This document shows positions 1 to 64,000 of a DNA stretch of 64,000 nucleotides, piece by piece; the first letter of the stretch is position 1; each line of letters starts with the position of its first letter. This DNA comes from Polaribacter sp. Q13 (GTDB taxonomy: Bacteria; Bacteroidota; Bacteroidia; Flavobacteriales; Flavobacteriaceae): the NCBI RefSeq assembly GCF_016858305.2, contig NZ_CP074436.1, positions 1,322,001 through 1,386,000 of the forward strand. The letters are read 5' to 3'. Below the pieces are notes generated by a model. The model was not told where the DNA came from and ran no database searches. It saw only the letters and a list, made by a program, of their open reading frames with translations. The translations under genes were made by a program, and so were the position numbers.

Positions 1-524
1 TCTGGACATACGTTTCTATGGAGTACTTTAAACAAAAAATTAAGGCCGGTGAGGTTGGTTCTTCAGCAATGCCACATAAAGTAAATCCTATTGATTTTGA
101 AAACTCTGAAGGAAATTTAGGATTGGCAAATGCAATTTTCGAACACCTATCTGCAAAATTACCAGTTTCTCGTTTGCAACGTGATTTAACAGACAGTACG
201 GTTTTACGTAATGTTGGTGTGCCTTTTGGGCATACAATTATCGCTTTTACATCTACCTTAAAAGGATTGAACAAATTGTTACTAAACAAGCAAAAATTTG
301 AGGATGATTTAGAAAATAATTGGGCAGTTGTTGCAGAAGCTATTCAAACTATTTTAAGAAGAGAAGCATACCCTAACCCTTATGAAGCCTTAAAAGGGTT
401 GACAAGAACAAATGCTAAAATCAACCAAAAATCTATTGCAGATTTTATTGACACTTTAGAAGTTTCGTCAGAAATTAAAGAAGAATTAAAAGCAATTACA
501 CCTGCAAACTATACAGGAATATAA
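1..524 (+). CDS. purB: Adenylosuccinate lyase, C-terminal part (gene cut by window start)
   Basis: Adenylosuccinate lyase acts twice in purine synthesis, releasing fumarate from SAICAR and from adenylosuccinate. Only about the last 173 codons are present. The frame is open from base 3 (WTYVSMEY), so the ATG at 18 is internal. The fumarase/aspartase-superfamily signature GSSAMPHKVNPIDFEN is intact and is followed by LQRDLTDSTVLRNVGVPFGH, characteristic of the long E. coli-type PurB. The stop lies 20 bases before the next gene. The family is certain; the N-terminal domain lies outside the window. Confidence 0.95.
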   Translation, partial: WTYVSMEYFKQKIKAGEVGSSAMPHKVNPIDFENSEGNLGLANAIFEHLSAKLPVSRLQRDLTDSTVLRNVGVPFGHTIIAFTSTLKGLNKLLLNKQKFEDDLENNWAVVAEAIQTILRREAYPNPYEALKGLTRTNAKINQKSIADFIDTLEVSSEIKEELKAITPANYTGI

Positions 525-544
525 ATTTTTAAGAAGTAAATATT

Positions 545-1012
545 ATGAGAGTAAAGAATGTAAAAGTTTCTGTTTTTAATATAAATAAAAGAAGATTTAT
601 GTTCTTTTCTCTCTTATCTCTTTTCTTTTTTCTGACTTCTTGTCATTCAGAAATTAAAGACAATGGAGATCGTTTTAAAAAAGGAGTTTTTGAAATTCCT
701 GCAGGAAAAGGATATAGTAAAACCACCGTAATAAGAAAAGATAGCCTTCAAATTGAAGAATACGAAAAGATTATAAGTATTTCTAATGACAGTATTACAA
801 CTGAAAAAAGAATGAAACATATTGATACCTTATATATCAAATGGAAAAATAATTTCTTTTATTCTTTAAAAATGAAATCTCCAAAAAGAGAGTTAGATAA
901 AGATCCTATTTATATTCAAATAACAAAAGTTACTGACAGCTCTTATAATTTTACTGCAAAAATTGGTTTTAGTAAATTTAAACAAAACGGTACTGTTTAT
1001 AAAGTAAAGTAA
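545..1012 (+). CDS. Predicted lipoprotein of unknown function
   Basis: A 155-residue protein with a lipoprotein signal: basic stretch NKRRF, a hydrophobic run, then the lipobox LTSC with the lipidated Cys at residue 33. A Met at residue 19 would shorten the signal but would lose all positive charges, so the upstream ATG at 545 is preferred. The mature part is polar, strongly charged and beta-rich in appearance. I recognise no family. It lies 20 bases after purB and one base before the terC-like gene, so co-transcription is likely. Confidence 0.7.
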   Translation: MRVKNVKVSVFNINKRRFMFFSLLSLFFFLTSCHSEIKDNGDRFKKGVFEIPAGKGYSKTTVIRKDSLQIEEYEKIISISNDSITTEKRMKHIDTLYIKWKNNFFYSLKMKSPKRELDKDPIYIQITKVTDSSYNFTAKIGFSKFKQNGTVYKVK

Positions 1013-1013
1013 A

Positions 1014-1778
1014 ATGGAAATTTTCTTACATTTAGATACTTGGGTTGCCTTATTAACCTTAACTTTTTTAGAAATAGTTTTAGGAATAGACAATATTATT
1101 TTTATTTCAATTTCTGCTAATAAACTACCTAAACACCAAGTAAAAAAAGGAACACTTCTAGGATTGTCTTTAGCAATGATTACTAGAATTTTATTACTTA
1201 TTAGTATCTCTTATCTAATTGCTTTTAAAGAACCTTTTTTAGAAATTAATATTGGTTGGTTTAAAACAGCTTTAACAGGCCAAAGTATCATCTTATTTTT
1301 AGGTGGCCTTTTTTTACTTTACAAGAGTACCAAAGAAATTAGAGAAAAAGTAGAACACACAAATGAAGATGAAATTTTAAAAACGCCAAAAGTAATATCT
1401 CTTACAAATGTTATAATTCAAATTATACTAATAGACATCGTTTTTTCTTTTGACAGTATTTTAACTGCCGTTGGTATGACTAACGGAATTGATGGCGCAT
1501 TATTAATTATGATTATTGCCGTAATTGTTTCTATTATAATTATGATGATTTTTTCGAGCCCTATTAGTAATTTTGTAAACAGAAACCCGACGATACAAAT
1601 GTTGGCATTGTCCTTTTTAATTTTAATAGGTTTTATGTTGATTACAGAAAGTGCTCATTTATCTAATACAGTAATTTTTAACCAATCTGTTGGTGCGGTT
1701 CCAAAAGGTTATTTGTACTTTGCGATCGCATTTTCTTTAGGGGTAGAAATGCTAAATTTAAAAATTAGAAAAAAATAA
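1014..1778 (+). CDS. TerC family integral membrane protein
   Basis: A 254-residue, very hydrophobic inner-membrane protein of about seven helices. The family hallmarks are visible: LEIVLGIDNIIFISI near the N-terminus and the pseudo-repeat DIVFSFDSILTAVGMT in the middle, whose acidic residues inside helices are thought to bind metal. TerC/Alx proteins are linked to tellurite resistance and to manganese export coupled to metalation of secreted proteins. The short form here lacks a CBS or CorC_HlyC extension. The substrate is inferred from the family only. Confidence 0.9.
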   Translation: MEIFLHLDTWVALLTLTFLEIVLGIDNIIFISISANKLPKHQVKKGTLLGLSLAMITRILLLISISYLIAFKEPFLEINIGWFKTALTGQSIILFLGGLFLLYKSTKEIREKVEHTNEDEILKTPKVISLTNVIIQIILIDIVFSFDSILTAVGMTNGIDGALLIMIIAVIVSIIIMMIFSSPISNFVNRNPTIQMLALSFLILIGFMLITESAHLSNTVIFNQSVGAVPKGYLYFAIAFSLGVEMLNLKIRKK

Positions 1779-1783
1779 AACTT

Positions 1784-2098
1784 TTGTACAAAAAATTATT
1801 TAGCTTTTTTTTTCTCTTATTATTGATGTTACCAACATCTATAGAAATAATTCACGATTTACAAAATCATGAACACTCTGTATGTACTTCTGTTAGTGAA
1901 CATCACATACATAATCAACATTTAAATTGTGCTCAATTCCATAAGCATTTAACCATATTTTCAATGGATTTTACATCTAATTTCGATGTAATTCCTGCGC
2001 ATTATTACACTTCAATTTTCATAGATAAACCTCAAAGAATTAAAGAAGTTTGTCAGTCTATAAAAACATCTAGAGGCCCACCCTATTTTACTGTTTAA
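1784..2098 (+). CDS. Small His-rich exported protein, possible metal-binding partner of the downstream receptor
   Basis: A 104-residue ORF with a TTG start five bases after terC. A hydrophobic N-terminal segment (residues 5-18) resembles a signal peptide or anchor. It is followed by a His/Cys-rich stretch (NHEHSVCTSVSEHHIHNQH, then HLNC and FHKH), about eleven histidines in 40 residues. Similar small His-rich ORFs sit before TonB receptors in Bacteroidetes, where zinc or copper handling is suspected. Function is inferred from composition and position between a TerC protein and a receptor. The TTG start is the only initiator in frame near the terC stop. Confidence 0.6.
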   Translation: MYKKLFSFFFLLLLMLPTSIEIIHDLQNHEHSVCTSVSEHHIHNQHLNCAQFHKHLTIFSMDFTSNFDVIPAHYYTSIFIDKPQRIKEVCQSIKTSRGPPYFTV

Positions 2099-2464
2099 AT
2101 TACAATTGTCATTTTGATACGCGAGAAAAAAATTCTCAAACGAAAATGATCTAGTGAAGTTTTGTCATTTCTACTACTACTAAATTAAAATATTTTTTAA
2201 TTGAAAGTATCTAGCGAAGCTTTGAAGAAATTACTTAAAGTTACATGATTTTGGTTTTCTAAATTATGAAATTTATCCTATCGTCGAAATGACTACCGGA
2301 AGGTTTTTCTTAACTTTTAAACTCAATAGATCATTAAAACAGAATCACCACCAAATATATAAATGGTAGGATGAATGACGAAGTAACCTCACTATAAAAC
2401 AAACAGATTGCTTCATACTATTTAAAATGACGCATAGATTTTAATAATCAGTAAAAAAACATCA
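2099..2464. other. Gene-free stretch with degenerate intergenic repeats
   Basis: 366 bases without a convincing ORF. Fragments such as GAATGACGAAGTAACCTCA and CAGATTGCTTCAT resemble decayed arms of the palindromic element seen intact at 38872-38943. Two related pieces, ATCTAGTGAAGTTTTG (2149-2164) and ATCTAGCGAAGCTTTG (2209-2224), form an imperfect direct repeat. It separates the His-rich gene from the receptor, so the receptor may have its own promoter, although none stands out. Confidence 0.4.
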
Positions 2465-4678
2465 ATGAAAACATTAATAACATTGCTACTTTTAGTGGCG
2501 GGATTTTCTGTGAATGCACAAAATAGCATTTCAGGAAAAATTACGGATATAGATAATAACTCTTTAGCCGACGTACAAATTAACACTCCAGAATTGCATA
2601 AAGGAACTACTTCTAAAGAAGACGGAACCTATGTACTTAAAAATATCCCTAATGGGAAAATTAAAATTAATTTTAGTTATTTAGGTTTTAAAACAGTCTC
2701 TAAAATCATTGATTTTAATACCGGAAACGTATCATTAGATATTCAATTAAAAGAAACTGCTTTTAAAATGGATGAAGTAATCATTTCTGCACCTTTTAAT
2801 AAATTACAGTCAGAAAATGTAATGAAAATAGAAAGGTTATCCGCAAAAGCAATTCAAAAAACAGGAGCGACAACACTTGCCGAAGGAATTACAAATATTG
2901 CTGGAGTATCACAAATTTCTACAGGTGCTTCTATAGGGAAACCCGTAATTAGAGGTTTAAGCGGAAATAGAGTTTTAGTATATACACAAGGCATTCGATT
3001 AGAAAACCAGCAATTTGGTGGCGAACATGGTTTAGGGATTAATGACGCAGGAATAAGTAGTGTTGAAGTTATAAAAGGCCCTGCCTCTCTACTTTATGGT
3101 TCTGATGCTTTGGGTGGTGTTTTATATTTAAATCCAGAAAAATTTGCATCAGAAAACGATAAAGAAATAAATTTTAGTCATCGTTTTTTTGGTAATACTA
3201 TAGGTACTAATACTTCTATTGGCGCAAAATTATCTTCGGAAAGTTGGAAATTTTTAGCAAGAGCAACGTATGCAAATCATTCAGATTATAAAATCCCAAC
3301 AGATGAGAGAGTAACCAATACTCGTTTTAATGAAAAGGATTTTAAAACAGGAATTGGGTATTCTAAAAATAATTTTACCTCAGAAATTCGTTATAATTTT
3401 AACAGATCTCAATTAGGGTTACCAGAAGACGGAATTGGCGAACAGTCTACAAGTAAAACTCTTTTAGATCCTTATCAAATTGTCGATAATCATATTTTAA
3501 GTTCTCACAATCATTTCTTTTTAGGTGATTCTAAATTAGATTTAGATTTGGGATATACTTTTAATGACAGACAAGAGTTTGAGGAAGGTGATGAAGCTGC
3601 TTTAAGAATGAAATTAAAAACATTTAGTTATAATGGAAAATATCATTTTCCTAAAATTGGAAGTGTAGAAATTCTTTCTGGAGTGCAAGGTTTACATCAA
3701 ACAAACACCAATTTTGGTGAAGAAATCTTAATTCCTGATGCTACTATAAATGATTTTGGAATTTTTACCACTGCAAATTATTCTTGGAATAAAAATAGTT
3801 TACAAGCCGGAATTAGATATGATAATAGAAATATAAACACAGAAAGACATGAACTTTCTGAAGATGGAGATGTTCGTGTTTTTGAAGCTATTTATAAATC
3901 TTTCAATAGTTTTACTACTTCTTTAGGCTATAAAGCTTCATTAACTGATAAAATTACAACTAGAATAAACATAGCTTCTGGTTTTAGAGCACCTAATTTA
4001 GCAGAATTAACTTCTAATGGCGTGCATGAAGGTACCAACCGATTCGAGAAAGGAAATAATGACCTTACCAATGAACAGAATTTTCAATTTGATCTTTCTT
4101 TAGAATATAAAACAGAACATATTGAACTATTTGCAAACGGTTTTTACAATAAAATAAACGACTATATTTACATCTCTCCTACTGGTACTATTGAAGATGG
4201 AAATCCTGTTTATAATTATCTGCAAGAAGACGCTAAATTATATGGTGGTGAATTTGGTTTTCACTTACACCCACATCCTTTAGACTGGTTGCATTTAGAA
4301 AGTACTTTTGAAACCGTAATTGGCGAACAAGATAATGGAAATTATTTACCTTTAATCCCTGCTAATTCTTGGAAAAACACCTTAAGAACTGAGTTTAACA
4401 TTCAGAATTGGTTACAACAAGGGTATGCTTCTTTAACTTTAAAAAGTACTTTTTCACAAAATAAAGTTAGTGAGTTTGAAACCTATTCTCCTAGTTACAA
4501 TTTATTAAACTTTGGTTTTGGCGGAGATATTAAGATAAATAATATCAAATTCTCTACTAGTGTATCTGCAAATAATATTTTGAATAAAAAATATATTGAT
4601 CATTTATCAAGATTAAAAGCAGATGGAATTTTAAACCAAGGACGAAATATTGTTTTAGGGATTAATTTCGTATTGTAG
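2465..4678 (+). CDS. TonB-dependent outer membrane receptor, probable metal or chelate uptake
   Basis: A 737-residue outer-membrane gated channel. A signal peptide ends at about residue 18 (VNA|Q). A carboxypeptidase-regulatory-like beta-sandwich typical of Bacteroidetes receptors covers about 20-105. The plug covers about 110-230 (TGATTLAEGITNIAGV, KPVIRGLSGNRVLVY, VEVIKGPASLLYGSDALGGVL), followed by a 22-strand-type barrel ending in an aromatic-poor NIVLGINFVL. The plug resembles receptors of the zinc/copper type (ZnuD-like), and extracellular loops contain His clusters (HLHPHPLDW). Position after a His-rich protein supports metal transport, but the substrate is inferred. Confidence 0.88.
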   Translation: MKTLITLLLLVAGFSVNAQNSISGKITDIDNNSLADVQINTPELHKGTTSKEDGTYVLKNIPNGKIKINFSYLGFKTVSKIIDFNTGNVSLDIQLKETAFKMDEVIISAPFNKLQSENVMKIERLSAKAIQKTGATTLAEGITNIAGVSQISTGASIGKPVIRGLSGNRVLVYTQGIRLENQQFGGEHGLGINDAGISSVEVIKGPASLLYGSDALGGVLYLNPEKFASENDKEINFSHRFFGNTIGTNTSIGAKLSSESWKFLARATYANHSDYKIPTDERVTNTRFNEKDFKTGIGYSKNNFTSEIRYNFNRSQLGLPEDGIGEQSTSKTLLDPYQIVDNHILSSHNHFFLGDSKLDLDLGYTFNDRQEFEEGDEAALRMKLKTFSYNGKYHFPKIGSVEILSGVQGLHQTNTNFGEEILIPDATINDFGIFTTANYSWNKNSLQAGIRYDNRNINTERHELSEDGDVRVFEAIYKSFNSFTTSLGYKASLTDKITTRINIASGFRAPNLAELTSNGVHEGTNRFEKGNNDLTNEQNFQFDLSLEYKTEHIELFANGFYNKINDYIYISPTGTIEDGNPVYNYLQEDAKLYGGEFGFHLHPHPLDWLHLESTFETVIGEQDNGNYLPLIPANSWKNTLRTEFNIQNWLQQGYASLTLKSTFSQNKVSEFETYSPSYNLLNFGFGGDIKINNIKFSTSVSANNILNKKYIDHLSRLKADGILNQGRNIVLGINFVL

Positions 4679-4689
4679 ATAACAACTTA

Positions 4690-4726
4690 AACCTCAAAGG
4701 TTTTAAAAATCTTTGAGGTTCTTTTT
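4690..4726. terminator. Bidirectional rho-independent terminator
   Basis: Stem AACCTCAAAG / CTTTGAGGTT with an 11-base loop and T-rich tail, between the receptor gene and the convergent MFS gene whose stop is at 4733. A-rich and T-rich flanks allow action on both strands. Confidence 0.75.
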
Positions 4727-4732
4727 ATATTA

Positions 4733-6040
4733 TTAATGCACATACTCGGTTTTCTTAATCCTACTTAAAGAAATAAAAGCAGCCAAAAAGAATACAGCTA
4801 GTGCCAATACACTAGATTGTATCGATATCATAGAATTTAAAATTCCAAAAGTAACCATACCAATCACCAAAGCTATTTTTTCTGTAACATCAAAAAAGCT
4901 AAAATACGATGCAGTATCTTCCGTTTTTGGTAACATTTTAGAATAGGTAGACCTTGCTAAAGACTGTATAGCGCCCATTACCAAACCTATTAAAGCTCCT
5001 AAAACATAAAAATATATATCTATATTCGGCGTCTCTTTTGTGAGGTTAAAACCAATAAAACAAACAACTCCCCAAATTACAATGGTAATTTTTAATGTTT
5101 TGATATTTCCTATTTTATTTGACAATCTAGAAAACAAGAAAGCTCCTAAAATTCCTACAAACTGAACTAGTAAAATAGTACCAATTAAGTTTAAGGTTTC
5201 TAAACCTAAAATAGTTCCAAAAATACCCGCCATTAAAATTATTGTTTGTACACCAATACTCCATAAAAAGAAAGAAATTAAAAATATTTTTAATTCTCTG
5301 TATGCAAATAATTCTTTGGCTACTTTTTTTATTTCTTTTAGTCCTTTCGAAAAATAATTGTCTTTAGGGATTTCTTTTTTTTCTTCGTTTGGCAATTTAG
5401 CATAGGTTATTTGTGCAAAACCAAGCCACCACAATCCTACTAAGACAAAAGATAACTGAGAGCCCAGTTGTTTATCATAAAAACCAAAAACTTTAGTTTC
5501 TATTAAAACCAAACACAAAAGCAATAATATTATAGAACCTAAATACCCTAACATAAACCCTTTTGCACTGGCATTGTCTTGTTGTTCTGGTAAAGCTACC
5601 TCTGGCAGATAGGCGTTGTAAAACACAATACTTCCCCAGAACCCAATACTTGCTAAAATGGTAAAAAGAATTCCCACCCAAAGCGTTTCTTTTCCTGTAA
5701 AAAAGAATAAACTCATTACTGACAGCGCGCCTAGTAAACAGAAACCTTTTAAAAATTTCTTTTTATTACCGGCATAATCTGCAATACCAGAAAGCATTGG
5801 CGAAATAAAAGCGACCACTAAAAATGAAAAAGCCATAGCATAATTATACAAGGTTGTCGGTGTCCATAAAGTACCTAAAAAGGCAATTTTACCATCTGCA
5901 TTTGCAAAACCTTCTGAGGTAGTTAAACCTGCATAATAAATAGGAAAAACAGCAGTACTTATAACCAAAGAATATACTGAATTTGCCCAATCATAAAAAG
6001 CCCAAGCATTGATTAATTTTTTATCTCCTATTTTTAACAT
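4733..6040 (-). CDS. MFS transporter, UMF1 / Atg22-like family
   Basis: A 435-residue, 12-helix major facilitator. The N-terminus INAWAFYDWANSVYSLVISTAVFPIYY is the hallmark of the UMF1 (unknown major facilitator 1) branch related to the yeast vacuolar effluxer Atg22, and the 'ADYAGNKKKF' loop between helices 2 and 3 fits the MFS signature position. A cytoplasmic loop of about 35 charged residues separates the two six-helix halves. Substrate unknown; export of amino acids is suggested by Atg22 but not shown here. It is transcribed alone, convergent to the receptor. Confidence 0.88.
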   Translation of the reverse strand: MLKIGDKKLINAWAFYDWANSVYSLVISTAVFPIYYAGLTTSEGFANADGKIAFLGTLWTPTTLYNYAMAFSFLVVAFISPMLSGIADYAGNKKKFLKGFCLLGALSVMSLFFFTGKETLWVGILFTILASIGFWGSIVFYNAYLPEVALPEQQDNASAKGFMLGYLGSIILLLLCLVLIETKVFGFYDKQLGSQLSFVLVGLWWLGFAQITYAKLPNEEKKEIPKDNYFSKGLKEIKKVAKELFAYRELKIFLISFFLWSIGVQTIILMAGIFGTILGLETLNLIGTILLVQFVGILGAFLFSRLSNKIGNIKTLKITIVIWGVVCFIGFNLTKETPNIDIYFYVLGALIGLVMGAIQSLARSTYSKMLPKTEDTASYFSFFDVTEKIALVIGMVTFGILNSMISIQSSVLALAVFFLAAFISLSRIKKTEYVH

Positions 6041-6055
6041 AGCATATTTTATTTA

Positions 6056-6089
6056 TAAAAAAAGCCGTTCAAATACTAATTTGAACGGC
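6056..6089 (-). terminator. Rho-independent terminator of the M48 protease gene
   Basis: Perfect 11-bp stem GCCGTTCAAAT / ATTTGAACGGC with a 4-base loop. On the minus strand it is followed by a run of T (A8 at 6056-6063). It lies 36 bases past the protease stop and just upstream of the MFS start, so it separates two collinear genes. Confidence 0.85.
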
Positions 6090-6124
6090 CACAATATAGG
6101 AAATCTATTCCTTTTCTAATTTAT

Positions 6125-6937
6125 TTAATTCTTTACTTTGGCATTGTATTGTGCCGCATATTTTTTAGCTGTCGGCAAATAATTTCTTAAATCTTGAATT
6201 CTAGACTCATTAGAAGGGTGTGTGCTTAAAATTTCTGGTTGCGAACTTCCACCAGAATTAGCACTCATTCTTACCCAAACCTCAGCAGCTTCTCTACCAT
6301 CATAACCAGCCATAATCATAAAAACCAAACCTAATCTGTCTGCTTCTTGTTCATGCACTCTACTAAACTTTAACATTCCTAAACCAGAACCTACTCCAAA
6401 TGCGGTATTCCATAATTGTTGCGATTCTGAACTTTTACCAGAAGTACCTAATGCCACAGCAACACCACCTAATTGTTGTAATTGCCCTTGAGACATTCTT
6501 TCTTGACCGTGTTTAGCAAAAGCATGTGCAACTTCGTGCCCCATTACAGCAGCTACTCCATTATCATTTGCACAAATTGGCATAATACCAGTATAAAAAA
6601 CAACTTTACCTCCTGGCATACACCAAGCATTTACTGTATTATCTTCTACTAAATTAAACTCCCATCTATAAGAATCTGCTTCTTTACTCATACCATTTGC
6701 TCTCATAAAACGATCTACCGCAGCAGAAATATTTTTACCAACTTCTTTTATTTGGTTAGACATTACCCTATTTGTAGACAACTTATTTTCTTCTAAAAAA
6801 CTACTATATTGAGCAAAACTAGAAGGTAATACCTGAGCATCACTTACAAAATTAACACGGCTTCTACCTGTAATTGGCACGGTACTGCATTCTACAAAAA
6901 GGAAAACCGTTAAAACTAAAATAATTGTTTTTTTCAT
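6125..6937 (-). CDS. M48 family metallopeptidase, lipoprotein
   Basis: A 270-residue periplasmic zinc protease of the BepA/YcaL/LoiP type. The signal peptide ends in VEC (lipidated Cys 17). The zinc site is HEVAH at residues 134-138 with the third ligand Glu198 in EQEADRLG. TGIMPICANDNGVAAVMGHE precedes the active site as usual in M48C. Proteins of this group degrade misfolded outer-membrane proteins and are often envelope-stress induced. The length is normal for a catalytic domain without TPRs. It is divergent from msrB with a shared 187-base promoter region. Confidence 0.92.
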   Translation of the reverse strand: MKKTIILVLTVFLFVECSTVPITGRSRVNFVSDAQVLPSSFAQYSSFLEENKLSTNRVMSNQIKEVGKNISAAVDRFMRANGMSKEADSYRWEFNLVEDNTVNAWCMPGGKVVFYTGIMPICANDNGVAAVMGHEVAHAFAKHGQERMSQGQLQQLGGVAVALGTSGKSSESQQLWNTAFGVGSGLGMLKFSRVHEQEADRLGLVFMIMAGYDGREAAEVWVRMSANSGGSSQPEILSTHPSNESRIQDLRNYLPTAKKYAAQYNAKVKN

Positions 6938-7069
6938 CTATTTATTTTTTTTATCATCAATACTTAATAAGACACATATTACTTTAAATTGTCACTATAA
7001 AGTATCTTTTAGAATTTTATAAAATTACATATTCTAACTTTATCAAAAAAATAATACTTTAAAGAAAGT

Positions 7070-7077
7070 TAAATTTG
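7070..7077 (+). promoter_or_regulatory. Candidate -7 element upstream of msrB
   Basis: TAAATTTG matches the Bacteroidetes -7 consensus TAnnTTTG, 47 bases before the msrB ATG. No clear TTG -33 box is found at the right distance, so this is only suggestive. Confidence 0.3.
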
Positions 7078-7124
7078 TAATTTTTGCAAATAATATTCGT
7101 CGAAAATAGAAACAAGATACTTTT

Positions 7125-7601
7125 ATGAAAAATATATTCTCCTTACTTACGCTACTTTTTTTAATTAGTTGTTCTAGCAATGCTCAGACTTCATCCAAAG
7201 AACAAAAAACCTATACCATTGAAAAAACAAATGCCGAATGGAAAAAAATATTAACTCCTAAACAATATTATGTATTACGAGAAGCAGGCACAGAAAGAGC
7301 TTTTTCTAGTTCTTTTAACACAAACAAAGCTACTGGTACTTATGTTTGTGCTGCTTGTAAAACACCTCTATATAAATCTGAGTACAAATATGATTCTGGT
7401 TCTGGTTGGCCTTCTTTTGACAGAGCTATTAAAAATAATGTTGAATTAGATGTCGATTATAAAATTGGGTACGCTAGAACAGAGTTAAAATGCAATACTT
7501 GTGGTGGTCACTTAGGACATTCTTTTGATGATGGCCCTAAAAACTCTACCGGAAAACGTCATTGTATTAATGGTGATGCTTTAGAATTTATTGCTAACTA
7601 A
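7125..7601 (+). CDS. msrB: Peptide-methionine (R)-S-oxide reductase, exported lipoprotein form
   Basis: Repairs oxidised methionine (R-sulfoxide) in proteins. All family residues are visible: two structural zinc CxxC pairs (C75/C78 and C123/C126), the substrate motif SGSGWPSFD, GHSFDDGP, and the catalytic Cys147 in RHCINGDAL. The N-terminus is a lipoprotein signal (LISC, Cys16), so this copy acts in the periplasm or outer membrane on envelope proteins. The resolving-Cys position is less clear. It is single and divergent from the M48 protease, which fits a shared envelope-quality role (inference). Confidence 0.95.
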   Translation: MKNIFSLLTLLFLISCSSNAQTSSKEQKTYTIEKTNAEWKKILTPKQYYVLREAGTERAFSSSFNTNKATGTYVCAACKTPLYKSEYKYDSGSGWPSFDRAIKNNVELDVDYKIGYARTELKCNTCGGHLGHSFDDGPKNSTGKRHCINGDALEFIAN

Positions 7602-7701
7602 TCAATAGAAATAAATAAAATACTTTATTTTTAGTTAATTTCTTGTTAATAATGCATATATTTAGAAAAATAACTGCATTATAATTAAAAAGAAATTTTC
7701 A

Positions 7702-8229
7702 TTGATTAAAGAATCACTTTTAATAATACTTGTTTTATTTGTATTTGAAACTTATTCTCAACATACAAAACGAACTCTTTTAAATTCTACAATATCTACT
7801 GTAGGTAGCAATTCTGTACAATCTATTTCTAAAAATAAAATAAGGTACCAAATTGCACAAAGCATTGGTCAATCTAGTATTATTGGCACAAAAAGTACTA
7901 GTAAAATAAATGTTCAACAAGGGTTTTTAAATAATAGTAAAATATTTAACATCAATAATTCTAACATAGATATTATTGATGAATCTCTTAGACTTGTAAT
8001 TTCTCCAAATCCTTTTATAGAATTTATAACACTTAACTTCTCTAAAGAAACTAAGCATAAAATTCATATACGAATTTATGACATCAATCGTAAAATCATC
8101 TTTACAAAAGAATACACCCCTACAGACAATTTACTTATCCCCCTTAAACATTATAGTATAGGAACTTATATTATACGCATACAAAGTGGTACTAGTACAT
8201 TTACAGAAAAGCTTCTAAAAACAGAATAA
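7702..8229 (+). CDS. Small secreted protein with type IX secretion (type A) sorting domain
   Basis: A 175-residue protein with a TTG start, signal peptide to about residue 19 (ETYSQ), a short low-complexity middle and a C-terminal T9SS type A sorting domain (about 95-175). The domain signature is clear: LRLVISPNPFIEFI, then IRIYDINRKIIF, LIPLKHYSIGTYIIRI and terminal EKLLKTE. Such domains direct export through the PorV/SprA-type type IX system to the cell surface. Almost nothing is left for cargo, so it may be an adaptor or structural surface piece. It starts a five-gene secreted cluster and is followed after 3 bases by a barrel protein. Confidence 0.75.
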   Translation: MIKESLLIILVLFVFETYSQHTKRTLLNSTISTVGSNSVQSISKNKIRYQIAQSIGQSSIIGTKSTSKINVQQGFLNNSKIFNINNSNIDIIDESLRLVISPNPFIEFITLNFSKETKHKIHIRIYDINRKIIFTKEYTPTDNLLIPLKHYSIGTYIIRIQSGTSTFTEKLLKTE

Positions 8230-8232
8230 GAG

Positions 8233-8916
8233 ATGTTGAAAAATATCTCACATATTATAATTATAACTGTTGTATTTATTTTCATAAATTATACAACAGA
8301 AGCACAACAGGTCTATATTGAAACTGGTTTTGAAAATGCCTATTTTAAAAATTATGTAAATAATTTAGGTAATAACTCTTTAGATTTAAGTTATTCAAAA
8401 GCACAAGATTTTTTTATGGAAGGTGGTTTTAGGTTTAAATTATATGAAGAAAGATATACTTGGGATTTAGGTCTCGGATACAACAAATATAAAATTAACA
8501 TTGGTTATTATTCAGGTAATATTAGCATACCAGCAACCTATGATTTAAGTTATATAACCTTAAAAGCAGGCGCTAATTTTGCTATTGTTAATGAAAGACG
8601 ATTAAAAGTACAAATACACGCACATGTTTCTTACGATTGGCTTATTGCTGGAGCAAGGACCTCTAAAGACAATACAGTTAATTTATACAAGGAAAATACA
8701 TTCGACAAAAATCTACTTAGAATACACAGAGGAATAAGTGTAGAGTATGTTATTCATGATAATCTATCTACCTATATAAAATATAATGTAGCCGATAGTT
8801 TTAAAGAAAAAAGCCAAGACAGTAATATAGAAGAATCATATTCATTTCACACCAAGGCATTTTCGTTCGGATTGTTATTCTATATTTTAAGATTAAACAA
8901 TAGAAGACGATTCTAA
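8233..8916 (+). CDS. Outer membrane beta-barrel protein, unknown function
   Basis: A 227-residue protein with signal peptide (YTTEA|QQ) and alternating amphipathic strands (YTWDLGLGYNKYKINIGYY, AGANFAIVNERRLKVQIHAHVSY), consistent with an 8-10 strand barrel. It is too short for a PorP/SprF subunit and lacks their motifs. It starts 3 bases after the T9SS-sorted protein and 4 bases before the next gene, so the three are very probably one transcript. Confidence 0.7.
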   Translation: MLKNISHIIIITVVFIFINYTTEAQQVYIETGFENAYFKNYVNNLGNNSLDLSYSKAQDFFMEGGFRFKLYEERYTWDLGLGYNKYKINIGYYSGNISIPATYDLSYITLKAGANFAIVNERRLKVQIHAHVSYDWLIAGARTSKDNTVNLYKENTFDKNLLRIHRGISVEYVIHDNLSTYIKYNVADSFKEKSQDSNIEESYSFHTKAFSFGLLFYILRLNNRRRF

Positions 8917-8920
8917 AAAC

Positions 8921-10069
8921 ATGAAATTTTCGCATAAAACACTGCTTATTTTACTTTTATTAGCCAGCACTTTTGTGTTTGGTCAAACACCAGGTTTTAA
9001 TTATCAGGCGCTAATTTTAAATACTAAAGAAATTCAGATTCCTGGAACAGATGTATTAGAGAACCAGGTTCCTTTAGGTCTAGAAGAAATTGCTTTGCGT
9101 TTTACAATAACAAATGAAGCAGGTACAGAATACATAGAAGAACATACAATTAATACAGATGAAAACGGAATGGTTTCCGTTATTATAGGTGAAGGAACCC
9201 CCATTAACAATACTTTTTATGATATTAATTGGGATGGAAAATTAAAATATTTAAATGTTGAATTAAATATTTTGAACAATAACGATGGTTTTGTCTTTTT
9301 AGACAGTCAGAAGATACTATACATACCTCAACCTGAAAATGGAAACGGGAATAGAAATGGAAACATAAAAATAGTAAACTCTTTAGGAGACTTATCTCTT
9401 CCTTTTAAATTGGGAGATATTATTTGGCTTACAAATTATGGTCTAAATAACAACCCATCATTAATGATTTGGGATGACACAAAATGGATTCCTATTAATG
9501 ATGATTTTGACCCTACAAATGAATTTGGACTTATAGTAGTGGATAATGATAGTTTTAGAAATATACAATTTAAAGATCCTGTAACTGGAGATCAAGTGTG
9601 GAACCAGACTTGTAAATGTATTGAAATATTTGATGGAACTCATTGGGTATCTTCTAAAAACACCGAGGCAATAAATGGACTTTATACAAATGGTGATAAC
9701 ATAAAACTAGGGGGCATTTTAATTGAACCGACTATAATTACTACAGACGTAACTAACACATTTGCCATTGCAGGGTTATTAGAAAGTACAAATACCGAAG
9801 ATAAAATAATTGTAATAGATAAAAGTACCGGTGTCTTAAGACAAAAACCTACTTCTACTTTCCTTCAAAAAAAACAAGTAGTTATAATTGCTTATGAAGG
9901 ACAAATTGATTTTACTACTCCCCTAAACATTACAAATACGGATAAAATAGACGTTTATAGAAATGGTGTTCGTATCAATTTTACAGCAATTAATACTACT
10001 ACTATAAAATTAGAACGAGAAGCAAAATGCTACCAAGACGATAAAATTAGAATAGTACAATTCTATTAA
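8921..10069 (+). CDS. Secreted modular surface protein (FNYQALI N-domain)
   Basis: A 382-residue protein with signal peptide (TFVFG|QTPGFNYQALI). The N-terminal domain (20-140), beginning FNYQALI, recurs in secreted Bacteroidetes proteins. The centre carries two wall-like units ending in WDDTKWIPIN and FDGTHWVSS, reminiscent of tail-fibre modules. The last 45 residues (DVYRNGVRINF...DDKIRIVQFY) match the C-terminus of the next gene's product, suggesting a shared trimerisation or attachment module. No enzymatic motif is visible. The role in adhesion or surface layer is inferred. Confidence 0.65.
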   Translation: MKFSHKTLLILLLLASTFVFGQTPGFNYQALILNTKEIQIPGTDVLENQVPLGLEEIALRFTITNEAGTEYIEEHTINTDENGMVSVIIGEGTPINNTFYDINWDGKLKYLNVELNILNNNDGFVFLDSQKILYIPQPENGNGNRNGNIKIVNSLGDLSLPFKLGDIIWLTNYGLNNNPSLMIWDDTKWIPINDDFDPTNEFGLIVVDNDSFRNIQFKDPVTGDQVWNQTCKCIEIFDGTHWVSSKNTEAINGLYTNGDNIKLGGILIEPTIITTDVTNTFAIAGLLESTNTEDKIIVIDKSTGVLRQKPTSTFLQKKQVVIIAYEGQIDFTTPLNITNTDKIDVYRNGVRINFTAINTTTIKLEREAKCYQDDKIRIVQFY

Positions 10070-10143
10070 ATGATAATAAAAACTAAAAGCCTGTGAATAA
10101 AAACAAATTAAAATGAAAACGTAAAAAACTAAATCAATTAAAA

Positions 10144-10851
10144 ATGAAAACTATGAAAAGGAATTATTTAAAATTAACAGTATTAAGCCTTATAATAATG
10201 ATAAGCACTGCAATAAACGCGCAAAGAACGAATACATCAACAAATGCTGCTACAGATTTTACAAAACAAGCAAATACTGTTTTAGGTGAAGCTGGCGGTT
10301 CTATTAAAGTGATTGATAATAAAGGTACAATTAAGTATTTACAATCTAGTAATGGCGTAACAATGTTTACTGATACCGCACCCAATGGAGGTATAATTAC
10401 CACCTGGCAATTAGGAGGCACTTTAACTGATGATACTTATATTGATGCATCTGGAGCTATTTTTGCAATTACAGGAATTGATGGAATTGATGCTACGGCC
10501 GGAGATGCCGAAAACTCTGCTGCTACTGCTTTTGATACCACTGGGTACTCATTATTAGTTAGGGATGAAGCTAGTGGCGAAACAAAAAAACTTTTATTGA
10601 CAAACTTTATTGACGTTCTATGGGATGAAACAGAATTAACTGCAGATGTAACAACCGATTTTACTGTGGATGCTATTGGTATGTTAGCAACTACAAACGT
10701 TAATCGTGTATCTGTTTATAGAAATGGGGCTAAATTAAGATCCGGTACAGATTATACAATTACAACAGTTAATGAAGTCAACATAGTTGTCGCTGCATTA
10801 GGTGGTGCTGCTTATACTGGAGATGTTTTTGAAGTACACTTTATTAAATAA
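10144..10851 (+). CDS. Secreted protein sharing C-terminal module with upstream gene
   Basis: A 235-residue, Thr/Ala/Asp-rich acidic protein with signal peptide (MISTAINA|Q). The body looks beta-structured (ITTWQLGGTLTDDTYIDASGAIFAI). The C-terminus VSVYRNGAKLRSGTDYTI...GDVFEVHFIK parallels the end of the 8921-10069 product. Two in-frame ATGs occur (10144 and 10156, MKTM and MKRN); both leave a usable signal peptide. The IS lies just after its terminator. Confidence 0.65.
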   Translation: MKTMKRNYLKLTVLSLIIMISTAINAQRTNTSTNAATDFTKQANTVLGEAGGSIKVIDNKGTIKYLQSSNGVTMFTDTAPNGGIITTWQLGGTLTDDTYIDASGAIFAITGIDGIDATAGDAENSAATAFDTTGYSLLVRDEASGETKKLLLTNFIDVLWDETELTADVTTDFTVDAIGMLATTNVNRVSVYRNGAKLRSGTDYTITTVNEVNIVVAALGGAAYTGDVFEVHFIK

Positions 10852-10862
10852 ATAGCATATTT

Positions 10863-10897
10863 AAAATTATGACTTGTAAAATACAGGTCATAATTTT
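10863..10897 (+). terminator. Terminator hairpin adjoining the IS insertion point
   Basis: Stem AAAATTATGACTTG / CAGGTCATAATTTT (14 bp with one G-T pair) and loop TAAAATA, 11 bases after the stop of the 235-residue gene. The T-rich tail ACTTTTCT is the IS target duplication, so the element landed in the tail of a terminator. Confidence 0.8.
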
Positions 10898-10905
10898 ACT
10901 TTTCT
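10898..10905 (+). repeat. Left target-site duplication of the IS
   Basis: ACTTTTCT, repeated perfectly at 12242-12249. Eight bases is the usual duplication size for the IS256 family. Confidence 0.85.
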
Positions 10906-10934
10906 GGCACTGTCTCATAAAGTGTGTAAGTTTT

Positions 10935-10968
10935 AAAATCTCAGGTTAATTAATTAACCTGAGATTTT
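10935..10968 (+). terminator. IS-internal perfect palindrome, likely transcription shield
   Basis: A 34-base perfect palindrome (AAAATCTCAGGTTAA and its complement) followed by T6, between the left end and the transposase start. Such hairpins stop read-through from outside promoters and limit transposase expression. Confidence 0.7.
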
Positions 10969-10995
10969 TTTATTAATTTTAAATTTTACATACTT

Positions 10996-12192
10996 ATGAA
11001 ACCAGAAGACATTTTAAACGAAGATTTTTTAAAGCAATTTAAAAGCGGATCAGAACTTACTAATTTTTTAGAACAGCTTCATAAACGAGGCATAGAAAAG
11101 ATCCTTGAGGGAGAATTAGATGCTCACCTAGATTATGATCGACATCAAAAAAGTAAATCAACTAATCTTCGAAATGGGTATACCAAAAAGAAACTAAAAA
11201 CAACTTTAGGGGAGACAGAAATAAACGTTCCAAGAGACCGTGAAAGTTCTTTTAACCCAATGATTGTTAAAAAAAGAGAAAGTACTACAGAAGGTATAGA
11301 AAACATTATAATTTCCCTTTATGCAAAAGGGATGAGCAATAGTGATATAGAAGAACAAATACGAGAACTTTACGATTTTAACATCTCCACAAGTACTATA
11401 TCAAGAATTACCGATAGTATCACCAATGATATTATAGCTTGGAAGAATAGACCTTTAGAAGCAACATATCTTATCGTTTGGATGGATGGAATCGTTTTTA
11501 AAGTTAGAGAAAACTCTAAAGTCATCAACAAAACCATTTACATTGCTGTAGGTTTGAGAACCGATGGTAAAAAAGAAGTACTTGGTTTATGGTTAGGGAA
11601 GAATGAATCTTCTGCTTTTTGGATGAGTGTTTTAACAGATATTAGAGCTAGAGGAACACAAGATATCTTAATCACAGCAACCGACAATTTAAACGGATTT
11701 ACAGATACAATTAAAACTGTTTTCCCTAATTCTGTTACTCAAATATGTGTAGTGCATCAGATTAGAAACTCTTGTCGTTACGTTGTTTGGAAAGACAAAA
11801 AAGAGTTTACCAGAGACATGAAACAAATCTATACTGCACCTACAAAAGAAGCTGCAAAGGCATCCTTAAAAGATTTTAAAGATAAATGGGATTCTAAATA
11901 TTCTTATGCGATTAAAAGTTGGGAAAATAACTGGGATGAACTTACCGTTTTCTTTGATTTCCCTATAGAAATAAGAACTATAATTTATACCACAAATCTT
12001 ATAGAAAATCTCAACGGGAAAATTAGAAAATATACTAAAAACAAACTCTCGTTCCCAACCGATGAAGCTGTCATGAAATCTGTTTTTTTAGCACTGAGAG
12101 AAAGTACTAAAAAGTGGACAATGCCAATTAGAAATTGGGGAATTATACTTAATCAATTTTTAGCTATATTTGAAAACAGGATTAAACTATAA
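10996..12192 (+). CDS. IS256 family transposase (Mutator-like, DDE)
   Basis: A 398-residue transposase of the Transposase_mut family, full length. The catalytic triad is visible: D164 in [11 protein letters not shown]230 in ATDNLNGF and E337 in [17 protein letters not shown]. The family motif CVVHQIRNS lies at 251-259. The N-terminal part (about 1-150) contains a helix-turn-helix-like segment [11 protein letters not shown] for end binding. It starts 27 bases after the protective palindrome and stops 49 bases before the right end of the element. No frameshift or internal stop is seen. Confidence 0.96.
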
Positions 12193-12241
12193 ATAATTTA
12201 ACCCTGAGTTTTTCAACTTACACAGATTTTAGGATAGTGTC

Positions 12242-12249
12242 ACTTTTCT
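12242..12249 (+). repeat. Right target-site duplication of the IS
   Basis: ACTTTTCT, identical to 10898-10905. Confidence 0.85.
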
Positions 12250-12318
12250 TAAAATAATCCTAGTTGTTTATAAAAGAATTAGTTCTCTTAACTTTAAAAT
12301 TATTTTTTATCAATAAAA

Positions 12319-13704
12319 ATGCACAAATTTCTAAAACTACATATTATATCTTTTTTACTACTGCTAGTAAATAGTATGTATGCACAAGAAATTAGTGTTA
12401 TAAATAGTAAAGGTACTATACTTAATATAAGAAATAATACCGTTACAACCTCTAATACGGGTAATCTAAATCCAGTAGAAAACGATATTTGGTTTGATAC
12501 CTCCTCCTCACCCACTACTATTAAAATTTATAACGGAACTACTTGGGTAAAACTATCTCCAACAGCTACCGAAGGATCTATATTTTTTGGAAGTGTAACA
12601 GGTGAACTAACAGAAGATAATTCTCAATTATTCTGGGATAATATTAATAATAGATTGGGTATAGGAACAAGTTCTCCAACCAATAAACTTCATGTTACAG
12701 GGGCCATGAGAACGGAAGGCATTTTAAACTCTGATGGCACTTTAGGTAGACCATCATATAGATTTAAAAATGATACAGATACAGGAATGTACAGCCCTGT
12801 CGCAGATGAAATTAGCTTTTCAGTTGGTGGTATTGAAGCTCTAAACATAGATGAAATATCTAATAATACTACTGTAACAATAAAACAGACATTAAAATTA
12901 AATGGTCATATTCTAGATGAAAATAATTCTGCAGGAAATACTGGACAAATTTTATCTGCAACCACTACTGGTACAGGTTGGGTAAATTCTTCAACTATAA
13001 ATACGGATACTCAAAAAATTGATATTTATACTTTAAATGCAGATGGTAAAAATTTAGAAATTTCATTAGAAAACGATGCAGAAATATCAAAACAAACCAA
13101 TTTATCTGCGTTAATAATTACAGGAGATATTTCCGGAACTTTGGCTGCAGCAACCGTTAAAAAAATACAAAGCATAGATGTTTCCAACATAAATCCAATA
13201 GACGGACAAACTTTAGTTTATGATAGTACAATTTCTAAATATATTCCTAAAACAACTTTTACACCTACAGTAAGCGAATGTTACCCAAATGCAATACAAA
13301 CAGTTGCAGAATCTTCCAATTTTACAACCATCAACTTTCAATCTCAAGATTTTACTCCCAACTCTTCAGACTACACTAATACTTCAGATGGTATTATTGT
13401 ACTTAAAGCAGGACGTTATAAAATTACTTACAGAATTACATCCGAAGTAATAAATAATGTTCGAGTTGGAGGAGAATTTCAACTTATAAAAAACACAATA
13501 TCAGTAAATAATACAAAATCTTATAGCTATCAAAATAGTAGTTTGGTGAATAAAAGTACTATAATGATGGTGAAAATTTTAGATTTACTTAAAAATGATA
13601 AAATTGGAGTTGAAGGTAGAGTTTTCGAAAGTGATAGAGGAATTCCAGATAGTTTAACTATAATACCCTCTGGAACTATGTTAACTATTGAAAAAATTAA
13701 TTAA
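12319..13704 (+). CDS. Secreted tail-fibre-like protein with C1q-like C-terminal domain
   Basis: A 461-residue protein with signal peptide (NSMYA|Q). After a DIWFDTSSSPTTIKIYNGTTW unit comes a fibre-head module (RLGIGTSSPTNKLHVTG, then YRFKNDTDTGMYSP) that also occurs in phage tail fibres and Bacteroidetes surface proteins. The last 130 residues (FTTINFQSQDFTPNSSDY ... IPSGTMLTIEKI) have the strand pattern of a C1q/TNF-like jelly roll, which would trimerise. It is the fifth member of the secreted cluster, now isolated from the other four by the IS. Adhesion or host/particle binding is an inference. Confidence 0.65.
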   Translation: MHKFLKLHIISFLLLLVNSMYAQEISVINSKGTILNIRNNTVTTSNTGNLNPVENDIWFDTSSSPTTIKIYNGTTWVKLSPTATEGSIFFGSVTGELTEDNSQLFWDNINNRLGIGTSSPTNKLHVTGAMRTEGILNSDGTLGRPSYRFKNDTDTGMYSPVADEISFSVGGIEALNIDEISNNTTVTIKQTLKLNGHILDENNSAGNTGQILSATTTGTGWVNSSTINTDTQKIDIYTLNADGKNLEISLENDAEISKQTNLSALIITGDISGTLAAATVKKIQSIDVSNINPIDGQTLVYDSTISKYIPKTTFTPTVSECYPNAIQTVAESSNFTTINFQSQDFTPNSSDYTNTSDGIIVLKAGRYKITYRITSEVINNVRVGGEFQLIKNTISVNNTKSYSYQNSSLVNKSTIMMVKILDLLKNDKIGVEGRVFESDRGIPDSLTIIPSGTMLTIEKIN

Positions 13705-13895
13705 GATAAGTAGTTCATTAAATCGATTATGTTTAAAAAAAGTAATATGTCTGTTTGAGTTGAATAGTAATGTATAAAAAATAGCACTTGCTAAAAAAAA
13801 CAACTATTTACAATTAAACAATGCTATAAAGACATATTTAGTCTTAACAATTAGTAACGTATTTTTTTGTATCTTACTTTCTTAATCTATTATAA

Positions 13896-14438
13896 ATGGA
13901 AAAAGAAGCAATTGCAGATTTATTAGAAGAAAAACACAAGGCTTTATGTAAATGGTTAGAAGAGCAACCAGATGATAATTGGGAAAAAGGCCCCGATGGT
14001 AAATGGACTGTTGGCCAACAAATACTTCATTTAGTAAACAGCTTGCAACTTTTAAATAATGCTTTAAGCTACCCTCGCTTTTTTTTAAAATATAAATTTG
14101 GGTTATGCAATAGAGAACCTAGAGATTATAAAACGATTGTAAACAACTACCATCAAAAATTACTTGATAGTAAGGATAAAGTAAAAACGTATAACAACAA
14201 GTTAAAGAAACCCTTGCTAAAAGATAGAGAGCGTCTATTAACAAGACTGCTAATACAGAGTAAAAAACTACAATTTAAAATCAAAAAAATTAGTGATGTA
14301 AATTTAGACACATTAGTAATTCCTCATCCATTAATGGGTAAAATGACTATTAGAGAAATTATTATGTGGACAGCATATCACACAGAACATCATACCGAAA
14401 TATTAATAATGACTTATGGTGAAGATACTTATTGCTAA
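13896..14438 (+). CDS. DinB-like (DUF1569-type) metal-binding four-helix protein
   Basis: A 180-residue protein of the DinB/YfiT superfamily. The putative metal triad is His45 (GQQILHLVNS) with His162 and His166 (WTAYHTEHHTEIL). WTVGQQILHLVNSLQ and the terminal HTEHH block are typical. These proteins are thiol- or metal-dependent transferases in some lineages, and most are uncharacterised. It is monocistronic. The Lys-rich insert at 85-135 is somewhat longer than in small family members. Function beyond the fold is unknown. Confidence 0.75.
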   Translation: MEKEAIADLLEEKHKALCKWLEEQPDDNWEKGPDGKWTVGQQILHLVNSLQLLNNALSYPRFFLKYKFGLCNREPRDYKTIVNNYHQKLLDSKDKVKTYNNKLKKPLLKDRERLLTRLLIQSKKLQFKIKKISDVNLDTLVIPHPLMGKMTIREIIMWTAYHTEHHTEILIMTYGEDTYC

Positions 14439-14639
14439 CCTTACTAGGTTATAAATGACTCCATTTTACTTCGTGATAAAAATTAAACCTTCTATTTTAA
14501 ATACATATTATTCAATATTTTAATTAGAAACAACGTTTTTACTTCAGCTATTTTCCTTTAATTGATATCAAATCAATGAATAAATATCTTTAACTACATA
14601 TTTTCTAATTCTGATTCAATAAAAAACTATTCTAATTCT

Positions 14640-14647
14640 TATATTTG
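14640..14647 (+). promoter_or_regulatory. Candidate -7 element of ffh
   Basis: TATATTTG fits TAnnTTTG exactly and lies 26 bases before the ffh ATG, giving a short leader. No TTG box is present at the usual distance. Confidence 0.4.
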
Positions 14648-14672
14648 TGATTCCTAAAAAAGAAGACGAATT

Positions 14673-16001
14673 ATGTTTAATAATTTAAGCGATAAATTAG
14701 ATAAAGCTTTACACACCCTAAAAGGTCATGGTAAAATTACAGAGGTTAATGTTGCAGAAACGCTAAAAGAAGTTAGAAGAGCGTTATTAGATGCCGATGT
14801 AAACTTTAAAATTGCCAAAGAATTTACCAAAAGAGTTCAAACCAAAGCATTAGGTCAAGACGTATTAACAACGTTAAACCCTGGGCAATTAATGGTAAAG
14901 TTAGTTAAAGATGAACTAACCGATTTAATGGGAGGTGAAACTGTAGGTGTTAATTTAGGTGGTTCGCCAACCGTAATTTTAATGTCTGGTTTACAAGGTT
15001 CTGGTAAAACTACTTTTTCAGGAAAATTAGCAAACTTTCTAAAAGATAAAAAGTCTAAACAAGTTTTATTAGTAGGTTGTGATGTTTATAGACCTGCAGC
15101 AATTAATCAATTACAAGTTGTTGGAGAACAAATTGGCGTTGAGGTATATGCTGAAGTAGGGAACAACAATCCTGTAGAAATTTCACAAAACGCTATAAAG
15201 CATGCAAAAGCAAACGGTAAAAATGTAGTTATTATTGATACTGCTGGTCGTTTAGCTGTGGATACAGAAATGATGAATGAAATTTCTAACATTCATAAAG
15301 CTGTAAGTCCGCAAGAAACTTTATTTGTAGTAGATTCTATGACAGGGCAAGATGCTGTAAATACAGCAAAAGCTTTTAACGATATCTTAAATTTTGATGG
15401 AGTTGTTCTTACAAAATTAGATGGAGATACACGTGGTGGAGCCGCTTTATCTATTAAATCTGTGGTTGATAAACCAATTAAGTTTATTGGTACTGGAGAA
15501 AAAATGGATGCTATAGATGTATTCCATCCAGATAGAATGGCAGACAGAATTCTTGGTATGGGAGATGTTGTTTCTTTAGTAGAAAGAGCACAAGACCAAT
15601 ACGACGAAGAAGAAGCTAGAAAATTACAGAAAAAGATTGCTAAAAATCAATTTGGTTTTGATGACTTTTTAAGTCAGATTCAACAAATTAAAAAGATGGG
15701 TAGCATGAAAGATTTAGTGGGTATGATTCCTGGTGCTGGTAAAGCAATGAAAGATGTAGATATAGATGATGACGCTTTTAAAGGTATTGAAGCAATTATA
15801 CATTCTATGACACCAGAAGAAAGAAGCACACCAACAACTATAAATGCAAGTAGAAAAAAGAGAATTGCAAAAGGATCTGGAACTTCTGTTAACGAAGTAA
15901 ACCAACTGATGAAGCAATTTAACCAGATGAGCAAAATGATGAAGATGATGCAAGGTGGTGGTGGCAAAAAGATGATGCAAATGATGCAAGGGATGAAATA
16001 A
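14673..16001 (+). CDS. ffh: Signal recognition particle protein Ffh (SRP54)
   Basis: The GTPase that binds signal sequences on ribosomes and, with 4.5S RNA and FtsY, targets membrane proteins to the translocon. The N domain covers about 1-90. The G domain has G1 GLQGSGKTT (106-114), DTAGR and [12 protein letters not shown]. The M domain (about 300-442) has the RNA-binding segment [16 protein letters not shown] and a methionine-rich signal-binding tail ([18 protein letters not shown]). Full length at 442 residues. It is followed by a strong terminator. Confidence 0.98.
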
Positions 16002-16008
16002 AAATATT

Positions 16009-16040
16009 AAAAAAGATAAACGCACGTTTATCTTTTTTAT
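16009..16040 (+). terminator. Rho-independent terminator after ffh
   Basis: Stem AAAAGATAAACG / CGTTTATCTTTT with a 2-base loop and T tail, about 10 bases past the ffh stop. Confidence 0.85.
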
Positions 16041-16051
16041 TTTCACATAAC

Positions 16052-16080
16052 ACACAACAACAACAACAACAACACAACAA
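16052..16080. repeat. (CAA)n simple repeat in folD leader
   Basis: A tract of about eight ACA/CAA units immediately before folD, giving an unstructured 5' leader. It may vary in length between strains. Confidence 0.6.
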
Positions 16081-16087
16081 ACTAGAA

Positions 16088-16963
16088 ATGATTTTATTAG
16101 ACGGAAAAAAAACATCTGCAGATATTAAAGAAGAAATCGCTTTAGAAGTAAGAGAATTAAAGAACAATGGAGCGGACACTCCTCATTTAGCAGCTGTAAT
16201 TGTTGGAAACGACGGAGCAAGTATTACTTATGTAAACGCAAAAGTAAAAGCTTGCGAACGTGTTGGATTTGAATCTAGTTTAATTAGATTACCAGAAGAC
16301 ACTACTGAAGAAGATTTATTAAATGAAATTGAAATTTTAAATATTGATAAAGACATTGATGGTTTTATAGTACAACTTCCGTTGCCTAAACATATTGATG
16401 AACAAAAAATATTAATGGCTATAAACCCTGATAAGGATGTAGACGGATTTCATCCAACGAATGTTGGAAAAATGGCTTTAAATTTACCTACTTTTATCTC
16501 TGCAACTCCTTTCGGAATTTTAGAATTATTAGATAGATATAATGTTGAAACTTCTGGAAAACACGTGGTTGTTTTAGGTAGAAGTCATATTGTTGGTAGC
16601 CCAATGAGTATTTTATTATCGCAAAAAAGAAAGGTTGGTAATGCAACTGTAACCATGTGCCATAGTAGAACTAAAAACTTAAAAGAAATAACTTTACAAG
16701 CAGATATTATTATTGCTGCTATTGGTATTCCAGAGTTTTTAAAGGCAGATATGGTAAAAGATCATGTAACTGTTATAGATGTTGGTATTACTCGTTTACC
16801 AGATTCTAGTAAAAAAAGTGGATTTAGATTAGTAGGTGATGTTGCCTTTGATGAAGTTTCTAAAAAATCTGATTTTATTACACCTGTTCCTGGTGGAGTT
16901 GGCCCAATGACCATAGCAATGTTGTTAAAAAACACCCTTTTGGCTTGTCACAGAAATAACTAA
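16088..16963 (+). CDS. folD: Bifunctional methylenetetrahydrofolate dehydrogenase / methenyl-THF cyclohydrolase
   Basis: FolD interconverts 5,10-methylene-THF and 10-formyl-THF, supplying one-carbon units for purines and formyl-Met. Visible signatures: [14 protein letters not shown] with the catalytic Lys, [24 protein letters not shown], the NADP loop [11 protein letters not shown] and the C-terminal [12 protein letters not shown]. The length of 291 residues is normal. It is monocistronic between two terminators, with a CAA-repeat leader. Confidence 0.97.
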
Positions 16964-16993
16964 GTTTTTAAGAACTTATTTAATAAAATTTAT

Positions 16994-17048
16994 AAAAGCT
17001 CTTCTAGTTTTCTGAAATACGGAAAATTAGAAGAGCTTTTATCTTTTT
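16994..17048 (+). terminator. Rho-independent terminator after folD
   Basis: Long stem AAAAGCTCTTCTAGTTTT paired with AAAATTAGAAGAGCTTTT, followed by ATCTTTTT. Confidence 0.85.
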
Positions 17049-17072
17049 AAAGCGTTTGTAAATAAAGACCAT

Positions 17073-17186
17073 CGTTGCTGTGTATGATTCGTTGCGTATA
17101 TCAAGCACTAAAGTTAGTAAATATTATACAGCAAGGACTTTCGTAAATTGGCTAAAACCAGCAATTCATTATACACGGTGTTGGCA
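17073..17186 (-). repeat. Cassette hairpin element, copy A (attC-like)
   Basis: About 114 bp directly 3' of the broken GNAT gene. Read in the direction of that gene it begins TGCCAACACCGTGTAT and ends ATACACAGCAACG. The two ends are imperfect inverted repeats around a variable middle. Related copies lie at 23338-23467 and 63404-63523. The first seven bases are complementary to the cassette's 5' boundary at 17731-17737. Confidence 0.7.
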
Positions 17187-17192
17187 ATACTA

Positions 17193-17699
17193 TTATTCTT
17201 TTAATTCCTTTAATTTAACCCAAATATGGTCATTTATAATTTTCCCATTTTTGATAACTGCGTTCCTTTTAATGCTTTCTATACTAAAATCATTTTTTTC
17301 TAACACTCTCATAGATGGTTTATTGAAATCGAAAACGCCAGCCTCAATTCTTATAATATTAAAATTATTGAACACATAATCTGTCATTAGTTTTATTGCT
17401 TTAGAAGCAATTCCTTTTCCCCAAAAAGGCTCTCCAATAAAATATCCCATTTCTGCACTTAATCTAAATACATCTTCCTTAATTTCAATTCCTATTTCTC
17501 CTACGAATTGACCTTTCCAATATATTAATTTTCTTTATGGAAGTTCTTTTTTAAGTTGCAGATTTATAAACTCTTTAGCGTCTTTTAACGTGAAAGGATT
17601 AGGAACTTTATCATATCCATTATCAAATATAATTGGGTTATTTCTATATTCAGCATACTGCTTAGCTATTTCTATTTGATAGTTCCTTAATTCCACCAT
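17193..17699 (-). pseudogene. GNAT (RimJ/RimL-like) N-acetyltransferase with an in-frame stop
   Basis: The reading frame runs from ATG at 17699 to the stop at 17193 (169 codons) but is broken by TAA at 17535-17537 (codon 55). Both sides fit one acetyltransferase: MVELRNYQIEIAKQYAEYR and NPFTLKDAKEFI before the stop, then YWKGQFVGEIGIEI and GYFIGEPFWGKGIASKAIKLM (acetyl-CoA loop) after it. No frameshift is needed, so a single substitution explains the break. The 85-residue remnant from 17450 lacks the N-terminal half and is unlikely to work. Bases 17187-17731 form one cassette between boundary repeats. Only strong stop-codon readthrough would rescue it. Confidence 0.85.
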
Positions 17700-17807
17700 A
17701 GTTCTAGATGTTTTTTTGTTAGGTTATTACTGCCAACAAACAGTGTTTATTACAACTCTATTTCTTGCTTTTAACTTTACTTTTATTCTAATAGAGGAAA
17801 AGTAAGG

Positions 17808-18176
17808 TTAATTTTCTTCTCTATTTACCATATCTATAGAAAATGCAGGCAAACAAATTGCCATATATTCACATTGTTCTGTAAAAGGGTTTGAGTATTG
17901 TACTCGGGTATTTTTTTCTATTTTGATAGATTCACCTGCGGATAAAACAACTGTTTCGCCATCAATAATAAATTGTTTTTTTCCTTTTATAATATAGGTG
18001 TATTCATCAAATTTTGGGGTTTGAAAAGGTTCACTCCAACCAGAAGGCGCAATCATGTGTGCAATACTTATTTGAGAATTTCCATCGGTTGCATTACCAA
18101 AGTGTTCTTCTATTAGTTTACCGTCTGTAGTTGGAACTACAAATGGTGATTTTTGAATGGTATATTTTTTCTTCAT
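17808..18176 (-). CDS. Small cupin-domain protein
   Basis: About 122 residues forming a single cupin barrel: motif 1 region WSEPFQTPKFDEYTYIIKGKKQF and motif 2 region LSAGESIKIEKNTRVQYSNP. The usual metal-binding histidines are largely absent (Phe/Glu in their places), so it may bind a small molecule without catalysis. The start is set at 18176 because an upstream in-frame ATG (18224) would add 16 residues encoded by the interspersed repeat at 18190-18222, which is not coding elsewhere. Substrate unknown. Confidence 0.7.
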   Translation of the reverse strand: MKKKYTIQKSPFVVPTTDGKLIEEHFGNATDGNSQISIAHMIAPSGWSEPFQTPKFDEYTYIIKGKKQFIIDGETVVLSAGESIKIEKNTRVQYSNPFTEQCEYMAICLPAFSIDMVNREEN

Positions 18177-18189
18177 AAAGATTAGTTTT

Positions 18190-18222
18190 GCGTAAGCGAT
18201 TGAAACGGCATCCTTTTTATGC
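18190..18222. repeat. Interspersed repeat, copy 1
   Basis: A 33-bp sequence starting GCGTAAGCGATTGAAACG and ending in CCTTTTTATGC, identical to 33645-33677 except for one base. It belongs to the palindromic GCGTTAGSGATTG family common between flavobacterial genes. A partner arm with AGCATAAAAAGATA follows at about 18300. Confidence 0.75.
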
Positions 18223-18385
18223 AAAAAACACTTATTTAATTACAAAAACAAAATAGTATTAATTAAATAAATGTTTTTTTAGAATTCTGAATTATTTCAG
18301 CATAAAAAGATATAGCCTTTCGACTTCGCTCAAGATAAATTCCTAGCGCGGTTTTGTGTTTAAAATAAAACGCACAAAATACGCC

Positions 18386-18952
18386 CTAATTAAACCAAAC
18401 GATAAAGGTTTTCATTTTTGCCAAATCTGGAATTTGCTCTTTTGTAACTTTTTGAGTTGTAAAATCTTTTAAACCTAATTCTTCTTTATCTATAGCTATC
18501 GTTGCATTTAAGTCGTTTAAAAAAAGCGTTGCAGATGTTAAAGTCGTTTCTATTCTGTTAATATTATTATTGGCATTTATCTCTGAAAAACTTGAGTTAA
18601 CATTAATCCCAGATGCTGTTTTAAAACGTGCATCATGAATTTCGATACTTTTTATAGTAGACGTAGAATCTAATTGTTCTTTTGGCAAAATGGTAAGCAA
18701 TAGCTTCCCTCCTTTTTCAAAAATATAATATTCATCATCTTCCTGAAAGTAATTATCACCTTGTGCTCCTTCGCTTAAATTTTTAACGATAGAATCATTT
18801 TTAAAAATAGTACTTAATTGATTAATAGTCGTTTTAGTTGTCACTTCACCAACTTTTCCTTTTTCAATTTTAAATTTACTACTGTTACTACAACTAATTA
18901 TAAATAGAGAAAATGCGATTACTATAATTGGTGAGATATTTTTTTTAATCAT
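18386..18952 (-). CDS. Predicted lipoprotein of unknown function
   Basis: A 188-residue lipoprotein: signal with FIISC (Cys 21), then SNSSKF. The mature part has KGKVGEVTTKTTINQL, a region with YFQEDDEYYIFEKGGKLLLTI, and ends VTKEQIPDLAKMKTFIVWFN. The middle resembles a beta-sheet domain with short loops. I do not recognise a named family. It stands downstream of the HerA-like ATPase on the same strand, 43 bases apart, possibly co-transcribed. Confidence 0.65.
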   Translation of the reverse strand: MIKKNISPIIVIAFSLFIISCSNSSKFKIEKGKVGEVTTKTTINQLSTIFKNDSIVKNLSEGAQGDNYFQEDDEYYIFEKGGKLLLTILPKEQLDSTSTIKSIEIHDARFKTASGINVNSSFSEINANNNINRIETTLTSATLFLNDLNATIAIDKEELGLKDFTTQKVTKEQIPDLAKMKTFIVWFN

Positions 18953-18995
18953 TTTGTTGTTTTAAGTCGTTGTTTAAACGTTTATTATGAAAATA

Positions 18996-20567
18996 TTATT
19001 TTAATACTTTTTTTAAGATACCAAATGCCGCTCTAATAAAAGTGGCGCTTGTTAATACTTTTATAAGCGGGTTTTGAGCTGTACTTCTTCTTCTTGTTGT
19101 ACTTCTTGTTGCTCTTTCTTCTCTTTGTCTTTCTTTCTCTTTTTCCTTTGCTATTTTTTCTCTTTCTTTTTTATCGGCCTCTGCTTGTATTGCTTTTTCT
19201 TCTGCCTTGTTAATCTTTTCTATCTTGGCATTTAACATTTCATACGCACTTTCTCTGTCTAAGTTTTCATTGTACTTATAAAAAAGACGCGAATTATTTA
19301 TTACATTTTTCAACTCTTTATCTGTTAAAACATCCATTCTACTCATGGGTGCACGCAACATGGTTCTTGCCAACGGAGTGGGAATTCCTTTTTCATTTAA
19401 AACAGAAACAAACGCTTCTCCAATTCCTAATTGCGTTAAAACTTCCTTAGTATCATAATATTCTGAAGAAGGATAATTCTCTGCCGCCAACTTAATTGCT
19501 TTTCTATCTTTTGCAGTAAAAGCTCTTAATGCATGCTGAATTTTTAATCCCAATTGCGCTAAAATATCTTCTGGCACATCTTTAGGATTTTGCGTTACAA
19601 AATACAATCCGATTCCTTTAGAACGAATTAATTTCACAATACTTTCTATCTGATTTAATAAGGCCTTAGAAGCTTCTTCAAACACCAAATGTGCTTCGTC
19701 TATAAAGATAATTAACTCTGGTTTTCCGCTATCTCCTTGTTCCGGAAAAGTTTCATAAACCTCAGCTAATAATTGTAACATAAATGTTGAAAACAACTTT
19801 GGTTTGTCTTGTATATCGGTTAAACGCAATACAGAAATAATTCCTTTTCCGTCTTCATCTACTCTGGTTAAGTCTTCTACATCAAAAGATTTTTCTCCGA
19901 AGAATAAATCTCCTCCTTGTTGTTCTATTTCAACAATTTTACGCAAAATTGCACCGGTAGATGATGATGAAATTCGACCATATTCTGCTTGAATTTCTTC
20001 TTTCCCCTCGTTGGTAACATATTGTAAAACTTTTTTGAAGTCTTTAATATCTAAAAGCGCAAATTTATTGTCATCACAATATTTAAAAATGATGGCAACA
20101 ATTCCGCTTTGAGTTTCTGTTAAGTCTAAAATTCTTGATAATAAAACAGGTCCGAATTCTGATACCGTAGCACGCATTCTTGTTCCGTCTTGCTCTGAAA
20201 TGGTTAAAACTTCTATTGGAAATTTTTGTGCTGTAAACGGGAAACCAATTTTGGCGTGACGTTCGTCTATTTTTGCGTGTCCAGGACTTGGTTGCGCCAA
20301 ACCAGAAAGATCTCCTTTAATGTCCATTAATAAGACCGGAATTCCTTTTTCTGATAAATTTTCGGCTAAAACTTGCAACGTTTTTGTTTTACCTGTACCG
20401 GTTGCCCCTGCTATTAAACCATGCCTATTCAAGGTTTTAAGTGGAATTTTAACGATGGCATCTGTTATGGTTTCTTCCCCTAACATTGCTGCACCTAATG
20501 CTATAAAATCGCCTTTGGTTTTGTAACCGTTATTAATATATTCGAAAAACTCTTCCTTCTGACTCAT
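18996..20567 (-). CDS. HerA-like ATPase / helicase of the DUF853 (YjgR) family
   Basis: A 523-residue FtsK/HerA-superfamily ATPase. Walker A is GATGTGKT (54-61). Walker B is LIIFIDEAHLVF, followed by LNQIESIVKLIRSKGIGLYFVTQNPKDVPEDIL, a strong DUF853/YjgR signature. The C-terminal 80 residues are a Lys/Glu/Arg-rich coiled-coil-like tail (KEREKIAKEKEKERQREE) ending in a basic hydrophobic segment. Homologues are described as DNA-processing or AAA-like helicases with unclear roles. The N-terminal HAS-barrel is reduced. Full length and intact. Confidence 0.9.
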   Translation of the reverse strand: MSQKEEFFEYINNGYKTKGDFIALGAAMLGEETITDAIVKIPLKTLNRHGLIAGATGTGKTKTLQVLAENLSEKGIPVLLMDIKGDLSGLAQPSPGHAKIDERHAKIGFPFTAQKFPIEVLTISEQDGTRMRATVSEFGPVLLSRILDLTETQSGIVAIIFKYCDDNKFALLDIKDFKKVLQYVTNEGKEEIQAEYGRISSSSTGAILRKIVEIEQQGGDLFFGEKSFDVEDLTRVDEDGKGIISVLRLTDIQDKPKLFSTFMLQLLAEVYETFPEQGDSGKPELIIFIDEAHLVFEEASKALLNQIESIVKLIRSKGIGLYFVTQNPKDVPEDILAQLGLKIQHALRAFTAKDRKAIKLAAENYPSSEYYDTKEVLTQLGIGEAFVSVLNEKGIPTPLARTMLRAPMSRMDVLTDKELKNVINNSRLFYKYNENLDRESAYEMLNAKIEKINKAEEKAIQAEADKKEREKIAKEKEKERQREERATRSTTRRRSTAQNPLIKVLTSATFIRAAFGILKKVLK

Positions 20568-20668
20568 TTAAAACTAAATTTTGATAAAAATAATCAAAGT
20601 TTAATTGTTAGGAAATTATTTAAAGAGTTTGTTTGAATTTGTTTAGAAAAAATTAACGTGAGTTTTCT

Positions 20669-20896
20669 TTAATTTTTCAAGAATTGATCTAATTTAAGTT
20701 CTACCCCCTTAATTAACTGATTGGTTGCTGATGCGTTTACATGTTTTAATTCCTCAATAATTCTTTGATCTTTTTTTGAATAAAGTTTAGATGCTATCCA
20801 AGCTCCAATAATCATTTCTACCCAAGCGATTGGAAATAAAATTGCAGCCGTACTCCAAGTTCCTAATCCGGTATTTACACTCGCAATCCAAAACAC
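20669..20896 (-). pseudogene. Small membrane ORF, probably the remnant of a larger gene
   Basis: 75 codons from a GTG at 20896, with one strong transmembrane segment (AAILFPIAWVEMIIGAWIAS) and a charged amphipathic tail. The frame continues upstream as plausible protein sequence (WILTIVSGATSSFDFV) but is interrupted by TAG directly before the GTG. No ATG exists before the TAG that ends the preceding gene. This looks like the residue of a two-helix membrane protein that lost its start, but a genuine small protein from the GTG cannot be excluded. Confidence 0.35.
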
Positions 20897-20947
20897 CTAA
20901 ACAAAATCAAATGAACTAGTTGCACCTGAAACAATCGTTAATATCCA

Positions 20948-22126
20948 CTAAGAAATGGATTTAATGGTCCTTAATAATGAGCTAGGTGTTGTTTTATGGA
21001 CTTCAACATCTGTACAATTATTAAAGTTTTTGAACACCCCTATCTCTTTAATAAAAGCAGCTTTAAAGTCATCATTAAAAGAAAAGTTTTCTTCAAAAAA
21101 TAAATGATGAATATGAAGCGTCGCACTCTTTTTATCAGCCTTACAATCCATTCTTGCCACTAATTTCCCATCCCAAAGAATGGGTAATGAAAAATAGCCA
21201 TATTTACGTTTTGCAGCTGGAGTATAACATTCTATTTTGTAATCAAAATTAAATAAGTGCTGTATGCGTTTACGCTGAATCAATAAATTATCAAAAGGAG
21301 AAAGAATTTTTAGTTGACTATTTATGGGCTTACTTAACAAACTCAAAACATTAGGCAAGGCGTAATATACTTGTCCCTTAACATGCACTTCTAATAATTC
21401 ATTGTTAGCATACATATCCTTCAGTTCAGAAGAAACAAGTGTTTTGGTATTTTTAAGTAAATAGGCAATTTCACTTGCCATACCAATACCATTGGCTCTT
21501 AGATAGCTTGTAATTAAAAAACGAATATGTTCTTGCTGAGTAGGGCATTTCACATCAATATTCTCTGGTAAAACGCGTTCCGTAAGGTCATATACTTTGT
21601 GAAAATTCTTACGATTAGAAATCATCAAATCTCCTTGTATAAACAAATTCTCTAAAGCTTGCTTTGCCGGTTTACTTTGCCATTCCCCAACTTTAGCTGT
21701 GTGAACAAAATCCTTTGCCATTAAAGGCCCTTCGTTTTTTATGCGTTTTAGTATGGCATCCATGAGTTTGACATCTTTCTGAAACCAATGACTTTGTTCG
21801 TTCTTTAAAATAGCTTGTTTACGAGGAAGTGAATATTTATAGTCTCGAATTGGCAGATATGCTGCCGCATGCGACCAATATTCGAAAATCTGTTTGGTTT
21901 CAATTAACGTATCAATATCAGAAAGTTGATATTCTGGATTTCTATTCCATAACGTATGATGATGGGCACGTTGAATAGCAGAAATGGTATCTATCTGCAC
22001 ATAACCAAGATGTTCAATACTGGCAAGTGTATTAGCTAATGACGCACCTTTTAACTCACCAGGCAAAACACGTTGAGAAAGCAAAACTATCTTTTGAGCT
22101 TCTATTGGTGAAAGTATTTCTTTCAT
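20948..22126 (-). CDS. Winged-helix DNA glycosylase of the YcaQ / AlkX family
   Basis: A 392-residue HTH_42-family protein, typical length. YcaQ/AlkX enzymes unhook DNA interstrand crosslinks and remove bulky alkylated purines. The catalytic Gln-hydrophobic-Asp motif is present as Q44-I-D46 in GYVQIDTISAIQRAHHHTLWNR, and the conserved FEYWSHAAAYLP block follows. ILSPFDNLLIQRKR and YGYFSLPILWDGKLVARMD are typical of the C-terminal winged-helix region. It is transcribed with or just after the nrnA-like gene, 44 bases apart. The reaction is inferred from the family. Confidence 0.88.
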   Translation of the reverse strand: MKEILSPIEAQKIVLLSQRVLPGELKGASLANTLASIEHLGYVQIDTISAIQRAHHHTLWNRNPEYQLSDIDTLIETKQIFEYWSHAAAYLPIRDYKYSLPRKQAILKNEQSHWFQKDVKLMDAILKRIKNEGPLMAKDFVHTAKVGEWQSKPAKQALENLFIQGDLMISNRKNFHKVYDLTERVLPENIDVKCPTQQEHIRFLITSYLRANGIGMASEIAYLLKNTKTLVSSELKDMYANNELLEVHVKGQVYYALPNVLSLLSKPINSQLKILSPFDNLLIQRKRIQHLFNFDYKIECYTPAAKRKYGYFSLPILWDGKLVARMDCKADKKSATLHIHHLFFEENFSFNDDFKAAFIKEIGVFKNFNNCTDVEVHKTTPSSLLRTIKSIS

Positions 22127-22170
22127 GCAGAGTCTTGTATTTATTTTTAATCTATTTTACAAGGCTATTC

Positions 22171-23199
22171 TTACTGTTTTTGAAAATACTGAGGAATCAA
22201 TCCTTTTAATTTCTCTAAAGTTTCATCAACAGTTAAATCACTCATTCCACCAGAAGCATTTGCATGTCCACCTCCATTAAAATGTTCTTTTGCCAACATA
22301 TTTACTGGATTTTCTGCTCCTTTAGATCGGAAAGAAATTTTCATAATTCCATCTCTTTCTGTAAATACAATCGCAGCTTTCATTCCTTTTATGGATAAAA
22401 CTAAGTTTGCTAAACTATCGGTATCTCCTTTTTTATACTGATATTTTGCTAATTCTTCTTTAGACAAAGATATAATAGCCACATTATAATCGTACAAAAT
22501 CACTAATTTTTCGCTCATTGCATATCCTTGCAAACGCAAACGAGTTTCTGTATTATTATCACTTAGTTTCTCGTGAATTAAATGATGCTCTACTCCCGCA
22601 GCTAAAATTTTGGCTAAAACTTCATGTGTTCTCGGTTTTACAGAATTGAATCTAAAACTTCCTGTATCTGTTAAAATACCTAAGTATAAAGGCGTTCCTA
22701 TTTTTTCATCTAACAAATCTAAATGACCTGATTGCTCTATTAAATCTACAATTAATTGTGATGTTGACGATGCTGTTGTTTCTGAAACAGTGATTGTAGG
22801 AAACTCTTCTGGGTTTAAATGATGATCTATCATTATTTTCTTACAAGTTGCTGCTTCTAACAATACTTGCATTACTGATCCTACTCTATTGGTTGCATTA
22901 TAATCTAAACAGAAAATTAAATCTGCTTTCTGCATTTGTTCTGTTACTTCTTCAGGATTTTCATCCATTAAAAGAATTGAAGAAGTATCTAACCAATCTA
23001 AAAAACCGGGTGCTTTGTCTGGATGACAAACCGCTGCTTTTTTTCCTAATTTTTCAATAAAATAAAGTAAGCCTAAAGAGGATCCGATTGAGTCTCCGTC
23101 TGCAGATTTATGTGCTGTAATAACAATATTTGATGCAGCTAAAATTTCTGCTTCTATTTGTTTGTAAATATTCATAGATTGTGTTTTTGCAATTGCCAT
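22171..23199 (-). CDS. DHH/DHHA1 phosphoesterase, NrnA-like (oligoribonuclease / pAp phosphatase)
   Basis: A 342-residue protein with both domains. The DHH domain has TAHKSADGDSIGSSLGL (metal ligands H30, D34, D36), FCLDYNATNRVG and IDHHLNP. The DHHA1 domain has the RNA-binding loop GGGHANASGG near the C-terminus. NrnA degrades oligoribonucleotides of 2-5 nt and 3'-phosphoadenosine 5'-phosphate. A second ATG at codon 9 (23175) is an equally plausible start, since the family usually begins close to it. No paralogue is in the window. Confidence 0.9.
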   Translation of the reverse strand: MAIAKTQSMNIYKQIEAEILAASNIVITAHKSADGDSIGSSLGLLYFIEKLGKKAAVCHPDKAPGFLDWLDTSSILLMDENPEEVTEQMQKADLIFCLDYNATNRVGSVMQVLLEAATCKKIMIDHHLNPEEFPTITVSETTASSTSQLIVDLIEQSGHLDLLDEKIGTPLYLGILTDTGSFRFNSVKPRTHEVLAKILAAGVEHHLIHEKLSDNNTETRLRLQGYAMSEKLVILYDYNVAIISLSKEELAKYQYKKGDTDSLANLVLSIKGMKAAIVFTERDGIMKISFRSKGAENPVNMLAKEHFNGGGHANASGGMSDLTVDETLEKLKGLIPQYFQKQ

Positions 23200-23337
23200 T
23201 TATTATAGCAATATTTTCCTTTTTAAAGGGATGCAAAGTTAGGTTATTATTGTGGTGTGGAAGGAAGAATTTAAAGTTTAATGGAGGCGGAAGTTTTGGA
23301 AGGTTTTGTTGAAAAAATATTCTAAAGATACTTCGCT

Positions 23338-23467
23338 AACGTTGTTGTGTATTGAAAGTTGCGTTTTTAATTAGCGGCTATTTTCCACTGGAAAATTGAA
23401 GTGAGTAAAAAAGCAACTACTTTTGGTTAAGCACTAATTTAGCAATTTTTAATACACGGTGTTGGGC
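23338..23467 (-). repeat. Cassette hairpin element, copy B (attC-like)
   Basis: 130 bp immediately 3' of the PDDEXK nuclease gene. In gene orientation it begins GCCCAACACCGTGTATTA and ends ATACACAACAACGTT, with an inner hairpin ATTTTCC/GGAAAAT. The outer GCCCAAC pairs, with one mismatch, to GTTGTGC at the cassette's 5' boundary (24555-24561). Confidence 0.75.
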
Positions 23468-23472
23468 ACTGG

Positions 23473-24495
23473 CTATTCATTTTTAATTACTTCTTCTAAT
23501 TCTTTAATTAAATCTTCCTTGTTTGGTAATATGTAAGTGTATTTTGAAGCAAATACATTATTTTCAAATCCGCCTAAAATATATTCAGCTGTAATTTCAT
23601 CTTTCTCGGTACATAAAATTATTCCAATAGGAGGATTGTCATTATCATCATTAACTTCAGTTTTGTAATAATTCAAATAAGTGTTTAATTGTCCTCCATC
23701 TGATATTTTTAGCTTAGTAGTTTTAAGTTCTATTAATATATATGATTTTAATATTTTGTTATAAAAAACCATATCTACGTAATAGTGAGTATTATTAATT
23801 GTTACTCTTTGTTGAGATCCAACAAACATAAAACCTTTTCCTAACTCTAATAAGAAATCCTCAATATGTCTAATTAACTTTGCTTCTAAATCTTTTTCTA
23901 GCATTGGTTTGTTTTCTGGAATTCCCAGAAATTCAAAAACATAAGGACTTTTTACAATATCTTCAGGTTTAGTTAATTCTTGTCCTTTTTTAGATAATTC
24001 TATTATTTTTTCTTTATTAGCTTTTCCAGAAGAAAGTAATAATCTTTCAAAAAGAGAACTATCTATTTGTCTTTTTAATTCTCTTATTGACCATTTAGAA
24101 TTTTTTGTCTCAGTTTCATAAAACTGTCTTTTTTCTAAATTTTCTATTATTAATAATTCACAGAGATGAGACCAACTTAAGTGTCCAGACAGTGTCTGGA
24201 TATCTTTATACTCAAGATGTAGTTTTCTCATATTAAATAAATTAGAACGAGAAAATCCACGACCTAATTCATTTGTTAATTCTTTAGAAAGTTTTAGAAT
24301 TACTTGATTTGCTGTTTTCATATCAAGACTTTCTTTCTGCTCATTCAAAAGAATTTGTTCACCAATTTTCCAATAAGTCAGGATTAATTCATGATTTACC
24401 TTAGTTGCAACTTTTTTTCGTGAATTTGAAATAATAGATTTAATACTTTCTATTAAGTCACTTTGATGATTAGTTAAACTAGATTTTTTCTCCAT
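23473..24495 (-). CDS. PDDEXK nuclease domain protein (DUF1016 / YhcG family), cassette gene
   Basis: A 340-residue protein with the two-part YhcG architecture: an N-terminal DUF1016_N helical domain (about 10-150; VNHELILTYWKIGEQIL, GRGFSRSNLFNMRKLHLEY, WSHLCELL) and a C-terminal PDDEXK nuclease fold (about 185-330) with core D241 ... E256-L-K258 (YYVDMVFYN ... YILIELK). Family members are found in defence islands and near restriction systems, and YhcG is proposed to be a DNA nuclease. The gene is alone between cassette boundaries, which suggests horizontal acquisition. It appears intact. Confidence 0.9.
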   Translation of the reverse strand: MEKKSSLTNHQSDLIESIKSIISNSRKKVATKVNHELILTYWKIGEQILLNEQKESLDMKTANQVILKLSKELTNELGRGFSRSNLFNMRKLHLEYKDIQTLSGHLSWSHLCELLIIENLEKRQFYETETKNSKWSIRELKRQIDSSLFERLLLSSGKANKEKIIELSKKGQELTKPEDIVKSPYVFEFLGIPENKPMLEKDLEAKLIRHIEDFLLELGKGFMFVGSQQRVTINNTHYYVDMVFYNKILKSYILIELKTTKLKISDGGQLNTYLNYYKTEVNDDNDNPPIGIILCTEKDEITAEYILGGFENNVFASKYTYILPNKEDLIKELEEVIKNE

Positions 24496-24661
24496 TTTGT
24501 AAAAGTATAATTTTATGTTTTATTATACTGTTTTTCTTCCTTTTTTCAGCTTGCGCACAACGTTAACGTGAATATGGAACGTTTAAATGTTTTATATTCA
24601 TAGTTAGCGAAGTACGAGTTTTATTCTTTTAGAAACAAACTAAATTATAAAACTTACTGCA
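24496..24661. other. Cassette B 5' boundary and flank
   Basis: Contains GCGCACAACGTT (24553-24564), the 5' boundary repeat of the nuclease cassette, followed by AT-rich sequence up to the stop of the response regulator. No gene is seen. Confidence 0.5.
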
Positions 24662-25417
24662 TCAGTCAATCCAGTTTTTAAAATCTTTTACACGTTCTCT
24701 ACTCACTATAATTTCAGTTTCAGAATAAGAATGTAACATCAATTTTAAACGAGAATTAGAATATGCAATAATGTCTTTTATTGCATTTATATGCACAATA
24801 AAAGTTCGGTTGACTCTAAAAAAATGCTCCGGATTTAATTGTTCTTGCCATGTTTCTAAAGAGTTATCTAACAAGTAATTTCTATTTTCTTTGGTATGAA
24901 TATACGTCGATTTATTTTCACTATAAAAACACTCAACATCATTAATAGGAATAATTTTTATATGCTGCCCTACTTTAATAGAAATTCGTTTTTTAAACTT
25001 TCTATCTACCGGGTTTACCAATAATTTTCTAATATCATCTAGATTAACTTGAACATCTGTTTGTTTTGGCCGATGCTCTTTAAATTTATCTACCGCAACT
25101 TTAAGTTCATCTTCATCTAATGGTTTTAGTAAATAATCAATACTATTTAATTTGAATGCTTTTAACGCATATTCATCATACGCAGTCGTAAAAATAATGG
25201 CAGATTTTACGTCAATTTCTTCAAAAATTTCAAAAGACAATCCATCCGAAAGCTGAATATCTAAAAATATTAAATCTGGATGCTCGTTATTCTGTAACCA
25301 ATTTAAAGACTCTTCTACAGAGTGCAACATTTGCTGAACTTCTAAATCTAAAGCAGCTAACATTCTATTTAGTCTTCTTGCTGCAGGCTTTTCATCTTCA
25401 ATTATTAATACGTTCAT
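24662..25417 (-). CDS. LytTR-type response regulator
   Basis: A 251-residue regulator. The receiver domain (1-120) has acidic pocket EDE (7-9), phospho-acceptor D53 in LIFLDIQLSDG and the conserved Lys in YLLKPLD. The LytTR DNA-binding domain (about 140-250) has KRISIKVGQHIKIIPINDVECFYSENKSTYIHT and FFRVNRTFIVHINAI. It is the natural partner of the LytS-type kinase at 26510-27871, from which it is separated by three 2TM genes. Targets are unknown; LytTR proteins commonly regulate surface or membrane functions. Confidence 0.93.
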   Translation of the reverse strand: MNVLIIEDEKPAARRLNRMLAALDLEVQQMLHSVEESLNWLQNNEHPDLIFLDIQLSDGLSFEIFEEIDVKSAIIFTTAYDEYALKAFKLNSIDYLLKPLDEDELKVAVDKFKEHRPKQTDVQVNLDDIRKLLVNPVDRKFKKRISIKVGQHIKIIPINDVECFYSENKSTYIHTKENRNYLLDNSLETWQEQLNPEHFFRVNRTFIVHINAIKDIIAYSNSRLKLMLHSYSETEIIVSRERVKDFKNWID

Positions 25418-25439
25418 AAGTTTGTGGTTTGTAAAAAAG

Positions 25440-25580
25440 GTTAAAAATTAACGCAAAGTTCGCGAAGAGTTTTCGCTAAGTGCGCAAAGAAAAAAAACTA
25501 TAAAACCGGTCTTTTATTCTAATTTGTAAAAAAACTCTGTGAATCTCAGCTTTTTCTCCGTGAATCTCTGTGTAACAAAA
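25440..25580. repeat. CGCAAAG / CTCTGTGAATCTC interspersed repeat
   Basis: Direct and inverted fragments (ACGCAAAGTTCGCGAAGAG, AACTCTGTGAATCTCAG, GTGAATCTCTGTGTAAC) similar to pieces at 35745-35790 and 58480-58570. It sits inside the two-component operon, between the 2TM genes and the regulator. Confidence 0.6.
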
Positions 25581-25892
25581 CTACTTTTCCATAAATTCTT
25601 TAATTTTCTTTTCTTCCCAATCATTTCCAAAACCAATAGATTTAAAACCGAAAACACCCATCCAATGAAAAAACATTACTATTCCCCAAAAAAGCCAGGT
25701 AGAATAAACCCCGAAATTAGAAAAAGCATCTACTATAGTGTAACCACTTTGTATTAAGCCAAAGATAACAATTCCACTAATAAAAATGTTTCCTAAAACG
25801 TACACCATTAAATGGACGTAAAATCCTTTTATGGCTTTTACACGTTTTTTAGCCTTTATATACTTGTCCTCTTGTCTAAAATCTTGTTGCAT
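25581..25892 (-). CDS. 2TM domain-containing protein, third free copy
   Basis: A 103-residue protein with the 2TM-domain pattern: a basic N-terminus DKYIKAKKRVKAIKGFYVHL, two transmembrane segments (about 35-55 and 68-85), a Trp-rich loop (WLFWGIVMFFHWMGVFG) and the terminal DWEEKKIKEFME. It is a paralogue of the two genes upstream and of the kinase's C-terminus. The role is unknown, but the fixed position between kinase and regulator suggests a membrane component of the same signalling unit. Confidence 0.85.
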   Translation of the reverse strand: MQQDFRQEDKYIKAKKRVKAIKGFYVHLMVYVLGNIFISGIVIFGLIQSGYTIVDAFSNFGVYSTWLFWGIVMFFHWMGVFGFKSIGFGNDWEEKKIKEFMEK

Positions 25893-25896
25893 CGTT

Positions 25897-26184
25897 TTAA
25901 TTCTTTTCGTTCATAAATTCTTTAATTTTCTTTTCTTCCCAATCTTTTCCTAAACCTATTAAATTCAATCCAAAAACGGATAACCAATGAAAGAAAAGCC
26001 CTGTTCCCCAACCACATAAAGAGAACCAAAACCAATGAAAATGAGGTTCAAACTTTAAATTTACAAAAATGATAATAGGAATCACAATACAGTAAATACT
26101 TAAATGTGTATAAAACCCTTTTATCTTTTTCACTCTTTTTTGAGCTTTAATATACTGTTGTTTTTGAGCTAAACTTGTCTCCAT
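25897..26184 (-). CDS. 2TM domain-containing protein, second free copy
   Basis: A 95-residue 2TM protein: QQYIKAQKRVKKIKGFYTHLSIYC, two membrane helices around HFHWFWFSLCGWGTGLFFHW and terminal GKDWEEKKIKEFMNEKN. Its loop FHWFWF is shared with the 2TM domain fused to the kinase (GFHWFWFPIFGWGMG), so these two are the closest pair in the array. It lies 4 bases before the next 2TM gene and 2 bases after the previous one, consistent with translational coupling. Confidence 0.85.
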   Translation of the reverse strand: METSLAQKQQYIKAQKRVKKIKGFYTHLSIYCIVIPIIIFVNLKFEPHFHWFWFSLCGWGTGLFFHWLSVFGLNLIGLGKDWEEKKIKEFMNEKN

Positions 26185-26186
26185 GA

Positions 26187-26510
26187 TTATCTTCTATAAT
26201 TTTGTTCATCCATATATTTCTGAATCTTCTTTTGCTCCCAATCTTTATTTAGAAACAAACTTAAACCAAAAGTATTTAATGCCTGAAATGCAACTCCGAT
26301 TCCCCAATACATCCAAATTTTATAATTATGATAATCAGAAGCAGCTTCCATAAATGTAACTCCATCATTCATATCTCCAACAATAAAAATGGCACTTAAA
26401 AAGATATTTACAATAACATAGGTTGCCAAGTGCTTATAGAATTTACTTATCTTTTCAACTCTTTTCTTTGCTAAAATATATTTTTGTTCTTGTGTAAATT
26501 CGCGTTCCAT
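26187..26510 (-). CDS. 2TM domain-containing protein, first free copy
   Basis: A 107-residue 2TM protein: QKYILAKKRVEKISKFYKHLATYV, first helix to about residue 45, an insert with DGVTFMEAASDYHNYKIWMYW, second helix, and NKDWEQKKIQKYMDEQNYRR. Its start codon overlaps the kinase stop by one base (26510), a strong sign of translational coupling. The loop differs from its neighbours, so the paralogues have diverged and may sense different cues (inference). Confidence 0.85.
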   Translation of the reverse strand: MEREFTQEQKYILAKKRVEKISKFYKHLATYVIVNIFLSAIFIVGDMNDGVTFMEAASDYHNYKIWMYWGIGVAFQALNTFGLSLFLNKDWEQKKIQKYMDEQNYRR

Positions 26511-27871
26511 TATCGTCTATTTTTAGATTGATTCTCTTCATCCATCATTTCTTTAATTTTTCTTTCTTCCCAATTGCTGCCCAAGAAAATATTGTAATTA
26601 TTAACTTCTAAAAAGTGAAATGCCAATCCCATTCCCCATCCAAAAATTGGAAACCAGAACCAGTGAAACCCCGAAGAGAATCTTAAATTGATAAAAATTA
26701 AAAAAGGAATTACAATACAATAAGCTGCTAAATTCTGATAAAATTCTTTTAATTTTTCTACTCTTTCTACTGCTTTTACATATTTGCTATTTTCTAAATC
26801 GTCTGTGTACATAATGTCGTTCATTTTATATAAGAGAGGTAAACTCACCTTAAAAGTTTTGTTATTATTTTCTATTTTCACTCCTTTATGAGTGATCAAT
26901 CCATACCTATCGGCAATATTTTGCAACCCTACTTTGGTACTTTTACCTATTGCTTCTTTCGGATTTACATTGTTTTCTATTATTAAGTAAGTATCTTCTT
27001 CATAAATACTAATTGCTAAGGGTTTAGAAGAAGAAACTACATTGTGTTTTACCGCATTTTCTAACAAAAGTTGCAAAGAAAGTGGCACAATTTTTAAGTC
27101 GTTATTACTAATTGAATCTGGAATATTAAATTTCACTGCATCTTCAAAACGCATTTCTAATAATTGCATGTAGGTTTTTGCAAATTTTAATTCTTCTTCA
27201 ATAGGCACTAAATCTTTATTTCTTTGCTCTAAAACATATCTGTAAACTTTAGATAGTTTTGTGGTAAATTTTTCTGCTTGCGCAGGATTTTCGCCAATCA
27301 AACTCGTTAAGACATTTAAACTATTAAATAAAAAATGTGGATCTAATTGATTTTTTAAAGACTCAAATTTTGCTGTTTCCGTTTTTGCTACAATTTCTTG
27401 TTTTGTAGTTTCTTGGGTCATGGCAGATTTCCAGTTATCCATAAAACCTTTTGCATGAAAAAAAGCAGCTACACCCAAAGAAAATATGATAGCAAATAAA
27501 TGCACCCAAACTAAATTTCCTTGAAAGAAGTTTTTAAACTGATAACCAAAGAGCGCTATATATTGAATGTAATGAATTATTAAAACGGCAATAACTGTAT
27601 ATAAAACGGTAGTAATAATGCCTGCCCAAACTCTTTTATTGGTTTCTTTAACCCAATCCCATTTTGTATTTAAATATTCATTTATAATGCCGTTTCCAAG
27701 GCCTAAAGTAAAAGAATACATCCCAGAAATTAAAAACGTTAACCCAATTCCTTTAAAACTAAATTGCTGATTTATAATTATAAAAACAATCCCTATAACT
27801 ACAGTAAGTTTTGTACAAACAATAAAATCATTTTTTATTTTATCAAAGAAATTTGGGTTTGATGTTTTCAT
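26510..27871 (-). CDS. LytS-type sensor histidine kinase with C-terminal 2TM domain fusion
   Basis: A 453-residue membrane kinase. Four hydrophobic segments occupy about 20-140. The His_kinase domain has NQLDPHFLFNSLN with phospho-acceptor H179. The HATPase has LLLENAVKHN (Asn272) and STKVGLQNIADRYGL. Sequence 350-446 is an added 2TM domain (KYVKAVERVEKLKEFYQNLAAYC, two helices, NWEERKIKEMMDEE) like the three free proteins downstream. The junction reads LPLLYKMNDIMYTDD; the two methionines suggest that a formerly separate 2TM gene joined after loss of a stop. It starts 30 bases from the DUF2141 gene and pairs with the LytTR regulator. Confidence 0.9.
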   Translation of the reverse strand: MKTSNPNFFDKIKNDFIVCTKLTVVIGIVFIIINQQFSFKGIGLTFLISGMYSFTLGLGNGIINEYLNTKWDWVKETNKRVWAGIITTVLYTVIAVLIIHYIQYIALFGYQFKNFFQGNLVWVHLFAIIFSLGVAAFFHAKGFMDNWKSAMTQETTKQEIVAKTETAKFESLKNQLDPHFLFNSLNVLTSLIGENPAQAEKFTTKLSKVYRYVLEQRNKDLVPIEEELKFAKTYMQLLEMRFEDAVKFNIPDSISNNDLKIVPLSLQLLLENAVKHNVVSSSKPLAISIYEEDTYLIIENNVNPKEAIGKSTKVGLQNIADRYGLITHKGVKIENNNKTFKVSLPLLYKMNDIMYTDDLENSKYVKAVERVEKLKEFYQNLAAYCIVIPFLIFINLRFSSGFHWFWFPIFGWGMGLAFHFLEVNNYNIFLGSNWEERKIKEMMDEENQSKNRR

Positions 27872-27900
27872 TTTATGGAATTAAGTAGGCTATAAACTTA

Positions 27901-28314
27901 TTAAAATTTAATTTCTAAAGATACATTTTTATCAATAACCCTAAATTTTGCATCCTCAAATTTTGGTGGACCAAAAGACATATTATTATTAGAAGCACCA
28001 TAATTTTCTAAAGGCATTCCGTTTGGCATAAAATCCATTTTATCATTATCATTTTTATCATGATAACAAATAATGGCATATTCTCCTGCTTCCACGTTTG
28101 TAAAAGTTATAGTACTTTTTCCCTCAGTGATTTTAGAAGTTACACTTTGTAAAGGTTTCATTCTAAAATTAGTTTTGTTGTATAAAGCAAATCCTACTTT
28201 ACCCGCATCTGAAGTTACATTTACTACCGTTGCAGTAATTGTTTTGTTTTGTGCAGTTATTGCATTTGTAATAAATATCATTCCTGTTACTAAAATTGCT
28301 AAAATAAGTTTCAT
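27901..28314 (-). CDS. DUF2141 domain-containing exported protein
   Basis: A 137-residue protein with a Sec signal peptide (TNAITA|Q) and a DUF2141 beta-sandwich: GKVGFALYNKTNF, then FTNVEAGEYAIICYHDKNDNDKMDF, whose DxNxDxxxD stretch looks like a calcium loop, and NNNMSFGPPKFEDAKF at the end. Function unknown. It is the first gene of the kinase/2TM/regulator transcription unit, so it may be a periplasmic accessory or just a co-transcribed neighbour. Confidence 0.85.
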   Translation of the reverse strand: MKLILAILVTGMIFITNAITAQNKTITATVVNVTSDAGKVGFALYNKTNFRMKPLQSVTSKITEGKSTITFTNVEAGEYAIICYHDKNDNDKMDFMPNGMPLENYGASNNNMSFGPPKFEDAKFRVIDKNVSLEIKF

Positions 28315-28528
28315 AATATATTGTTTTTAGGTACTGAAACAAGTTCAGCATAAATTAATTATGATACAAAGATGCAATACAACCCTAGTTTTTTAAATTA
28401 AAGATTACCGAGTTGTATCTTTTTTAGGATGAATTGTAATTCCACATAAAATTTGATACTTTTTTAAATCTAAAAGTAATTTTCTTCATAAAAAAATGTA
28501 AATTGAACTACTTTAAAAAACCTGAATT

Positions 28529-30016
28529 ATGTTAGGTCTCAAGAAAATAATATCGGCAAAGCAAACAAAAGAAACCGATACACATACTATTAATCAAGAA
28601 GGCATTTCTTCTTTAGATCTAATGGAAAGAGCTTCTGTAGCCTTTGTATGTGCCATTGAAAACAATATTTTCAAAAATCAAAAAATTGCCGTTGTTTGTG
28701 GTATTGGTAATAATGGCGGTGATGGTTTTGCCATTGCAAGAATATTACAAGCCAAAGGATATTATGTAGAAATCGTTTTAATAAAAATAAATAACAATCT
28801 ATCTCTTGATTGTAAAACTAATTTTAACAAACTTACCAAAGTAACAATTATAGCATCTGAAGATGATGTCTTTGATTTTTTAAAATATGACATTATTATT
28901 GATGCTATTTTTGGTACTGGGTTAAGTAGAAAAGTTGAAGGTTTAGCTGCTAAATTTATTCAACATATAAATGATGCTAAAAAACATGTTATTTCTGTTG
29001 ATATTCCGTCTGGTTTCTATTGCGATAAACTACCTGATTCTAATTTCATCGTAAAATCTGATTTAACCATTAGTTTTCAAAGACCAAAACGTTCATTTTT
29101 CTTTCAAGAAAGTAACCAATACATAAAAGACTGGAAAGTAATAGATATAGGTCTAGATGAAAATTTTATACAACAACAACCTACCAATATTTTTGTATTA
29201 GATAGCGCCATTACTAAAAGTGTAAAAAAAAGAGAAAAACATGCTCATAAAGGCACATTTGGTCATTCCTTAATTATTGCAGGTTCTTACGGAAAAATAG
29301 GAGCTGCAGTTTTAGCCTCTAAAGCTTGCTTAAAAGCCGGCACCGGACTTTTAACCACATATATTCCAAAATGCGGCTATGAAATTCTTCAAATTTCTAC
29401 TCCAGAAGCCATGTGTTTAACGGATAAAAAGAAAACCTATATTTCAAAATTACCAGATATTTCTTCTTATAATTCTATAGGAATAGGTCCGGGACTTGGA
29501 AAAAACACCTTGACAAAAGAAGTTTTAAAACAACTTTTTAAATCGATAAAAGTTCCATTGGTACTAGATGCTGATGCATTAAATATTATTTCCGAAAACA
29601 GAGAATTAATAGATAACATTCCTAAAAACTCAATTTTAACTCCACACCCAAAAGAGTTTAAAAGATTAGTGGGTCCTTGGAAAACTACTGAAGAATGTTT
29701 TAAAAAACAAAAACATTTTGCAAAAGAACACAAATGTATTGTTGTTTTAAAAGGTGCAAATACTTGTGTTTGTAATCTGGAAGGAACTTTATTTTTTAAT
29801 ACTTCTGGAAACCCCGGAATGGCAACTGGAGGAAGCGGAGATGTTCTTACAGGAATAATTACAGGCTTATTAGCGCAAGGCTACCTGCCTCTTAAAGCTG
29901 CTTTAATTGGCGTTTATTTTCATGGAAAAGCAGGAGATGATGCAACCAAGCAAAAAGGAGAAAATGCATTAATAGCTTCAGACATTATCAATTATTTAAA
30001 AATTGAAAACGAATAA
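28529..30016 (+). CDS. nnrD: Bifunctional NAD(P)H-hydrate epimerase / ADP-dependent NAD(P)H-hydrate dehydratase
   Basis: Repairs hydrated NADH and NADPH. The N-terminal epimerase domain (about 1-215, YjeF_N/NnrE) has VVCGIGNNGGDGFAIAR and DAIFGTGLSR. The C-terminal dehydratase domain (about 225-495, carbohydrate-kinase-like NnrD) has KGTFGHSLIIAGSYGKIGAA, GIGPGLGK, VLDADALNI, ILTPHPKEF and the catalytic GNPGMATGGSGDVLTGIITGLLAQG. The 495-residue fused form is standard. It is divergent from the DUF2141 operon and followed by a long non-coding stretch. Confidence 0.95.
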   Translation: MLGLKKIISAKQTKETDTHTINQEGISSLDLMERASVAFVCAIENNIFKNQKIAVVCGIGNNGGDGFAIARILQAKGYYVEIVLIKINNNLSLDCKTNFNKLTKVTIIASEDDVFDFLKYDIIIDAIFGTGLSRKVEGLAAKFIQHINDAKKHVISVDIPSGFYCDKLPDSNFIVKSDLTISFQRPKRSFFFQESNQYIKDWKVIDIGLDENFIQQQPTNIFVLDSAITKSVKKREKHAHKGTFGHSLIIAGSYGKIGAAVLASKACLKAGTGLLTTYIPKCGYEILQISTPEAMCLTDKKKTYISKLPDISSYNSIGIGPGLGKNTLTKEVLKQLFKSIKVPLVLDADALNIISENRELIDNIPKNSILTPHPKEFKRLVGPWKTTEECFKKQKHFAKEHKCIVVLKGANTCVCNLEGTLFFNTSGNPGMATGGSGDVLTGIITGLLAQGYLPLKAALIGVYFHGKAGDDATKQKGENALIASDIINYLKIENE

Positions 30017-30363
30017 CAAGTAAGGAAGAAAACTCCAAATTTTAAATATTTTGTCATTTCTTTAAATCTTAAATTTAGTACTAACATATTTGTATTTTAT
30101 TGGTTAATTATCAAACAAAGTTGTGACAGAATCCCTATTTTTTTTAATTAAAGCATACAAATTTTCGGCTTCAAATAAACGTAGCTCTATATTAATGAAT
30201 ATATTATACTTTTATCAACTTCATAATTATGAAAAAAGTATTATTTCAGGTTTTTGTTGATTTATTTTTAACGCAAACTTCAAATTTGTTTAAATTTAAT
30301 AAAACTTATAAAAAAGCGATACACTTTTGATAATACTTTTAAAAAAATATATACTTTAGCCAT
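30017..30363. other. Gene-free stretch upstream of the arginine cluster
   Basis: 347 AT-rich bases with no ORF above about 35 codons that looks real. Its 3' end holds the promoter of the arginine leader (30325-30359). No terminator for the gene before it is obvious. Confidence 0.5.
30325..30359 (+). promoter_or_regulatory. Candidate promoter of the arginine leader and operon
   Basis: TTTTG at 30325-30329 and TACTTTAG at 30352-30359 fit the Bacteroidetes -33/-7 pattern (TTG ... TAnnTTTG) with a 22-base spacer and one deviation in the -7 box. The expected start of transcription falls at or next to the leader ATG (30364), which would make the leader mRNA nearly leaderless. Confidence 0.5.
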
Positions 30364-30438
30364 ATGATTACTTCAAGAAGAAATAAATTATGTACAACAA
30401 TAAGTCCCAGCTTGCGCTTGCGCAACCGCCGTCGCTAA
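30364..30438 (+). CDS. Arginine-rich leader peptide (24 residues), probable attenuator
   Basis: An ATG-to-TAA ORF of 25 codons, too short for standard gene finding. It begins MITSRRNKL and ends LRLRNRRR, with seven Arg among 24 residues. Five of these lie in the last eight codons and are CGC/CGT, whereas neighbouring genes mainly use AGA. It lies 240 bases before the first gene of the arginine biosynthesis cluster, with candidate stem-loops between. By analogy with classical amino-acid attenuators, ribosome stalling at the Arg codons under arginine starvation would permit transcription of the operon. No homologue has been searched. Confidence 0.75.
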   Translation: MITSRRNKLCTTISPSLRLRNRRR

Positions 30439-30528
30439 TATTCTACTTCAGCAACAAGTTAACTTATTATAGTATTTATCCTTTTATTTTTTTTATCGTG
30501 AACAATTCTTACAAAACTTACTTACATC

Positions 30529-30588
30529 CTTACGTTATTTTTAACAATAACAATTTACGACGTAGTTTTTCTTTTCGCCCTTTTGGGG
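30529..30588 (+). promoter_or_regulatory. Candidate attenuator terminator/antiterminator region
   Basis: CTTACGT (30529-30535) can pair with ACGTAG (30560-30565, one bulge), followed by TTTTTCTTTT (30566-30575), a plausible weak terminator. CGACG at 30558-30562, in the 3' arm, is exactly complementary to CGTCG within the leader's Arg codons (30430-30434). Ribosome position on the leader could therefore change the fold. A small CCC-TTTT-GGG hairpin follows at 30578-30588. Confidence 0.45.
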
Positions 30589-30677
30589 TAATCAATTAAT
30601 TATAGAATTAAGGTGAGTCCGGTTCTACATTCAAGAAATACAAACAACAACTTTAACAACATAAAAAACACAATGCA

Positions 30678-31295
30678 ATGGAAATTGTAATTGCTAACAA
30701 ATCACATACTGTTTACGCAGATATTATTTGTAAAACAATAGAAGACGCTGCTCAAGTTAGAGGAACCGGTATCGCAAAAAGAAAACCAGAATACGTTGCC
30801 ACTAAAATGGAAAACGGAAATGCTGTTATAGCATTAGACAATGGTAAATTTGCAGGATTTTGCTACATAGAACAATGGGGACATGGTAAATTTGTTGCCA
30901 ACTCAGGTTTAATTGTACATCCAGATTATAGAAATATAGGGCTTGCAAAATCTATTAAACAAGTAATTTTTAAGCATTCTAGAACAAAGTTTCCAGATGC
31001 AAAAGTTTTTAGTATTACCACTGGTTTAGCGGTAATGAAACTAAATAGCGATTTAGGTTACAAACCCGTTACTTTCTCTGAATTAACGGACGACCAATCT
31101 TTTTGGGATGGTTGCCAAACGTGCAGAAATTACGATGTTTTAACAAGAACAGAAAGAAAAATGTGCTTGTGTACAGGAATGTTGTTTGACCCAAAAAACA
31201 ATAATAAAGAAGCCTCTCAAGAAGTTAAAGAAAGCGTTTTTCAAAAATTAAAGAATATTAAACAGAACTTGTTTCTAAAAAAAGATAAAAAATGA
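30678..31295 (+). CDS. GNAT acetyltransferase, probable N-acyl-L-glutamate synthase of the arginine operon
   Basis: A 205-residue GNAT protein and first gene of the arginine cluster. The acetyl-CoA loop region is VHPDYRNIGLAKSIK (81-95). An N-acylglutamate synthase is the one step otherwise missing here, as no argJ is present. The C-terminal part has C146xxC149 and C163xC165, a possible metal site unusual for GNATs. A basic tail (180-205) follows. The ATG at 30678 is preferred over ATG 30673, which reads only five codons. The stop overlaps the argG start by 4 bases. Acetyl versus succinyl donor is unknown. Confidence 0.75.
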   Translation: MEIVIANKSHTVYADIICKTIEDAAQVRGTGIAKRKPEYVATKMENGNAVIALDNGKFAGFCYIEQWGHGKFVANSGLIVHPDYRNIGLAKSIKQVIFKHSRTKFPDAKVFSITTGLAVMKLNSDLGYKPVTFSELTDDQSFWDGCQTCRNYDVLTRTERKMCLCTGMLFDPKNNNKEASQEVKESVFQKLKNIKQNLFLKKDKK

Positions 31296-32467
31296 AAAAA
31301 TTAGTAATTGCTTATAGTGGTGGTTTAGACACCTCTTACTGTGCCGTAAGTTTATCAAAAGAATATGATGTACATGCTGTAAGTGTAAACACTGGCGGAT
31401 TTACATCAGAAGAAATTAAACATATAGAAAGTAATGCCTATAAAATGGGAGTTTCTACTTATAAAAATATTGATGCTGTTTCTACTTTCTATAACAAAGT
31501 AGTAAAGTATTTAATTTTTGGAAACGTATTAAAAAACGCTACGTATCCACTTTCTGTAAGTGCAGAAAGAATTATTCAGGCAATTGAAATTGTAGAATAC
31601 GCAAAGAGTATTGGTGCAGAATATATTGCACACGGAAGTACTGGTGCAGGAAACGACCAAGTAAGGTTTGATATGATTTTTCAAACCTTGGCTCCTGGCA
31701 TCAAAATTATTACACCTATTAGAGACCAGAAATTAACGAGACAAGAAGAAATAGATTATTTAAAATCTGAAGGGATTGATATGCCTTGGGAAAAATCGAA
31801 GTATTCTGTAAACAAAGGTCTTTGGGGAACAAGTGTTGGTGGTGTTGAGACTTTAAAATCTGAATTGCCTTTACCTAGTGAAGCGTATCCTTCTCAATTA
31901 GAAAAAGAAGGTGAAGAAAAAGTTACCTTGACTTTTAAAAATGGTGAATTTGTTGCTTTAAACGGACAAGAAAATGCTCCTGAAGTGAATATCGAAAAAT
32001 TAAACGACATCGCTTCTGCGTATGCAATTGGTAGAGACATTCATGTTGGAGACACTATTGTTGGGACAAAAGGAAGAGTTGGTTTTGAAGCTGCAGCTGC
32101 TTTAATTACTGTAAAAGCACACCATTTGTTAGAAAAACACAACTTAACTAAATGGCAATTACAACACAAAGAGTATTTATCTAGTTTCTACGGAATGCAC
32201 TTACACGAAGGGCAATATTTAGATCCTGTAATGAGAGATACGGAAGCGTTTTTACAAAGTTCTCAAAAAATGGTTTCTGGTAACGTAGTAGTTTCTTTAA
32301 AACCGTATCATTTTTCTTTAGACGGAATTATTTCTGATCACGACTTAATGTCTAGTGCTTTTAGCACGTATGGTGAAGAAAACAAAGCGTGGACAGCTGA
32401 TGATGCAAAAGGATTTATTAAAATATTAGGAAATCAGAATAAAATATACAGACAAGTAAATAGTTAA
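31292..32467 (+). CDS. argG: Argininosuccinate synthase
   Basis: Joins citrulline and aspartate using ATP. The PP-loop AYSGGLDTSYCAV opens the protein, followed by EYIAHGSTGAGNDQVRF and ITPIRDQKLTRQEEIDYL, and GLWGTSVGGVETL. The length of 391 residues is close to the usual 395-405. It overlaps the GNAT gene by 4 bases, so the two are translationally coupled. A palindromic repeat lies between this gene and argC. Confidence 0.96.
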   Translation: MKKLVIAYSGGLDTSYCAVSLSKEYDVHAVSVNTGGFTSEEIKHIESNAYKMGVSTYKNIDAVSTFYNKVVKYLIFGNVLKNATYPLSVSAERIIQAIEIVEYAKSIGAEYIAHGSTGAGNDQVRFDMIFQTLAPGIKIITPIRDQKLTRQEEIDYLKSEGIDMPWEKSKYSVNKGLWGTSVGGVETLKSELPLPSEAYPSQLEKEGEEKVTLTFKNGEFVALNGQENAPEVNIEKLNDIASAYAIGRDIHVGDTIVGTKGRVGFEAAAALITVKAHHLLEKHNLTKWQLQHKEYLSSFYGMHLHEGQYLDPVMRDTEAFLQSSQKMVSGNVVVSLKPYHFSLDGIISDHDLMSSAFSTYGEENKAWTADDAKGFIKILGNQNKIYRQVNS

Positions 32468-32476
32468 TATCGACTC

Positions 32477-32552
32477 ATCCTGCAAGGTTTCAAAAACCTT
32501 GTAGGTATAAATTAAGAATACCTACAAGGTCAAAAAAAGACCTTGCAGGATA
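32477..32552. repeat. Nested palindromic repeat between argG and argC
   Basis: Outer arms ATCCTGCAAGGT / ACCTTGCAGGAT and inner arms ACCTTGTAGGTAT / ATACCTACAAGGT fold into a long hairpin. It is probably an interspersed repeat that could also act in mRNA processing or partial termination inside the operon. Confidence 0.75.
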
Positions 32553-32575
32553 TTTAGATAATAAATACCATCAAA

Positions 32576-33559
32576 ATGAAAAATTTAGAAGTAGGAATTA
32601 TAGGAGGAGCTGGTTATACAGCAGGTGAATTAATTAGATTATTATTAAATCACCCAAAAACAAATATCAATTTTGTTTACAGTACTTCTAATGCTGGTAA
32701 CAAATTATATAAAGTGCATCAAGATTTAATTGGTGATACGGATATCAGTTTTACAAGTGAAATAAATGCAAATGTTGATGTCTTATTTTTATGTTTAGGT
32801 CATGGAAACTCCACTTCTTTTTTACAAAAAAACAGCTTTTCTGATAACACAAAAATCATTGATTTAAGTAACGATTTTAGATTACTTGCTGATAAGAATT
32901 TCGAAGGAAAAGATTTTGTCTATGGTTTACCAGAACTAGATAAAGAAATTATAAAAACTGCGAATTACATCGCAAATCCAGGTTGTTTTGCTACTGCAAT
33001 ACAATTGGCAGTTTTACCTCTAGCCGCAAACGGATTGTTACAAAATGATATACATGTAAATGCTGTTACGGGTGCAACTGGTGCAGGAACATCTTTATCT
33101 GCAACCACACATTTTACATGGAGAGATAATAATTTTTCTCATTATAAAGCATTTAATCATCAGCATTTAGGAGAATACAACCAAACGGTAAATCAGTTAC
33201 AACCAAGTTTTAATTCTGAAATTAATTTTATGCCAAATCGTGGTGATTTTTCTAGAGGAATTTTTGCAACAACCTATACAAAGTTTGATGGGACTTTGGA
33301 AGAAGCAAAAGAAATGTATAAAGCGTATTATAAAGATGCTGTTTTTACTTTTGTTTCTGATGAAAGTATTTTTATGAAACAAGTAGTAAACACCAACAAA
33401 TGTTTGATACAACTAGAAAAACACGGTAATAAATTATTAATTACGAGTACTATTGATAATTTATTAAAAGGTGCTTCTGGTCAGGCAATTCAGAATTTGA
33501 ATTTAATGCATGGTTTTGAGGAAACACTAGGGTTAAAAATAAAAGCAAATTACTTTTAA
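32576..33559 (+). CDS. argC: N-acetyl(acyl)-gamma-glutamyl-phosphate reductase
   Basis: The NADPH-dependent reductase that makes N-acyl-glutamate semialdehyde. The Rossmann start GIIGGAGYTAGELIRLL, LSNDFRLL and catalytic Cys in IANPGCFATAIQLA are clear. HQHLGEYNQTV and VNAVTGATGAG follow the argC pattern. 327 residues, full length. Whether the acyl group is acetyl or succinyl cannot be told from the sequence. A 248-base gap to proC holds an interspersed repeat. Confidence 0.95.
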   Translation: MKNLEVGIIGGAGYTAGELIRLLLNHPKTNINFVYSTSNAGNKLYKVHQDLIGDTDISFTSEINANVDVLFLCLGHGNSTSFLQKNSFSDNTKIIDLSNDFRLLADKNFEGKDFVYGLPELDKEIIKTANYIANPGCFATAIQLAVLPLAANGLLQNDIHVNAVTGATGAGTSLSATTHFTWRDNNFSHYKAFNHQHLGEYNQTVNQLQPSFNSEINFMPNRGDFSRGIFATTYTKFDGTLEEAKEMYKAYYKDAVFTFVSDESIFMKQVVNTNKCLIQLEKHGNKLLITSTIDNLLKGASGQAIQNLNLMHGFEETLGLKIKANYF

Positions 33560-33644
33560 TCGTAGGGTGATAGCTAAGGATTTATTTCCAAAAAAATTTC
33601 TCTTAATTATAATATAAAATATGTTGTTGACTATTTACTAGCTT

Positions 33645-33795
33645 GCGTTAGCGATTGAAACGGCATCCTTTTTATGCTGAACTTGTTTCTGTATCTTTAG
33701 GTAAATTAAATTGATTTAAATAGAAAAAGCAGATGCTGAACTTAATTCAGCATAAAAAGATACAGTGTAAAGCGCGACCTTTAAGGAACGCCTAA
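33645..33795. repeat. Interspersed palindromic element, copy 2
   Basis: Starts with the 33-bp sequence shared with 18190-18222 (one mismatch) and closes with AGCATAAAAAGATACAG and AAGCGCGACC ... GGAACGCC, giving a partial palindrome of about 150 bp between argC and proC. Non-coding. Confidence 0.65.
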
Positions 33796-33807
33796 AAAAA
33801 AATATTT

Positions 33808-34599
33808 ATGAAAGTAGCTATAATTGGAGCAGGAAGTTTAGGACAATCTATCGCCAAAGGTTTATTAAAAAATAAGGTAGTTAGTTCTTTATACTTAACA
33901 AAAAGAAATACAAATTCTATTAAAGATTTTAACAACTTTAGTGAAGTAATTTTAACTTCTGATAACGAGGAAGCTATTAAAAATTCTGATATTTTAATTT
34001 TTGCAGTGCAACCAAGACATTTAGAAAATATCTTAAACAATTTAAAACCACTTCTAAAAGAAAATCATGTTTTAATTTCTGTAATTACAGGATTTTCTAT
34101 TGCAAAAATAGAAGCTATTGTTGGGGTTGATAAATTTATTATTCGCTCTATGCCAAATACTGCCGCTTCAGTTGGGCAATCGATGACCTGTCTTTCTCCG
34201 AATACAAAAGGGAAAGAAAAGGTAGAATTGGCTAAAACTATTTTTAATAGCTTAGGGCTTTCCATGGAAATTCCGGAAGAACAATTACAAGCAGCTACCG
34301 TTATTTGTGCAAGCGGAATTGCTTTTTGGATGCGCTTAATTAGAGCAACAACTCAAGGTGCTATTCAATTAGGCTTTGAAGCGGATGTAGCGCATGAATT
34401 AGCCATGCAAACTTGTTTTGGAGCAGCTACTTTACTGAAAGAATCTGGCAGACATCCAGAAGCAGAAATAGACAGAGTTACCACTCCTGGTGGTTGTACT
34501 ATAGAGGGATTAAACGAAATGGAACACCAAGGTTTAAGCTCTTCTTTAATTACAGGAATTAATAAATCTTTTGAGAAAATCAACCAAATAAAAAACTAA
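33808..34599 (+). CDS. proC: Pyrroline-5-carboxylate reductase
   Basis: The last proline step, reducing pyrroline-5-carboxylate. Visible: N-terminal Rossmann GAGSLGQSIAKGLL, ILIFAVQPRHLENIL, MPNTAASVGQSMTCLSPN and the C-terminal DRVTTPGGCTIEGLNEME substrate loop. 263 residues is typical. The stop is 5 bases before argD. Its place inside an arginine cluster links proline and arginine synthesis from glutamate. Confidence 0.94.
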   Translation: MKVAIIGAGSLGQSIAKGLLKNKVVSSLYLTKRNTNSIKDFNNFSEVILTSDNEEAIKNSDILIFAVQPRHLENILNNLKPLLKENHVLISVITGFSIAKIEAIVGVDKFIIRSMPNTAASVGQSMTCLSPNTKGKEKVELAKTIFNSLGLSMEIPEEQLQAATVICASGIAFWMRLIRATTQGAIQLGFEADVAHELAMQTCFGAATLLKESGRHPEAEIDRVTTPGGCTIEGLNEMEHQGLSSSLITGINKSFEKINQIKN

Positions 34600-34603
34600 T
34601 ATT

Positions 34604-35734
34604 ATGCCATTATTTAATGTTTACCCACTATACGATGTTACCCCTGTAAAAGCTAAGGGTGTTTATGTTTATGACGAAAACAAAACGGAATATTTAGATT
34701 TATATGGTGGGCATGCTGTAATTTCTATTGGGCATGCACATCCAAAATATGTAAAAGCAATCACAAATCAAGTTGAAAAATTAGGCTTTTATTCTAATGC
34801 TATTCAGAATCCTTTACAGGTTGAATTAGCTGATAAATTAGAAGCGCTTTCCGGTTGTAAAGATTACCAATTGTTTTTATGTAATTCTGGTGCAGAAGCC
34901 AATGAAAATGCTTTAAAAATAGCTTCTTTTAAAACCAATAAATCTAGAGTAATTGCCTTTAAAAATGGTTTTCATGGTAGAACTTCTGCTGCGGTTGCTG
35001 CCACCGATAATAAAAATATTATTGCACCGATTAATGCACAACAAAAAGTTACCTTTTTAAATTTAAACGATATTGAAGCTGTAAAAACAGAACTAGAAAA
35101 AGGTGATGTTTGTGCCGTTATTGTAGAGTTTATTCAAGGAGTTGGAGGTTTAGACCAAGCAACTGCTGCGTTTTTTGAACAAGTAGATGTTCTTTGTAAA
35201 GCTAACAATACCTTTTTTATTGCGGATGAAGTGCAGACTGGTTATGGTAGAACTGGTAAATTCTTTGCTTTTCAGCATTATAATGTAACTCCAGATGTTA
35301 TCTCTATTGCAAAAGGAATGGGAAATGGTTTTCCGATTGGTGGGATTTTAATTCACCCAAGCATTGAAGCAAAATTTGGAATGTTAGGCACTACTTTTGG
35401 AGGGAATCATTTGGCGTGTGCTGCTGGTTTATCTGTACTAAATGTTATTGAAGAACAAAACTTAATAGATAATGTAAACGAGATGTCTTGCTACTTTATA
35501 AAAATAGCTAAGACAATTCCGCAGATAAAAAATATTAAAGGAAAAGGTTTAATGCTTGGTTTAGAATTCGACTTTGAAGTTGGAGATTTACGCAAGAAAT
35601 TAATTTACGATTATCAAATTTTTACAGGAGGCGCAATGAATAAAAATTTATTGAGAATTTTACCTCCATTAACAATAAAGAAAGAGCATATCAATCAATT
35701 TTTTGAAGCTTTGGTTGATGCTTTAGGTGAATAA
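34604..35734 (+). CDS. argD: Acetyl(succinyl)ornithine aminotransferase
   Basis: A class III PLP aminotransferase of 376 residues. SGAEANENALKIASF, FHGRTSAAVAATDN, FFIADEVQTGYGRTG and the Schiff-base Lys in ISIAKGMGNGFPIGG are all present, with TTFGGNHLACAAGL after them. It transaminates N-acyl-glutamate semialdehyde with glutamate. The shortened N-terminus (MPLFNVYPLYDVTPVKAKGVYV) fits bacteroidete ArgD. It is 4 bases from proC. Confidence 0.93.
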   Translation: MPLFNVYPLYDVTPVKAKGVYVYDENKTEYLDLYGGHAVISIGHAHPKYVKAITNQVEKLGFYSNAIQNPLQVELADKLEALSGCKDYQLFLCNSGAEANENALKIASFKTNKSRVIAFKNGFHGRTSAAVAATDNKNIIAPINAQQKVTFLNLNDIEAVKTELEKGDVCAVIVEFIQGVGGLDQATAAFFEQVDVLCKANNTFFIADEVQTGYGRTGKFFAFQHYNVTPDVISIAKGMGNGFPIGGILIHPSIEAKFGMLGTTFGGNHLACAAGLSVLNVIEEQNLIDNVNEMSCYFIKIAKTIPQIKNIKGKGLMLGLEFDFEVGDLRKKLIYDYQIFTGGAMNKNLLRILPPLTIKKEHINQFFEALVDALGE

Positions 35735-35744
35735 AAAATTAAAT

Positions 35745-35800
35745 GCAAAGGACGCAAAGTTTTTCGCAGAGTTCGCAAAGTTTTTCTAAAAACTGCAACT
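35745..35800. repeat. CGCAAAG interspersed repeat between argD and proA
   Basis: GGACGCAAAGTTTTTCGCAGAGTTCGCAAAG fragments, same family as 25440-25580 and 58480-58570. Confidence 0.55.
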
Positions 35801-35822
35801 GTAAACTGAATACTATAAGAAT

Positions 35823-37019
35823 ATGAATACGTTATTATCAATTGAAACTAGAAACGCTGTTTTACTAACAATGGCCGAACTGCTAGAGCAAGAAAGAGCA
35901 GCAATTATCCGCATTAATAAAACAGATTTAGAGGCTTATAAAGGAGATGACATTTCTATGTTCGATCGTTTAAAAGCAGATGACACTAAAGTTGATGAAA
36001 TGATTGCTGCGGCTAAACATTTGGCTTCTCAAGAAGATCCTGTGGGTGTAGAACGTTTTAGTTTTAAGCATGATAACGGAATGCAAGTGTATAATAAAAC
36101 GGCTTCTTTTGGAACCATTCTTATTATTTATGAATCGAGACCAGATGTTACCGTTGAAGCTGCAGGAATTGCGTTTAAATCTGGAAATAAAATATTATTA
36201 AAAGGTGGAAAAGAATCGTTAAATTCTAACTTAAAAATTGTAGCCTTATGGCACGAGGCTTTAAAAAAGCACAATGCTGCTACAGATTGGGTAGAATATT
36301 TACAATTCAATAGGACAGAAACACAGGCTTTTTTAGAGAAACCAACGCAAAAGGTAGATTTAATTGTACCTCGTGGTGGAGAACGTTTAATTGCTTTTGT
36401 AAAAAATCATGCTACTTGCCCCGTTATAATTAGCGGACGAGGAAACAACTTTGTGTACGTAGAAAAAGAAGCCGATTTAGATATTGCTGTTGATGTAATT
36501 ATCAACGGAAAATCTAAAATCTCTGCTTGTAACGCCGTTGACAAAGTGTTAATTGATAAAAACCTTCCGAATAAAGAAGTATTTATCAATAAATTGATTT
36601 CAAAATTAAATGAAGCAAAAATTCAGGTTTTGGGTGATGCAGCTGTAGCTAAAAGCCATAATTTAGAGCAGATTTCATCAAACGAAGTTTGGTATGAAGA
36701 GTTTTTAGATTATAAAATTGTGATTGGTGAAATTGCTTCAAATTCTGATGCTATTGCCATGATAAATAAATATGCTGGCGGACATTCATCTGCTATTATT
36801 ACAAAGGATATTCAGAAAGCAAAAATATTTATGGAAAACGTAGATACCGCTGTTGTATATCATAACGCTTCCACTCGTTTTACAGATGGTGGTCAATTAG
36901 GTTTGGGTGGCGAATTAGCAATTAGCACAGACAAATTGCACCAACGCGGACCAATCGGTTTGCAACACTTGGTAACCAATAAATGGTACGTTCATGGAAA
37001 TGGACAAGTACGAAATTAA
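35823..37019 (+). CDS. proA: Gamma-glutamyl phosphate reductase
   Basis: The second proline step, making glutamate-5-semialdehyde. It belongs to the aldehyde dehydrogenase superfamily: YESRPDVTVEAAGIAFKSGNKILLKGGKE, VPRGGERLI, the catalytic Cys in KSKISACNAVDKVLI and HSSAIIT. A C-terminal FTDGGQLGLGGELAISTDKLHQRGPIGL block confirms the family. 398 residues, close to the usual 410-420. It precedes proB, the reverse of the common proBA order. Confidence 0.95.
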   Translation: MNTLLSIETRNAVLLTMAELLEQERAAIIRINKTDLEAYKGDDISMFDRLKADDTKVDEMIAAAKHLASQEDPVGVERFSFKHDNGMQVYNKTASFGTILIIYESRPDVTVEAAGIAFKSGNKILLKGGKESLNSNLKIVALWHEALKKHNAATDWVEYLQFNRTETQAFLEKPTQKVDLIVPRGGERLIAFVKNHATCPVIISGRGNNFVYVEKEADLDIAVDVIINGKSKISACNAVDKVLIDKNLPNKEVFINKLISKLNEAKIQVLGDAAVAKSHNLEQISSNEVWYEEFLDYKIVIGEIASNSDAIAMINKYAGGHSSAIITKDIQKAKIFMENVDTAVVYHNASTRFTDGGQLGLGGELAISTDKLHQRGPIGLQHLVTNKWYVHGNGQVRN

Positions 37020-37122
37020 CAGTTTTACTGTGCCGATTGGTGGTAAAAACTTTAACCATTTACAACTTATCAAGAAAAAAATAAATAGAAAAATTAAGAA
37101 GTAAAACTCGTAATTAAACACA

Positions 37123-37887
37123 ATGCAAAAAAAGAAACGCATTTTACTAAAAATAGGTTCTAACACCCTTACAAAAGAAACCGATAATATTTCGAGAGGA
37201 AAAATTGAAGATCTTGCAAATCAAATTGCAAAACTACAAGATACCTGCGAGTTTATTATTGTTAGTTCTGGAGCAATTGCGGTAGCTAAACAGTTTGTGA
37301 AATTAGAAGGTAAACACGAAGAAGTTTTTGTAAAACAAGCTTTGGCTTCTATTGGTCAGCCACATTTAATTAGAATTTATCAAGAAATATTTAGAGAATA
37401 TGGTTTATTGAGTTCTCAATGCCTGCTCTCCTACTCTGATTTTGAAAAACAAGACAGTAAAGTAAATATTGTAAATACTATAAATGTATTGATTCATAAT
37501 AATTACATTCCTATTATTAATGAAAATGATACTGTTGCCACTGATGAAATAAAATTTGGTGACAATGATAAATTGGCGGCTTTAACTGCTACTTTATTAA
37601 ATGTAGATTTGTTGATTATTGCCACAAACACCAACGGAATTTACACCAAAGAGTCTTTTAAAAATAATGCTCCAGAAACTATTTTAGAAGTTGATAATTT
37701 TGAAGAGTTACTAAAAGAAGTGGTGAGCACAAAATCTACTCACGGAAGTGGTGGAATGGGTTCTAAAATTGAAGCAGCCGCACTTGCAAAAAATGCAAAC
37801 ATAGAAACATGGATTGTAAACGGTTTGGAAGATAATTTTATTACCAATGCTTTTGAAAATAAAATTCCGTTTACAAAAATAAAATAA
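37123..37887 (+). CDS. proB: Glutamate 5-kinase, short form without PUA domain
   Basis: The first proline step, phosphorylating glutamate. It is an amino-acid kinase fold with KIGSNTLTKE, SSGAIAVAKQ, LIHNNYIPIINENDTVATDEIKFGDNDKLAALTA and THGSGGMGSKIEAAALAKN. It ends at 254 residues, so the C-terminal PUA domain of E. coli-type ProB (about 367 residues) is absent, as in some other lineages. Feedback inhibition by proline, which depends on the kinase domain, may remain. It is 46 bases before argF'. Confidence 0.93.
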   Translation: MQKKKRILLKIGSNTLTKETDNISRGKIEDLANQIAKLQDTCEFIIVSSGAIAVAKQFVKLEGKHEEVFVKQALASIGQPHLIRIYQEIFREYGLLSSQCLLSYSDFEKQDSKVNIVNTINVLIHNNYIPIINENDTVATDEIKFGDNDKLAALTATLLNVDLLIIATNTNGIYTKESFKNNAPETILEVDNFEELLKEVVSTKSTHGSGGMGSKIEAAALAKNANIETWIVNGLEDNFITNAFENKIPFTKIK

Positions 37888-37932
37888 CACCACACAATAC
37901 AAGGGATTTAAACCTTTTGCAAAAAAAACACA

Positions 37933-38871
37933 ATGAAAAATTACACCTCCATAAACGACATAGAACATATTGACAATTGGATTCAAGAAGCCAAAGAATT
38001 GAAAAGAAAACCATTAAATAACAATCATTTAGGAAAAAATAAAACCTTAGGATTGTTGTTTTTCAATTCTAGCTTACGTACGCGTTTAAGTACACAAAAA
38101 GCTGCTTTAAATTTAGGTATGGATCCTATTGTAATGAATGTAACCGGAGATGCTTGGGGAATAGAGTTTGAAGATGGAACTGTAATGAACGGTACCACTG
38201 CAGAACATATAAAAGAAGGTGCTGCTGTAATTTCTCAATATTGTGATATTATTGCTGTAAGAGCTTTTCCTACATTAACAGACAAGGAAAAAGACGAATC
38301 TGAAGAGGTTTTAAAATCTTTTGTAAAATTTGCTTCCGTACCAATTGTAAGTATGGAAAGTGCAACGGGTCATCCGTTACAAGCATTAACAGATGCAATT
38401 ACTATTTCTGAAAATACGACTAAAAAAAGACCAAAAGTAGTACTAAGTTGGGCGCCACATATTAAAGCTTTACCACATGCTGTAGCCAATAGTTTTACTC
38501 AAGCGATGCAGAAAATGGATGTTGAATTTGTAATTGCAAATCCGGAAGGTTATAATTTAAACCCAGAAATAACCAAGGATACTCCTGTTTATCACAACCA
38601 AGAAGAAGCTTTTAAAGATGCTGATTTTGTGTACACCAAAAATTGGAGTTCTTATGACGATTATGGACAAATATTAAAAACCGATTTGGATTGGATGATT
38701 ACCAAAGATAAAATTGGTGCTGCAAAATTTATGCACTGTTTACCCGTTAGAAGAAATGTGGTAGTTGATGATGCCGTTTTAGATTCTGATAGTTCTTTGG
38801 TTATTGAACAAGCAAATAATAGAACGTATGCTGCTCAGTTGGTGTTGAAAAAAATATTAGAAAACAACTAA
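37933..38871 (+). CDS. argF': N-acyl-ornithine transcarbamylase (acetyl- or succinyl-)
   Basis: Carbamoylates N-acylated ornithine instead of free ornithine. The carbamoyl-phosphate loop is SLRTRLSTQKA, followed by SATGHPLQALTDAI and FMHCLPVRRNV, whose VRRN part is typical of the acyl-ornithine group. In this family one loop position before EHI sets specificity: Pro90 in the B. fragilis succinyl enzyme and Glu92 in the Xanthomonas acetyl enzyme (from memory). Here residue 90 is Ala (NGTTA90EHIKE), matching neither. 312 residues, full length. It is followed by a palindromic repeat before argB. Confidence 0.9.
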   Translation: MKNYTSINDIEHIDNWIQEAKELKRKPLNNNHLGKNKTLGLLFFNSSLRTRLSTQKAALNLGMDPIVMNVTGDAWGIEFEDGTVMNGTTAEHIKEGAAVISQYCDIIAVRAFPTLTDKEKDESEEVLKSFVKFASVPIVSMESATGHPLQALTDAITISENTTKKRPKVVLSWAPHIKALPHAVANSFTQAMQKMDVEFVIANPEGYNLNPEITKDTPVYHNQEEAFKDADFVYTKNWSSYDDYGQILKTDLDWMITKDKIGAAKFMHCLPVRRNVVVDDAVLDSDSSLVIEQANNRTYAAQLVLKKILENN

Positions 38872-38943
38872 AGTCATTGCGAGGCACGAAGCAATCTGTT
38901 ATTTGATTAATAGATTGCTTCGTCATTCTTCCTCGCAATGACT
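38872..38943. repeat. Palindromic repeat between argF' and argB
   Basis: AGTCATTGCGAGG / CCTCGCAATGACT outer arms with inner CGAAGCAATCT / AGATTGCTTCG. An intact copy of the hairpin whose decayed relatives appear at 2099-2464. Confidence 0.8.
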
Positions 38944-38957
38944 GAAACTTAATAAAA

Positions 38958-39734
38958 ATGGAAAAACTATCAATCATAAAAATTGGAGGAAACATTATAG
39001 AAGATGAAACTTCATTAAATGCTTTTCTAAAATTATTTTCTAATTTAGAAGGAAAGAAAATACTTGTTCACGGAGGTGGAAGACGCGCTACTCATATTGC
39101 CTCTAAATTAGGTATAGAATCTAAAATGGTGAATGGTAGACGTATTACAGATGCCGAAACTTTAGAAGTTATTACCATGGTTTATGGCGGCTTGGTAAAC
39201 AAAAATGTGGTGGCTAAACTACAAGCTTTACAGGTAGATGCTATTGGTTTAACTGGTGCGGACATCAACAGTATAAAATCAGAAAAAAGACCGGTAAAAG
39301 AAGTCGATTTTGGTTTTGTAGGTGATGTAAAAAAAATAGCTTCACATTCTATTGATAAATTAATAAAAGCAGATTTTACACCAATTTTTTGTGCTATTAC
39401 GCATGATGGAAATGGACAATTATTAAACACCAATGCAGATACAATAGCAAGTACCATTGCAGTTGGAATGAGTGAAATCTATGAAACATCAATTTATTAT
39501 TGTTTTGAATTAAATGGAGTTTTAAAAGATTTTAACGATAAAAATTCTGTTATAAAAAGCATCAATACAAATTCTTATAAAGAGTTATTAGATGCTAAAA
39601 TTATTACTGACGGAATGATTCCTAAATTAGACAATTGTTTTGATGCTTTAAATAATGGAGTAACAAGAGTTAATATTGGTAATACTTCTATGTTGACAAA
39701 AGAAAACAATAATTTTACAACAATTACATTATAA
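38958..39734 (+). CDS. argB: Acetylglutamate kinase
   Basis: Phosphorylates N-acyl-glutamate. The amino-acid kinase motifs KIGGNIIEDE, LVHGGGRRATHIASKLG, NGRRITDAETLEV and GADINSIKS are present, as is LLNTNADTIASTIAVG near the end. 258 residues, lacking the N-terminal helix that marks arginine-inhibited hexameric ArgB, so feedback inhibition is less likely (inference). The stop overlaps the argE start (TAATG). Confidence 0.93.
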   Translation: MEKLSIIKIGGNIIEDETSLNAFLKLFSNLEGKKILVHGGGRRATHIASKLGIESKMVNGRRITDAETLEVITMVYGGLVNKNVVAKLQALQVDAIGLTGADINSIKSEKRPVKEVDFGFVGDVKKIASHSIDKLIKADFTPIFCAITHDGNGQLLNTNADTIASTIAVGMSEIYETSIYYCFELNGVLKDFNDKNSVIKSINTNSYKELLDAKIITDGMIPKLDNCFDALNNGVTRVNIGNTSMLTKENNNFTTITL

Positions 39735-40804
39735 TGATGAGTATTGAAAAATTAACAGAAAAAGCAATCTCTCTTTTAAAAAATCTGATTGAAACCCAAT
39801 CATTTTCTAGAGAAGAAGACAAGACAGCAAAATTGATTGAAGGATGGTTTATAGAAGAAAACATTCCGTATATAAGAACAAAAAATAACGTTTGGGCAAC
39901 CAACAAATATTTTGATGATAGCAAACCAACTTTATTGTTAAATTCTCATCATGATACGGTGCATCCAAATACAGCCTATACAAACGATCCGTTTAAAGCT
40001 ATAGTAGAAGATGGAAAATTATATGGTTTAGGATCTAATGACGCCGGTGGATGTTTGGTGTCTTTAATGGCAACCTTTACCAATTTTTATGCACAAGAAA
40101 ACCTAAAATATAATTTGGTTATTGTAGCTTCTGCAGAAGAAGAAGATTCTGGTCCGGATGGGTTAAATAGCATGTTAAAAATAATTCCGCATATAGATGT
40201 GGCTATTGTTGGAGAACCTACATTAATGAATTTAGCCGTTGCAGAAAAAGGTTTGGTTGTTTTTGATGCTGATGTAGCAGGAACTCCAAGTCATGCGGCA
40301 CATCCAAATGATAACAATTCAATATACAATACCATTGAAGTTTTACAATGGTTTAAAGATTTTAAATTTAAAAAAACTTCAGAAGCTTTAGGTGATGTAA
40401 AAATGACGGTAACTCAAATTTCTGCTGGTTCTCAGCACAATGTTGTACCTGCACATACCAATTTAGTAATTGATGTACGAGTAAACGACGCATATTCTAA
40501 TCAAGAAATTGCAGATATTTTACAAGAAAAATCACCTTGTACCACAATTACTCCTAGAGGTTTAAAACTAAATTCCTCTTCTATTTCTATAGATCACGAT
40601 TTAGTAAAAGCTGGAATTGCCATGGGCAGAGAAACATATGGTTCTCCTACAATATCAGATCAAGCTTGTTTAAGTTGCGAATCTCTAAAATTAGGCCCTG
40701 GTGATAGTACTCGTTCTCATTCTGCAAATGAATTTATATATTTGGCAGAAATTGAAGAGGGAATTCAAATTTATGTAGAATTATTAAAACGTGTAATTGT
40801 TTAA
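39734..40804 (+). CDS. argE: M20 family N-acyl-citrulline / ornithine deacylase
   Basis: A 356-residue zinc-dependent M20 hydrolase. The metal and catalytic blocks are LLNSHHDTVHPNT, GLGSNDAGGCLVSLMA, ASAEEEDSGPDGLNSML and VAIVGEPT. In pathways using acyl-ornithine transcarbamylase the substrate is N-acyl-citrulline. The first ATG overlaps the argB stop; a second ATG three bases later is equally possible. Acetyl versus succinyl specificity is open. Confidence 0.9.
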   Translation: MMSIEKLTEKAISLLKNLIETQSFSREEDKTAKLIEGWFIEENIPYIRTKNNVWATNKYFDDSKPTLLLNSHHDTVHPNTAYTNDPFKAIVEDGKLYGLGSNDAGGCLVSLMATFTNFYAQENLKYNLVIVASAEEEDSGPDGLNSMLKIIPHIDVAIVGEPTLMNLAVAEKGLVVFDADVAGTPSHAAHPNDNNSIYNTIEVLQWFKDFKFKKTSEALGDVKMTVTQISAGSQHNVVPAHTNLVIDVRVNDAYSNQEIADILQEKSPCTTITPRGLKLNSSSISIDHDLVKAGIAMGRETYGSPTISDQACLSCESLKLGPGDSTRSHSANEFIYLAEIEEGIQIYVELLKRVIV

Positions 40805-40897
40805 TCGTTAAATTGTTTAATTGGCAACAGGTCAAAACAATAACACGCTTTCTCATTTACACAAATAAACAATTACAAGATTAAACATTAGAAAAAT

Positions 40898-42172
40898 ATG
40901 AAACTTTGGGATAAAGGATTTTCAATAGATCAACAAATAGAAAAATTTACAGTAGGTAACGATAGAGAAATTGACATGCATATTGCAAAATATGATGTTC
41001 AAGCTTCTTTAGCGCACGCAATAATGCTAGAATCTATTGGCATTATAACTGCCGATGAATTGAAAGATTTAAAAAGAGGATTGCAAGAATTAGCAGACGA
41101 TATTGAAAAAGGAACCTTTGTAATAGAAGAATCTTTTGAAGATGTACACTCTAAAATTGAATGGGAACTTACTAATAAATTAGGTGAAGTTGGTAAAAAA
41201 ATTCATACAGCTCGTTCTAGAAACGACCAAGTTTTAGTTGCTTTGCAATTGTATTATAAAGAAAATTTAGCTATTATAAATGATAAAACTAAAACGTTAT
41301 TTGATACCCTTTTAGGTTTAGCTGAAACACATAAAGAAAGCTTATTACCAGGGTATACGCATTTACAAGTTGCCATGCCATCATCTTTCGGATTGTGGTT
41401 TTCTGCGTATGCAGAATTATTAATTGACGATGTTTATATGTTAAATGCGGTATCTAGAGTTGTAGACCAAAATCCTTTAGGCTCTGCTGCTGGTTATGGT
41501 TCTTCTTTTCCTATTGACAGAGAATTAACGACCAAAGAATTAGAATTTGCAACCATGAAATACAACGTAGTGGCTGCACAATTAAGTAGAGGAAAAAGTG
41601 AACGTTCTATTGCTTCAGCCTTAGGCGGATTGTGTAACACCATGTCTCGTTTTGCTATGGACGTTTGTTTGTATATGAGTCAAAATTTTAGTTTCATCAC
41701 TTTTCCTGATGAATTAACAACCGGAAGTAGCATTATGCCACACAAGAAAAATCCAGATGTTTTTGAGTTGATTCGTGGAAAATGTAATAAAATTCAGGCG
41801 CTACATACAGAAATGGTAATGATTACAAATAATTTACCAACGGGTTATCACAGAGATTTTCAATTATTAAAAGAAAACATCATCAATGCTTTTGAGGATG
41901 TAAAAGATATTTTAGACATCTTTAACTACTCTATTCAACAAGTAATTGTAAAAGACATTGATTTAAATGATGAAAAATATCAGTATTTATTTACGGTAGA
42001 TAGCATCAATAATCTAGTAGTTGAAGGTATGTCTTTTAGAGAAGCCTATCAAAAAATTGGCGGACAAGTTCAAGCAGGAACTTACAAACCAGATTTAGGA
42101 AAACAACATACGCATGTTGGAAGTATTCATAATTTGAGTTTAGATAAGATTCGTGAGAAATATCCGAAGTAA
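40898..42172 (+). CDS. argH: Argininosuccinate lyase
   Basis: The last arginine step, releasing arginine and fumarate. The fumarase-superfamily signature GSSIMPHKKNPDVFELIRGK, the TARSRNDQV segment, and SFPIDREL are intact. 424 residues is slightly shorter than the common 460. It ends the cluster and is followed by a bidirectional terminator. Confidence 0.96.
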   Translation: MKLWDKGFSIDQQIEKFTVGNDREIDMHIAKYDVQASLAHAIMLESIGIITADELKDLKRGLQELADDIEKGTFVIEESFEDVHSKIEWELTNKLGEVGKKIHTARSRNDQVLVALQLYYKENLAIINDKTKTLFDTLLGLAETHKESLLPGYTHLQVAMPSSFGLWFSAYAELLIDDVYMLNAVSRVVDQNPLGSAAGYGSSFPIDRELTTKELEFATMKYNVVAAQLSRGKSERSIASALGGLCNTMSRFAMDVCLYMSQNFSFITFPDELTTGSSIMPHKKNPDVFELIRGKCNKIQALHTEMVMITNNLPTGYHRDFQLLKENIINAFEDVKDILDIFNYSIQQVIVKDIDLNDEKYQYLFTVDSINNLVVEGMSFREAYQKIGGQVQAGTYKPDLGKQHTHVGSIHNLSLDKIREKYPK

Positions 42173-42216
42173 AAATATTGTTCTATACAATTAAAATTGA
42201 GTACCCTTCTAAAAAT

Positions 42217-42256
42217 AAAAAGCCTTGTTTACAAATTGTAGACAAGGCTTTTTATT
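42217..42256. terminator. Bidirectional terminator after argH
   Basis: AAAAAGCCTTGTTTAC / GTAGACAAGGCTTTTT stem with A and T tails on both sides, between argH and the convergent outer-membrane protein gene. Confidence 0.85.
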
Positions 42257-42282
42257 TATGGAATCTTTAAATATTTTATTTC

Positions 42283-42879
42283 TTAAAAATAGAAATTCAC
42301 TCCTACATCTGCACTAAATACATCATTTACACCAACATCTTTGGATGTAATTGTATACCATAAATACGTTTCTACTGTTCCTATTTCAATATAAAAATCT
42401 AACCCTTTTATTATTTTTGATTTCTTAAAATCTTTATGAATTAAACCACCTCCATACAATGTAAAATGAAAAGCATTCGGTACATAATATCCTTCAGGAT
42501 ATATGCCAGGTAGCGTAGTAAAAGACATGGTTCCTATATCATAAGTGGTAGTAAAACCAGCTATAGGAGTTATCGTTAAATTTTTTCCTATTTCTTTTCT
42601 AAAAATAGGAAAAGTATTTTTTATTGTAATTAAATGTATTCTATCTGCTTTAGATACGGATGACGGAACATACCCATATAATAACTCTGAATACAATACT
42701 TTATTGAATAACTGATACCCTGCCCCAACAGAGACAAGCCCAATATTCCCGCCAAATTGCATTTTTACATAATCTGGTACATACCAAGACTTCTCTTTAC
42801 TTAAATTGGCTTCTTGTGCATTTAACTTAGTAAAAACTAAAAATACAAGGGATACTATTAATACGTTTTTAATCTTCAT
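42283..42879 (-). CDS. Outer membrane beta-barrel protein, unknown function
   Basis: A 198-residue protein with signal peptide (TKLNA|QEANL) and repeated amphipathic strands (VKMQFGGNIGLVSVGAGYQL, FHFTLYGGGLIHKDF) ending in an aromatic VGVNFYF, the signal for outer-membrane insertion. No family was recognised. It starts 6 bases after the metallophosphoesterase gene and is likely co-transcribed with it. Confidence 0.7.
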   Translation of the reverse strand: MKIKNVLIVSLVFLVFTKLNAQEANLSKEKSWYVPDYVKMQFGGNIGLVSVGAGYQLFNKVLYSELLYGYVPSSVSKADRIHLITIKNTFPIFRKEIGKNLTITPIAGFTTTYDIGTMSFTTLPGIYPEGYYVPNAFHFTLYGGGLIHKDFKKSKIIKGLDFYIEIGTVETYLWYTITSKDVGVNDVFSADVGVNFYF

Positions 42880-42885
42880 CTCAAT

Positions 42886-43674
42886 TTATAATTCTATCAT
42901 TTCAATATTAAAAGTATCATCTTTTACGCTTATAATACCATATTCAGGTTCTTTAAGCGAAGGCACTGTTAAATAAGTGGGCTTACCTTCTTCATAAAAA
43001 TAGCTATGATTATGTCCGTTTATAACTAATGAAACATTATTACCTTTTAATATAGCCTCATATTTATCTCTCATCTCACCTATAAAATGCAGGCTTGTAA
43101 AAGGAATATGGGCAATTTGAAATACTTGGTTATACTTAGCATGATCGCTTAATTCTGATGCTAACCAATCAAAATCTGGATCTTTGTTACTTTCCCAAAC
43201 GATATCATCAAAAAGAACAAACTTGTTATTATTAAACACGAAGGAATAATTAAGATCACCAAACATTTCCTGATAAACAATACTTCCATTTGCATTATAA
43301 TCATGATTTCCTATAACCGTTAAGTAAGGTTTTTTAAGTTTTCCCATGATATCATAAAAAATATCAAACTCTTTTAATAATGCTTGATCTGCAATATCAC
43401 CTCCAAAAATAACAAATGTAATATCATCTCTTTTGTTAATATCGTCTACAACAGCACTAAGGTTGTTGTAATAATAATGAACATCTGTAACGAAAGCGAA
43501 TTTAAAGTCTTGAGACTCCAATTTAATATTCTCTAATAATTTTAAATTTTTTTCAGTCGTGTTTCTTTTCGCTGTTTTTACATTTGCATCATAAACGCTA
43601 TATTCAAAAAGATTATCGCAGTTAAAAAAAGTAAATGTAATAGCAAATAATACTATAAGTTTTAAAGGTTTCAT
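42886..43674 (-). CDS. Calcineurin-like metallophosphoesterase, lipoprotein
   Basis: A 262-residue protein with signal ending FFNC (Cys 19). All five metallophosphoesterase blocks are visible: FVTDVHYYYN (D64, H66), FGGDIADQ, VIGNHDYNA, QIAHIPF and INGHNHSYFYEEG. Two-metal phosphomonoester or diester hydrolysis in the periplasm is expected; the substrate is unknown. It forms a pair with the downstream barrel protein. Confidence 0.9.
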   Translation of the reverse strand: MKPLKLIVLFAITFTFFNCDNLFEYSVYDANVKTAKRNTTEKNLKLLENIKLESQDFKFAFVTDVHYYYNNLSAVVDDINKRDDITFVIFGGDIADQALLKEFDIFYDIMGKLKKPYLTVIGNHDYNANGSIVYQEMFGDLNYSFVFNNNKFVLFDDIVWESNKDPDFDWLASELSDHAKYNQVFQIAHIPFTSLHFIGEMRDKYEAILKGNNVSLVINGHNHSYFYEEGKPTYLTVPSLKEPEYGIISVKDDTFNIEMIEL

Positions 43675-43985
43675 TTAATTTTATCTCTATTTTAAGAAGT
43701 TATAAGCAAAATTATTCATTTTATAGACGATAAAAAAATAAGACCTTACAATAAATAAAAAAAGAACTTTTTAATACTGATTTTACATCGTAATAATCAA
43801 ATAAGAAGCAGTATAACTTGAAAAATAAAATTGATAAAACAACATTTTATCTTAGTGATTTTTATTGATTATCGTTGTACATAGGTAGATATTAACTTAC
43901 TACATCATTTTTATTTATAGAAAATTACTCCTATTTTTAATTTTATCTCTTATCTTTAACTCTTAACCCCTAAAAAAAATTATAC
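43675..43985. other. Gene-free stretch
   Basis: 311 AT-rich bases between divergent genes. No ORF, repeat, RNA gene or convincing promoter element was recognised. Confidence 0.5.
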
Positions 43986-44606
43986 ATGTTTTGGTATCAT
44001 CCAGATTTAGAACGATTAGAAAATCATATTCAAGAATTAGAATATGATCCCAAAACAATTTTTTATGGAAGCTCTACCCTAACCTTATGGGATGAATTAA
44101 CCACTATTTTTAGAGAGCATAATCCTGTTAACTTAGGTTTTGGAGGCTCTACTTTAGCGGCTTGTACTTGGTTTTTTGATCGTATTTTTGAAAACATAGA
44201 AGAAATAGATGCTATTGTAATTTATGCCGGTGATAACGATTTAAGTGATGGAAGACATCCGGAAGAAGTTCTCTTATTTTTAGAAAATATATTATTAAAA
44301 ATTAGAACTAAATATGGCAATATAAAATGCTCCTATATTTCTATAAAACCTAGTGTAGCAAGAAACCATTTACTAGAAAGTATTCATTATACAAATAACA
44401 ACATAGAAAAATTAATGTCTAAAGATGATAATTTTCATTTTGTGAATATTTATGATGCTTTATTAGATAAAAAAGGAAAACCCAATAGCAAATATTTTGA
44501 AGAAGATGGACTACACTTTAATGCCAAAGGTTACAAACTGTTAACAAAAACACTTCTAATGTATCCTAAAATTTTTCCTCAAAAAATATTCGAAAAAATG
44601 TATTAA
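43986..44606 (+). CDS. SGNH/GDSL-type hydrolase
   Basis: A 206-residue cytoplasmic SGNH hydrolase. Block I is FYGSSTLTLW (nucleophile Ser 29 or 30), block II is GFGGSTLAA, block III is YAGDNDLSDGRHPEE and block V is EEDGLHFNAKGYKLL with the catalytic Asp and His. No signal peptide. Esterase or lipase activity is likely; the substrate is unknown. It begins a run of three hydrolase genes (43986-46287). Confidence 0.9.
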   Translation: MFWYHPDLERLENHIQELEYDPKTIFYGSSTLTLWDELTTIFREHNPVNLGFGGSTLAACTWFFDRIFENIEEIDAIVIYAGDNDLSDGRHPEEVLLFLENILLKIRTKYGNIKCSYISIKPSVARNHLLESIHYTNNNIEKLMSKDDNFHFVNIYDALLDKKGKPNSKYFEEDGLHFNAKGYKLLTKTLLMYPKIFPQKIFEKMY

Positions 44607-44636
44607 AAGAGTACCTTGATGGAAAATTAATTTTCA

Positions 44637-45365
44637 GTGAAAAGAGAATATCATAAATGGTATAGTCCTAATCTTGAAAAAGAAATGGAATTGCTTGTAT
44701 TTGGGTATGCAGGCCCAAAAGTGCTGTTTTTCCCTCCGAGAATGGGACGGTTTTATGATTATGAAAACTGGAAAATTATAGCTTCTTTAGAGCAGAAAAT
44801 CAAAAATGGAAATTTACAAGTTTTTTGTGTAGATAGTGTAGATTTAGAATCTTTTTATAATAGTTTTAAAGATCCAGGATATCGTATTTACAGGCATATT
44901 CAGTATGAAAACTATGTTATAGAAGAAGTTTTGCCACTAGCTAATTTAATCAATTCAAATAAAAATGTTATTTCTGCCGGTTGCAGTTTAGGCGCCTATC
45001 ATGCCGTAAATATTGCCATGCGTCATCCTAATTTATTTACTAAAGTTGTAGGAATGAGTGGTCGGTACGATTTAACAAAATCTAGTGGATACTTTAAAGA
45101 TTTATTAAGTGGCTTTCATAATGATTTTGTCTATTTTAATATGCCTAACCAATACTTAAAAAATTTAAACGACCCAAATTTAATTGAGCAATTAAGTAAA
45201 ATGGATATTATATTAGCCATCGGAAAAGAAGATTCTTTTTTAGAAAGTAATTACAAATTATCTAATATTTTACAGGAAAAAGGAATTCCACACCACTTAT
45301 TTGAATGGCAAGAAGAAGCACACAGAGCTTGCTATTGGAGAACAATGGTAAACATTTATTTTTAA
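44637..45365 (+). CDS. Alpha/beta-hydrolase, esterase-like
   Basis: A 242-residue protein with a GTG start. The nucleophile elbow is SAGCSLGAYHA (Ser117, GxSxG pattern with GCSLG). The N-terminal part (MELLVFGYAGPKVLFFPPRMG, FYDYENW) matches esterase D / S-formylglutathione-type carboxylesterases annotated as esterase in Bacteroidetes. The catalytic Asp and His are probably in AIGKEDSFL and WQEEAHRACYW. No signal peptide. It is 30 bases after the SGNH gene. Confidence 0.8.
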   Translation: MKREYHKWYSPNLEKEMELLVFGYAGPKVLFFPPRMGRFYDYENWKIIASLEQKIKNGNLQVFCVDSVDLESFYNSFKDPGYRIYRHIQYENYVIEEVLPLANLINSNKNVISAGCSLGAYHAVNIAMRHPNLFTKVVGMSGRYDLTKSSGYFKDLLSGFHNDFVYFNMPNQYLKNLNDPNLIEQLSKMDIILAIGKEDSFLESNYKLSNILQEKGIPHHLFEWQEEAHRACYWRTMVNIYF

Positions 45366-45375
45366 AATTAAAATT

Positions 45376-46287
45376 ATGAAACTTAGACTTATTTTTTTCT
45401 TTATGATGATATCCTTTGGAAAATTACTAGCGCAAAATGAAGTTATCCCTCTTTGGAAAACCATACCTAATAGCATAGAAACTTCAGAAAAAGAATCCTT
45501 AGAACAAGGAGCTATCATTAAAATTTTTAAAGTTAAAAAGCCTACATTAGAAGTGTATGCACCTGCAAAAAACAACGCAACAGATAAAGCCATTATTATT
45601 TGTCCTGGAGGAGGATATAATTTTTTAGCCTATGATTGGGAAGGAACAGATATGGCCAAATGGTTTAATAGTAAAGGTATTACTGCTTTTGTTCTAAAAT
45701 ACAGACTACCAAACTCTAAATCTTTAATCACCTCAAATAAAGCACCATTGCAAGATGCGCAAAGAGCTATTAGATGGGTTCGTTTTAATGCTAAAAAGAT
45801 GGGAATTAATCCAAATAAAATTGGTGTAATAGGTTTTTCTGCAGGTGGACATTTAGCATCCACTTTAGGAACTCAATTTAATACACCCAACGATTTTAAA
45901 GAAGAAGCTCTGGACACTATTTCTGCAAGACCAGACTTTATGGCTTTAATTTATCCTGTAGTTACTATGAAAGATGATTATACCCACAAAGGTTCTCGTA
46001 AAAACTTATTGGGTAAAAATCCTTCTAAAGAATTAATAGCACAATATTCAAACGAATTACATGTTACAGAAAACACACCTCCAACTTTTATAGTACATGC
46101 TTCTAATGACCCAGCAGTTCCTGTAGAGAATAGTTTACAGATTTACAAAGCATTAAATGACAAAGGGGTAAAAGTAGAAATGCATATTTATCCGACAGGA
46201 AAACACGGATTTTCTTTAGCTATTAACCAAGAAGGATATTTACATACTTGGTTAGATAGAATGTATGATTGGTTAGAAAGTATTTAA
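45376..46287 (+). CDS. Secreted alpha/beta-hydrolase of the BD-FAE / esterase group
   Basis: A 303-residue protein with signal peptide (KLLA|QNE). Oxyanion loop PGGGYNFLAYDWEG (77-90). Catalytic Ser155 in GFSAGGHLAST, Asp in HASNDPAVPVENS and His in GKHGFSL. These features match Bacteroidetes feruloyl/acetyl-xylan esterase-like enzymes often linked to polysaccharide use. It is 10 bases after the previous hydrolase. The substrate is inferred only. Confidence 0.88.
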   Translation: MKLRLIFFFMMISFGKLLAQNEVIPLWKTIPNSIETSEKESLEQGAIIKIFKVKKPTLEVYAPAKNNATDKAIIICPGGGYNFLAYDWEGTDMAKWFNSKGITAFVLKYRLPNSKSLITSNKAPLQDAQRAIRWVRFNAKKMGINPNKIGVIGFSAGGHLASTLGTQFNTPNDFKEEALDTISARPDFMALIYPVVTMKDDYTHKGSRKNLLGKNPSKELIAQYSNELHVTENTPPTFIVHASNDPAVPVENSLQIYKALNDKGVKVEMHIYPTGKHGFSLAINQEGYLHTWLDRMYDWLESI

Positions 46288-46409
46288 ATAAAATGAACTT
46301 ATTTTTTTTTAATTAAGCAGCATATTTTTATTGACTTATTCTCTATTTTTACCCACTAAAATTGCTAAATTTTCAATAAAAATTCGATTAAAATAAATAC
46401 AGAAACAAG

Positions 46410-46417
46410 TACATTTG
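46410..46417 (+). promoter_or_regulatory. Candidate -7 element of mqo
   Basis: TACATTTG matches TAnnTTTG exactly, 20 bases before the ATG of mqo. The -33 side is not clear. Confidence 0.4.
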
Positions 46418-46436
46418 CACCTTTAAAAACAAAAGA

Positions 46437-47798
46437 ATGCCAAAAATTGTATCTGTAAAACACTCCGAATTTGTACTTATTGGAGGTGGTATTATGACTG
46501 CCACATTAGCCATATTATTATATGAAAAATTTCCGGGAAAGAAAATAACTATTATTGAGAAATTACCTACCATGGCTGCAGAAAGTTCTGAAGCTTGGAA
46601 CAATGCTGGAACTGGACATTCTGGAAATTGTGAACTAAATTATACTCCAGAAAAAAAAGGTGTTGTAAATATTGATAAAGCAATTAGTATTTCTCAACAA
46701 TTTACAGAAACTTATAATTTCTGGAAAGACTGTGCAGAAAAAGGATATATCAACAATCTATCAAAATGCATTAGTGAAGTTCCTCATCTTAGTTTTGTTA
46801 GAGGTAAAAAAGACATTGCTTTTTTAGAGAAACGCTATACTACTATGAAAGAACACCCTAATTTTAAGGACATGCTTTTTTCTAAAGATACCGAACAAGT
46901 AAAAGAATGGCTACCATTAATGATGGAGGGGCGTTCTGCAAAAGAAAGTGTTGCAGCAACCTATTTTAAAAAGGGATATGATGTTAATTTTGGCGAAATA
47001 GCAGAACAAATATTTCGTTATTTAAAAAAACAAGAGCACGTAGAATTATTGAATCATAGCAATGTGTACAACATTCAAAAGTCTAAAAGAAACCGTTGGG
47101 TAGTGAGTATAAAAGGACAAAATGTAGGTAAACATTGGATGTTGGCATCCAATTACCTTTTTATAGGTGCTGGAGGCGGATCATTACCTCTACTAGAAAA
47201 AGCGAATATTAAAGAAGCGAAAGGATATGGAGGTTTCCCTATTAGTGGCCTTTGGTTGCGTTGCACCAATCCAGAAATTATAGAAAGACATCATGCAAAA
47301 GCCTATGGAAAAGCCGGACGTGGTGCTCCACCAATGTCTGTACCTCACATGGATTCTAGAATGATAAACGGAAGAAAAGAATTGTTATTTGGCCCTTTTG
47401 CTGGTTTTACAACAAAGTTTTTAAAACATGGTTCTATGTTTGATTTGCCAAGGTCTGTAGAATTTGATAATATTATGAGTCTATTAGGTGCCGGATACCA
47501 AAACTTACCGCTTGTAAAATATCTTATTCAACAAGTCCGTTTATCCTTTAAAGATAGAATGGATGAGTTAAGAGCTTTCTACCCTGAAGCAGATAATGAT
47601 GATTGGAAAACGGTTGTTGCAGGACAACGTGTTCAAATTATAAAACGCAATAAAAAAGGATTTGGTAAACTAGAATTTGGAACGGAAATTATAGTTTCTG
47701 AAGATAAAAAAATTGCAGCCCTTTTAGGTGCTTCTCCAGGAGCTTCTACTTCATATTCCGTAATGAAGGAAGTATTTAATAGAAGTTTTAAAAGTTAA
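46437..47798 (+). CDS. mqo: Malate:quinone oxidoreductase
   Basis: An FAD-dependent peripheral membrane enzyme oxidising malate to oxaloacetate with electrons to quinone, a TCA-cycle step. The FAD-binding start is LIGGGIMTATLAILL. AWNNAGTGHSGNCELNYTPE and ASPGASTSYSVM are Mqo hallmarks, together with AFYPEADNDDWKTVVAGQRVQIIK. 453 residues is shorter than the common 490-500, mostly by small loops. It is 8 bases before the dehydrogenase gene. Confidence 0.93.
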   Translation: MPKIVSVKHSEFVLIGGGIMTATLAILLYEKFPGKKITIIEKLPTMAAESSEAWNNAGTGHSGNCELNYTPEKKGVVNIDKAISISQQFTETYNFWKDCAEKGYINNLSKCISEVPHLSFVRGKKDIAFLEKRYTTMKEHPNFKDMLFSKDTEQVKEWLPLMMEGRSAKESVAATYFKKGYDVNFGEIAEQIFRYLKKQEHVELLNHSNVYNIQKSKRNRWVVSIKGQNVGKHWMLASNYLFIGAGGGSLPLLEKANIKEAKGYGGFPISGLWLRCTNPEIIERHHAKAYGKAGRGAPPMSVPHMDSRMINGRKELLFGPFAGFTTKFLKHGSMFDLPRSVEFDNIMSLLGAGYQNLPLVKYLIQQVRLSFKDRMDELRAFYPEADNDDWKTVVAGQRVQIIKRNKKGFGKLEFGTEIIVSEDKKIAALLGASPGASTSYSVMKEVFNRSFKS

Positions 47799-47805
47799 AA
47801 AAGTT

Positions 47806-48771
47806 ATGAATATAGTAGTTTTAGATGGATATACATTAAACCCTGGCGATCTTAATTGGCAAGGAATAGAACAGTTTGGTTCTTTAAAAATATATGATAG
47901 AATTAGTTTAGATGAAGAAACTATTATTAAAGCTATTGGCAAAGCAACGGTTGTGTTTACCAATAAAACGCCCTTAACAAAAAGTATTCTTCAGAAAGTG
48001 CCACACGTTACCTATATAGGAGTTTTAGCTACTGGTTATAATGTAGTTGATGTAAGTTATGCGAAAGAATTAGGAATAACAGTAACAAATATTCCTGCAT
48101 ATAGCACCCGATCGGTTGCACAATTTACCATGGGCTTATTGCTAGAAATGTGCCATAATATAGGAAAACATAATACAGCTGTTCAAAATAGAAAATGGAT
48201 AAATAGTGCTGATTTTTCATTTATAGAAACACCTTTAATAGAATTGATTGGAAAAACTATTGGGATTATTGGTTTTGGTAGTATCGGACAAGCAACTGCA
48301 AAATTAGCAGAAGCTTTTGGATTACATATTTTGGTACATAGCAGAACTAAATATCCTGAACTTGAAACAGCCAATTGCCGTTATGTTCCATTAGATCATT
48401 TGTTTGAAAAAGCAGACATTATTAGCTTACACTGTCCACTTACGGAAAGCACAGATGGAATAATTAATAAAAACAATATTGCAAAGATGAAGGATGGCGT
48501 ATTAATTATTAACACCTCTAGAGGTGGATTAGTAGTTGAAGAAGACCTTAAGAACGCACTTAATTCAGGTAAAGTAGCAAGCGCTGCGGTAGACGTAATT
48601 TCTGCAGAACCTATGTTAGAAAATAATCCATTATTAAATGCAAAAAACTGCATTATAACACCACATATTGCTTGGGCACCGAAAGAAGCTCGTACCAGAT
48701 TAATGCAAACTGCAGTGCTAAATTTAGAAGCATTTTTAAATGAAAACCCCGTAAATGTGGTGAATTCTTAG
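47806..48771 (+). CDS. D-2-hydroxyacid dehydrogenase (glycerate dehydrogenase-like)
   Basis: A 321-residue NAD-dependent enzyme. The Rossmann motif is GKTIGIIGFGSIGQATAKLA. The catalytic triad is Arg in INTSRGGLVVEE, Glu in VISAEPM and His in ITPHIAWAPKEAR. VLATGYNVVDVSYA and the HIAWAP form are closest to hydroxypyruvate/glycerate reductases. It follows mqo by 8 bases and is probably co-transcribed. The physiological acid is not certain. Confidence 0.88.
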   Translation: MNIVVLDGYTLNPGDLNWQGIEQFGSLKIYDRISLDEETIIKAIGKATVVFTNKTPLTKSILQKVPHVTYIGVLATGYNVVDVSYAKELGITVTNIPAYSTRSVAQFTMGLLLEMCHNIGKHNTAVQNRKWINSADFSFIETPLIELIGKTIGIIGFGSIGQATAKLAEAFGLHILVHSRTKYPELETANCRYVPLDHLFEKADIISLHCPLTESTDGIINKNNIAKMKDGVLIINTSRGGLVVEEDLKNALNSGKVASAAVDVISAEPMLENNPLLNAKNCIITPHIAWAPKEARTRLMQTAVLNLEAFLNENPVNVVNS

Positions 48772-48783
48772 AAGTAGTATTTT

Positions 48784-49461
48784 TTAGATTTTCTTAAACT
48801 TTTCAATCAATAAAACATTACCAAAAATCATAGTAAAAGCATAGCCCACATCTTCAATAGGTATTGTTAACAAACGAATACCAAGATTTTCTGCATTGTT
48901 ATACCATACGATAGGCTCATCAATTCCTGTACCTGTTAGAACTCCATTTACAATAAAAAAAGGAATTAAAATGATAAGAAAAGAAATATAGAATCTTTGC
49001 AATTGTTTTAATCCGAAGAAAAAACCAATCACCAAAACAAAAAGCAGAAAGATGTAATTTACAAAAGTATATGCTTTGTCTGTATTCAGAAAAATTACTG
49101 GCAGTAAAATTACAATAAAAAAGAGTGTAATAGACTTCGTAAACTTTTCTGAAATTAACAATTTAGGTTTAAAATACTCAAGTGAATAATGAATAAATAA
49201 ACTTGCATACGGAATACAGATAAAGAACATCCATTCATCAATTGGCATTCCAAAAAGCAAGAAATTTAAGTGATAATCTGGATTAAACCCCCAAACTCCA
49301 TTGGCTGTAAAAATAGCATCCCAAATTAAAAAAACGATAGAAATAAGTATTAAAGAAAGAAAAACCGCTTTCCAATGTTTAATAAATCGCATTTTTTTTT
49401 CGAAAGAATACAATAACGGAATACTAATAGAACCAAGATTTAAAAGCAGATATAAATACAC
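48784..49461 (-). CDS. Lycopene beta-cyclase (fused CrtYc/CrtYd type), carotenoid operon
   Basis: A 225-residue membrane protein with six to seven helices, made of two similar halves of the heterodimeric CrtYcd cyclase type. Visible are LIWDAIFTANGVWGFNPDY, GMPIDEWMFFICIPYASLF and the C-terminal IPIEDVGYAFTM; the paired P-x-E/D motifs are the catalytic signature. It forms the beta-ionone rings of beta-carotene. The start overlaps crtZ by one base. Last gene of the operon. Confidence 0.85.
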   Translation of the reverse strand: MYLYLLLNLGSISIPLLYSFEKKMRFIKHWKAVFLSLILISIVFLIWDAIFTANGVWGFNPDYHLNFLLFGMPIDEWMFFICIPYASLFIHYSLEYFKPKLLISEKFTKSITLFFIVILLPVIFLNTDKAYTFVNYIFLLFVLVIGFFFGLKQLQRFYISFLIILIPFFIVNGVLTGTGIDEPIVWYNNAENLGIRLLTIPIEDVGYAFTMIFGNVLLIEKFKKI

Positions 49462-49907
49462 TATATTTTTGGTTTTTTAAAATATTTAAAAGGAACAAAT
49501 AACATTCCAAAACACTCTCCTTCTTCTTTTCCTAAATGTTTATGATGAATTTTATGAGCTTTTCTCAATCCTTTTAGATAACGATTATTGGTGTGTTTAA
49601 ACCATTTAAAACGTTGATGAATTAAAACATCATGTACTAAAAAATATGCAATTCCGTAAAACAAAATTCCCAATCCTATAAAAAACAAATAAGTGTATTG
49701 GGTATAAGTTCCAAAGTAAAAAAGCAAAATACTAGGTGTTGCAAAAACCACAAAAAATGCGTCGTTTTTCTCAAAAACACCATTATATTTTGGTTGATGG
49801 TGATCTTCGTGTAGATACCATCCAAAACCGTGCATCACAAATTTGTGCGTACACCAAGTTACCCCTTCCATTAATAAAAAAACGCCAAGTGTTATAATTG
49901 CAAACAT
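49461..49907 (-). CDS. crtZ: Beta-carotene hydroxylase
   Basis: A 148-residue membrane di-iron hydroxylase making zeaxanthin from beta-carotene. The histidine motifs are HKFVMH (H21, H26), HEDHH (33-37), HDVLIHQRF and HKIHHKH, as in the fatty-acid-hydroxylase superfamily. The length is typical of CrtZ. Start and stop overlap neighbours by one base on each side, so translational coupling is expected. Confidence 0.95.
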   Translation of the reverse strand: MFAIITLGVFLLMEGVTWCTHKFVMHGFGWYLHEDHHQPKYNGVFEKNDAFFVVFATPSILLFYFGTYTQYTYLFFIGLGILFYGIAYFLVHDVLIHQRFKWFKHTNNRYLKGLRKAHKIHHKHLGKEEGECFGMLFVPFKYFKKPKI

Positions 49908-50752
49908 TATTTTATAATATTTAATTTATATTTTACATAACTTCTTGCTAGTAAATTAATCTTCATTGGGTCTGAAATACGTATTCTAGTATCCATAATT
50001 TTTTCTGATGGAACTTTCTTTAACTTTTTTAATAATCTTCTGTAATATCTATAAGCCATATAAACCCCAAATTTAGCCTCTACAGGTAGTTTAAGAATTC
50101 CGTTTTTGTAAGCAAAATCAAAATCGGCTTCAATTTCATCAATGATCAATTGCTTTGAAGCAGCATCTAATTGACCTAAATCAATATTTGGAAAATAAGA
50201 ACGATTTAAGACTTCATAATCATCTTTTAAATCACGTAAAAAATTTACTTTTTGAAAAGCAGAACCCAAACGCATTGCAGCATCCTTTAATTCTTCAAAC
50301 CTTTTATCGTCACCATCAACAAAAACTTTTAAGCACATTAAACCAACAACATCCGCAGAGCCATAAATATAAGCATCATATTCTTCTTTGGTTTGGTATT
50401 CAGTTTTATATAAATCTGCTTTCATGCTCTTTAGAAATGCTTGTACCATTTCATCCGGAATTTTATATCTATTTACCGTTTGTTGAAAAGAATTTAAAAT
50501 AGGATTTAAACTAATTCCGTGTTCCTTTGAAAGATAATAATCTCTTTCAAAATGCTCCATTAATAGTTCTTTATTATAATCATGAAAAGTATCTACAATT
50601 TCATCTGCAAAACGTACAAAACCATAAATATTATAAATATCTGTTCTAATTTTTGGAGATAACATATTTACTGCCAAAGAAAAGGAAGTACTATATTTTT
50701 TAGTAACCAACTTACTGCAATCATTAGAAACACTATCAAATAATTCTTTCAT
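49907..50752 (-). CDS. crtB: Phytoene synthase
   Basis: A 281-residue enzyme condensing two geranylgeranyl diphosphates. The two aspartate-rich motifs are FADEIVDTFHD (D50, D54) and NFLRDLKDDYEVLNRSYFP. KYSTSFSLAVNML and YNIYGFVRFADEI are typical. The stop overlaps the crtZ start by one base and the start is 2 bases after crtI. Full length. Confidence 0.94.
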   Translation of the reverse strand: MKELFDSVSNDCSKLVTKKYSTSFSLAVNMLSPKIRTDIYNIYGFVRFADEIVDTFHDYNKELLMEHFERDYYLSKEHGISLNPILNSFQQTVNRYKIPDEMVQAFLKSMKADLYKTEYQTKEEYDAYIYGSADVVGLMCLKVFVDGDDKRFEELKDAAMRLGSAFQKVNFLRDLKDDYEVLNRSYFPNIDLGQLDAASKQLIIDEIEADFDFAYKNGILKLPVEAKFGVYMAYRYYRRLLKKLKKVPSEKIMDTRIRISDPMKINLLARSYVKYKLNIIK

Positions 50753-50753
50753 A

Positions 50754-52220
50754 TTATTGTTGATTTTTAAAAATTAATGCTGATGCAATTTTTCCTGATA
50801 TTAAAGCTGGAGGCACTCCTGGACCCGGAACGGTTAATTGTCCTGTAAAATACAAATTATTTACTTTACTACTTTTTATTTTTGGTCTTAAAAATGCAGT
50901 TTGCAAAAGTGTATTTGCCATTCCGTAGGCATTTCCTTTATAAGAATTGTATTCACTTTTAAAATCATTGACACAAAATGATTTTTTAAACAACACATGT
51001 TTTTTCACTTCTTGATTTGTTAATTTCTCAAATCTATCCATAATTTTATGAAAATATTCTTCCCTCAACCCCTCCGTATCTTCAATTCCGGGAGCTAAAG
51101 GAATTAAGAAAAAACCAGTTTCTTTTCCTTCGGGCGCAGAAGTTTTATCTGTAATAGACGTAAAATTTGCATAAAAAAGAGGATCTGTTGGCCACTGTGG
51201 AGTATCATAAATCTCTTTTGCATGTGCATCAAAATCGGTATCAAAAAACAGCGTGTGATGACTTACATTTTCTATTTTTTTATCAAAACCAACATAAAAC
51301 AATAAAGAGGATGGAGCAAATGTTTTTTTATCCCAATAATTCTCAGAATATTGTCTAACATTTTTATCTAACAAAGTTTCAGTATGATGATAATCTGCAC
51401 CACTTAAAACTAAATCAGTTTTAATTTCTTTTCCATTTACCAATAAACCAGTAACATTATTAGAAGTATTCGTTATAATTTTATCAACATTAGCATTCGT
51501 TTTAAAGGTTACTCCTAAACTTTCTGCTAAAGAAACCATACCTTCAATAACAGTATACATTCCTCCTCTCGGATGCCAAGTTCCAAGTCCGAAATCTGCA
51601 TAATTCATAAAATTATAAAATGCCGGGGTATTATTGGGTTTTGCTCCTAAAAACAATACCGGAAACTCTAAAATCTTAATTAGCTTAGTACTTTTTATAT
51701 TTTTTCTAACTTGTTTTCTTATGGTTGAAAAAAACTGAGAAACCCTTGCAATTGTTGTCGTGTTTACCAATTCTAAAGGCGAAACTCCTGGTTGATATAC
51801 CAAGTCTTTTATAGCTGTATCGTAATTAGATTTTGCAGAATCTAAAAAGGTTTTTAAATGTTTTGCACTTCCTTTTTCTTCATTTTCAAAGAGTTCGTAA
51901 ATTTCCTTTAATTCACTAGAAATTTTCATGGAAGAATTCTCTCCAAAATAAACTTCGTACCCTGGGTTTAATTTATCTAAAATATAATAATCAGATGGTT
52001 TTTTACCAAAATCAGCAAAAAAACGTTCAAAAACATCTGGCATCCAATACCAAGACGGACCAATATCAAAAGTAAAACCGTCTTTTTTATATTGTCTTGC
52101 TCTACCTCCTAAAGTGTCATTTTTCTCTAAAACAGTAACATTGTAACCTTCTTTTGCCAAATAGCACGAAGCCGACAAAGCTGAAAAACCTGAACCAATG
52201 ATATATATTTTCTTCATCAC
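50754..52220 (-). CDS. crtI: Phytoene desaturase
   Basis: A 488-residue FAD enzyme desaturating phytoene to lycopene. FAD motif IIGSGFSALSASCYLAKEGYNVTVLEK, GGRARQYKKDGFTFDIGPSWYWMPDVFERFF and C-terminal FTGQLTVPGPGVPPALISGKIA are intact. The middle GLGTWHPRGGMYTVIEGM is diagnostic of CrtI. MMKK gives two starts, and the first is used here. It is the first gene of the crt operon, with a strong promoter upstream. Confidence 0.95.
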   Translation of the reverse strand: MMKKIYIIGSGFSALSASCYLAKEGYNVTVLEKNDTLGGRARQYKKDGFTFDIGPSWYWMPDVFERFFADFGKKPSDYYILDKLNPGYEVYFGENSSMKISSELKEIYELFENEEKGSAKHLKTFLDSAKSNYDTAIKDLVYQPGVSPLELVNTTTIARVSQFFSTIRKQVRKNIKSTKLIKILEFPVLFLGAKPNNTPAFYNFMNYADFGLGTWHPRGGMYTVIEGMVSLAESLGVTFKTNANVDKIITNTSNNVTGLLVNGKEIKTDLVLSGADYHHTETLLDKNVRQYSENYWDKKTFAPSSLLFYVGFDKKIENVSHHTLFFDTDFDAHAKEIYDTPQWPTDPLFYANFTSITDKTSAPEGKETGFFLIPLAPGIEDTEGLREEYFHKIMDRFEKLTNQEVKKHVLFKKSFCVNDFKSEYNSYKGNAYGMANTLLQTAFLRPKIKSSKVNNLYFTGQLTVPGPGVPPALISGKIASALIFKNQQ

Positions 52221-52230
52221 TATTTATTTT

Positions 52231-52268
52231 GTTTAACAAATATACATTATTATTAAACAAAAATACAA
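52231..52268 (-). promoter_or_regulatory. crt operon promoter with candidate operator
   Basis: On the minus strand TTG (52268-52266), a 21-base spacer and TATATTTG (52244-52237) give a near-perfect Bacteroidetes promoter for crtI. An inverted repeat GTTTAA (52231-52236) N16 TTAAAC (52253-52258) covers the -7 box, a good place for a repressor such as the adjacent MerR/CarH-like regulator. Confidence 0.65.
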
Positions 52269-52281
52269 CTACCATTAAATA

Positions 52282-53175
52282 TTATAAGACTTTTAACAAA
52301 TCTGAAATAGAATCGTATAGATGTATTTTTGAATTTAATGCAAGCTCTTTTACCTTATTTACCTTTTGCCCTACCGCTATAAATGTTTTACCATAAGTGT
52401 TAGTAATCGTATTAATTTCATTAAAATACGCTTCAATTACGTCATCATAAGGTCTTATAGTTAATGCGGTTACAAAACAAATTTCATTTTCACTCTCTAA
52501 AAAATAATCTAAATTGTTTAAAGGTAAACTTTGGCCTAAATATACGGTTTGAAACCCTCTTAAAACTAGTTCGTAATTTAAATATAAAAGTCCTATTTCA
52601 TGAATTTCATTTTCCGGAAGAAACAGTACATAGGTTTTTGAAGAGTTAGTTATGTTATATTGAATTTTTTCTGTGTTTATTAAAATTTTTTGAGTTATTA
52701 AATTCGAAATAAAATGCTCATGAGCTGGCTTTAAAGTATCTGTTTGCCACAGTACACCTACATGATTTAGAAAAGGCACAAACACTTCTTTAAAAATTTG
52801 TTTAAATGTTTTTTTTTGCAGAAGCTTGTTATAAGTATTGTTAAACAATAGTTTATCAAACTGAAACATCGCTAATTTTAAAGAATTAATAGCTTCATCA
52901 TTTATTGAAGTTGTAAAAGCCAATTCTCTAGATTGTAAAACAAGCTCTTCCTCAGACATTTTAGCTATCTTAGAAATCTTAAAATTATTATTATTTAACA
53001 AAACAATATTTAGAAGTTTCTGTAAGTTTTCATTAGTATAAAAGCGAATGTTTGTATCCGTTCTTTTAGGCACCAATAAATTATACCTTTTTTCCCAAAT
53101 ACGAATGGTATGTGCTTTTATCCCAGAAATATTTTCTAGGTCCTTGATAGTAAAATCTTGCTTAATATTGTTCAA
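52282..53175 (-). CDS. MerR-family regulator with B12-binding domain (CarH/LitR-like photoreceptor)
   Basis: A 297-residue protein: MerR winged helix 8-75 (FTIKDLENISGIKAHTIRIWEKRYNLL), helical bundle 95-165 and cobalamin-binding fold 180-297. Light-sensing CarH proteins have W-x9-EH in the bundle and E/DxHxxG for B12; here they are W143-x9-E153-H154 and E190-I-H192-E-I-G195. The residue after W, which in T. thermophilus CarH is H132, the upper ligand in the light state, is Gln144. It lies directly upstream of crtI. Repression of carotenoid genes in the dark is the likely role; light response is uncertain. Confidence 0.88.
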   Translation of the reverse strand: MNNIKQDFTIKDLENISGIKAHTIRIWEKRYNLLVPKRTDTNIRFYTNENLQKLLNIVLLNNNNFKISKIAKMSEEELVLQSRELAFTTSINDEAINSLKLAMFQFDKLLFNNTYNKLLQKKTFKQIFKEVFVPFLNHVGVLWQTDTLKPAHEHFISNLITQKILINTEKIQYNITNSSKTYVLFLPENEIHEIGLLYLNYELVLRGFQTVYLGQSLPLNNLDYFLESENEICFVTALTIRPYDDVIEAYFNEINTITNTYGKTFIAVGQKVNKVKELALNSKIHLYDSISDLLKVL

Positions 53176-53294
53176 TCTATTTTATTTAAAGTTCAACAAA
53201 GTTAGATAAAAAAGAAAGAATAAAATATATTTTATAAAAATTGTAACAATTCATACATTTAAGCTACTTATAAGTAACTAACCAAAACTAACAA

Positions 53295-53789
53295 GTGCAG
53301 AAAGTTTTAGAAAAGAATTTTTTAGCGGATTTTGAACAAAATCAAAATATAGCACATAAAATTTGTAGAATTTATACTACAAACCAAAGTGCGCATAATG
53401 ATTTATTTCAAGAGATAACTATTCAGCTATGGAAAAACTATCCGAAGTTTAGAGGAGATTCTAAATTTAGTACTTGGATGTATAGAGTAGCTTTAAATAC
53501 GGCAATTTCGTTGTATAGAAAATCTACTAGAAGAGTTAAAACACAAGACATTACTGATTTTGCTTACAAGATTAAAGCAACGGATTATGATGATACAGAA
53601 GAAATACAGTTAAAAGCGTTGTACAAAGCTATTCATCAGTTAAATGATATTGACAAAGCACTCATTTTCTTATACTTGGAAGACAAACCTTATAAAGAGA
53701 TTTCTGTAACGTTAGGAATATCTTCTGTAAATGCAAGGGTAAAAATGAACAGAGCAAAAGAAAAATTAAAAAACATCTTAAACCCATAA
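53295..53789 (+). CDS. ECF sigma factor, divergent from the CarH-like regulator
   Basis: A 164-residue sigma-70 family ECF protein with a GTG start. Region 2 spans about 20-85 (DLFQEITIQLWKNYPKFRGDSKFSTWMYRVALNTA). Region 4 spans about 105-160 (FLYLEDKPYKEISVTLGISSVNARVKMNRAKEKLK). It is divergent from the regulator with 119 bases between, and is followed by a membrane protein of anti-sigma-like layout and a barrel protein. Pairing of ECF and light-regulated carotenoid genes occurs in myxobacteria, but here the link is only positional. Confidence 0.92.
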   Translation: MQKVLEKNFLADFEQNQNIAHKICRIYTTNQSAHNDLFQEITIQLWKNYPKFRGDSKFSTWMYRVALNTAISLYRKSTRRVKTQDITDFAYKIKATDYDDTEEIQLKALYKAIHQLNDIDKALIFLYLEDKPYKEISVTLGISSVNARVKMNRAKEKLKNILNP

Positions 53790-53793
53790 CAGC

Positions 53794-54408
53794 ATGGATT
53801 TATTAGAAAAATATAAAACAACTTGGAAAAATCAACCTGAAGAAGAAAATAAATTTTCTTCTGTTGATATCTATAAAATGACAAAATCTAAGTCGTCATC
53901 TATTGTAAAATGGATATTTATTATTGGTATTATAGAATTTGTTGGTTTAAATTCTCTGTACTTTTTTATAGACTTAGATGAAGCTTATGCTGAGTATAAA
54001 AAAATTGGATTAGAAAAATTTATATACATCTCTAATATATTATTCTATTTAGTGATTTTTTATTTTTTAATAAAGTTTTATTTAAATTATAAAAGCATAT
54101 CTACTTCTGATTCAACCAAAGTTTTAATGAAAAAAATTCTTAGAACAAGAAAAACGGTAAGAAACTATGTACTTTTTAATTTAGTTTTTATGGCTTTGTT
54201 GATGATAATTGTTATGGTTGCAGAAATAAACTTTAAATCTGAAGACTTAGAAACCAAACAAATATTTTTAGTAATTCTTTTAACTCTTGTTGTTACACTG
54301 GTATTATTGGGTGTATTATGGCTCTTTTATCAAATACTTTATGGAATTTTATTAAAAAAATTAAATAGAAATCACAAAGAATTGTCTAAATTAGACGAGA
54401 CTAATTAA
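53794..54408 (+). CDS. Multi-helix membrane protein, candidate membrane regulator of the sigma factor
   Basis: A 204-residue protein 4 bases after the ECF gene. The N-terminal 40 residues are cytoplasmic and contain WKNQPEEENKFSSVDIYKM. Four hydrophobic helices follow (about 42-62, 83-105, 132-155, 160-185). The position after a sigma factor and the membrane topology suggest an anti-sigma-like role, but no anti-sigma motif was recognised. The link is inference. Confidence 0.65.
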   Translation: MDLLEKYKTTWKNQPEEENKFSSVDIYKMTKSKSSSIVKWIFIIGIIEFVGLNSLYFFIDLDEAYAEYKKIGLEKFIYISNILFYLVIFYFLIKFYLNYKSISTSDSTKVLMKKILRTRKTVRNYVLFNLVFMALLMIIVMVAEINFKSEDLETKQIFLVILLTLVVTLVLLGVLWLFYQILYGILLKKLNRNHKELSKLDETN

Positions 54409-54416
54409 TATCTAAT

Positions 54417-54902
54417 ATGAAAAAGTATTTTCTTCTTTTGTTTTTATGTTGCTCGTTTACAATGATTTCTCAGGAAAAAATTGATTTCTGGGATAATGTA
54501 CAATTTGGTGGTGGTGTTAGTATGAGTTTTGGCAACCAAACCACAATTGGTATTTCTCCTAGTGCTATTTATAATTTTGACAATGGTTTTTCTTTAGGTA
54601 CAGGTTTAACTTATATTTATAGCAAGTATGAAGATAATAAAACCAATGTTTATGGAGCTAGTATTATTTCTTTGTATCAAATACCCAAAATAGGCATTCA
54701 ACTTTCTGGAGAATTTGAACAATCTTTTGCAAAAAACACTTCGAATAACGTTAGCAGTAGCACTAGTTTCCCTGCCTTGTATCTTGGAGCCGCTTATAAC
54801 CAAGGTAGATTTGCTGTTGGTTTTAGATATGATGTTTTATATCCTGGCAATAAAAGCGTATATTCTTCTGCTTTTTCACCAATTGTTCGTTTTTATTTCT
54901 AG
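54417..54902 (+). CDS. Outer membrane beta-barrel protein
   Basis: A 161-residue protein with signal peptide (FTMIS|QEK) and repeats of amphipathic strands (VQFGGGVSMSFGN, FSLGTGLTYIYSKYED, GRFAVGFRYDVLY) ending in FSPIVRFYF, a C-terminal aromatic typical of barrels. It is 8 bases after the previous gene, so three genes form one transcript. The stop overlaps the convergent aldolase gene by 4 bases (54899-54902). Confidence 0.72.
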   Translation: MKKYFLLLFLCCSFTMISQEKIDFWDNVQFGGGVSMSFGNQTTIGISPSAIYNFDNGFSLGTGLTYIYSKYEDNKTNVYGASIISLYQIPKIGIQLSGEFEQSFAKNTSNNVSSSTSFPALYLGAAYNQGRFAVGFRYDVLYPGNKSVYSSAFSPIVRFYF

Positions 54903-55921
54903 AAATTTTTCAATTCTTTTAAAAGAATTTCATGCATTTCATCTGTATAATCTAAATGGGTAACAATTCTAATTTTCCCTTCGCCCATTGGCGTTAAGAG
55001 AATATTTTTTTGTTCCATTTTTTTGATGAAATTTATATCTCCTATTTTTTTATCTACATAAAAAATAACAATATTCGTTTCTATTGTTTCTACTTTAGTA
55101 ACATAAGAAACAGCTTCTAATACAGCACCTATTTCTTTTGCTTTTAAGTGATCTTCAGCTAACCTATCTACATGATTATCTAAAGCATATATACCTGCTG
55201 CTGCTAAAAAACCAACTTGTCTCATTCCTCCTCCTAACAATTTTCGAATTCTTAATGCGTATTTGATATCTTTTTTAGAACCTAATAAAAGAGACCCAAT
55301 TGGTGCACCTAATCCTTTTGATAAACAAATAGAAATGGTATCGAATAACGCTCCATATTGCTTTGGAGTTTCATTTTTTGCAACCAAAGCATTAAATAAA
55401 CGCGCTCCATCTAAATGAAAACCTAAATTATTTTTTTTAGCTACCTTTTGTATTTTTTTTATTTCTTCAAAATCCCAACAAGCACCTCCGCCCTTATTTG
55501 TGGTATTTTCTATGCAGATAAGTTTTGTATACGGTAAATAGATTTCGGGGTTTACCGCTGCCATTTCTTCTATTTGATTAGCTGTAAACATACCTCTATC
55601 ACCATCTACTAACTTACAAGTAACACCAGAATTAAAGGCTACTCCACCACTTTCGTAATTATAAATATGTGCATATTTATCGCAAATAACCAAATCTCCA
55701 GGTTGTGTGTGTAGTTTTATAGCCGTTTGATTTGCCATGGTTCCTGATGGAAAAAACAATGCGTCTTCCATACCAAACATGGCAGCCGCTTTTTCTTGTA
55801 AAGCATTCACCGTTGGATCCATTTTAAAAACATCATCACCCACTTTGGCATTCATCATTGCATCCAACATTCCTTTTGTTGGCTTAGTCACTGTATCGGA
55901 AATTAAGTCTATAATCATCAT
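54899..55921 (-). CDS. Low-specificity threonine aldolase (GntG/LtaE-type PLP enzyme)
   Basis: A 340-residue fold-type I PLP enzyme cleaving threonine to glycine and acetaldehyde. DLISDTVTKPTKGMLDAMMNAKVGDDVF, FPSGTMANQTAIKLHTQPGD, GFHLDGARLFNALVA and the Schiff-base Lys in TISICLSKGLGAPIGSLL are clear, with RKLLGGGMRQVGFLAAAG after. Two Met codons give MMIIDL; either may be used. The terminal four bases overlap the convergent barrel gene. Identification to the exact amino acid is less sure. Confidence 0.92.
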   Translation of the reverse strand: MMIIDLISDTVTKPTKGMLDAMMNAKVGDDVFKMDPTVNALQEKAAAMFGMEDALFFPSGTMANQTAIKLHTQPGDLVICDKYAHIYNYESGGVAFNSGVTCKLVDGDRGMFTANQIEEMAAVNPEIYLPYTKLICIENTTNKGGGACWDFEEIKKIQKVAKKNNLGFHLDGARLFNALVAKNETPKQYGALFDTISICLSKGLGAPIGSLLLGSKKDIKYALRIRKLLGGGMRQVGFLAAAGIYALDNHVDRLAEDHLKAKEIGAVLEAVSYVTKVETIETNIVIFYVDKKIGDINFIKKMEQKNILLTPMGEGKIRIVTHLDYTDEMHEILLKELKNF

Positions 55922-56004
55922 GTAAATAATAAGACCTAAAAATACTTTAATTTTTATATCTCATATAGAAAAATAAGTTAATTTAGTTTTAAAATTATAC
56001 ATTG

Positions 56005-58467
56005 ATGAAAAAATTTATTTTCCTTTCTATTGCACTTCTTGTTTTTGCTTCATTTATCAGTATTCAAGAAAATTTATTTACAAAATTGATAAAGGAAAAG
56101 GTAGATAATTATGCTTTGGTAAATTATCCTGAAAAAGTATATGTTCATACAGATAAACCCTATTACTCTGTTGGAGATGATATTTGGTTTTCTGCATATT
56201 TAGTAAATGGTGTTACGCATACCAAGTCTAATAAAAGTAATTTACTATATGCAGAATTAATAAACAGCAACGACAGTATTATTGCTAAAGAAAAACTCTT
56301 TATGAATGATGTTAATACTGCAGGAAATTTTAAAATACCAAAAAAAACAGTACCCGGAAACTATTTGATAAGAGCCTATACCAATTATATGAGAAATGAA
56401 AAACCAACTTCATTTTTTCAAAAAGAAATTTCTATTTTATCTTTGGATAAAACAAAAACAGTAACTAAAACACCTGAAAATATACAAACAGAGAAAAAAT
56501 CAAATTCATTTAAACCTGATTTAAACTTCTATCCAGAAGGTGGTTATTTGGTAAATAATTTAAAGAGCGCCATTGCTATAAAGCTGAAAAACAATTTATT
56601 TAATGAACTACCCATTAGTATTTCTATTGTAGATAATGACAATCAATTTATAACAGAATTCACCTCTACTAAATTTGGTTTAGGGCTTTTCTATTTAGAA
56701 CCAGAATTAGGTAAAACTTATTTTGCACTTATGGAATTAGAGGGTAATGAATATAGATATCCTTTACCAAAAGCCTTAGAAAATGGTTACACTTTAAATG
56801 CTTTAAATAATGGAAAGGAACTCTTAATTAATTTACAATCTAATGTTAGTCAGGGTTTATTTGGCACTTCATTAGTAATTCATCAAAGAGGAAATTTACT
56901 TTATAATGTTACACAAACTACAGAAAAAAAGAATCAAACCTTAAAAATTTCTAACAAAACGCTTCAAAACGGAGTTATCCATATTACACTATTTAATCCT
57001 GAAAGAAAACCAGTTTCTGAAAGACTTATATTTATTAACAGTGCAAATAATAAAGCTACAGTTACCATAACTAAACCAAAAGATTATTATGGTAGACGAA
57101 AACAAGTACATCTAAATTTAAATGTACAGAACATAAAAAAAGAAAACTTAATTAGCAATTTGTCTATGAGTGTTCGAGATTTAAATGCATATCCAGAAGA
57201 CCATAAAGTAGAAAATATTAAAACTTGGTTGTTATTAAATTCAGATTTAAGAGGAAAAATAAAAAACCCTGGCTATTTCTTTGAAAAAGAAAACGACAGA
57301 GAACGTTCTTATTTATTAGATTTAATTATGCGTACCAATGGTTGGAGACGTTTTACTTGGCAAAACTTACTATACAACACAGCACCCCAACCTGAATTTA
57401 AAGTAGAAAAAGGAATCACCATTTCTGGTAAAACATTAGCAATGAAAGCTCCGTACGAAATAAAATCTGTGCCTACAAGATTTACTTTTTTTGGAAAAAA
57501 AATTGCTCAAGAACCAATTCAAACATCCAATTCTAAAGGAGAATTTAGTTATGGTCCATATATATTCTTTGATAGCGTTCCTGTTCTTTTAGAAGCAAGA
57601 TTAACCAACTTTAAATCGGAAAGAGAAAGAGACCGAAAAGTATTAATCATACATGATAAAGACAAAAAAAGACCCGAAATAATAAGAGATAGCCTAAATA
57701 AAAACTTAGATAACGAGAAAAGTATGAGTGCTTTTTTAAATTATGAAAATTATTTAAAAGAATTAGACTCCACTTTTAAACAGCAACAAAATGTTTTAGA
57801 CGAAATAGTAATAAGCACTTCTTTAAAAGATGAAAAAAGTAAAAGAAATGATGAAATGGACGCAAAAACTTCTTACGGAGGTTCTTTTAGAAGGTTTGAT
57901 GCAGCAGATAGCAATTCTGGAAGTACTGCTTTAGATTTATTATTTAATGTAAACGGAGTCTACATTGAACAAGACACGGTGTACGTTAAAAGTTTTGGTT
58001 CTAAAACCATACCTCTAATTATGTTTGATGAGGTACCTATAGATGTAACAGATTTAACAGTTATCTCTGCCTCTGATGTTTCTTTTATAGATTTACTTTT
58101 AGGAGGAGAAGCTTCTGTATTTACAAGTAATGGTGCCGTAGTTTCTATTTACTCTAAATCTGGAGAAGGATATAATTCTAGTAAAAACGTAAAAAGAAAA
58201 CCAGGTATTATAGATTTTAAAGCCGTAGGTTTTTATACCGCTAAAGAGTTTTATGCACCAGACCATATTAACGGAATTGAAGAACAAACAAAAGCAGACA
58301 TTAGAACTACATTACATTGGGTTCCTAAAATTAAAACTACAAAAACAGGAGATGTCTCTATTTCATTTTTCACATCAGACTCTAAAAGCAATTACTTAAT
58401 AGAAGTTGAAGGAATTACAGAAAACGGAATCCCAGTCTATGGTACAAGTAAAATTATGGTGGAATAA
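56005..58467 (+). CDS. Large surface protein with MG2-like and TonB-plug-like domains
   Basis: An 820-residue exported protein; the ATG at 56005 is preferred over a TTG one codon earlier. Signal peptide to about residue 20. The N-terminal region (about 40-140) resembles an MG2/alpha-2-macroglobulin strand domain (KVYVHTDKPYYSVGDDIWFSAYLVN). The C-terminal part (about 590-730) looks like a receptor plug (VLDEIVISTSLKDEK, STALDLLFNVNGVYI, IPLIMFDEVPIDV, SIYSKSGEG) but has no barrel. Such proteins are common in Bacteroidetes and may scaffold outer-membrane complexes. Function unknown. Confidence 0.75.
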   Translation: MKKFIFLSIALLVFASFISIQENLFTKLIKEKVDNYALVNYPEKVYVHTDKPYYSVGDDIWFSAYLVNGVTHTKSNKSNLLYAELINSNDSIIAKEKLFMNDVNTAGNFKIPKKTVPGNYLIRAYTNYMRNEKPTSFFQKEISILSLDKTKTVTKTPENIQTEKKSNSFKPDLNFYPEGGYLVNNLKSAIAIKLKNNLFNELPISISIVDNDNQFITEFTSTKFGLGLFYLEPELGKTYFALMELEGNEYRYPLPKALENGYTLNALNNGKELLINLQSNVSQGLFGTSLVIHQRGNLLYNVTQTTEKKNQTLKISNKTLQNGVIHITLFNPERKPVSERLIFINSANNKATVTITKPKDYYGRRKQVHLNLNVQNIKKENLISNLSMSVRDLNAYPEDHKVENIKTWLLLNSDLRGKIKNPGYFFEKENDRERSYLLDLIMRTNGWRRFTWQNLLYNTAPQPEFKVEKGITISGKTLAMKAPYEIKSVPTRFTFFGKKIAQEPIQTSNSKGEFSYGPYIFFDSVPVLLEARLTNFKSERERDRKVLIIHDKDKKRPEIIRDSLNKNLDNEKSMSAFLNYENYLKELDSTFKQQQNVLDEIVISTSLKDEKSKRNDEMDAKTSYGGSFRRFDAADSNSGSTALDLLFNVNGVYIEQDTVYVKSFGSKTIPLIMFDEVPIDVTDLTVISASDVSFIDLLLGGEASVFTSNGAVVSIYSKSGEGYNSSKNVKRKPGIIDFKAVGFYTAKEFYAPDHINGIEEQTKADIRTTLHWVPKIKTTKTGDVSISFFTSDSKSNYLIEVEGITENGIPVYGTSKIMVE

Positions 58468-58479
58468 CTTTTAGTTATT

Positions 58480-58570
58480 TCGCAGAGTTACGCTAAGTTT
58501 TCACTGAGTTTCACAGAAAATTTTTATTACTCCATGAATCTCTGTCTTTTTCTTTGCGAATCTATGTGGA
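58480..58570. repeat. CGCAGAG / CTCTGTC interspersed repeat
   Basis: CGCAGAGTTACGCTAAG, CACTGAGTTTCACAG and CATGAATCTCTGTCTTTTTC, same family as 25440-25580 and 35745-35800. Confidence 0.55.
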
Positions 58571-58634
58571 ATTAAAATATCTATCAACATATAAAACAAG
58601 TAATCTTAAAATTTCATTTATTTTTGTAGAACTT

Positions 58635-59732
58635 ATGATTACACAAGACCAACTTAAAGATATTGCTACAAGAATAGAAAAACTAAAATCTTATTTAGAG
58701 ATTGATAAAAAACTGATTGAAATTGCTAACGAAGAAGAAAAAACGGTAGATCCAGATTTTTGGAACGATCCAAAAGCAGCAGAAGTTCTAATGAAAGAAC
58801 TTCGTTTCAAAAAAAAGTGGGTAGAAGACTACAATAAAACCATTTCGTTAAACGAAGATGTAAACGTCTTGTATGAGTTTTACAAAGAAGGCGAAGTTGA
58901 AGAAGCAGAAGTTATAGAACAATTTGAAAAAGCAAGTACTTTTTTAGAAGATCTAGAATTTAGAAATATGCTTTCAGATGAAGGAGATTCTCTTTCTGCC
59001 ACCATACAAATTAATGCAGGTGCAGGCGGAACAGAAAGCTGCGATTGGGTAGAAATGCTGTCTAGAATGTACACCATGTGGGCAGAAAAGCAAGGTTTTA
59101 AATTAAAAACACTCAATTATCAAGCCGGTGATGTTGCTGGTATTAAAACAATTACGATAGAAATTGAAGGCGATTATGCTTTTGGTTGGCTAAAAGGAGA
59201 AAACGGCGTACACAGATTAGTTCGTATTTCACCTTTCGACTCTAACGGAAAACGCCATACAACCTTTGGTTCTGTCTATGTTTTTCCCGTGGTAGATGAT
59301 TCTATTGAAATTGAAGTAAACCCTGCGGATATAGAAATTGTAACTGCCCGTTCTAGTGGTGCTGGCGGACAAAATGTAAACAAAGTAGAAACCAAAGTTC
59401 AGTTAACACACAAACCAACCGGAATACAAATTTCTTGTTCTTCCTCGCGTTCTCAGCACGATAATAGAGCTACAGCTTTAAAAATGCTAAAATCGCAATT
59501 ATACGAAATAGAGTTACAAAAACAACAAGCAACAAGAGACGAGATTGAATCTGGAAAGCTAAAAACAGAATGGGGAAGCCAAATACGTAACTACGTTATG
59601 CATCCTTATAAATTGGTAAAAGATGTAAGAACAGGCTATGAAACTGGTAATGTAGACAACGTAATGAACGGAGATATCAACCCGTTTTTAAAAGCTTATT
59701 TAATGTTAAATGGGCAAAAAAGCCCATCTTAA
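58635..59732 (+). CDS. prfB: Peptide chain release factor 2
   Basis: Terminates translation at UGA and UAA. The start is placed at 58635 (MITQDQLKD), which matches the usual N-terminus; a longer frame from 58554 adds 27 unrelated residues. The codon-recognition motif SPF is in [12 protein letters not shown] and the catalytic GGQ in [21 protein letters not shown]. The gene is one uninterrupted frame: no in-frame TGA is seen in the [11 protein letters not shown] region where many bacteria use the autoregulatory +1 frameshift. Confidence 0.96.
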
Positions 59733-59877
59733 TCTTCCCGAAGGGAAGAAATACTCTTGTGAAATAAAAGACCTCACAAGTTAAAAAACCTATGAGGTCT
59801 AAAAACAAATAAAAACAACAAAAAAACACTCATTTTCCCATCAGAGTGTTTTCCCCTTTGGGGAAATTAAAAGGGGC
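59711..59877. repeat. Run of small hairpins between prfB and arsC
   Basis: Four palindromes: TGGGC/GCCCA (59711-59726, overlapping the prfB end), CTTCCCGAAGGGAAG (59734-59748), AGACCTCA/TGAGGTCT (59769-59800) and TTCCCCTTTGGGGAA (about 59849-59863). At least one may terminate prfB. Confidence 0.5.
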
Positions 59878-59883
59878 TTATAA

Positions 59884-60225
59884 ATGATAAAAATATACCA
59901 CAATCCACGTTGTTCTAAATCTAGACAAGGTTTAGAAATTTTAGAAAACTCTAAAAAAGAATTTGAAATTGTTAAATATTTAGAAGACGTTCCAACAGAG
60001 AAAGAACTTACTGAAATAATCCAATTATTAGGCATCACTCCTATTCAATTGGTTCGTAAAACAGAAAAAATATGGAAAGAAAACTTTAAAGGGAAAGAAC
60101 TCTCAGATACACAAATTATTAAAGCAATGATAGAAAACCCTAAGTTAATAGAGCGCCCAATTGTAATTAACAATAACAAAGCCGTTATTGGAAGGCCAAC
60201 AGAAGCTATTTTATCAATCATTTAG
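59884..60225 (+). CDS. ArsC/Spx-family thioredoxin-fold reductase
   Basis: A 113-residue thioredoxin-fold protein. The catalytic Cys10 is in YHNPRCSKSRQGLEIL, followed by VKYLEDVPTEKEL, LVRKTEKIWKENF and RPIVINNNKAVIGRPTEAIL with the conserved C-terminal Arg/Pro. It fits glutaredoxin-dependent arsenate reductase (ArsC) or the related YffB/Spx group. The short length and lack of an ars operon favour a housekeeping thiol role, so the arsenate assignment is tentative. Confidence 0.8.
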   Translation: MIKIYHNPRCSKSRQGLEILENSKKEFEIVKYLEDVPTEKELTEIIQLLGITPIQLVRKTEKIWKENFKGKELSDTQIIKAMIENPKLIERPIVINNNKAVIGRPTEAILSII

Positions 60226-60326
60226 GGAGAACCTTTTTATGTTTTCTTTAACTTTTTATTAACTACATCTAGTTAAACTTAGCAAGAACTTTGCTGTCTT
60301 AATTGAACTACTATTCAAAGGCACAC

Positions 60327-62789
60327 ATGAAAAAAACTACATTTTTATTATTCTTTTTACTAACATCAACTATTTTACTGGCTCAAAGGCCTAATAAAGA
60401 ATCCATATCAATTACTGGGAAGGTTATTGAAGCAAACACAAACCAACCGTTAGAATATGCAACCGTTGTTATAAAAAACAGTAAAACACAAAAAATATCT
60501 GGGGGAATCACAGATGGAAAAGGAAATTTTAGAATTCTAACTCCTAAAGGAACTTACGAGATTAGTATTGAATTTATCTCTTTTAAAACCTTAAAACTAC
60601 CTAATCAAGAAATAATAGCAAACAAAAATTTAGGAACCATTAAACTACATGAAGATTCTAGTATTTTAGATGAAGTGGTATTGGTTGCAGAAAAATCTAC
60701 CGTAGATATTCGTTTAGATAAAAAAATCTATAATGTAGGTAAAGACATGACCGTAAAAGGTGGTACCGCCTCAGATGTTTTAGATAACGTACCCTCTGTA
60801 GACGTAGATCCTGATGGAGTTGTAAGCTTAAGAGGTAGCGAAAACGTTCGTATTTTAATAGACGGAAAACCATCTGCTTTAGTAGGTTTATCTGGCGCAG
60901 AAGCATTAAAGCAATTGCCATCAGACGCAATAGAAAGAGTTGAAGTTATTACATCTCCTTCTGCCAGATACGATTCTGAAGGAACCGCAGGAATTTTAAA
61001 TATCATTTTAAGAAAAGGAAAAGCTTCTGGTTTTAATGGCTCTGTAAATGTTACTGCCGGAGATCCTAAAAATTATCAAGCCGGTGTAAATTTAAATTTA
61101 CGTACAGAAAAAATAAACGTTTTTTCTAACATTGGTTATAATAATAGCAGAAACCCTGGTATTTACAATTCTAATATTACTTATTTAACAGACAATACTG
61201 TAGATAGTATAAGAATAGAAAATAGAGATAATGAAAGACTTAGAAATGGTTTTAATGCTAATTTTGGTTTAGAATATTTCCTCAACAAAAAAAGTTCTAT
61301 TACAGGTACTATATTTGTAAGAGATTCTAATAATGATAATATTTCTACAAATAGCATTAATTCTTTTGATACTAGCAAAAACGCTTTATACAATTCTTTA
61401 CGTATACAAGATGAATCAGAAAAAGATCAAACACTTCAATTCTCTTTAAATTATACAAATAATTTAGACGATAAAGGTCAAAAATTGACTGTAGATTTAC
61501 AACACAGCGCTAGTTCTGAAAATGAATTTGCTATAATTACAGATACAAACCCAGAAACAAATACAACAGACGAGCTCTCTTTAGATAACTTACTTCAAGC
61601 AGATTACGTGTTGCCAATTGGTAAAAACTCACAATTTGAAGCAGGTTACCGTGGTAGTTTTCAAGACTTAACATCAGATTATATTGTAGTTGCCCCAAAC
61701 TTAGCTGCAGCATACAATCCTTCTAATAACCTAGCCTTTACTCAAAATGTAAATGCTTTTTATACACAATTTGGTAGTAAGATTAACAAGTTTTCTTACC
61801 TCTTAGGTATAAGAGCAGAAATAACAAACATTGATATTTCATTACTTAATACCAAAGAAAGTTACAATAAAAAGTATACCGACTTTTTTCCAACGGTAAA
61901 CTTCGGTTACGAATTAACAGAAGACCAAAGTTTTACTTTAGGATACAGCAGAAGATTAAGAAGACCACACTCTAGATACTTAAACCCTTTTGAAAGTAGA
62001 GAAAGTGAAGTTATTTTCTATAAAGGAAATGTAGACTTAGACCCAACATACACCAACTCTTTCGATTTAGGATATTTAAATACATGGGGCAAATTAACCT
62101 TAAACTCCTCTATTTATTATCAACATTCAACAAATAACATAACTAGAGTTAACAGGCAGGATGTTAGAATTATAAACGGCAAAGAAACCAATATTTTGGT
62201 AAGACAACCTATTAATTTAGCTTCAGAAGACAGATCTGGTTTTGAGTTTACAGCAAACTATAACGCTAGCAATAAAGTGCGTTTTTCGGGTAGTTTCAAC
62301 TTTTATCAGTTTAAAACACTAGGAGAATATACGTATAATGTAACAGACCCTAGCACAAATGATATTACTCCAATTACTCAAAATTTTGATACAAAAAACA
62401 AAGCCTGGTTTACACGTTTAGATGCAAAAATTACACTTCCTTGGGATATTCAATCCCAAACAAGAGTTTTTTATTATGGCCCAAAAACCGATGCTCAAAG
62501 CAATATAGAAGGTATTTTATCTACAAGCCTAGCTTTTAGTAAAGATATTTTAAAAAATAAAGGAACTTTAGTACTTAATGTTAGCGACCTTTTTAACTCT
62601 AGAAAATACCAAGTTTTGGGCTATGCACCAAGTAGAGAAAATCCTACAAATATTACAGACCAAACGTTTCAGAGAAGAATGCGTCAAGTTTCTTTAACAT
62701 TTACGTATAGGTTTAACCAGAATAAAAATCAAAAAAATAGAAAATCTGGAGAAAATAGAGAAGATGATGGCGGAGGAGATGCTTTTTAA
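60327..62789 (+). CDS. TonB-dependent-receptor-like outer membrane protein (outer membrane beta-barrel family)
   Basis: An 820-residue outer-membrane protein; the ATG at 60327 is chosen because an upstream in-frame TTG (60303) would add eight residues before the signal peptide (STILLA|QRP). A carboxypeptidase-like domain covers about 25-115 (ITGKVIEANTNQPLEYATV), the plug about 120-230 (ASDVLDNVPSVDVDPDGVVSLRGSENVRILIDGKP, RVEVITSPSARYDSEGTAGILNIILRK) and the barrel the rest. The tail is rich in Asn/Lys/Gly. The transported compound is unknown. Confidence 0.88.
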   Translation: MKKTTFLLFFLLTSTILLAQRPNKESISITGKVIEANTNQPLEYATVVIKNSKTQKISGGITDGKGNFRILTPKGTYEISIEFISFKTLKLPNQEIIANKNLGTIKLHEDSSILDEVVLVAEKSTVDIRLDKKIYNVGKDMTVKGGTASDVLDNVPSVDVDPDGVVSLRGSENVRILIDGKPSALVGLSGAEALKQLPSDAIERVEVITSPSARYDSEGTAGILNIILRKGKASGFNGSVNVTAGDPKNYQAGVNLNLRTEKINVFSNIGYNNSRNPGIYNSNITYLTDNTVDSIRIENRDNERLRNGFNANFGLEYFLNKKSSITGTIFVRDSNNDNISTNSINSFDTSKNALYNSLRIQDESEKDQTLQFSLNYTNNLDDKGQKLTVDLQHSASSENEFAIITDTNPETNTTDELSLDNLLQADYVLPIGKNSQFEAGYRGSFQDLTSDYIVVAPNLAAAYNPSNNLAFTQNVNAFYTQFGSKINKFSYLLGIRAEITNIDISLLNTKESYNKKYTDFFPTVNFGYELTEDQSFTLGYSRRLRRPHSRYLNPFESRESEVIFYKGNVDLDPTYTNSFDLGYLNTWGKLTLNSSIYYQHSTNNITRVNRQDVRIINGKETNILVRQPINLASEDRSGFEFTANYNASNKVRFSGSFNFYQFKTLGEYTYNVTDPSTNDITPITQNFDTKNKAWFTRLDAKITLPWDIQSQTRVFYYGPKTDAQSNIEGILSTSLAFSKDILKNKGTLVLNVSDLFNSRKYQVLGYAPSRENPTNITDQTFQRRMRQVSLTFTYRFNQNKNQKNRKSGENREDDGGGDAF

Positions 62790-62920
62790 AAGTTTCTAAA
62801 TTTGGGCGTTCGAGCGGGCTTTCCGTACTCGCTTTTTTTCTGAAAAAGAAAAAAGAGCTCAAACAATTACTTCAATCCCTAACGCGGGCATATTTGTAAA
62901 TCCTTTGTTTATTATAACAA

Positions 62921-62930
62921 GTTGTGCCTA
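62921..62930 (+). repeat. 5' boundary repeat of cassette C
   Basis: GTTGTGCCTA, exactly complementary to TAGGCACAAC at 63401-63410 after the cassette gene. This 10-bp inverted pair delimits one gene. Confidence 0.7.
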
Positions 62931-62943
62931 ATTAAAAAAACGA

Positions 62944-63399
62944 ATGAAAAGAATATTTATACTGTTAATTTTAAGCCTATCAATTCAATATACTTCTGGA
63001 CAAGCTTGCGGAATATACAGAATTAAATATGTCGGAAATATAAAATCGGAATCACTAAAAATTGAAAAAATAAAACTTCCGACAATTGAATTTCTTCACG
63101 GATTAGAAAATGAAAGTTCTGAAAAAGGGTTTATCGAAATTGAACCAATCGCGAACGGAATTAATATTGAATTAGGTTCACCTCTGACTTCTCAACTTTT
63201 TGGGAAAACGGAAAATCTACTCAAATTCTATAAAACGAAAAGAGAAAATATTCCAATTTTCATTACAGTTATTGAGAACGGAAAAAACAAAGAAATACGA
63301 TTAGAATTAACTTGGAATAACATTCAAATTAAAAAAAACGAAGATGAAAAATTTGGAAATATATTTGAACTAAATCTGAACGAAATAAAAATAAAATAA
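62944..63399 (+). CDS. Small secreted cassette protein of unknown function
   Basis: A 151-residue protein with a signal peptide (SIQYTSG|QACG) and mature Cys-Gly-Ile-Tyr start; a lipobox is absent. The middle has alternating charged/hydrophobic strands (KIEKIKLPTIEF, IEIEPIANGINIELGSPL, FITVIENGKNKEIRLELTW). I recognise no family. Its codons favour GGA, GAA and CGG-containing triplets more than neighbours such as the TonB receptor, consistent with transfer. It lies alone between a 10-bp boundary pair and is followed by copy C of the hairpin element. Confidence 0.6.
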   Translation: MKRIFILLILSLSIQYTSGQACGIYRIKYVGNIKSESLKIEKIKLPTIEFLHGLENESSEKGFIEIEPIANGINIELGSPLTSQLFGKTENLLKFYKTKRENIPIFITVIENGKNKEIRLELTWNNIQIKKNEDEKFGNIFELNLNEIKIK

Positions 63400-63403
63400 C
63401 TAG

Positions 63404-63523
63404 GCACAACACCGTGTATAAAAAATTGCTTAATCAAAGTTAATTACTTTTTTGTAAACTTCTATTTTCCTTCGGAAAATAGCCGTTCACTTAAAACGCA
63501 ACTTTTCATAACACAACAACGTT
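63404..63523 (+). repeat. Cassette hairpin element, copy C (attC-like)
   Basis: 120 bp beginning GCACAACACCGTGTAT and ending ATAACACAACAACGTT, with inner hairpin CTATTTTCC / GGAAAATAG. Same family as copies A and B. Confidence 0.75.
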
Positions 63524-63632
63524 CTTGCAAGTTTGCCCGCGTTAGGGATTGTAGTGAAAAGCCCACAGGTTTTTACTTTTTTGTAAAAAACGAGGACTTG
63601 TAACAAAAAGCCCGACCCTTGTGGTAACGCCC

Positions 63633-63670
63633 AAAAAAAACTCGTTCAATTAAATGAACGAGTTTCTTTT
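63633..63670 (-). terminator. Terminator of the small membrane protein gene
   Basis: AAACTCGTTCA / TGAACGAGTTT stem; on the minus strand it is followed by a T run (A8 at 63633-63640). It lies 25-60 bases past the stop at 63695. Confidence 0.75.
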
Positions 63671-63694
63671 TATAAATTATATGTGTTTTAAAGA

Positions 63695-63868
63695 CTACTT
63701 ACCTTCTGCAGCTTTTCTTGCTTCTTTTTTTAATTTCATGTTTTCCCAAATAGTTCCGCCAATCCAATAAGGAACCACAAATGTTAATAAGAATATTAAC
63801 AACCAGAAACCAGCTGTAAAAATAAACATGAATAAAACCAATCCTGAAAATTCTGAAAAATCTAACAT
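63695..63868 (-). CDS. Small membrane protein of unknown function
   Basis: About 57 residues from the ATG at 63868 (MLDFSEFSG). One strong membrane segment (LVLFMFIFTAGFWLLIFLLTFVVP) and a basic tail (KLKKEARKAAEGK). An upstream in-frame ATG (63931) would add 21 residues of AT-rich leader sequence and is less likely. Short single-helix proteins of this type are common in Flavobacteriaceae. No family recognised. Confidence 0.55.
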   Translation of the reverse strand: MLDFSEFSGLVLFMFIFTAGFWLLIFLLTFVVPYWIGGTIWENMKLKKEARKAAEGK

Positions 63869-64000
63869 TTGTATATTTTGTAAAATTATTATTGCAAAAA
63901 TAATATTTATTTTTAAAAAAATAGGCATCAAAAAAATATTTTTTTTACTTATCTAAAAATGATAAATATCAACTTTCTGTAAACATAGTTTTTTGTAAAT

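Follow-up and report, generated by a model that had tools for sequence, protein, structure and literature searches.

The arginine/proline operon of Polaribacter sp. Q13 is preceded by a leader with two short Arg leader frames in series, and the best explanation of this leader, judged from its sequence and that of its relatives, is that it probably serves the operon as a translation-based arginine sensor. That the two frames are Arg-responsive regulators of the operon appears very likely. The device would work like leader-peptide attenuation, and the terminator type known from trp and his is not supported in this family. The window, i.e., the whole stretch of 64,000 nucleotides analysed, comprises positions 1322001-1386000 of a single-contig genome of 4.42 Mb. 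The first-pass annotation had described the first Arg frame and missed the second one, the hairpin H3, the pairing between ORF1 and the start of ORF2, and the absence of ArgR.

Table 1. Features of the leader and the operon, in window positions.
Feature	Positions	Strand	Description and basis
Promoter	30325..30363	+	TTTTG 30325-30329 and -7-like box TACTTTAG 30352-30359; box spacing, TTTTG by position alone
ORF1	30364..30438	+	leader peptide MITSRRNKLCTTISPSLRLRNRRR*, probably leaderless; conserved Arg-rich ORF, Arg run 30415-30435
P1 5' arm	30367..30405	+	5' half of ORF1, predicted partner 30461-30502; duplex energies against swaps and shuffles
P2	30412..30425	+	small hairpin TTGCGC-TT-GCGCAA within the Arg codons; RNAalifold, 3 of 4 clade alignments
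P1 3' arm	30461..30502	+	T-rich stretch and ORF2 start; duplex energies, ensemble pairing
ORF2	30498..30599	+	second leader peptide VNNSYKTYLHPYVIFNNNNLRRSFSFRPFGVIN*, GTG start; open-frame test, CGA, CGT, CGC near end
H1	30534..30551	+	hairpin GTTATT...AATAAC within ORF2, conserved in part; 2 of 4 clade alignments predict it
H2	30576..30590	+	short hairpin CGCCC-TTTT-GGGG at Arg/Pro codons near the ORF2 end; CGCCC position
H3	30604..30626	+	bulged hairpin; motif AGG[TC]GNG[CT]CC, both-sided changes
GNAT-like acetyltransferase	30678..31295	+	first operon gene; no NCBIfam match
Rest of operon	31292..42172	+	argG through argH-like gene; profile matches, last gene by recall

The operon and its two leader frames

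The first gene of the operon, which we take to be a GNAT-like acetyltransferase, is followed by argG, argC, proC, argD, proA, proB, a gene for N-acetylornithine carbamoyltransferase, argB, a gene of the ArgE/DapE family and, at 40898-42172, a gene that is presumably argH-like. Curated cut-offs are passed by argC, proC, proA, proB, the carbamoyltransferase and argB; the names argG, argD and ArgE/DapE family are best matches with scores under these cut-offs. By its gene content, the operon combines arginine and proline synthesis.

Of 189 loci coding for the GNAT protein, we used the best 80 for comparison; they come from Polaribacter, Lacinutrix, Olleya, Psychroserpens, Winogradskyella, Tenacibaculum and other genera. 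Together with the window they make up 81 rows, 76 of which (the window included) enter the statistics on ORF1.

ORF1 had been annotated as a frame of 24 codons with seven Arg codons, five of them CGC/CGT among the last eight, at a distance of 240 bases from the operon. This description holds: the Arg codons are AGA, AGA, CGC, CGC, CGC, CGT and CGC, and 239 bases separate the frame from the GNAT start. It had also been proposed to look for the frame in related species, and there a short ORF ending in Arg codons is indeed kept. An ORF1 with at least three Arg occurs in 75 of the 80 related loci as well as in the window. Its length is 20-24 codons and its Arg content 22.6%; of 390 Arg, 287 fall within the last seven positions. 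Outside Arg the peptides differ widely among relatives, and the Arg positions themselves exchange synonymous codons (CGC, CGT, CGA and some AGA). Pro is present in 71 of the 76 peptides. A count of ORF1 frames was dropped as circular, the rows having been chosen as ORFs, and replaced by a stricter pattern test that does not presuppose the frame: an ORF with ATG start and a length of 18-28 codons, of whose last eight at least three encode Arg, located 190-400 nt before GNAT. This pattern is found in 67 of 81 rows, and 5 of the 14 rows missing it have no ORF1; it is found in none of 20 shuffles and not at all on the opposite strand. Within the last 12 codons of ORF1, CGN exceeds AGR by 280 to 56, compared with 121 to 455 in the GNAT genes of the 80 loci, a bias that may partly be due to the GC needs of P2. 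By these comparisons, the Arg-rich leader ORF1 is real and conserved.

Most likely, ORF1 also begins the mRNA. Of the promoter-like -33/-7 pair that had been proposed, the -7 part stands: the -7-like 8-mer TACTTTAG lies 4 nt before the ATG. The pair as such does not gain from a plain sigma-70 scan, which reports it at 30327-30355 but returns 5 sites for the region where shuffles give 6.0 and is thus at chance level when taken alone. The best match to TAnnTTTG before the ATG of ORF1 lies at a gap of 4 in 71 rows and of 5 in the remaining 5, and 75 of the 76 nearest 8-mers score at least 5 of 6 matches. Gap 4 combined with at least 5 of 6 matches is seen in 70 rows and at 28 of 1620 random positions, a control scored without the tie-break applied to the rows. 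The available part of PMC9723704 has the -7 box span -12 to -5 and gives the share of leaderless mRNAs as 5.5%. Since the box sits so near the ATG, ORF1 is predicted to start at +1 or +2. By this spacing the transcript probably begins at or within 1-2 nt of the ATG, which would make ORF1 leaderless.

The second frame, ORF2, is recognised by its freedom from stops. In the frame of the CGCCC motif, the 54 bases upstream contain a stop in 0 of 81 rows, while the other two frames are closed in 78 and 65 rows. The nearest possible start is GTG in 33, ATG in 27 and TTG in 21 rows. Many rows end in RRxFxxRRP* or similar, and Polaribacter-like rows often in RPLGV*. Five loci (L023, L031, L039, L042 and L050) lack ORF1, yet ORF2 and H3 are kept. 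In these, a -7-like box precedes the ORF2 start by 4 nt (L031) or by 16-19 nt (the other four), and the T-rich arm is absent between box and ORF2. As ORF2 and the part downstream persist without ORF1, the core of the leader looks like ORF2 plus what comes after it, with ORF1 as an extra stage.

RNA structures in the leader

The 5' half of ORF1 is predicted to pair with the start region of ORF2 (P1). The duplex of each row's own arms reaches -11.65 on average and that of swapped arms -8.55; 0 of 2000 permutations were as good, where the swaps ignore kinship, and the own partner ranks within the best 18% on average. Against shuffled sequences the mean z values are -2.44 and -2.58, with negative values in 75 of 76 rows. 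In ensemble predictions, the ORF2 start region pairs with ORF1 at a mean of 0.59, compared with 0.07 in shuffled leaders. The predicted P1 thus has, with controls, the hallmark of start-site sequestration, an upstream ORF that pairs with the next translation start. Compensatory changes in the small hairpin P2 were judged by eye.

Towards the operon, H2 and H3 follow each other closely: the distance from CGCCC, used as anchor in the search, to H3 is 31-36 nt in every one of the 81 rows. H3 has a six-pair stem AGAATT/GGTTCT and, past a bulge, two GG/CC pairs topped by a loop that reads TGAGT in the window and TGNGT generally. Its motif is present in 79 of 81 rows. We aligned 87 distinct sequences out of 94 matches from 95 sources (L075 remained unmatched), an alignment that leans towards the given structure. 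In it, five of the six outer pairs of H3 show changes on both sides, and the pairs of H2 are nearly invariant with none supporting covariation. In a pair test on 80 of the 81 rows, 5.86 of the 6 outer pairs of H3 form, compared with 5.37 after swapping and 5.46 when the 3' side is slid by one and the bulge refitted. Taken together, H2 and H3 pair in 98.8% of cells against 93.3% in shuffles, which retain relatedness, and 14-64% in slid controls; 0 of 500 shuffles reach any of five measures, figures that include the near-invariant H2.

Twenty-seven rows, hand-picked for their one-base bulge, served as seed of R1, a covariance model of H2-H3. The model matches the window at 30573-30629 with 44.7 bits and 37 of 296 genomes of the order at E <= 0.1. 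The 22 matches at E <= 5e-4 all lie directly before GNAT and all in the window's family; other genomes of this family, mostly of a genus labelled g2, gave no match. Weak matches (E >= 0.009) were discarded, GNAT being beside none of the ten such loci inspected (L085, L086 and L108-L115). In the window's own genome, G000, two further matches (E 4.9 and 6.0) look like chance. The H3 motif AGGTGNGTCC occurs twice there; the second copy runs antisense in a gene that is presumably HflX-like and has no partner stem by eye.

Several other pairings were considered. A mutual information scan between ORF2 and H3 gave no convincing pair beyond H3 and no structure exclusive with P1. An exchange CGCC:GGUG between H2 and H3 has both sides nearly invariant, so that covariation is uninformative; L067, with GGCG, gives the sole hint. 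The GNAT start codon falls inside a small predicted hairpin (30671-30693) in most of the 27 rows printed. A hairpin over this start was rejected as unspecific, with -4.51 for own, -5.15 for swapped and -2.80 for letter-shuffled sequences.

Distribution in the class and the place of ArgR

In the best-studied bacteria, arginine synthesis is controlled by the ArgR protein. The ArgR profile PF01316 matched in 0 of 39 genomes, i.e., the window's own and 38 relatives, with a positive Bacteroides control. Throughout the class, 21 of 396 genomes match, 18 of them strongly (E < 1e-17); among the three weak matches are G450 and G039, a member of the window's family with a borderline score of 27.3 bits in a frame of 312 codons.

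The GNAT gene is present in 144 of the 396 class genomes. All 20 residues were compared for enrichment at the ends of short ORFs upstream, over their last 12 codons, counting any such ORF and using 20 shuffles each. Arg stands out with z 35.6 in the 81 rows and 11.3 in 60 class loci of a first pass (three of them ArgR-positive); Pro comes second with 10.4 and 5.9, and all others stay at or below 3.2. Proline may be sensed alongside Arg, and the Pro enrichment may in part be fixed by H2.

The larger class test covered 97 ArgR-negative and 14 ArgR-positive genomes of the 144 with GNAT, most of which stand in the upper part of the list. Despite its weak PF01316 match below cut-off (E 5.5e-4), L167 (G450) was counted among the 97. 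Of the 97 ArgR-negative loci, 59 have an ORF in which three or more of the last 12 codons encode Arg, where shuffles lead one to expect 6.8; the other 38 fall short of three Arg. Endings of these class leaders include SRRRVFIPRV*, RRPILPRA* and RPVFYIRR*.

Fourteen of the 18 genomes with a strong ArgR match carry GNAT, and argR is located directly upstream in all 14 (L206-L219). The match lies inside an ORF of 141-189 codons and ends 31-142 nt before the GNAT match. One of these 14 contains, in the 345 bases that precede GNAT, a short ORF with three Arg, where shuffles give 3.4, this space being mostly argR itself; the comparison with 59 of 97 (Fisher p 0.0002) ignores kinship and does not represent an independent absence. 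Upstream of argR, 3 of 14 have an ORF with three Arg, none leader-like by eye. In front of the operon, some genomes thus carry argR at the position where many others have an Arg leader. A large group that appears to lack ArgR would offer a natural comparison between a protein repressor and a ribosome-read leader doing the same job.

Terminator-like sites were found in 11 of 60 other class loci against 1.2 in shuffles, which is not seen in the window's family. A laxer scan, run without shuffle control, locates such sites within the leader ORF at 8 of 59 class loci. Other families of the class may use a different attenuation layout. At L166, L167, L170, L174, L188, L190, L200 and L202, the leader ORF itself contains a hairpin with a T run, in most cases upstream of the Arg codons.

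Genus g2, which we guess to be Flavobacterium, has a different short leader with few Arg, e.g., MNNNNLNITPISRTNRPSTSPEVRMLLV*. Five of its six clear leaders have one Arg in the last 12 codons and the sixth has two. The leaders of this genus (L145-L150) share the end TSPEVR, and in L146-L148 a hairpin lies inside the leader, with a compensating change in L147 by eye.

Proposed mechanism, alternatives and known systems

When charged Arg-tRNA is ample, ribosomes would leave ORF1 fast, P1 would re-form and ORF2 would be poorly translated; the leader transcript would then be lost before the genes, by Rho-dependent termination or decay. When Arg-tRNA is scarce, a ribosome would stall on the Arg run of ORF1, and a second one queuing over the P1 arm would free ORF2. 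The ribosome on ORF2 would stall in turn at the Arg/Pro end of its own frame, by H2, and H3 could fold, with expression of the operon as a result. A Rho gene is present in the genome. Because there is no conserved terminator, the output would lie with Rho, decay or translation, as the available part of PMC6386406 describes it for Salmonella speF. The order in which ORF1 gates ORF2 is, in the proposed form, possible rather than probable. The sign of this gate could be reversed, since the 5' arm of P1 stays free during a stall at the Arg codons unless a second ribosome queues. The role given to H2 and H3 is unlikely to be right in its detail. Rather doubtful, too, is the widest version: a two-stage relay in which a leaderless first peptide, via queued ribosomes, unlocks an Arg/Pro second peptide that controls H3, the all-RNA device having replaced, or having been replaced by, an ArgR gene at the same place within one class.

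The first-pass annotation had favoured a classical attenuator, in which an Arg-starved ribosome on ORF1 would prevent an intrinsic terminator at about 30530-30575. An Arg ORF does precede an Arg operon here, and as in the trp/his type it carries a codon run for the amino acid under control, its translation being presumed from sequence; moreover, a run of at least four T stands just before CGCCC in 61 of 81 rows. What this model needs in addition is a terminator, and none was found in the leader. The stem proposed between CTTACGT and ACGTAG with its T run is not borne out: the region holds 0 terminator-like sites, a comparable stem with T run occurs in 4 of 81 rows, and terminator-like sites in 3 of 81 against 1.3 in shuffles. 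Nor does the Arg tail coevolve with the 3' part. The complement of CGTCG and CGACG, to which attention had been drawn, is present either way round in 27 of 76 rows, with -9.76 for own and -9.59 for swapped partners (233 of 1000 swaps as good), and the complete leader of the window does not fold better than its shuffled versions (z 0.28). We consider the classical attenuator very unlikely in this family. Slightly better placed, although still quite unlikely, is an arrest peptide, chiefly ORF2, that senses free arginine through nascent-chain contacts and acts at high arginine, as exemplified by the fungal arginine attenuator peptide and TnaC. The ends of ORF2 (the RRxFxxRRP* and RPLGV* types) are more alike than codon sensing requires, and common endings, among them SRRRVFIPRV and RRPILPRA, recur in several leaders of the class; on the other hand, ORF1 peptides vary widely except for Arg, and the H2 hairpin may fix part of the ORF2 ending.

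H3, together with H2, might instead bind a ligand or protein, with the ORFs merely tuning leader translation. The conserved loop motif and the stem with changes on both sides would suit such an RNA, as would the lack of an Rfam match at gathering score. The H3 motif is, however, found at 0 of 60 class loci, many of which have Arg leader ORFs, which marks the Arg ORF as the wider feature; we hold a binding RNA to be very unlikely as well. Small ORFs arise easily, and the leader frames could be due to chance or encode a small protein with a function other than regulation, but the frame test of ORF2, the absence of the ORF1 pattern from shuffles, the constraint centred on Arg, the strict promoter spacing and the recurrence in the class make this highly improbable here. 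An antibiotic-sensing leader of the erm/RLR type is scarcely conceivable: RLR, a motif mentioned for antibiotic leader peptides in the available part of PMC8632094, occurs in 30 of 76 ORF1 rows including the window, but 46 rows are without it and the downstream genes are biosynthetic.

The preferred reading, a translation-based arginine sensor, has several known counterparts. The attenuators of trp, his and leu place a short ORF with codons for the end product of the pathway before a biosynthetic operon, and so does the present leader; it differs by having two ORFs in series and no conserved terminator. Tandem leader peptides of the ermA type, likened here by layout, share two serial leader ORFs and start sites hidden in stems, but they sense antibiotics. 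Bacteroid-trp is a cis element of trp genes. The available part of PMC2864571 lists it for Bacteroidetes (RF01692); the present leader differs from it and, in a search of Rfam, has no match at gathering score.

That Arg codons in leaders sense arginine is already known from speF orf34 and rbfL, as far as the accessible text of the two sources goes. In Salmonella, a short ORF with consecutive Arg codons senses arginine; when this ORF is translated, Rho is counteracted and an RNA that masks the following ribosome-binding site is opened, and no Rho-independent terminator was found according to the accessible text (PMC6386406). The likeness is one of layout: speF has one ORF before a polyamine gene, whereas here two ORFs, the first probably leaderless, precede an Arg/Pro operon. 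In Staphylococcus aureus rbfL, Arg codons of the leader likewise sense arginine limitation and affect the next start site, but the peptide of eight residues overlaps the next RBS, limitation lowers expression, and the target is a biofilm factor (PMC13009471, accessible part). It had been remarked that attenuation by an Arg leader was not known to be described in this phylum. This stands in so far as the part of PMC9723704 at hand names no Arg leader, tandem ORFs or H3; it does not extend to attenuation as such, since the same text presents strong clues of leader-peptide attenuation before amino-acid operons in Flavobacterium psychrophilum, a flavobacterium as well. For B. thetaiotaomicron, sORFs reminiscent of leader peptides are mentioned (PMC7366714, in part). 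PMC2965389 contains 0 occurrences of arginine and Bacteroidetes terms. Among the matches listed in searches of the open-licence PMC literature there was no Arg leader for an arginine operon in the phylum, which does not prove its absence from print.

If read correctly, the system has a leaderless leader peptide as the central part of a switch and adds a new family of hairpins whose loop is strongly conserved. It would also yield specific rules, open to testing, for how genes are controlled in a phylum where little RNA regulation is known. Two minor elements lie within the operon. The gap that separates the carbamoyltransferase gene from argB, together with its surroundings (38801-38995), contains a minus-strand ORF for a peptide SLRGRMTKQS...CFVPRND, which may resemble a dispersed bacterial repeat. 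The Flavo-1 RNA (RF01705), to which PMC9723704 assigns no clear function, is the sole Rfam match in the window and is located at 33636-33783, between argC and proC, with 56.3 bits.
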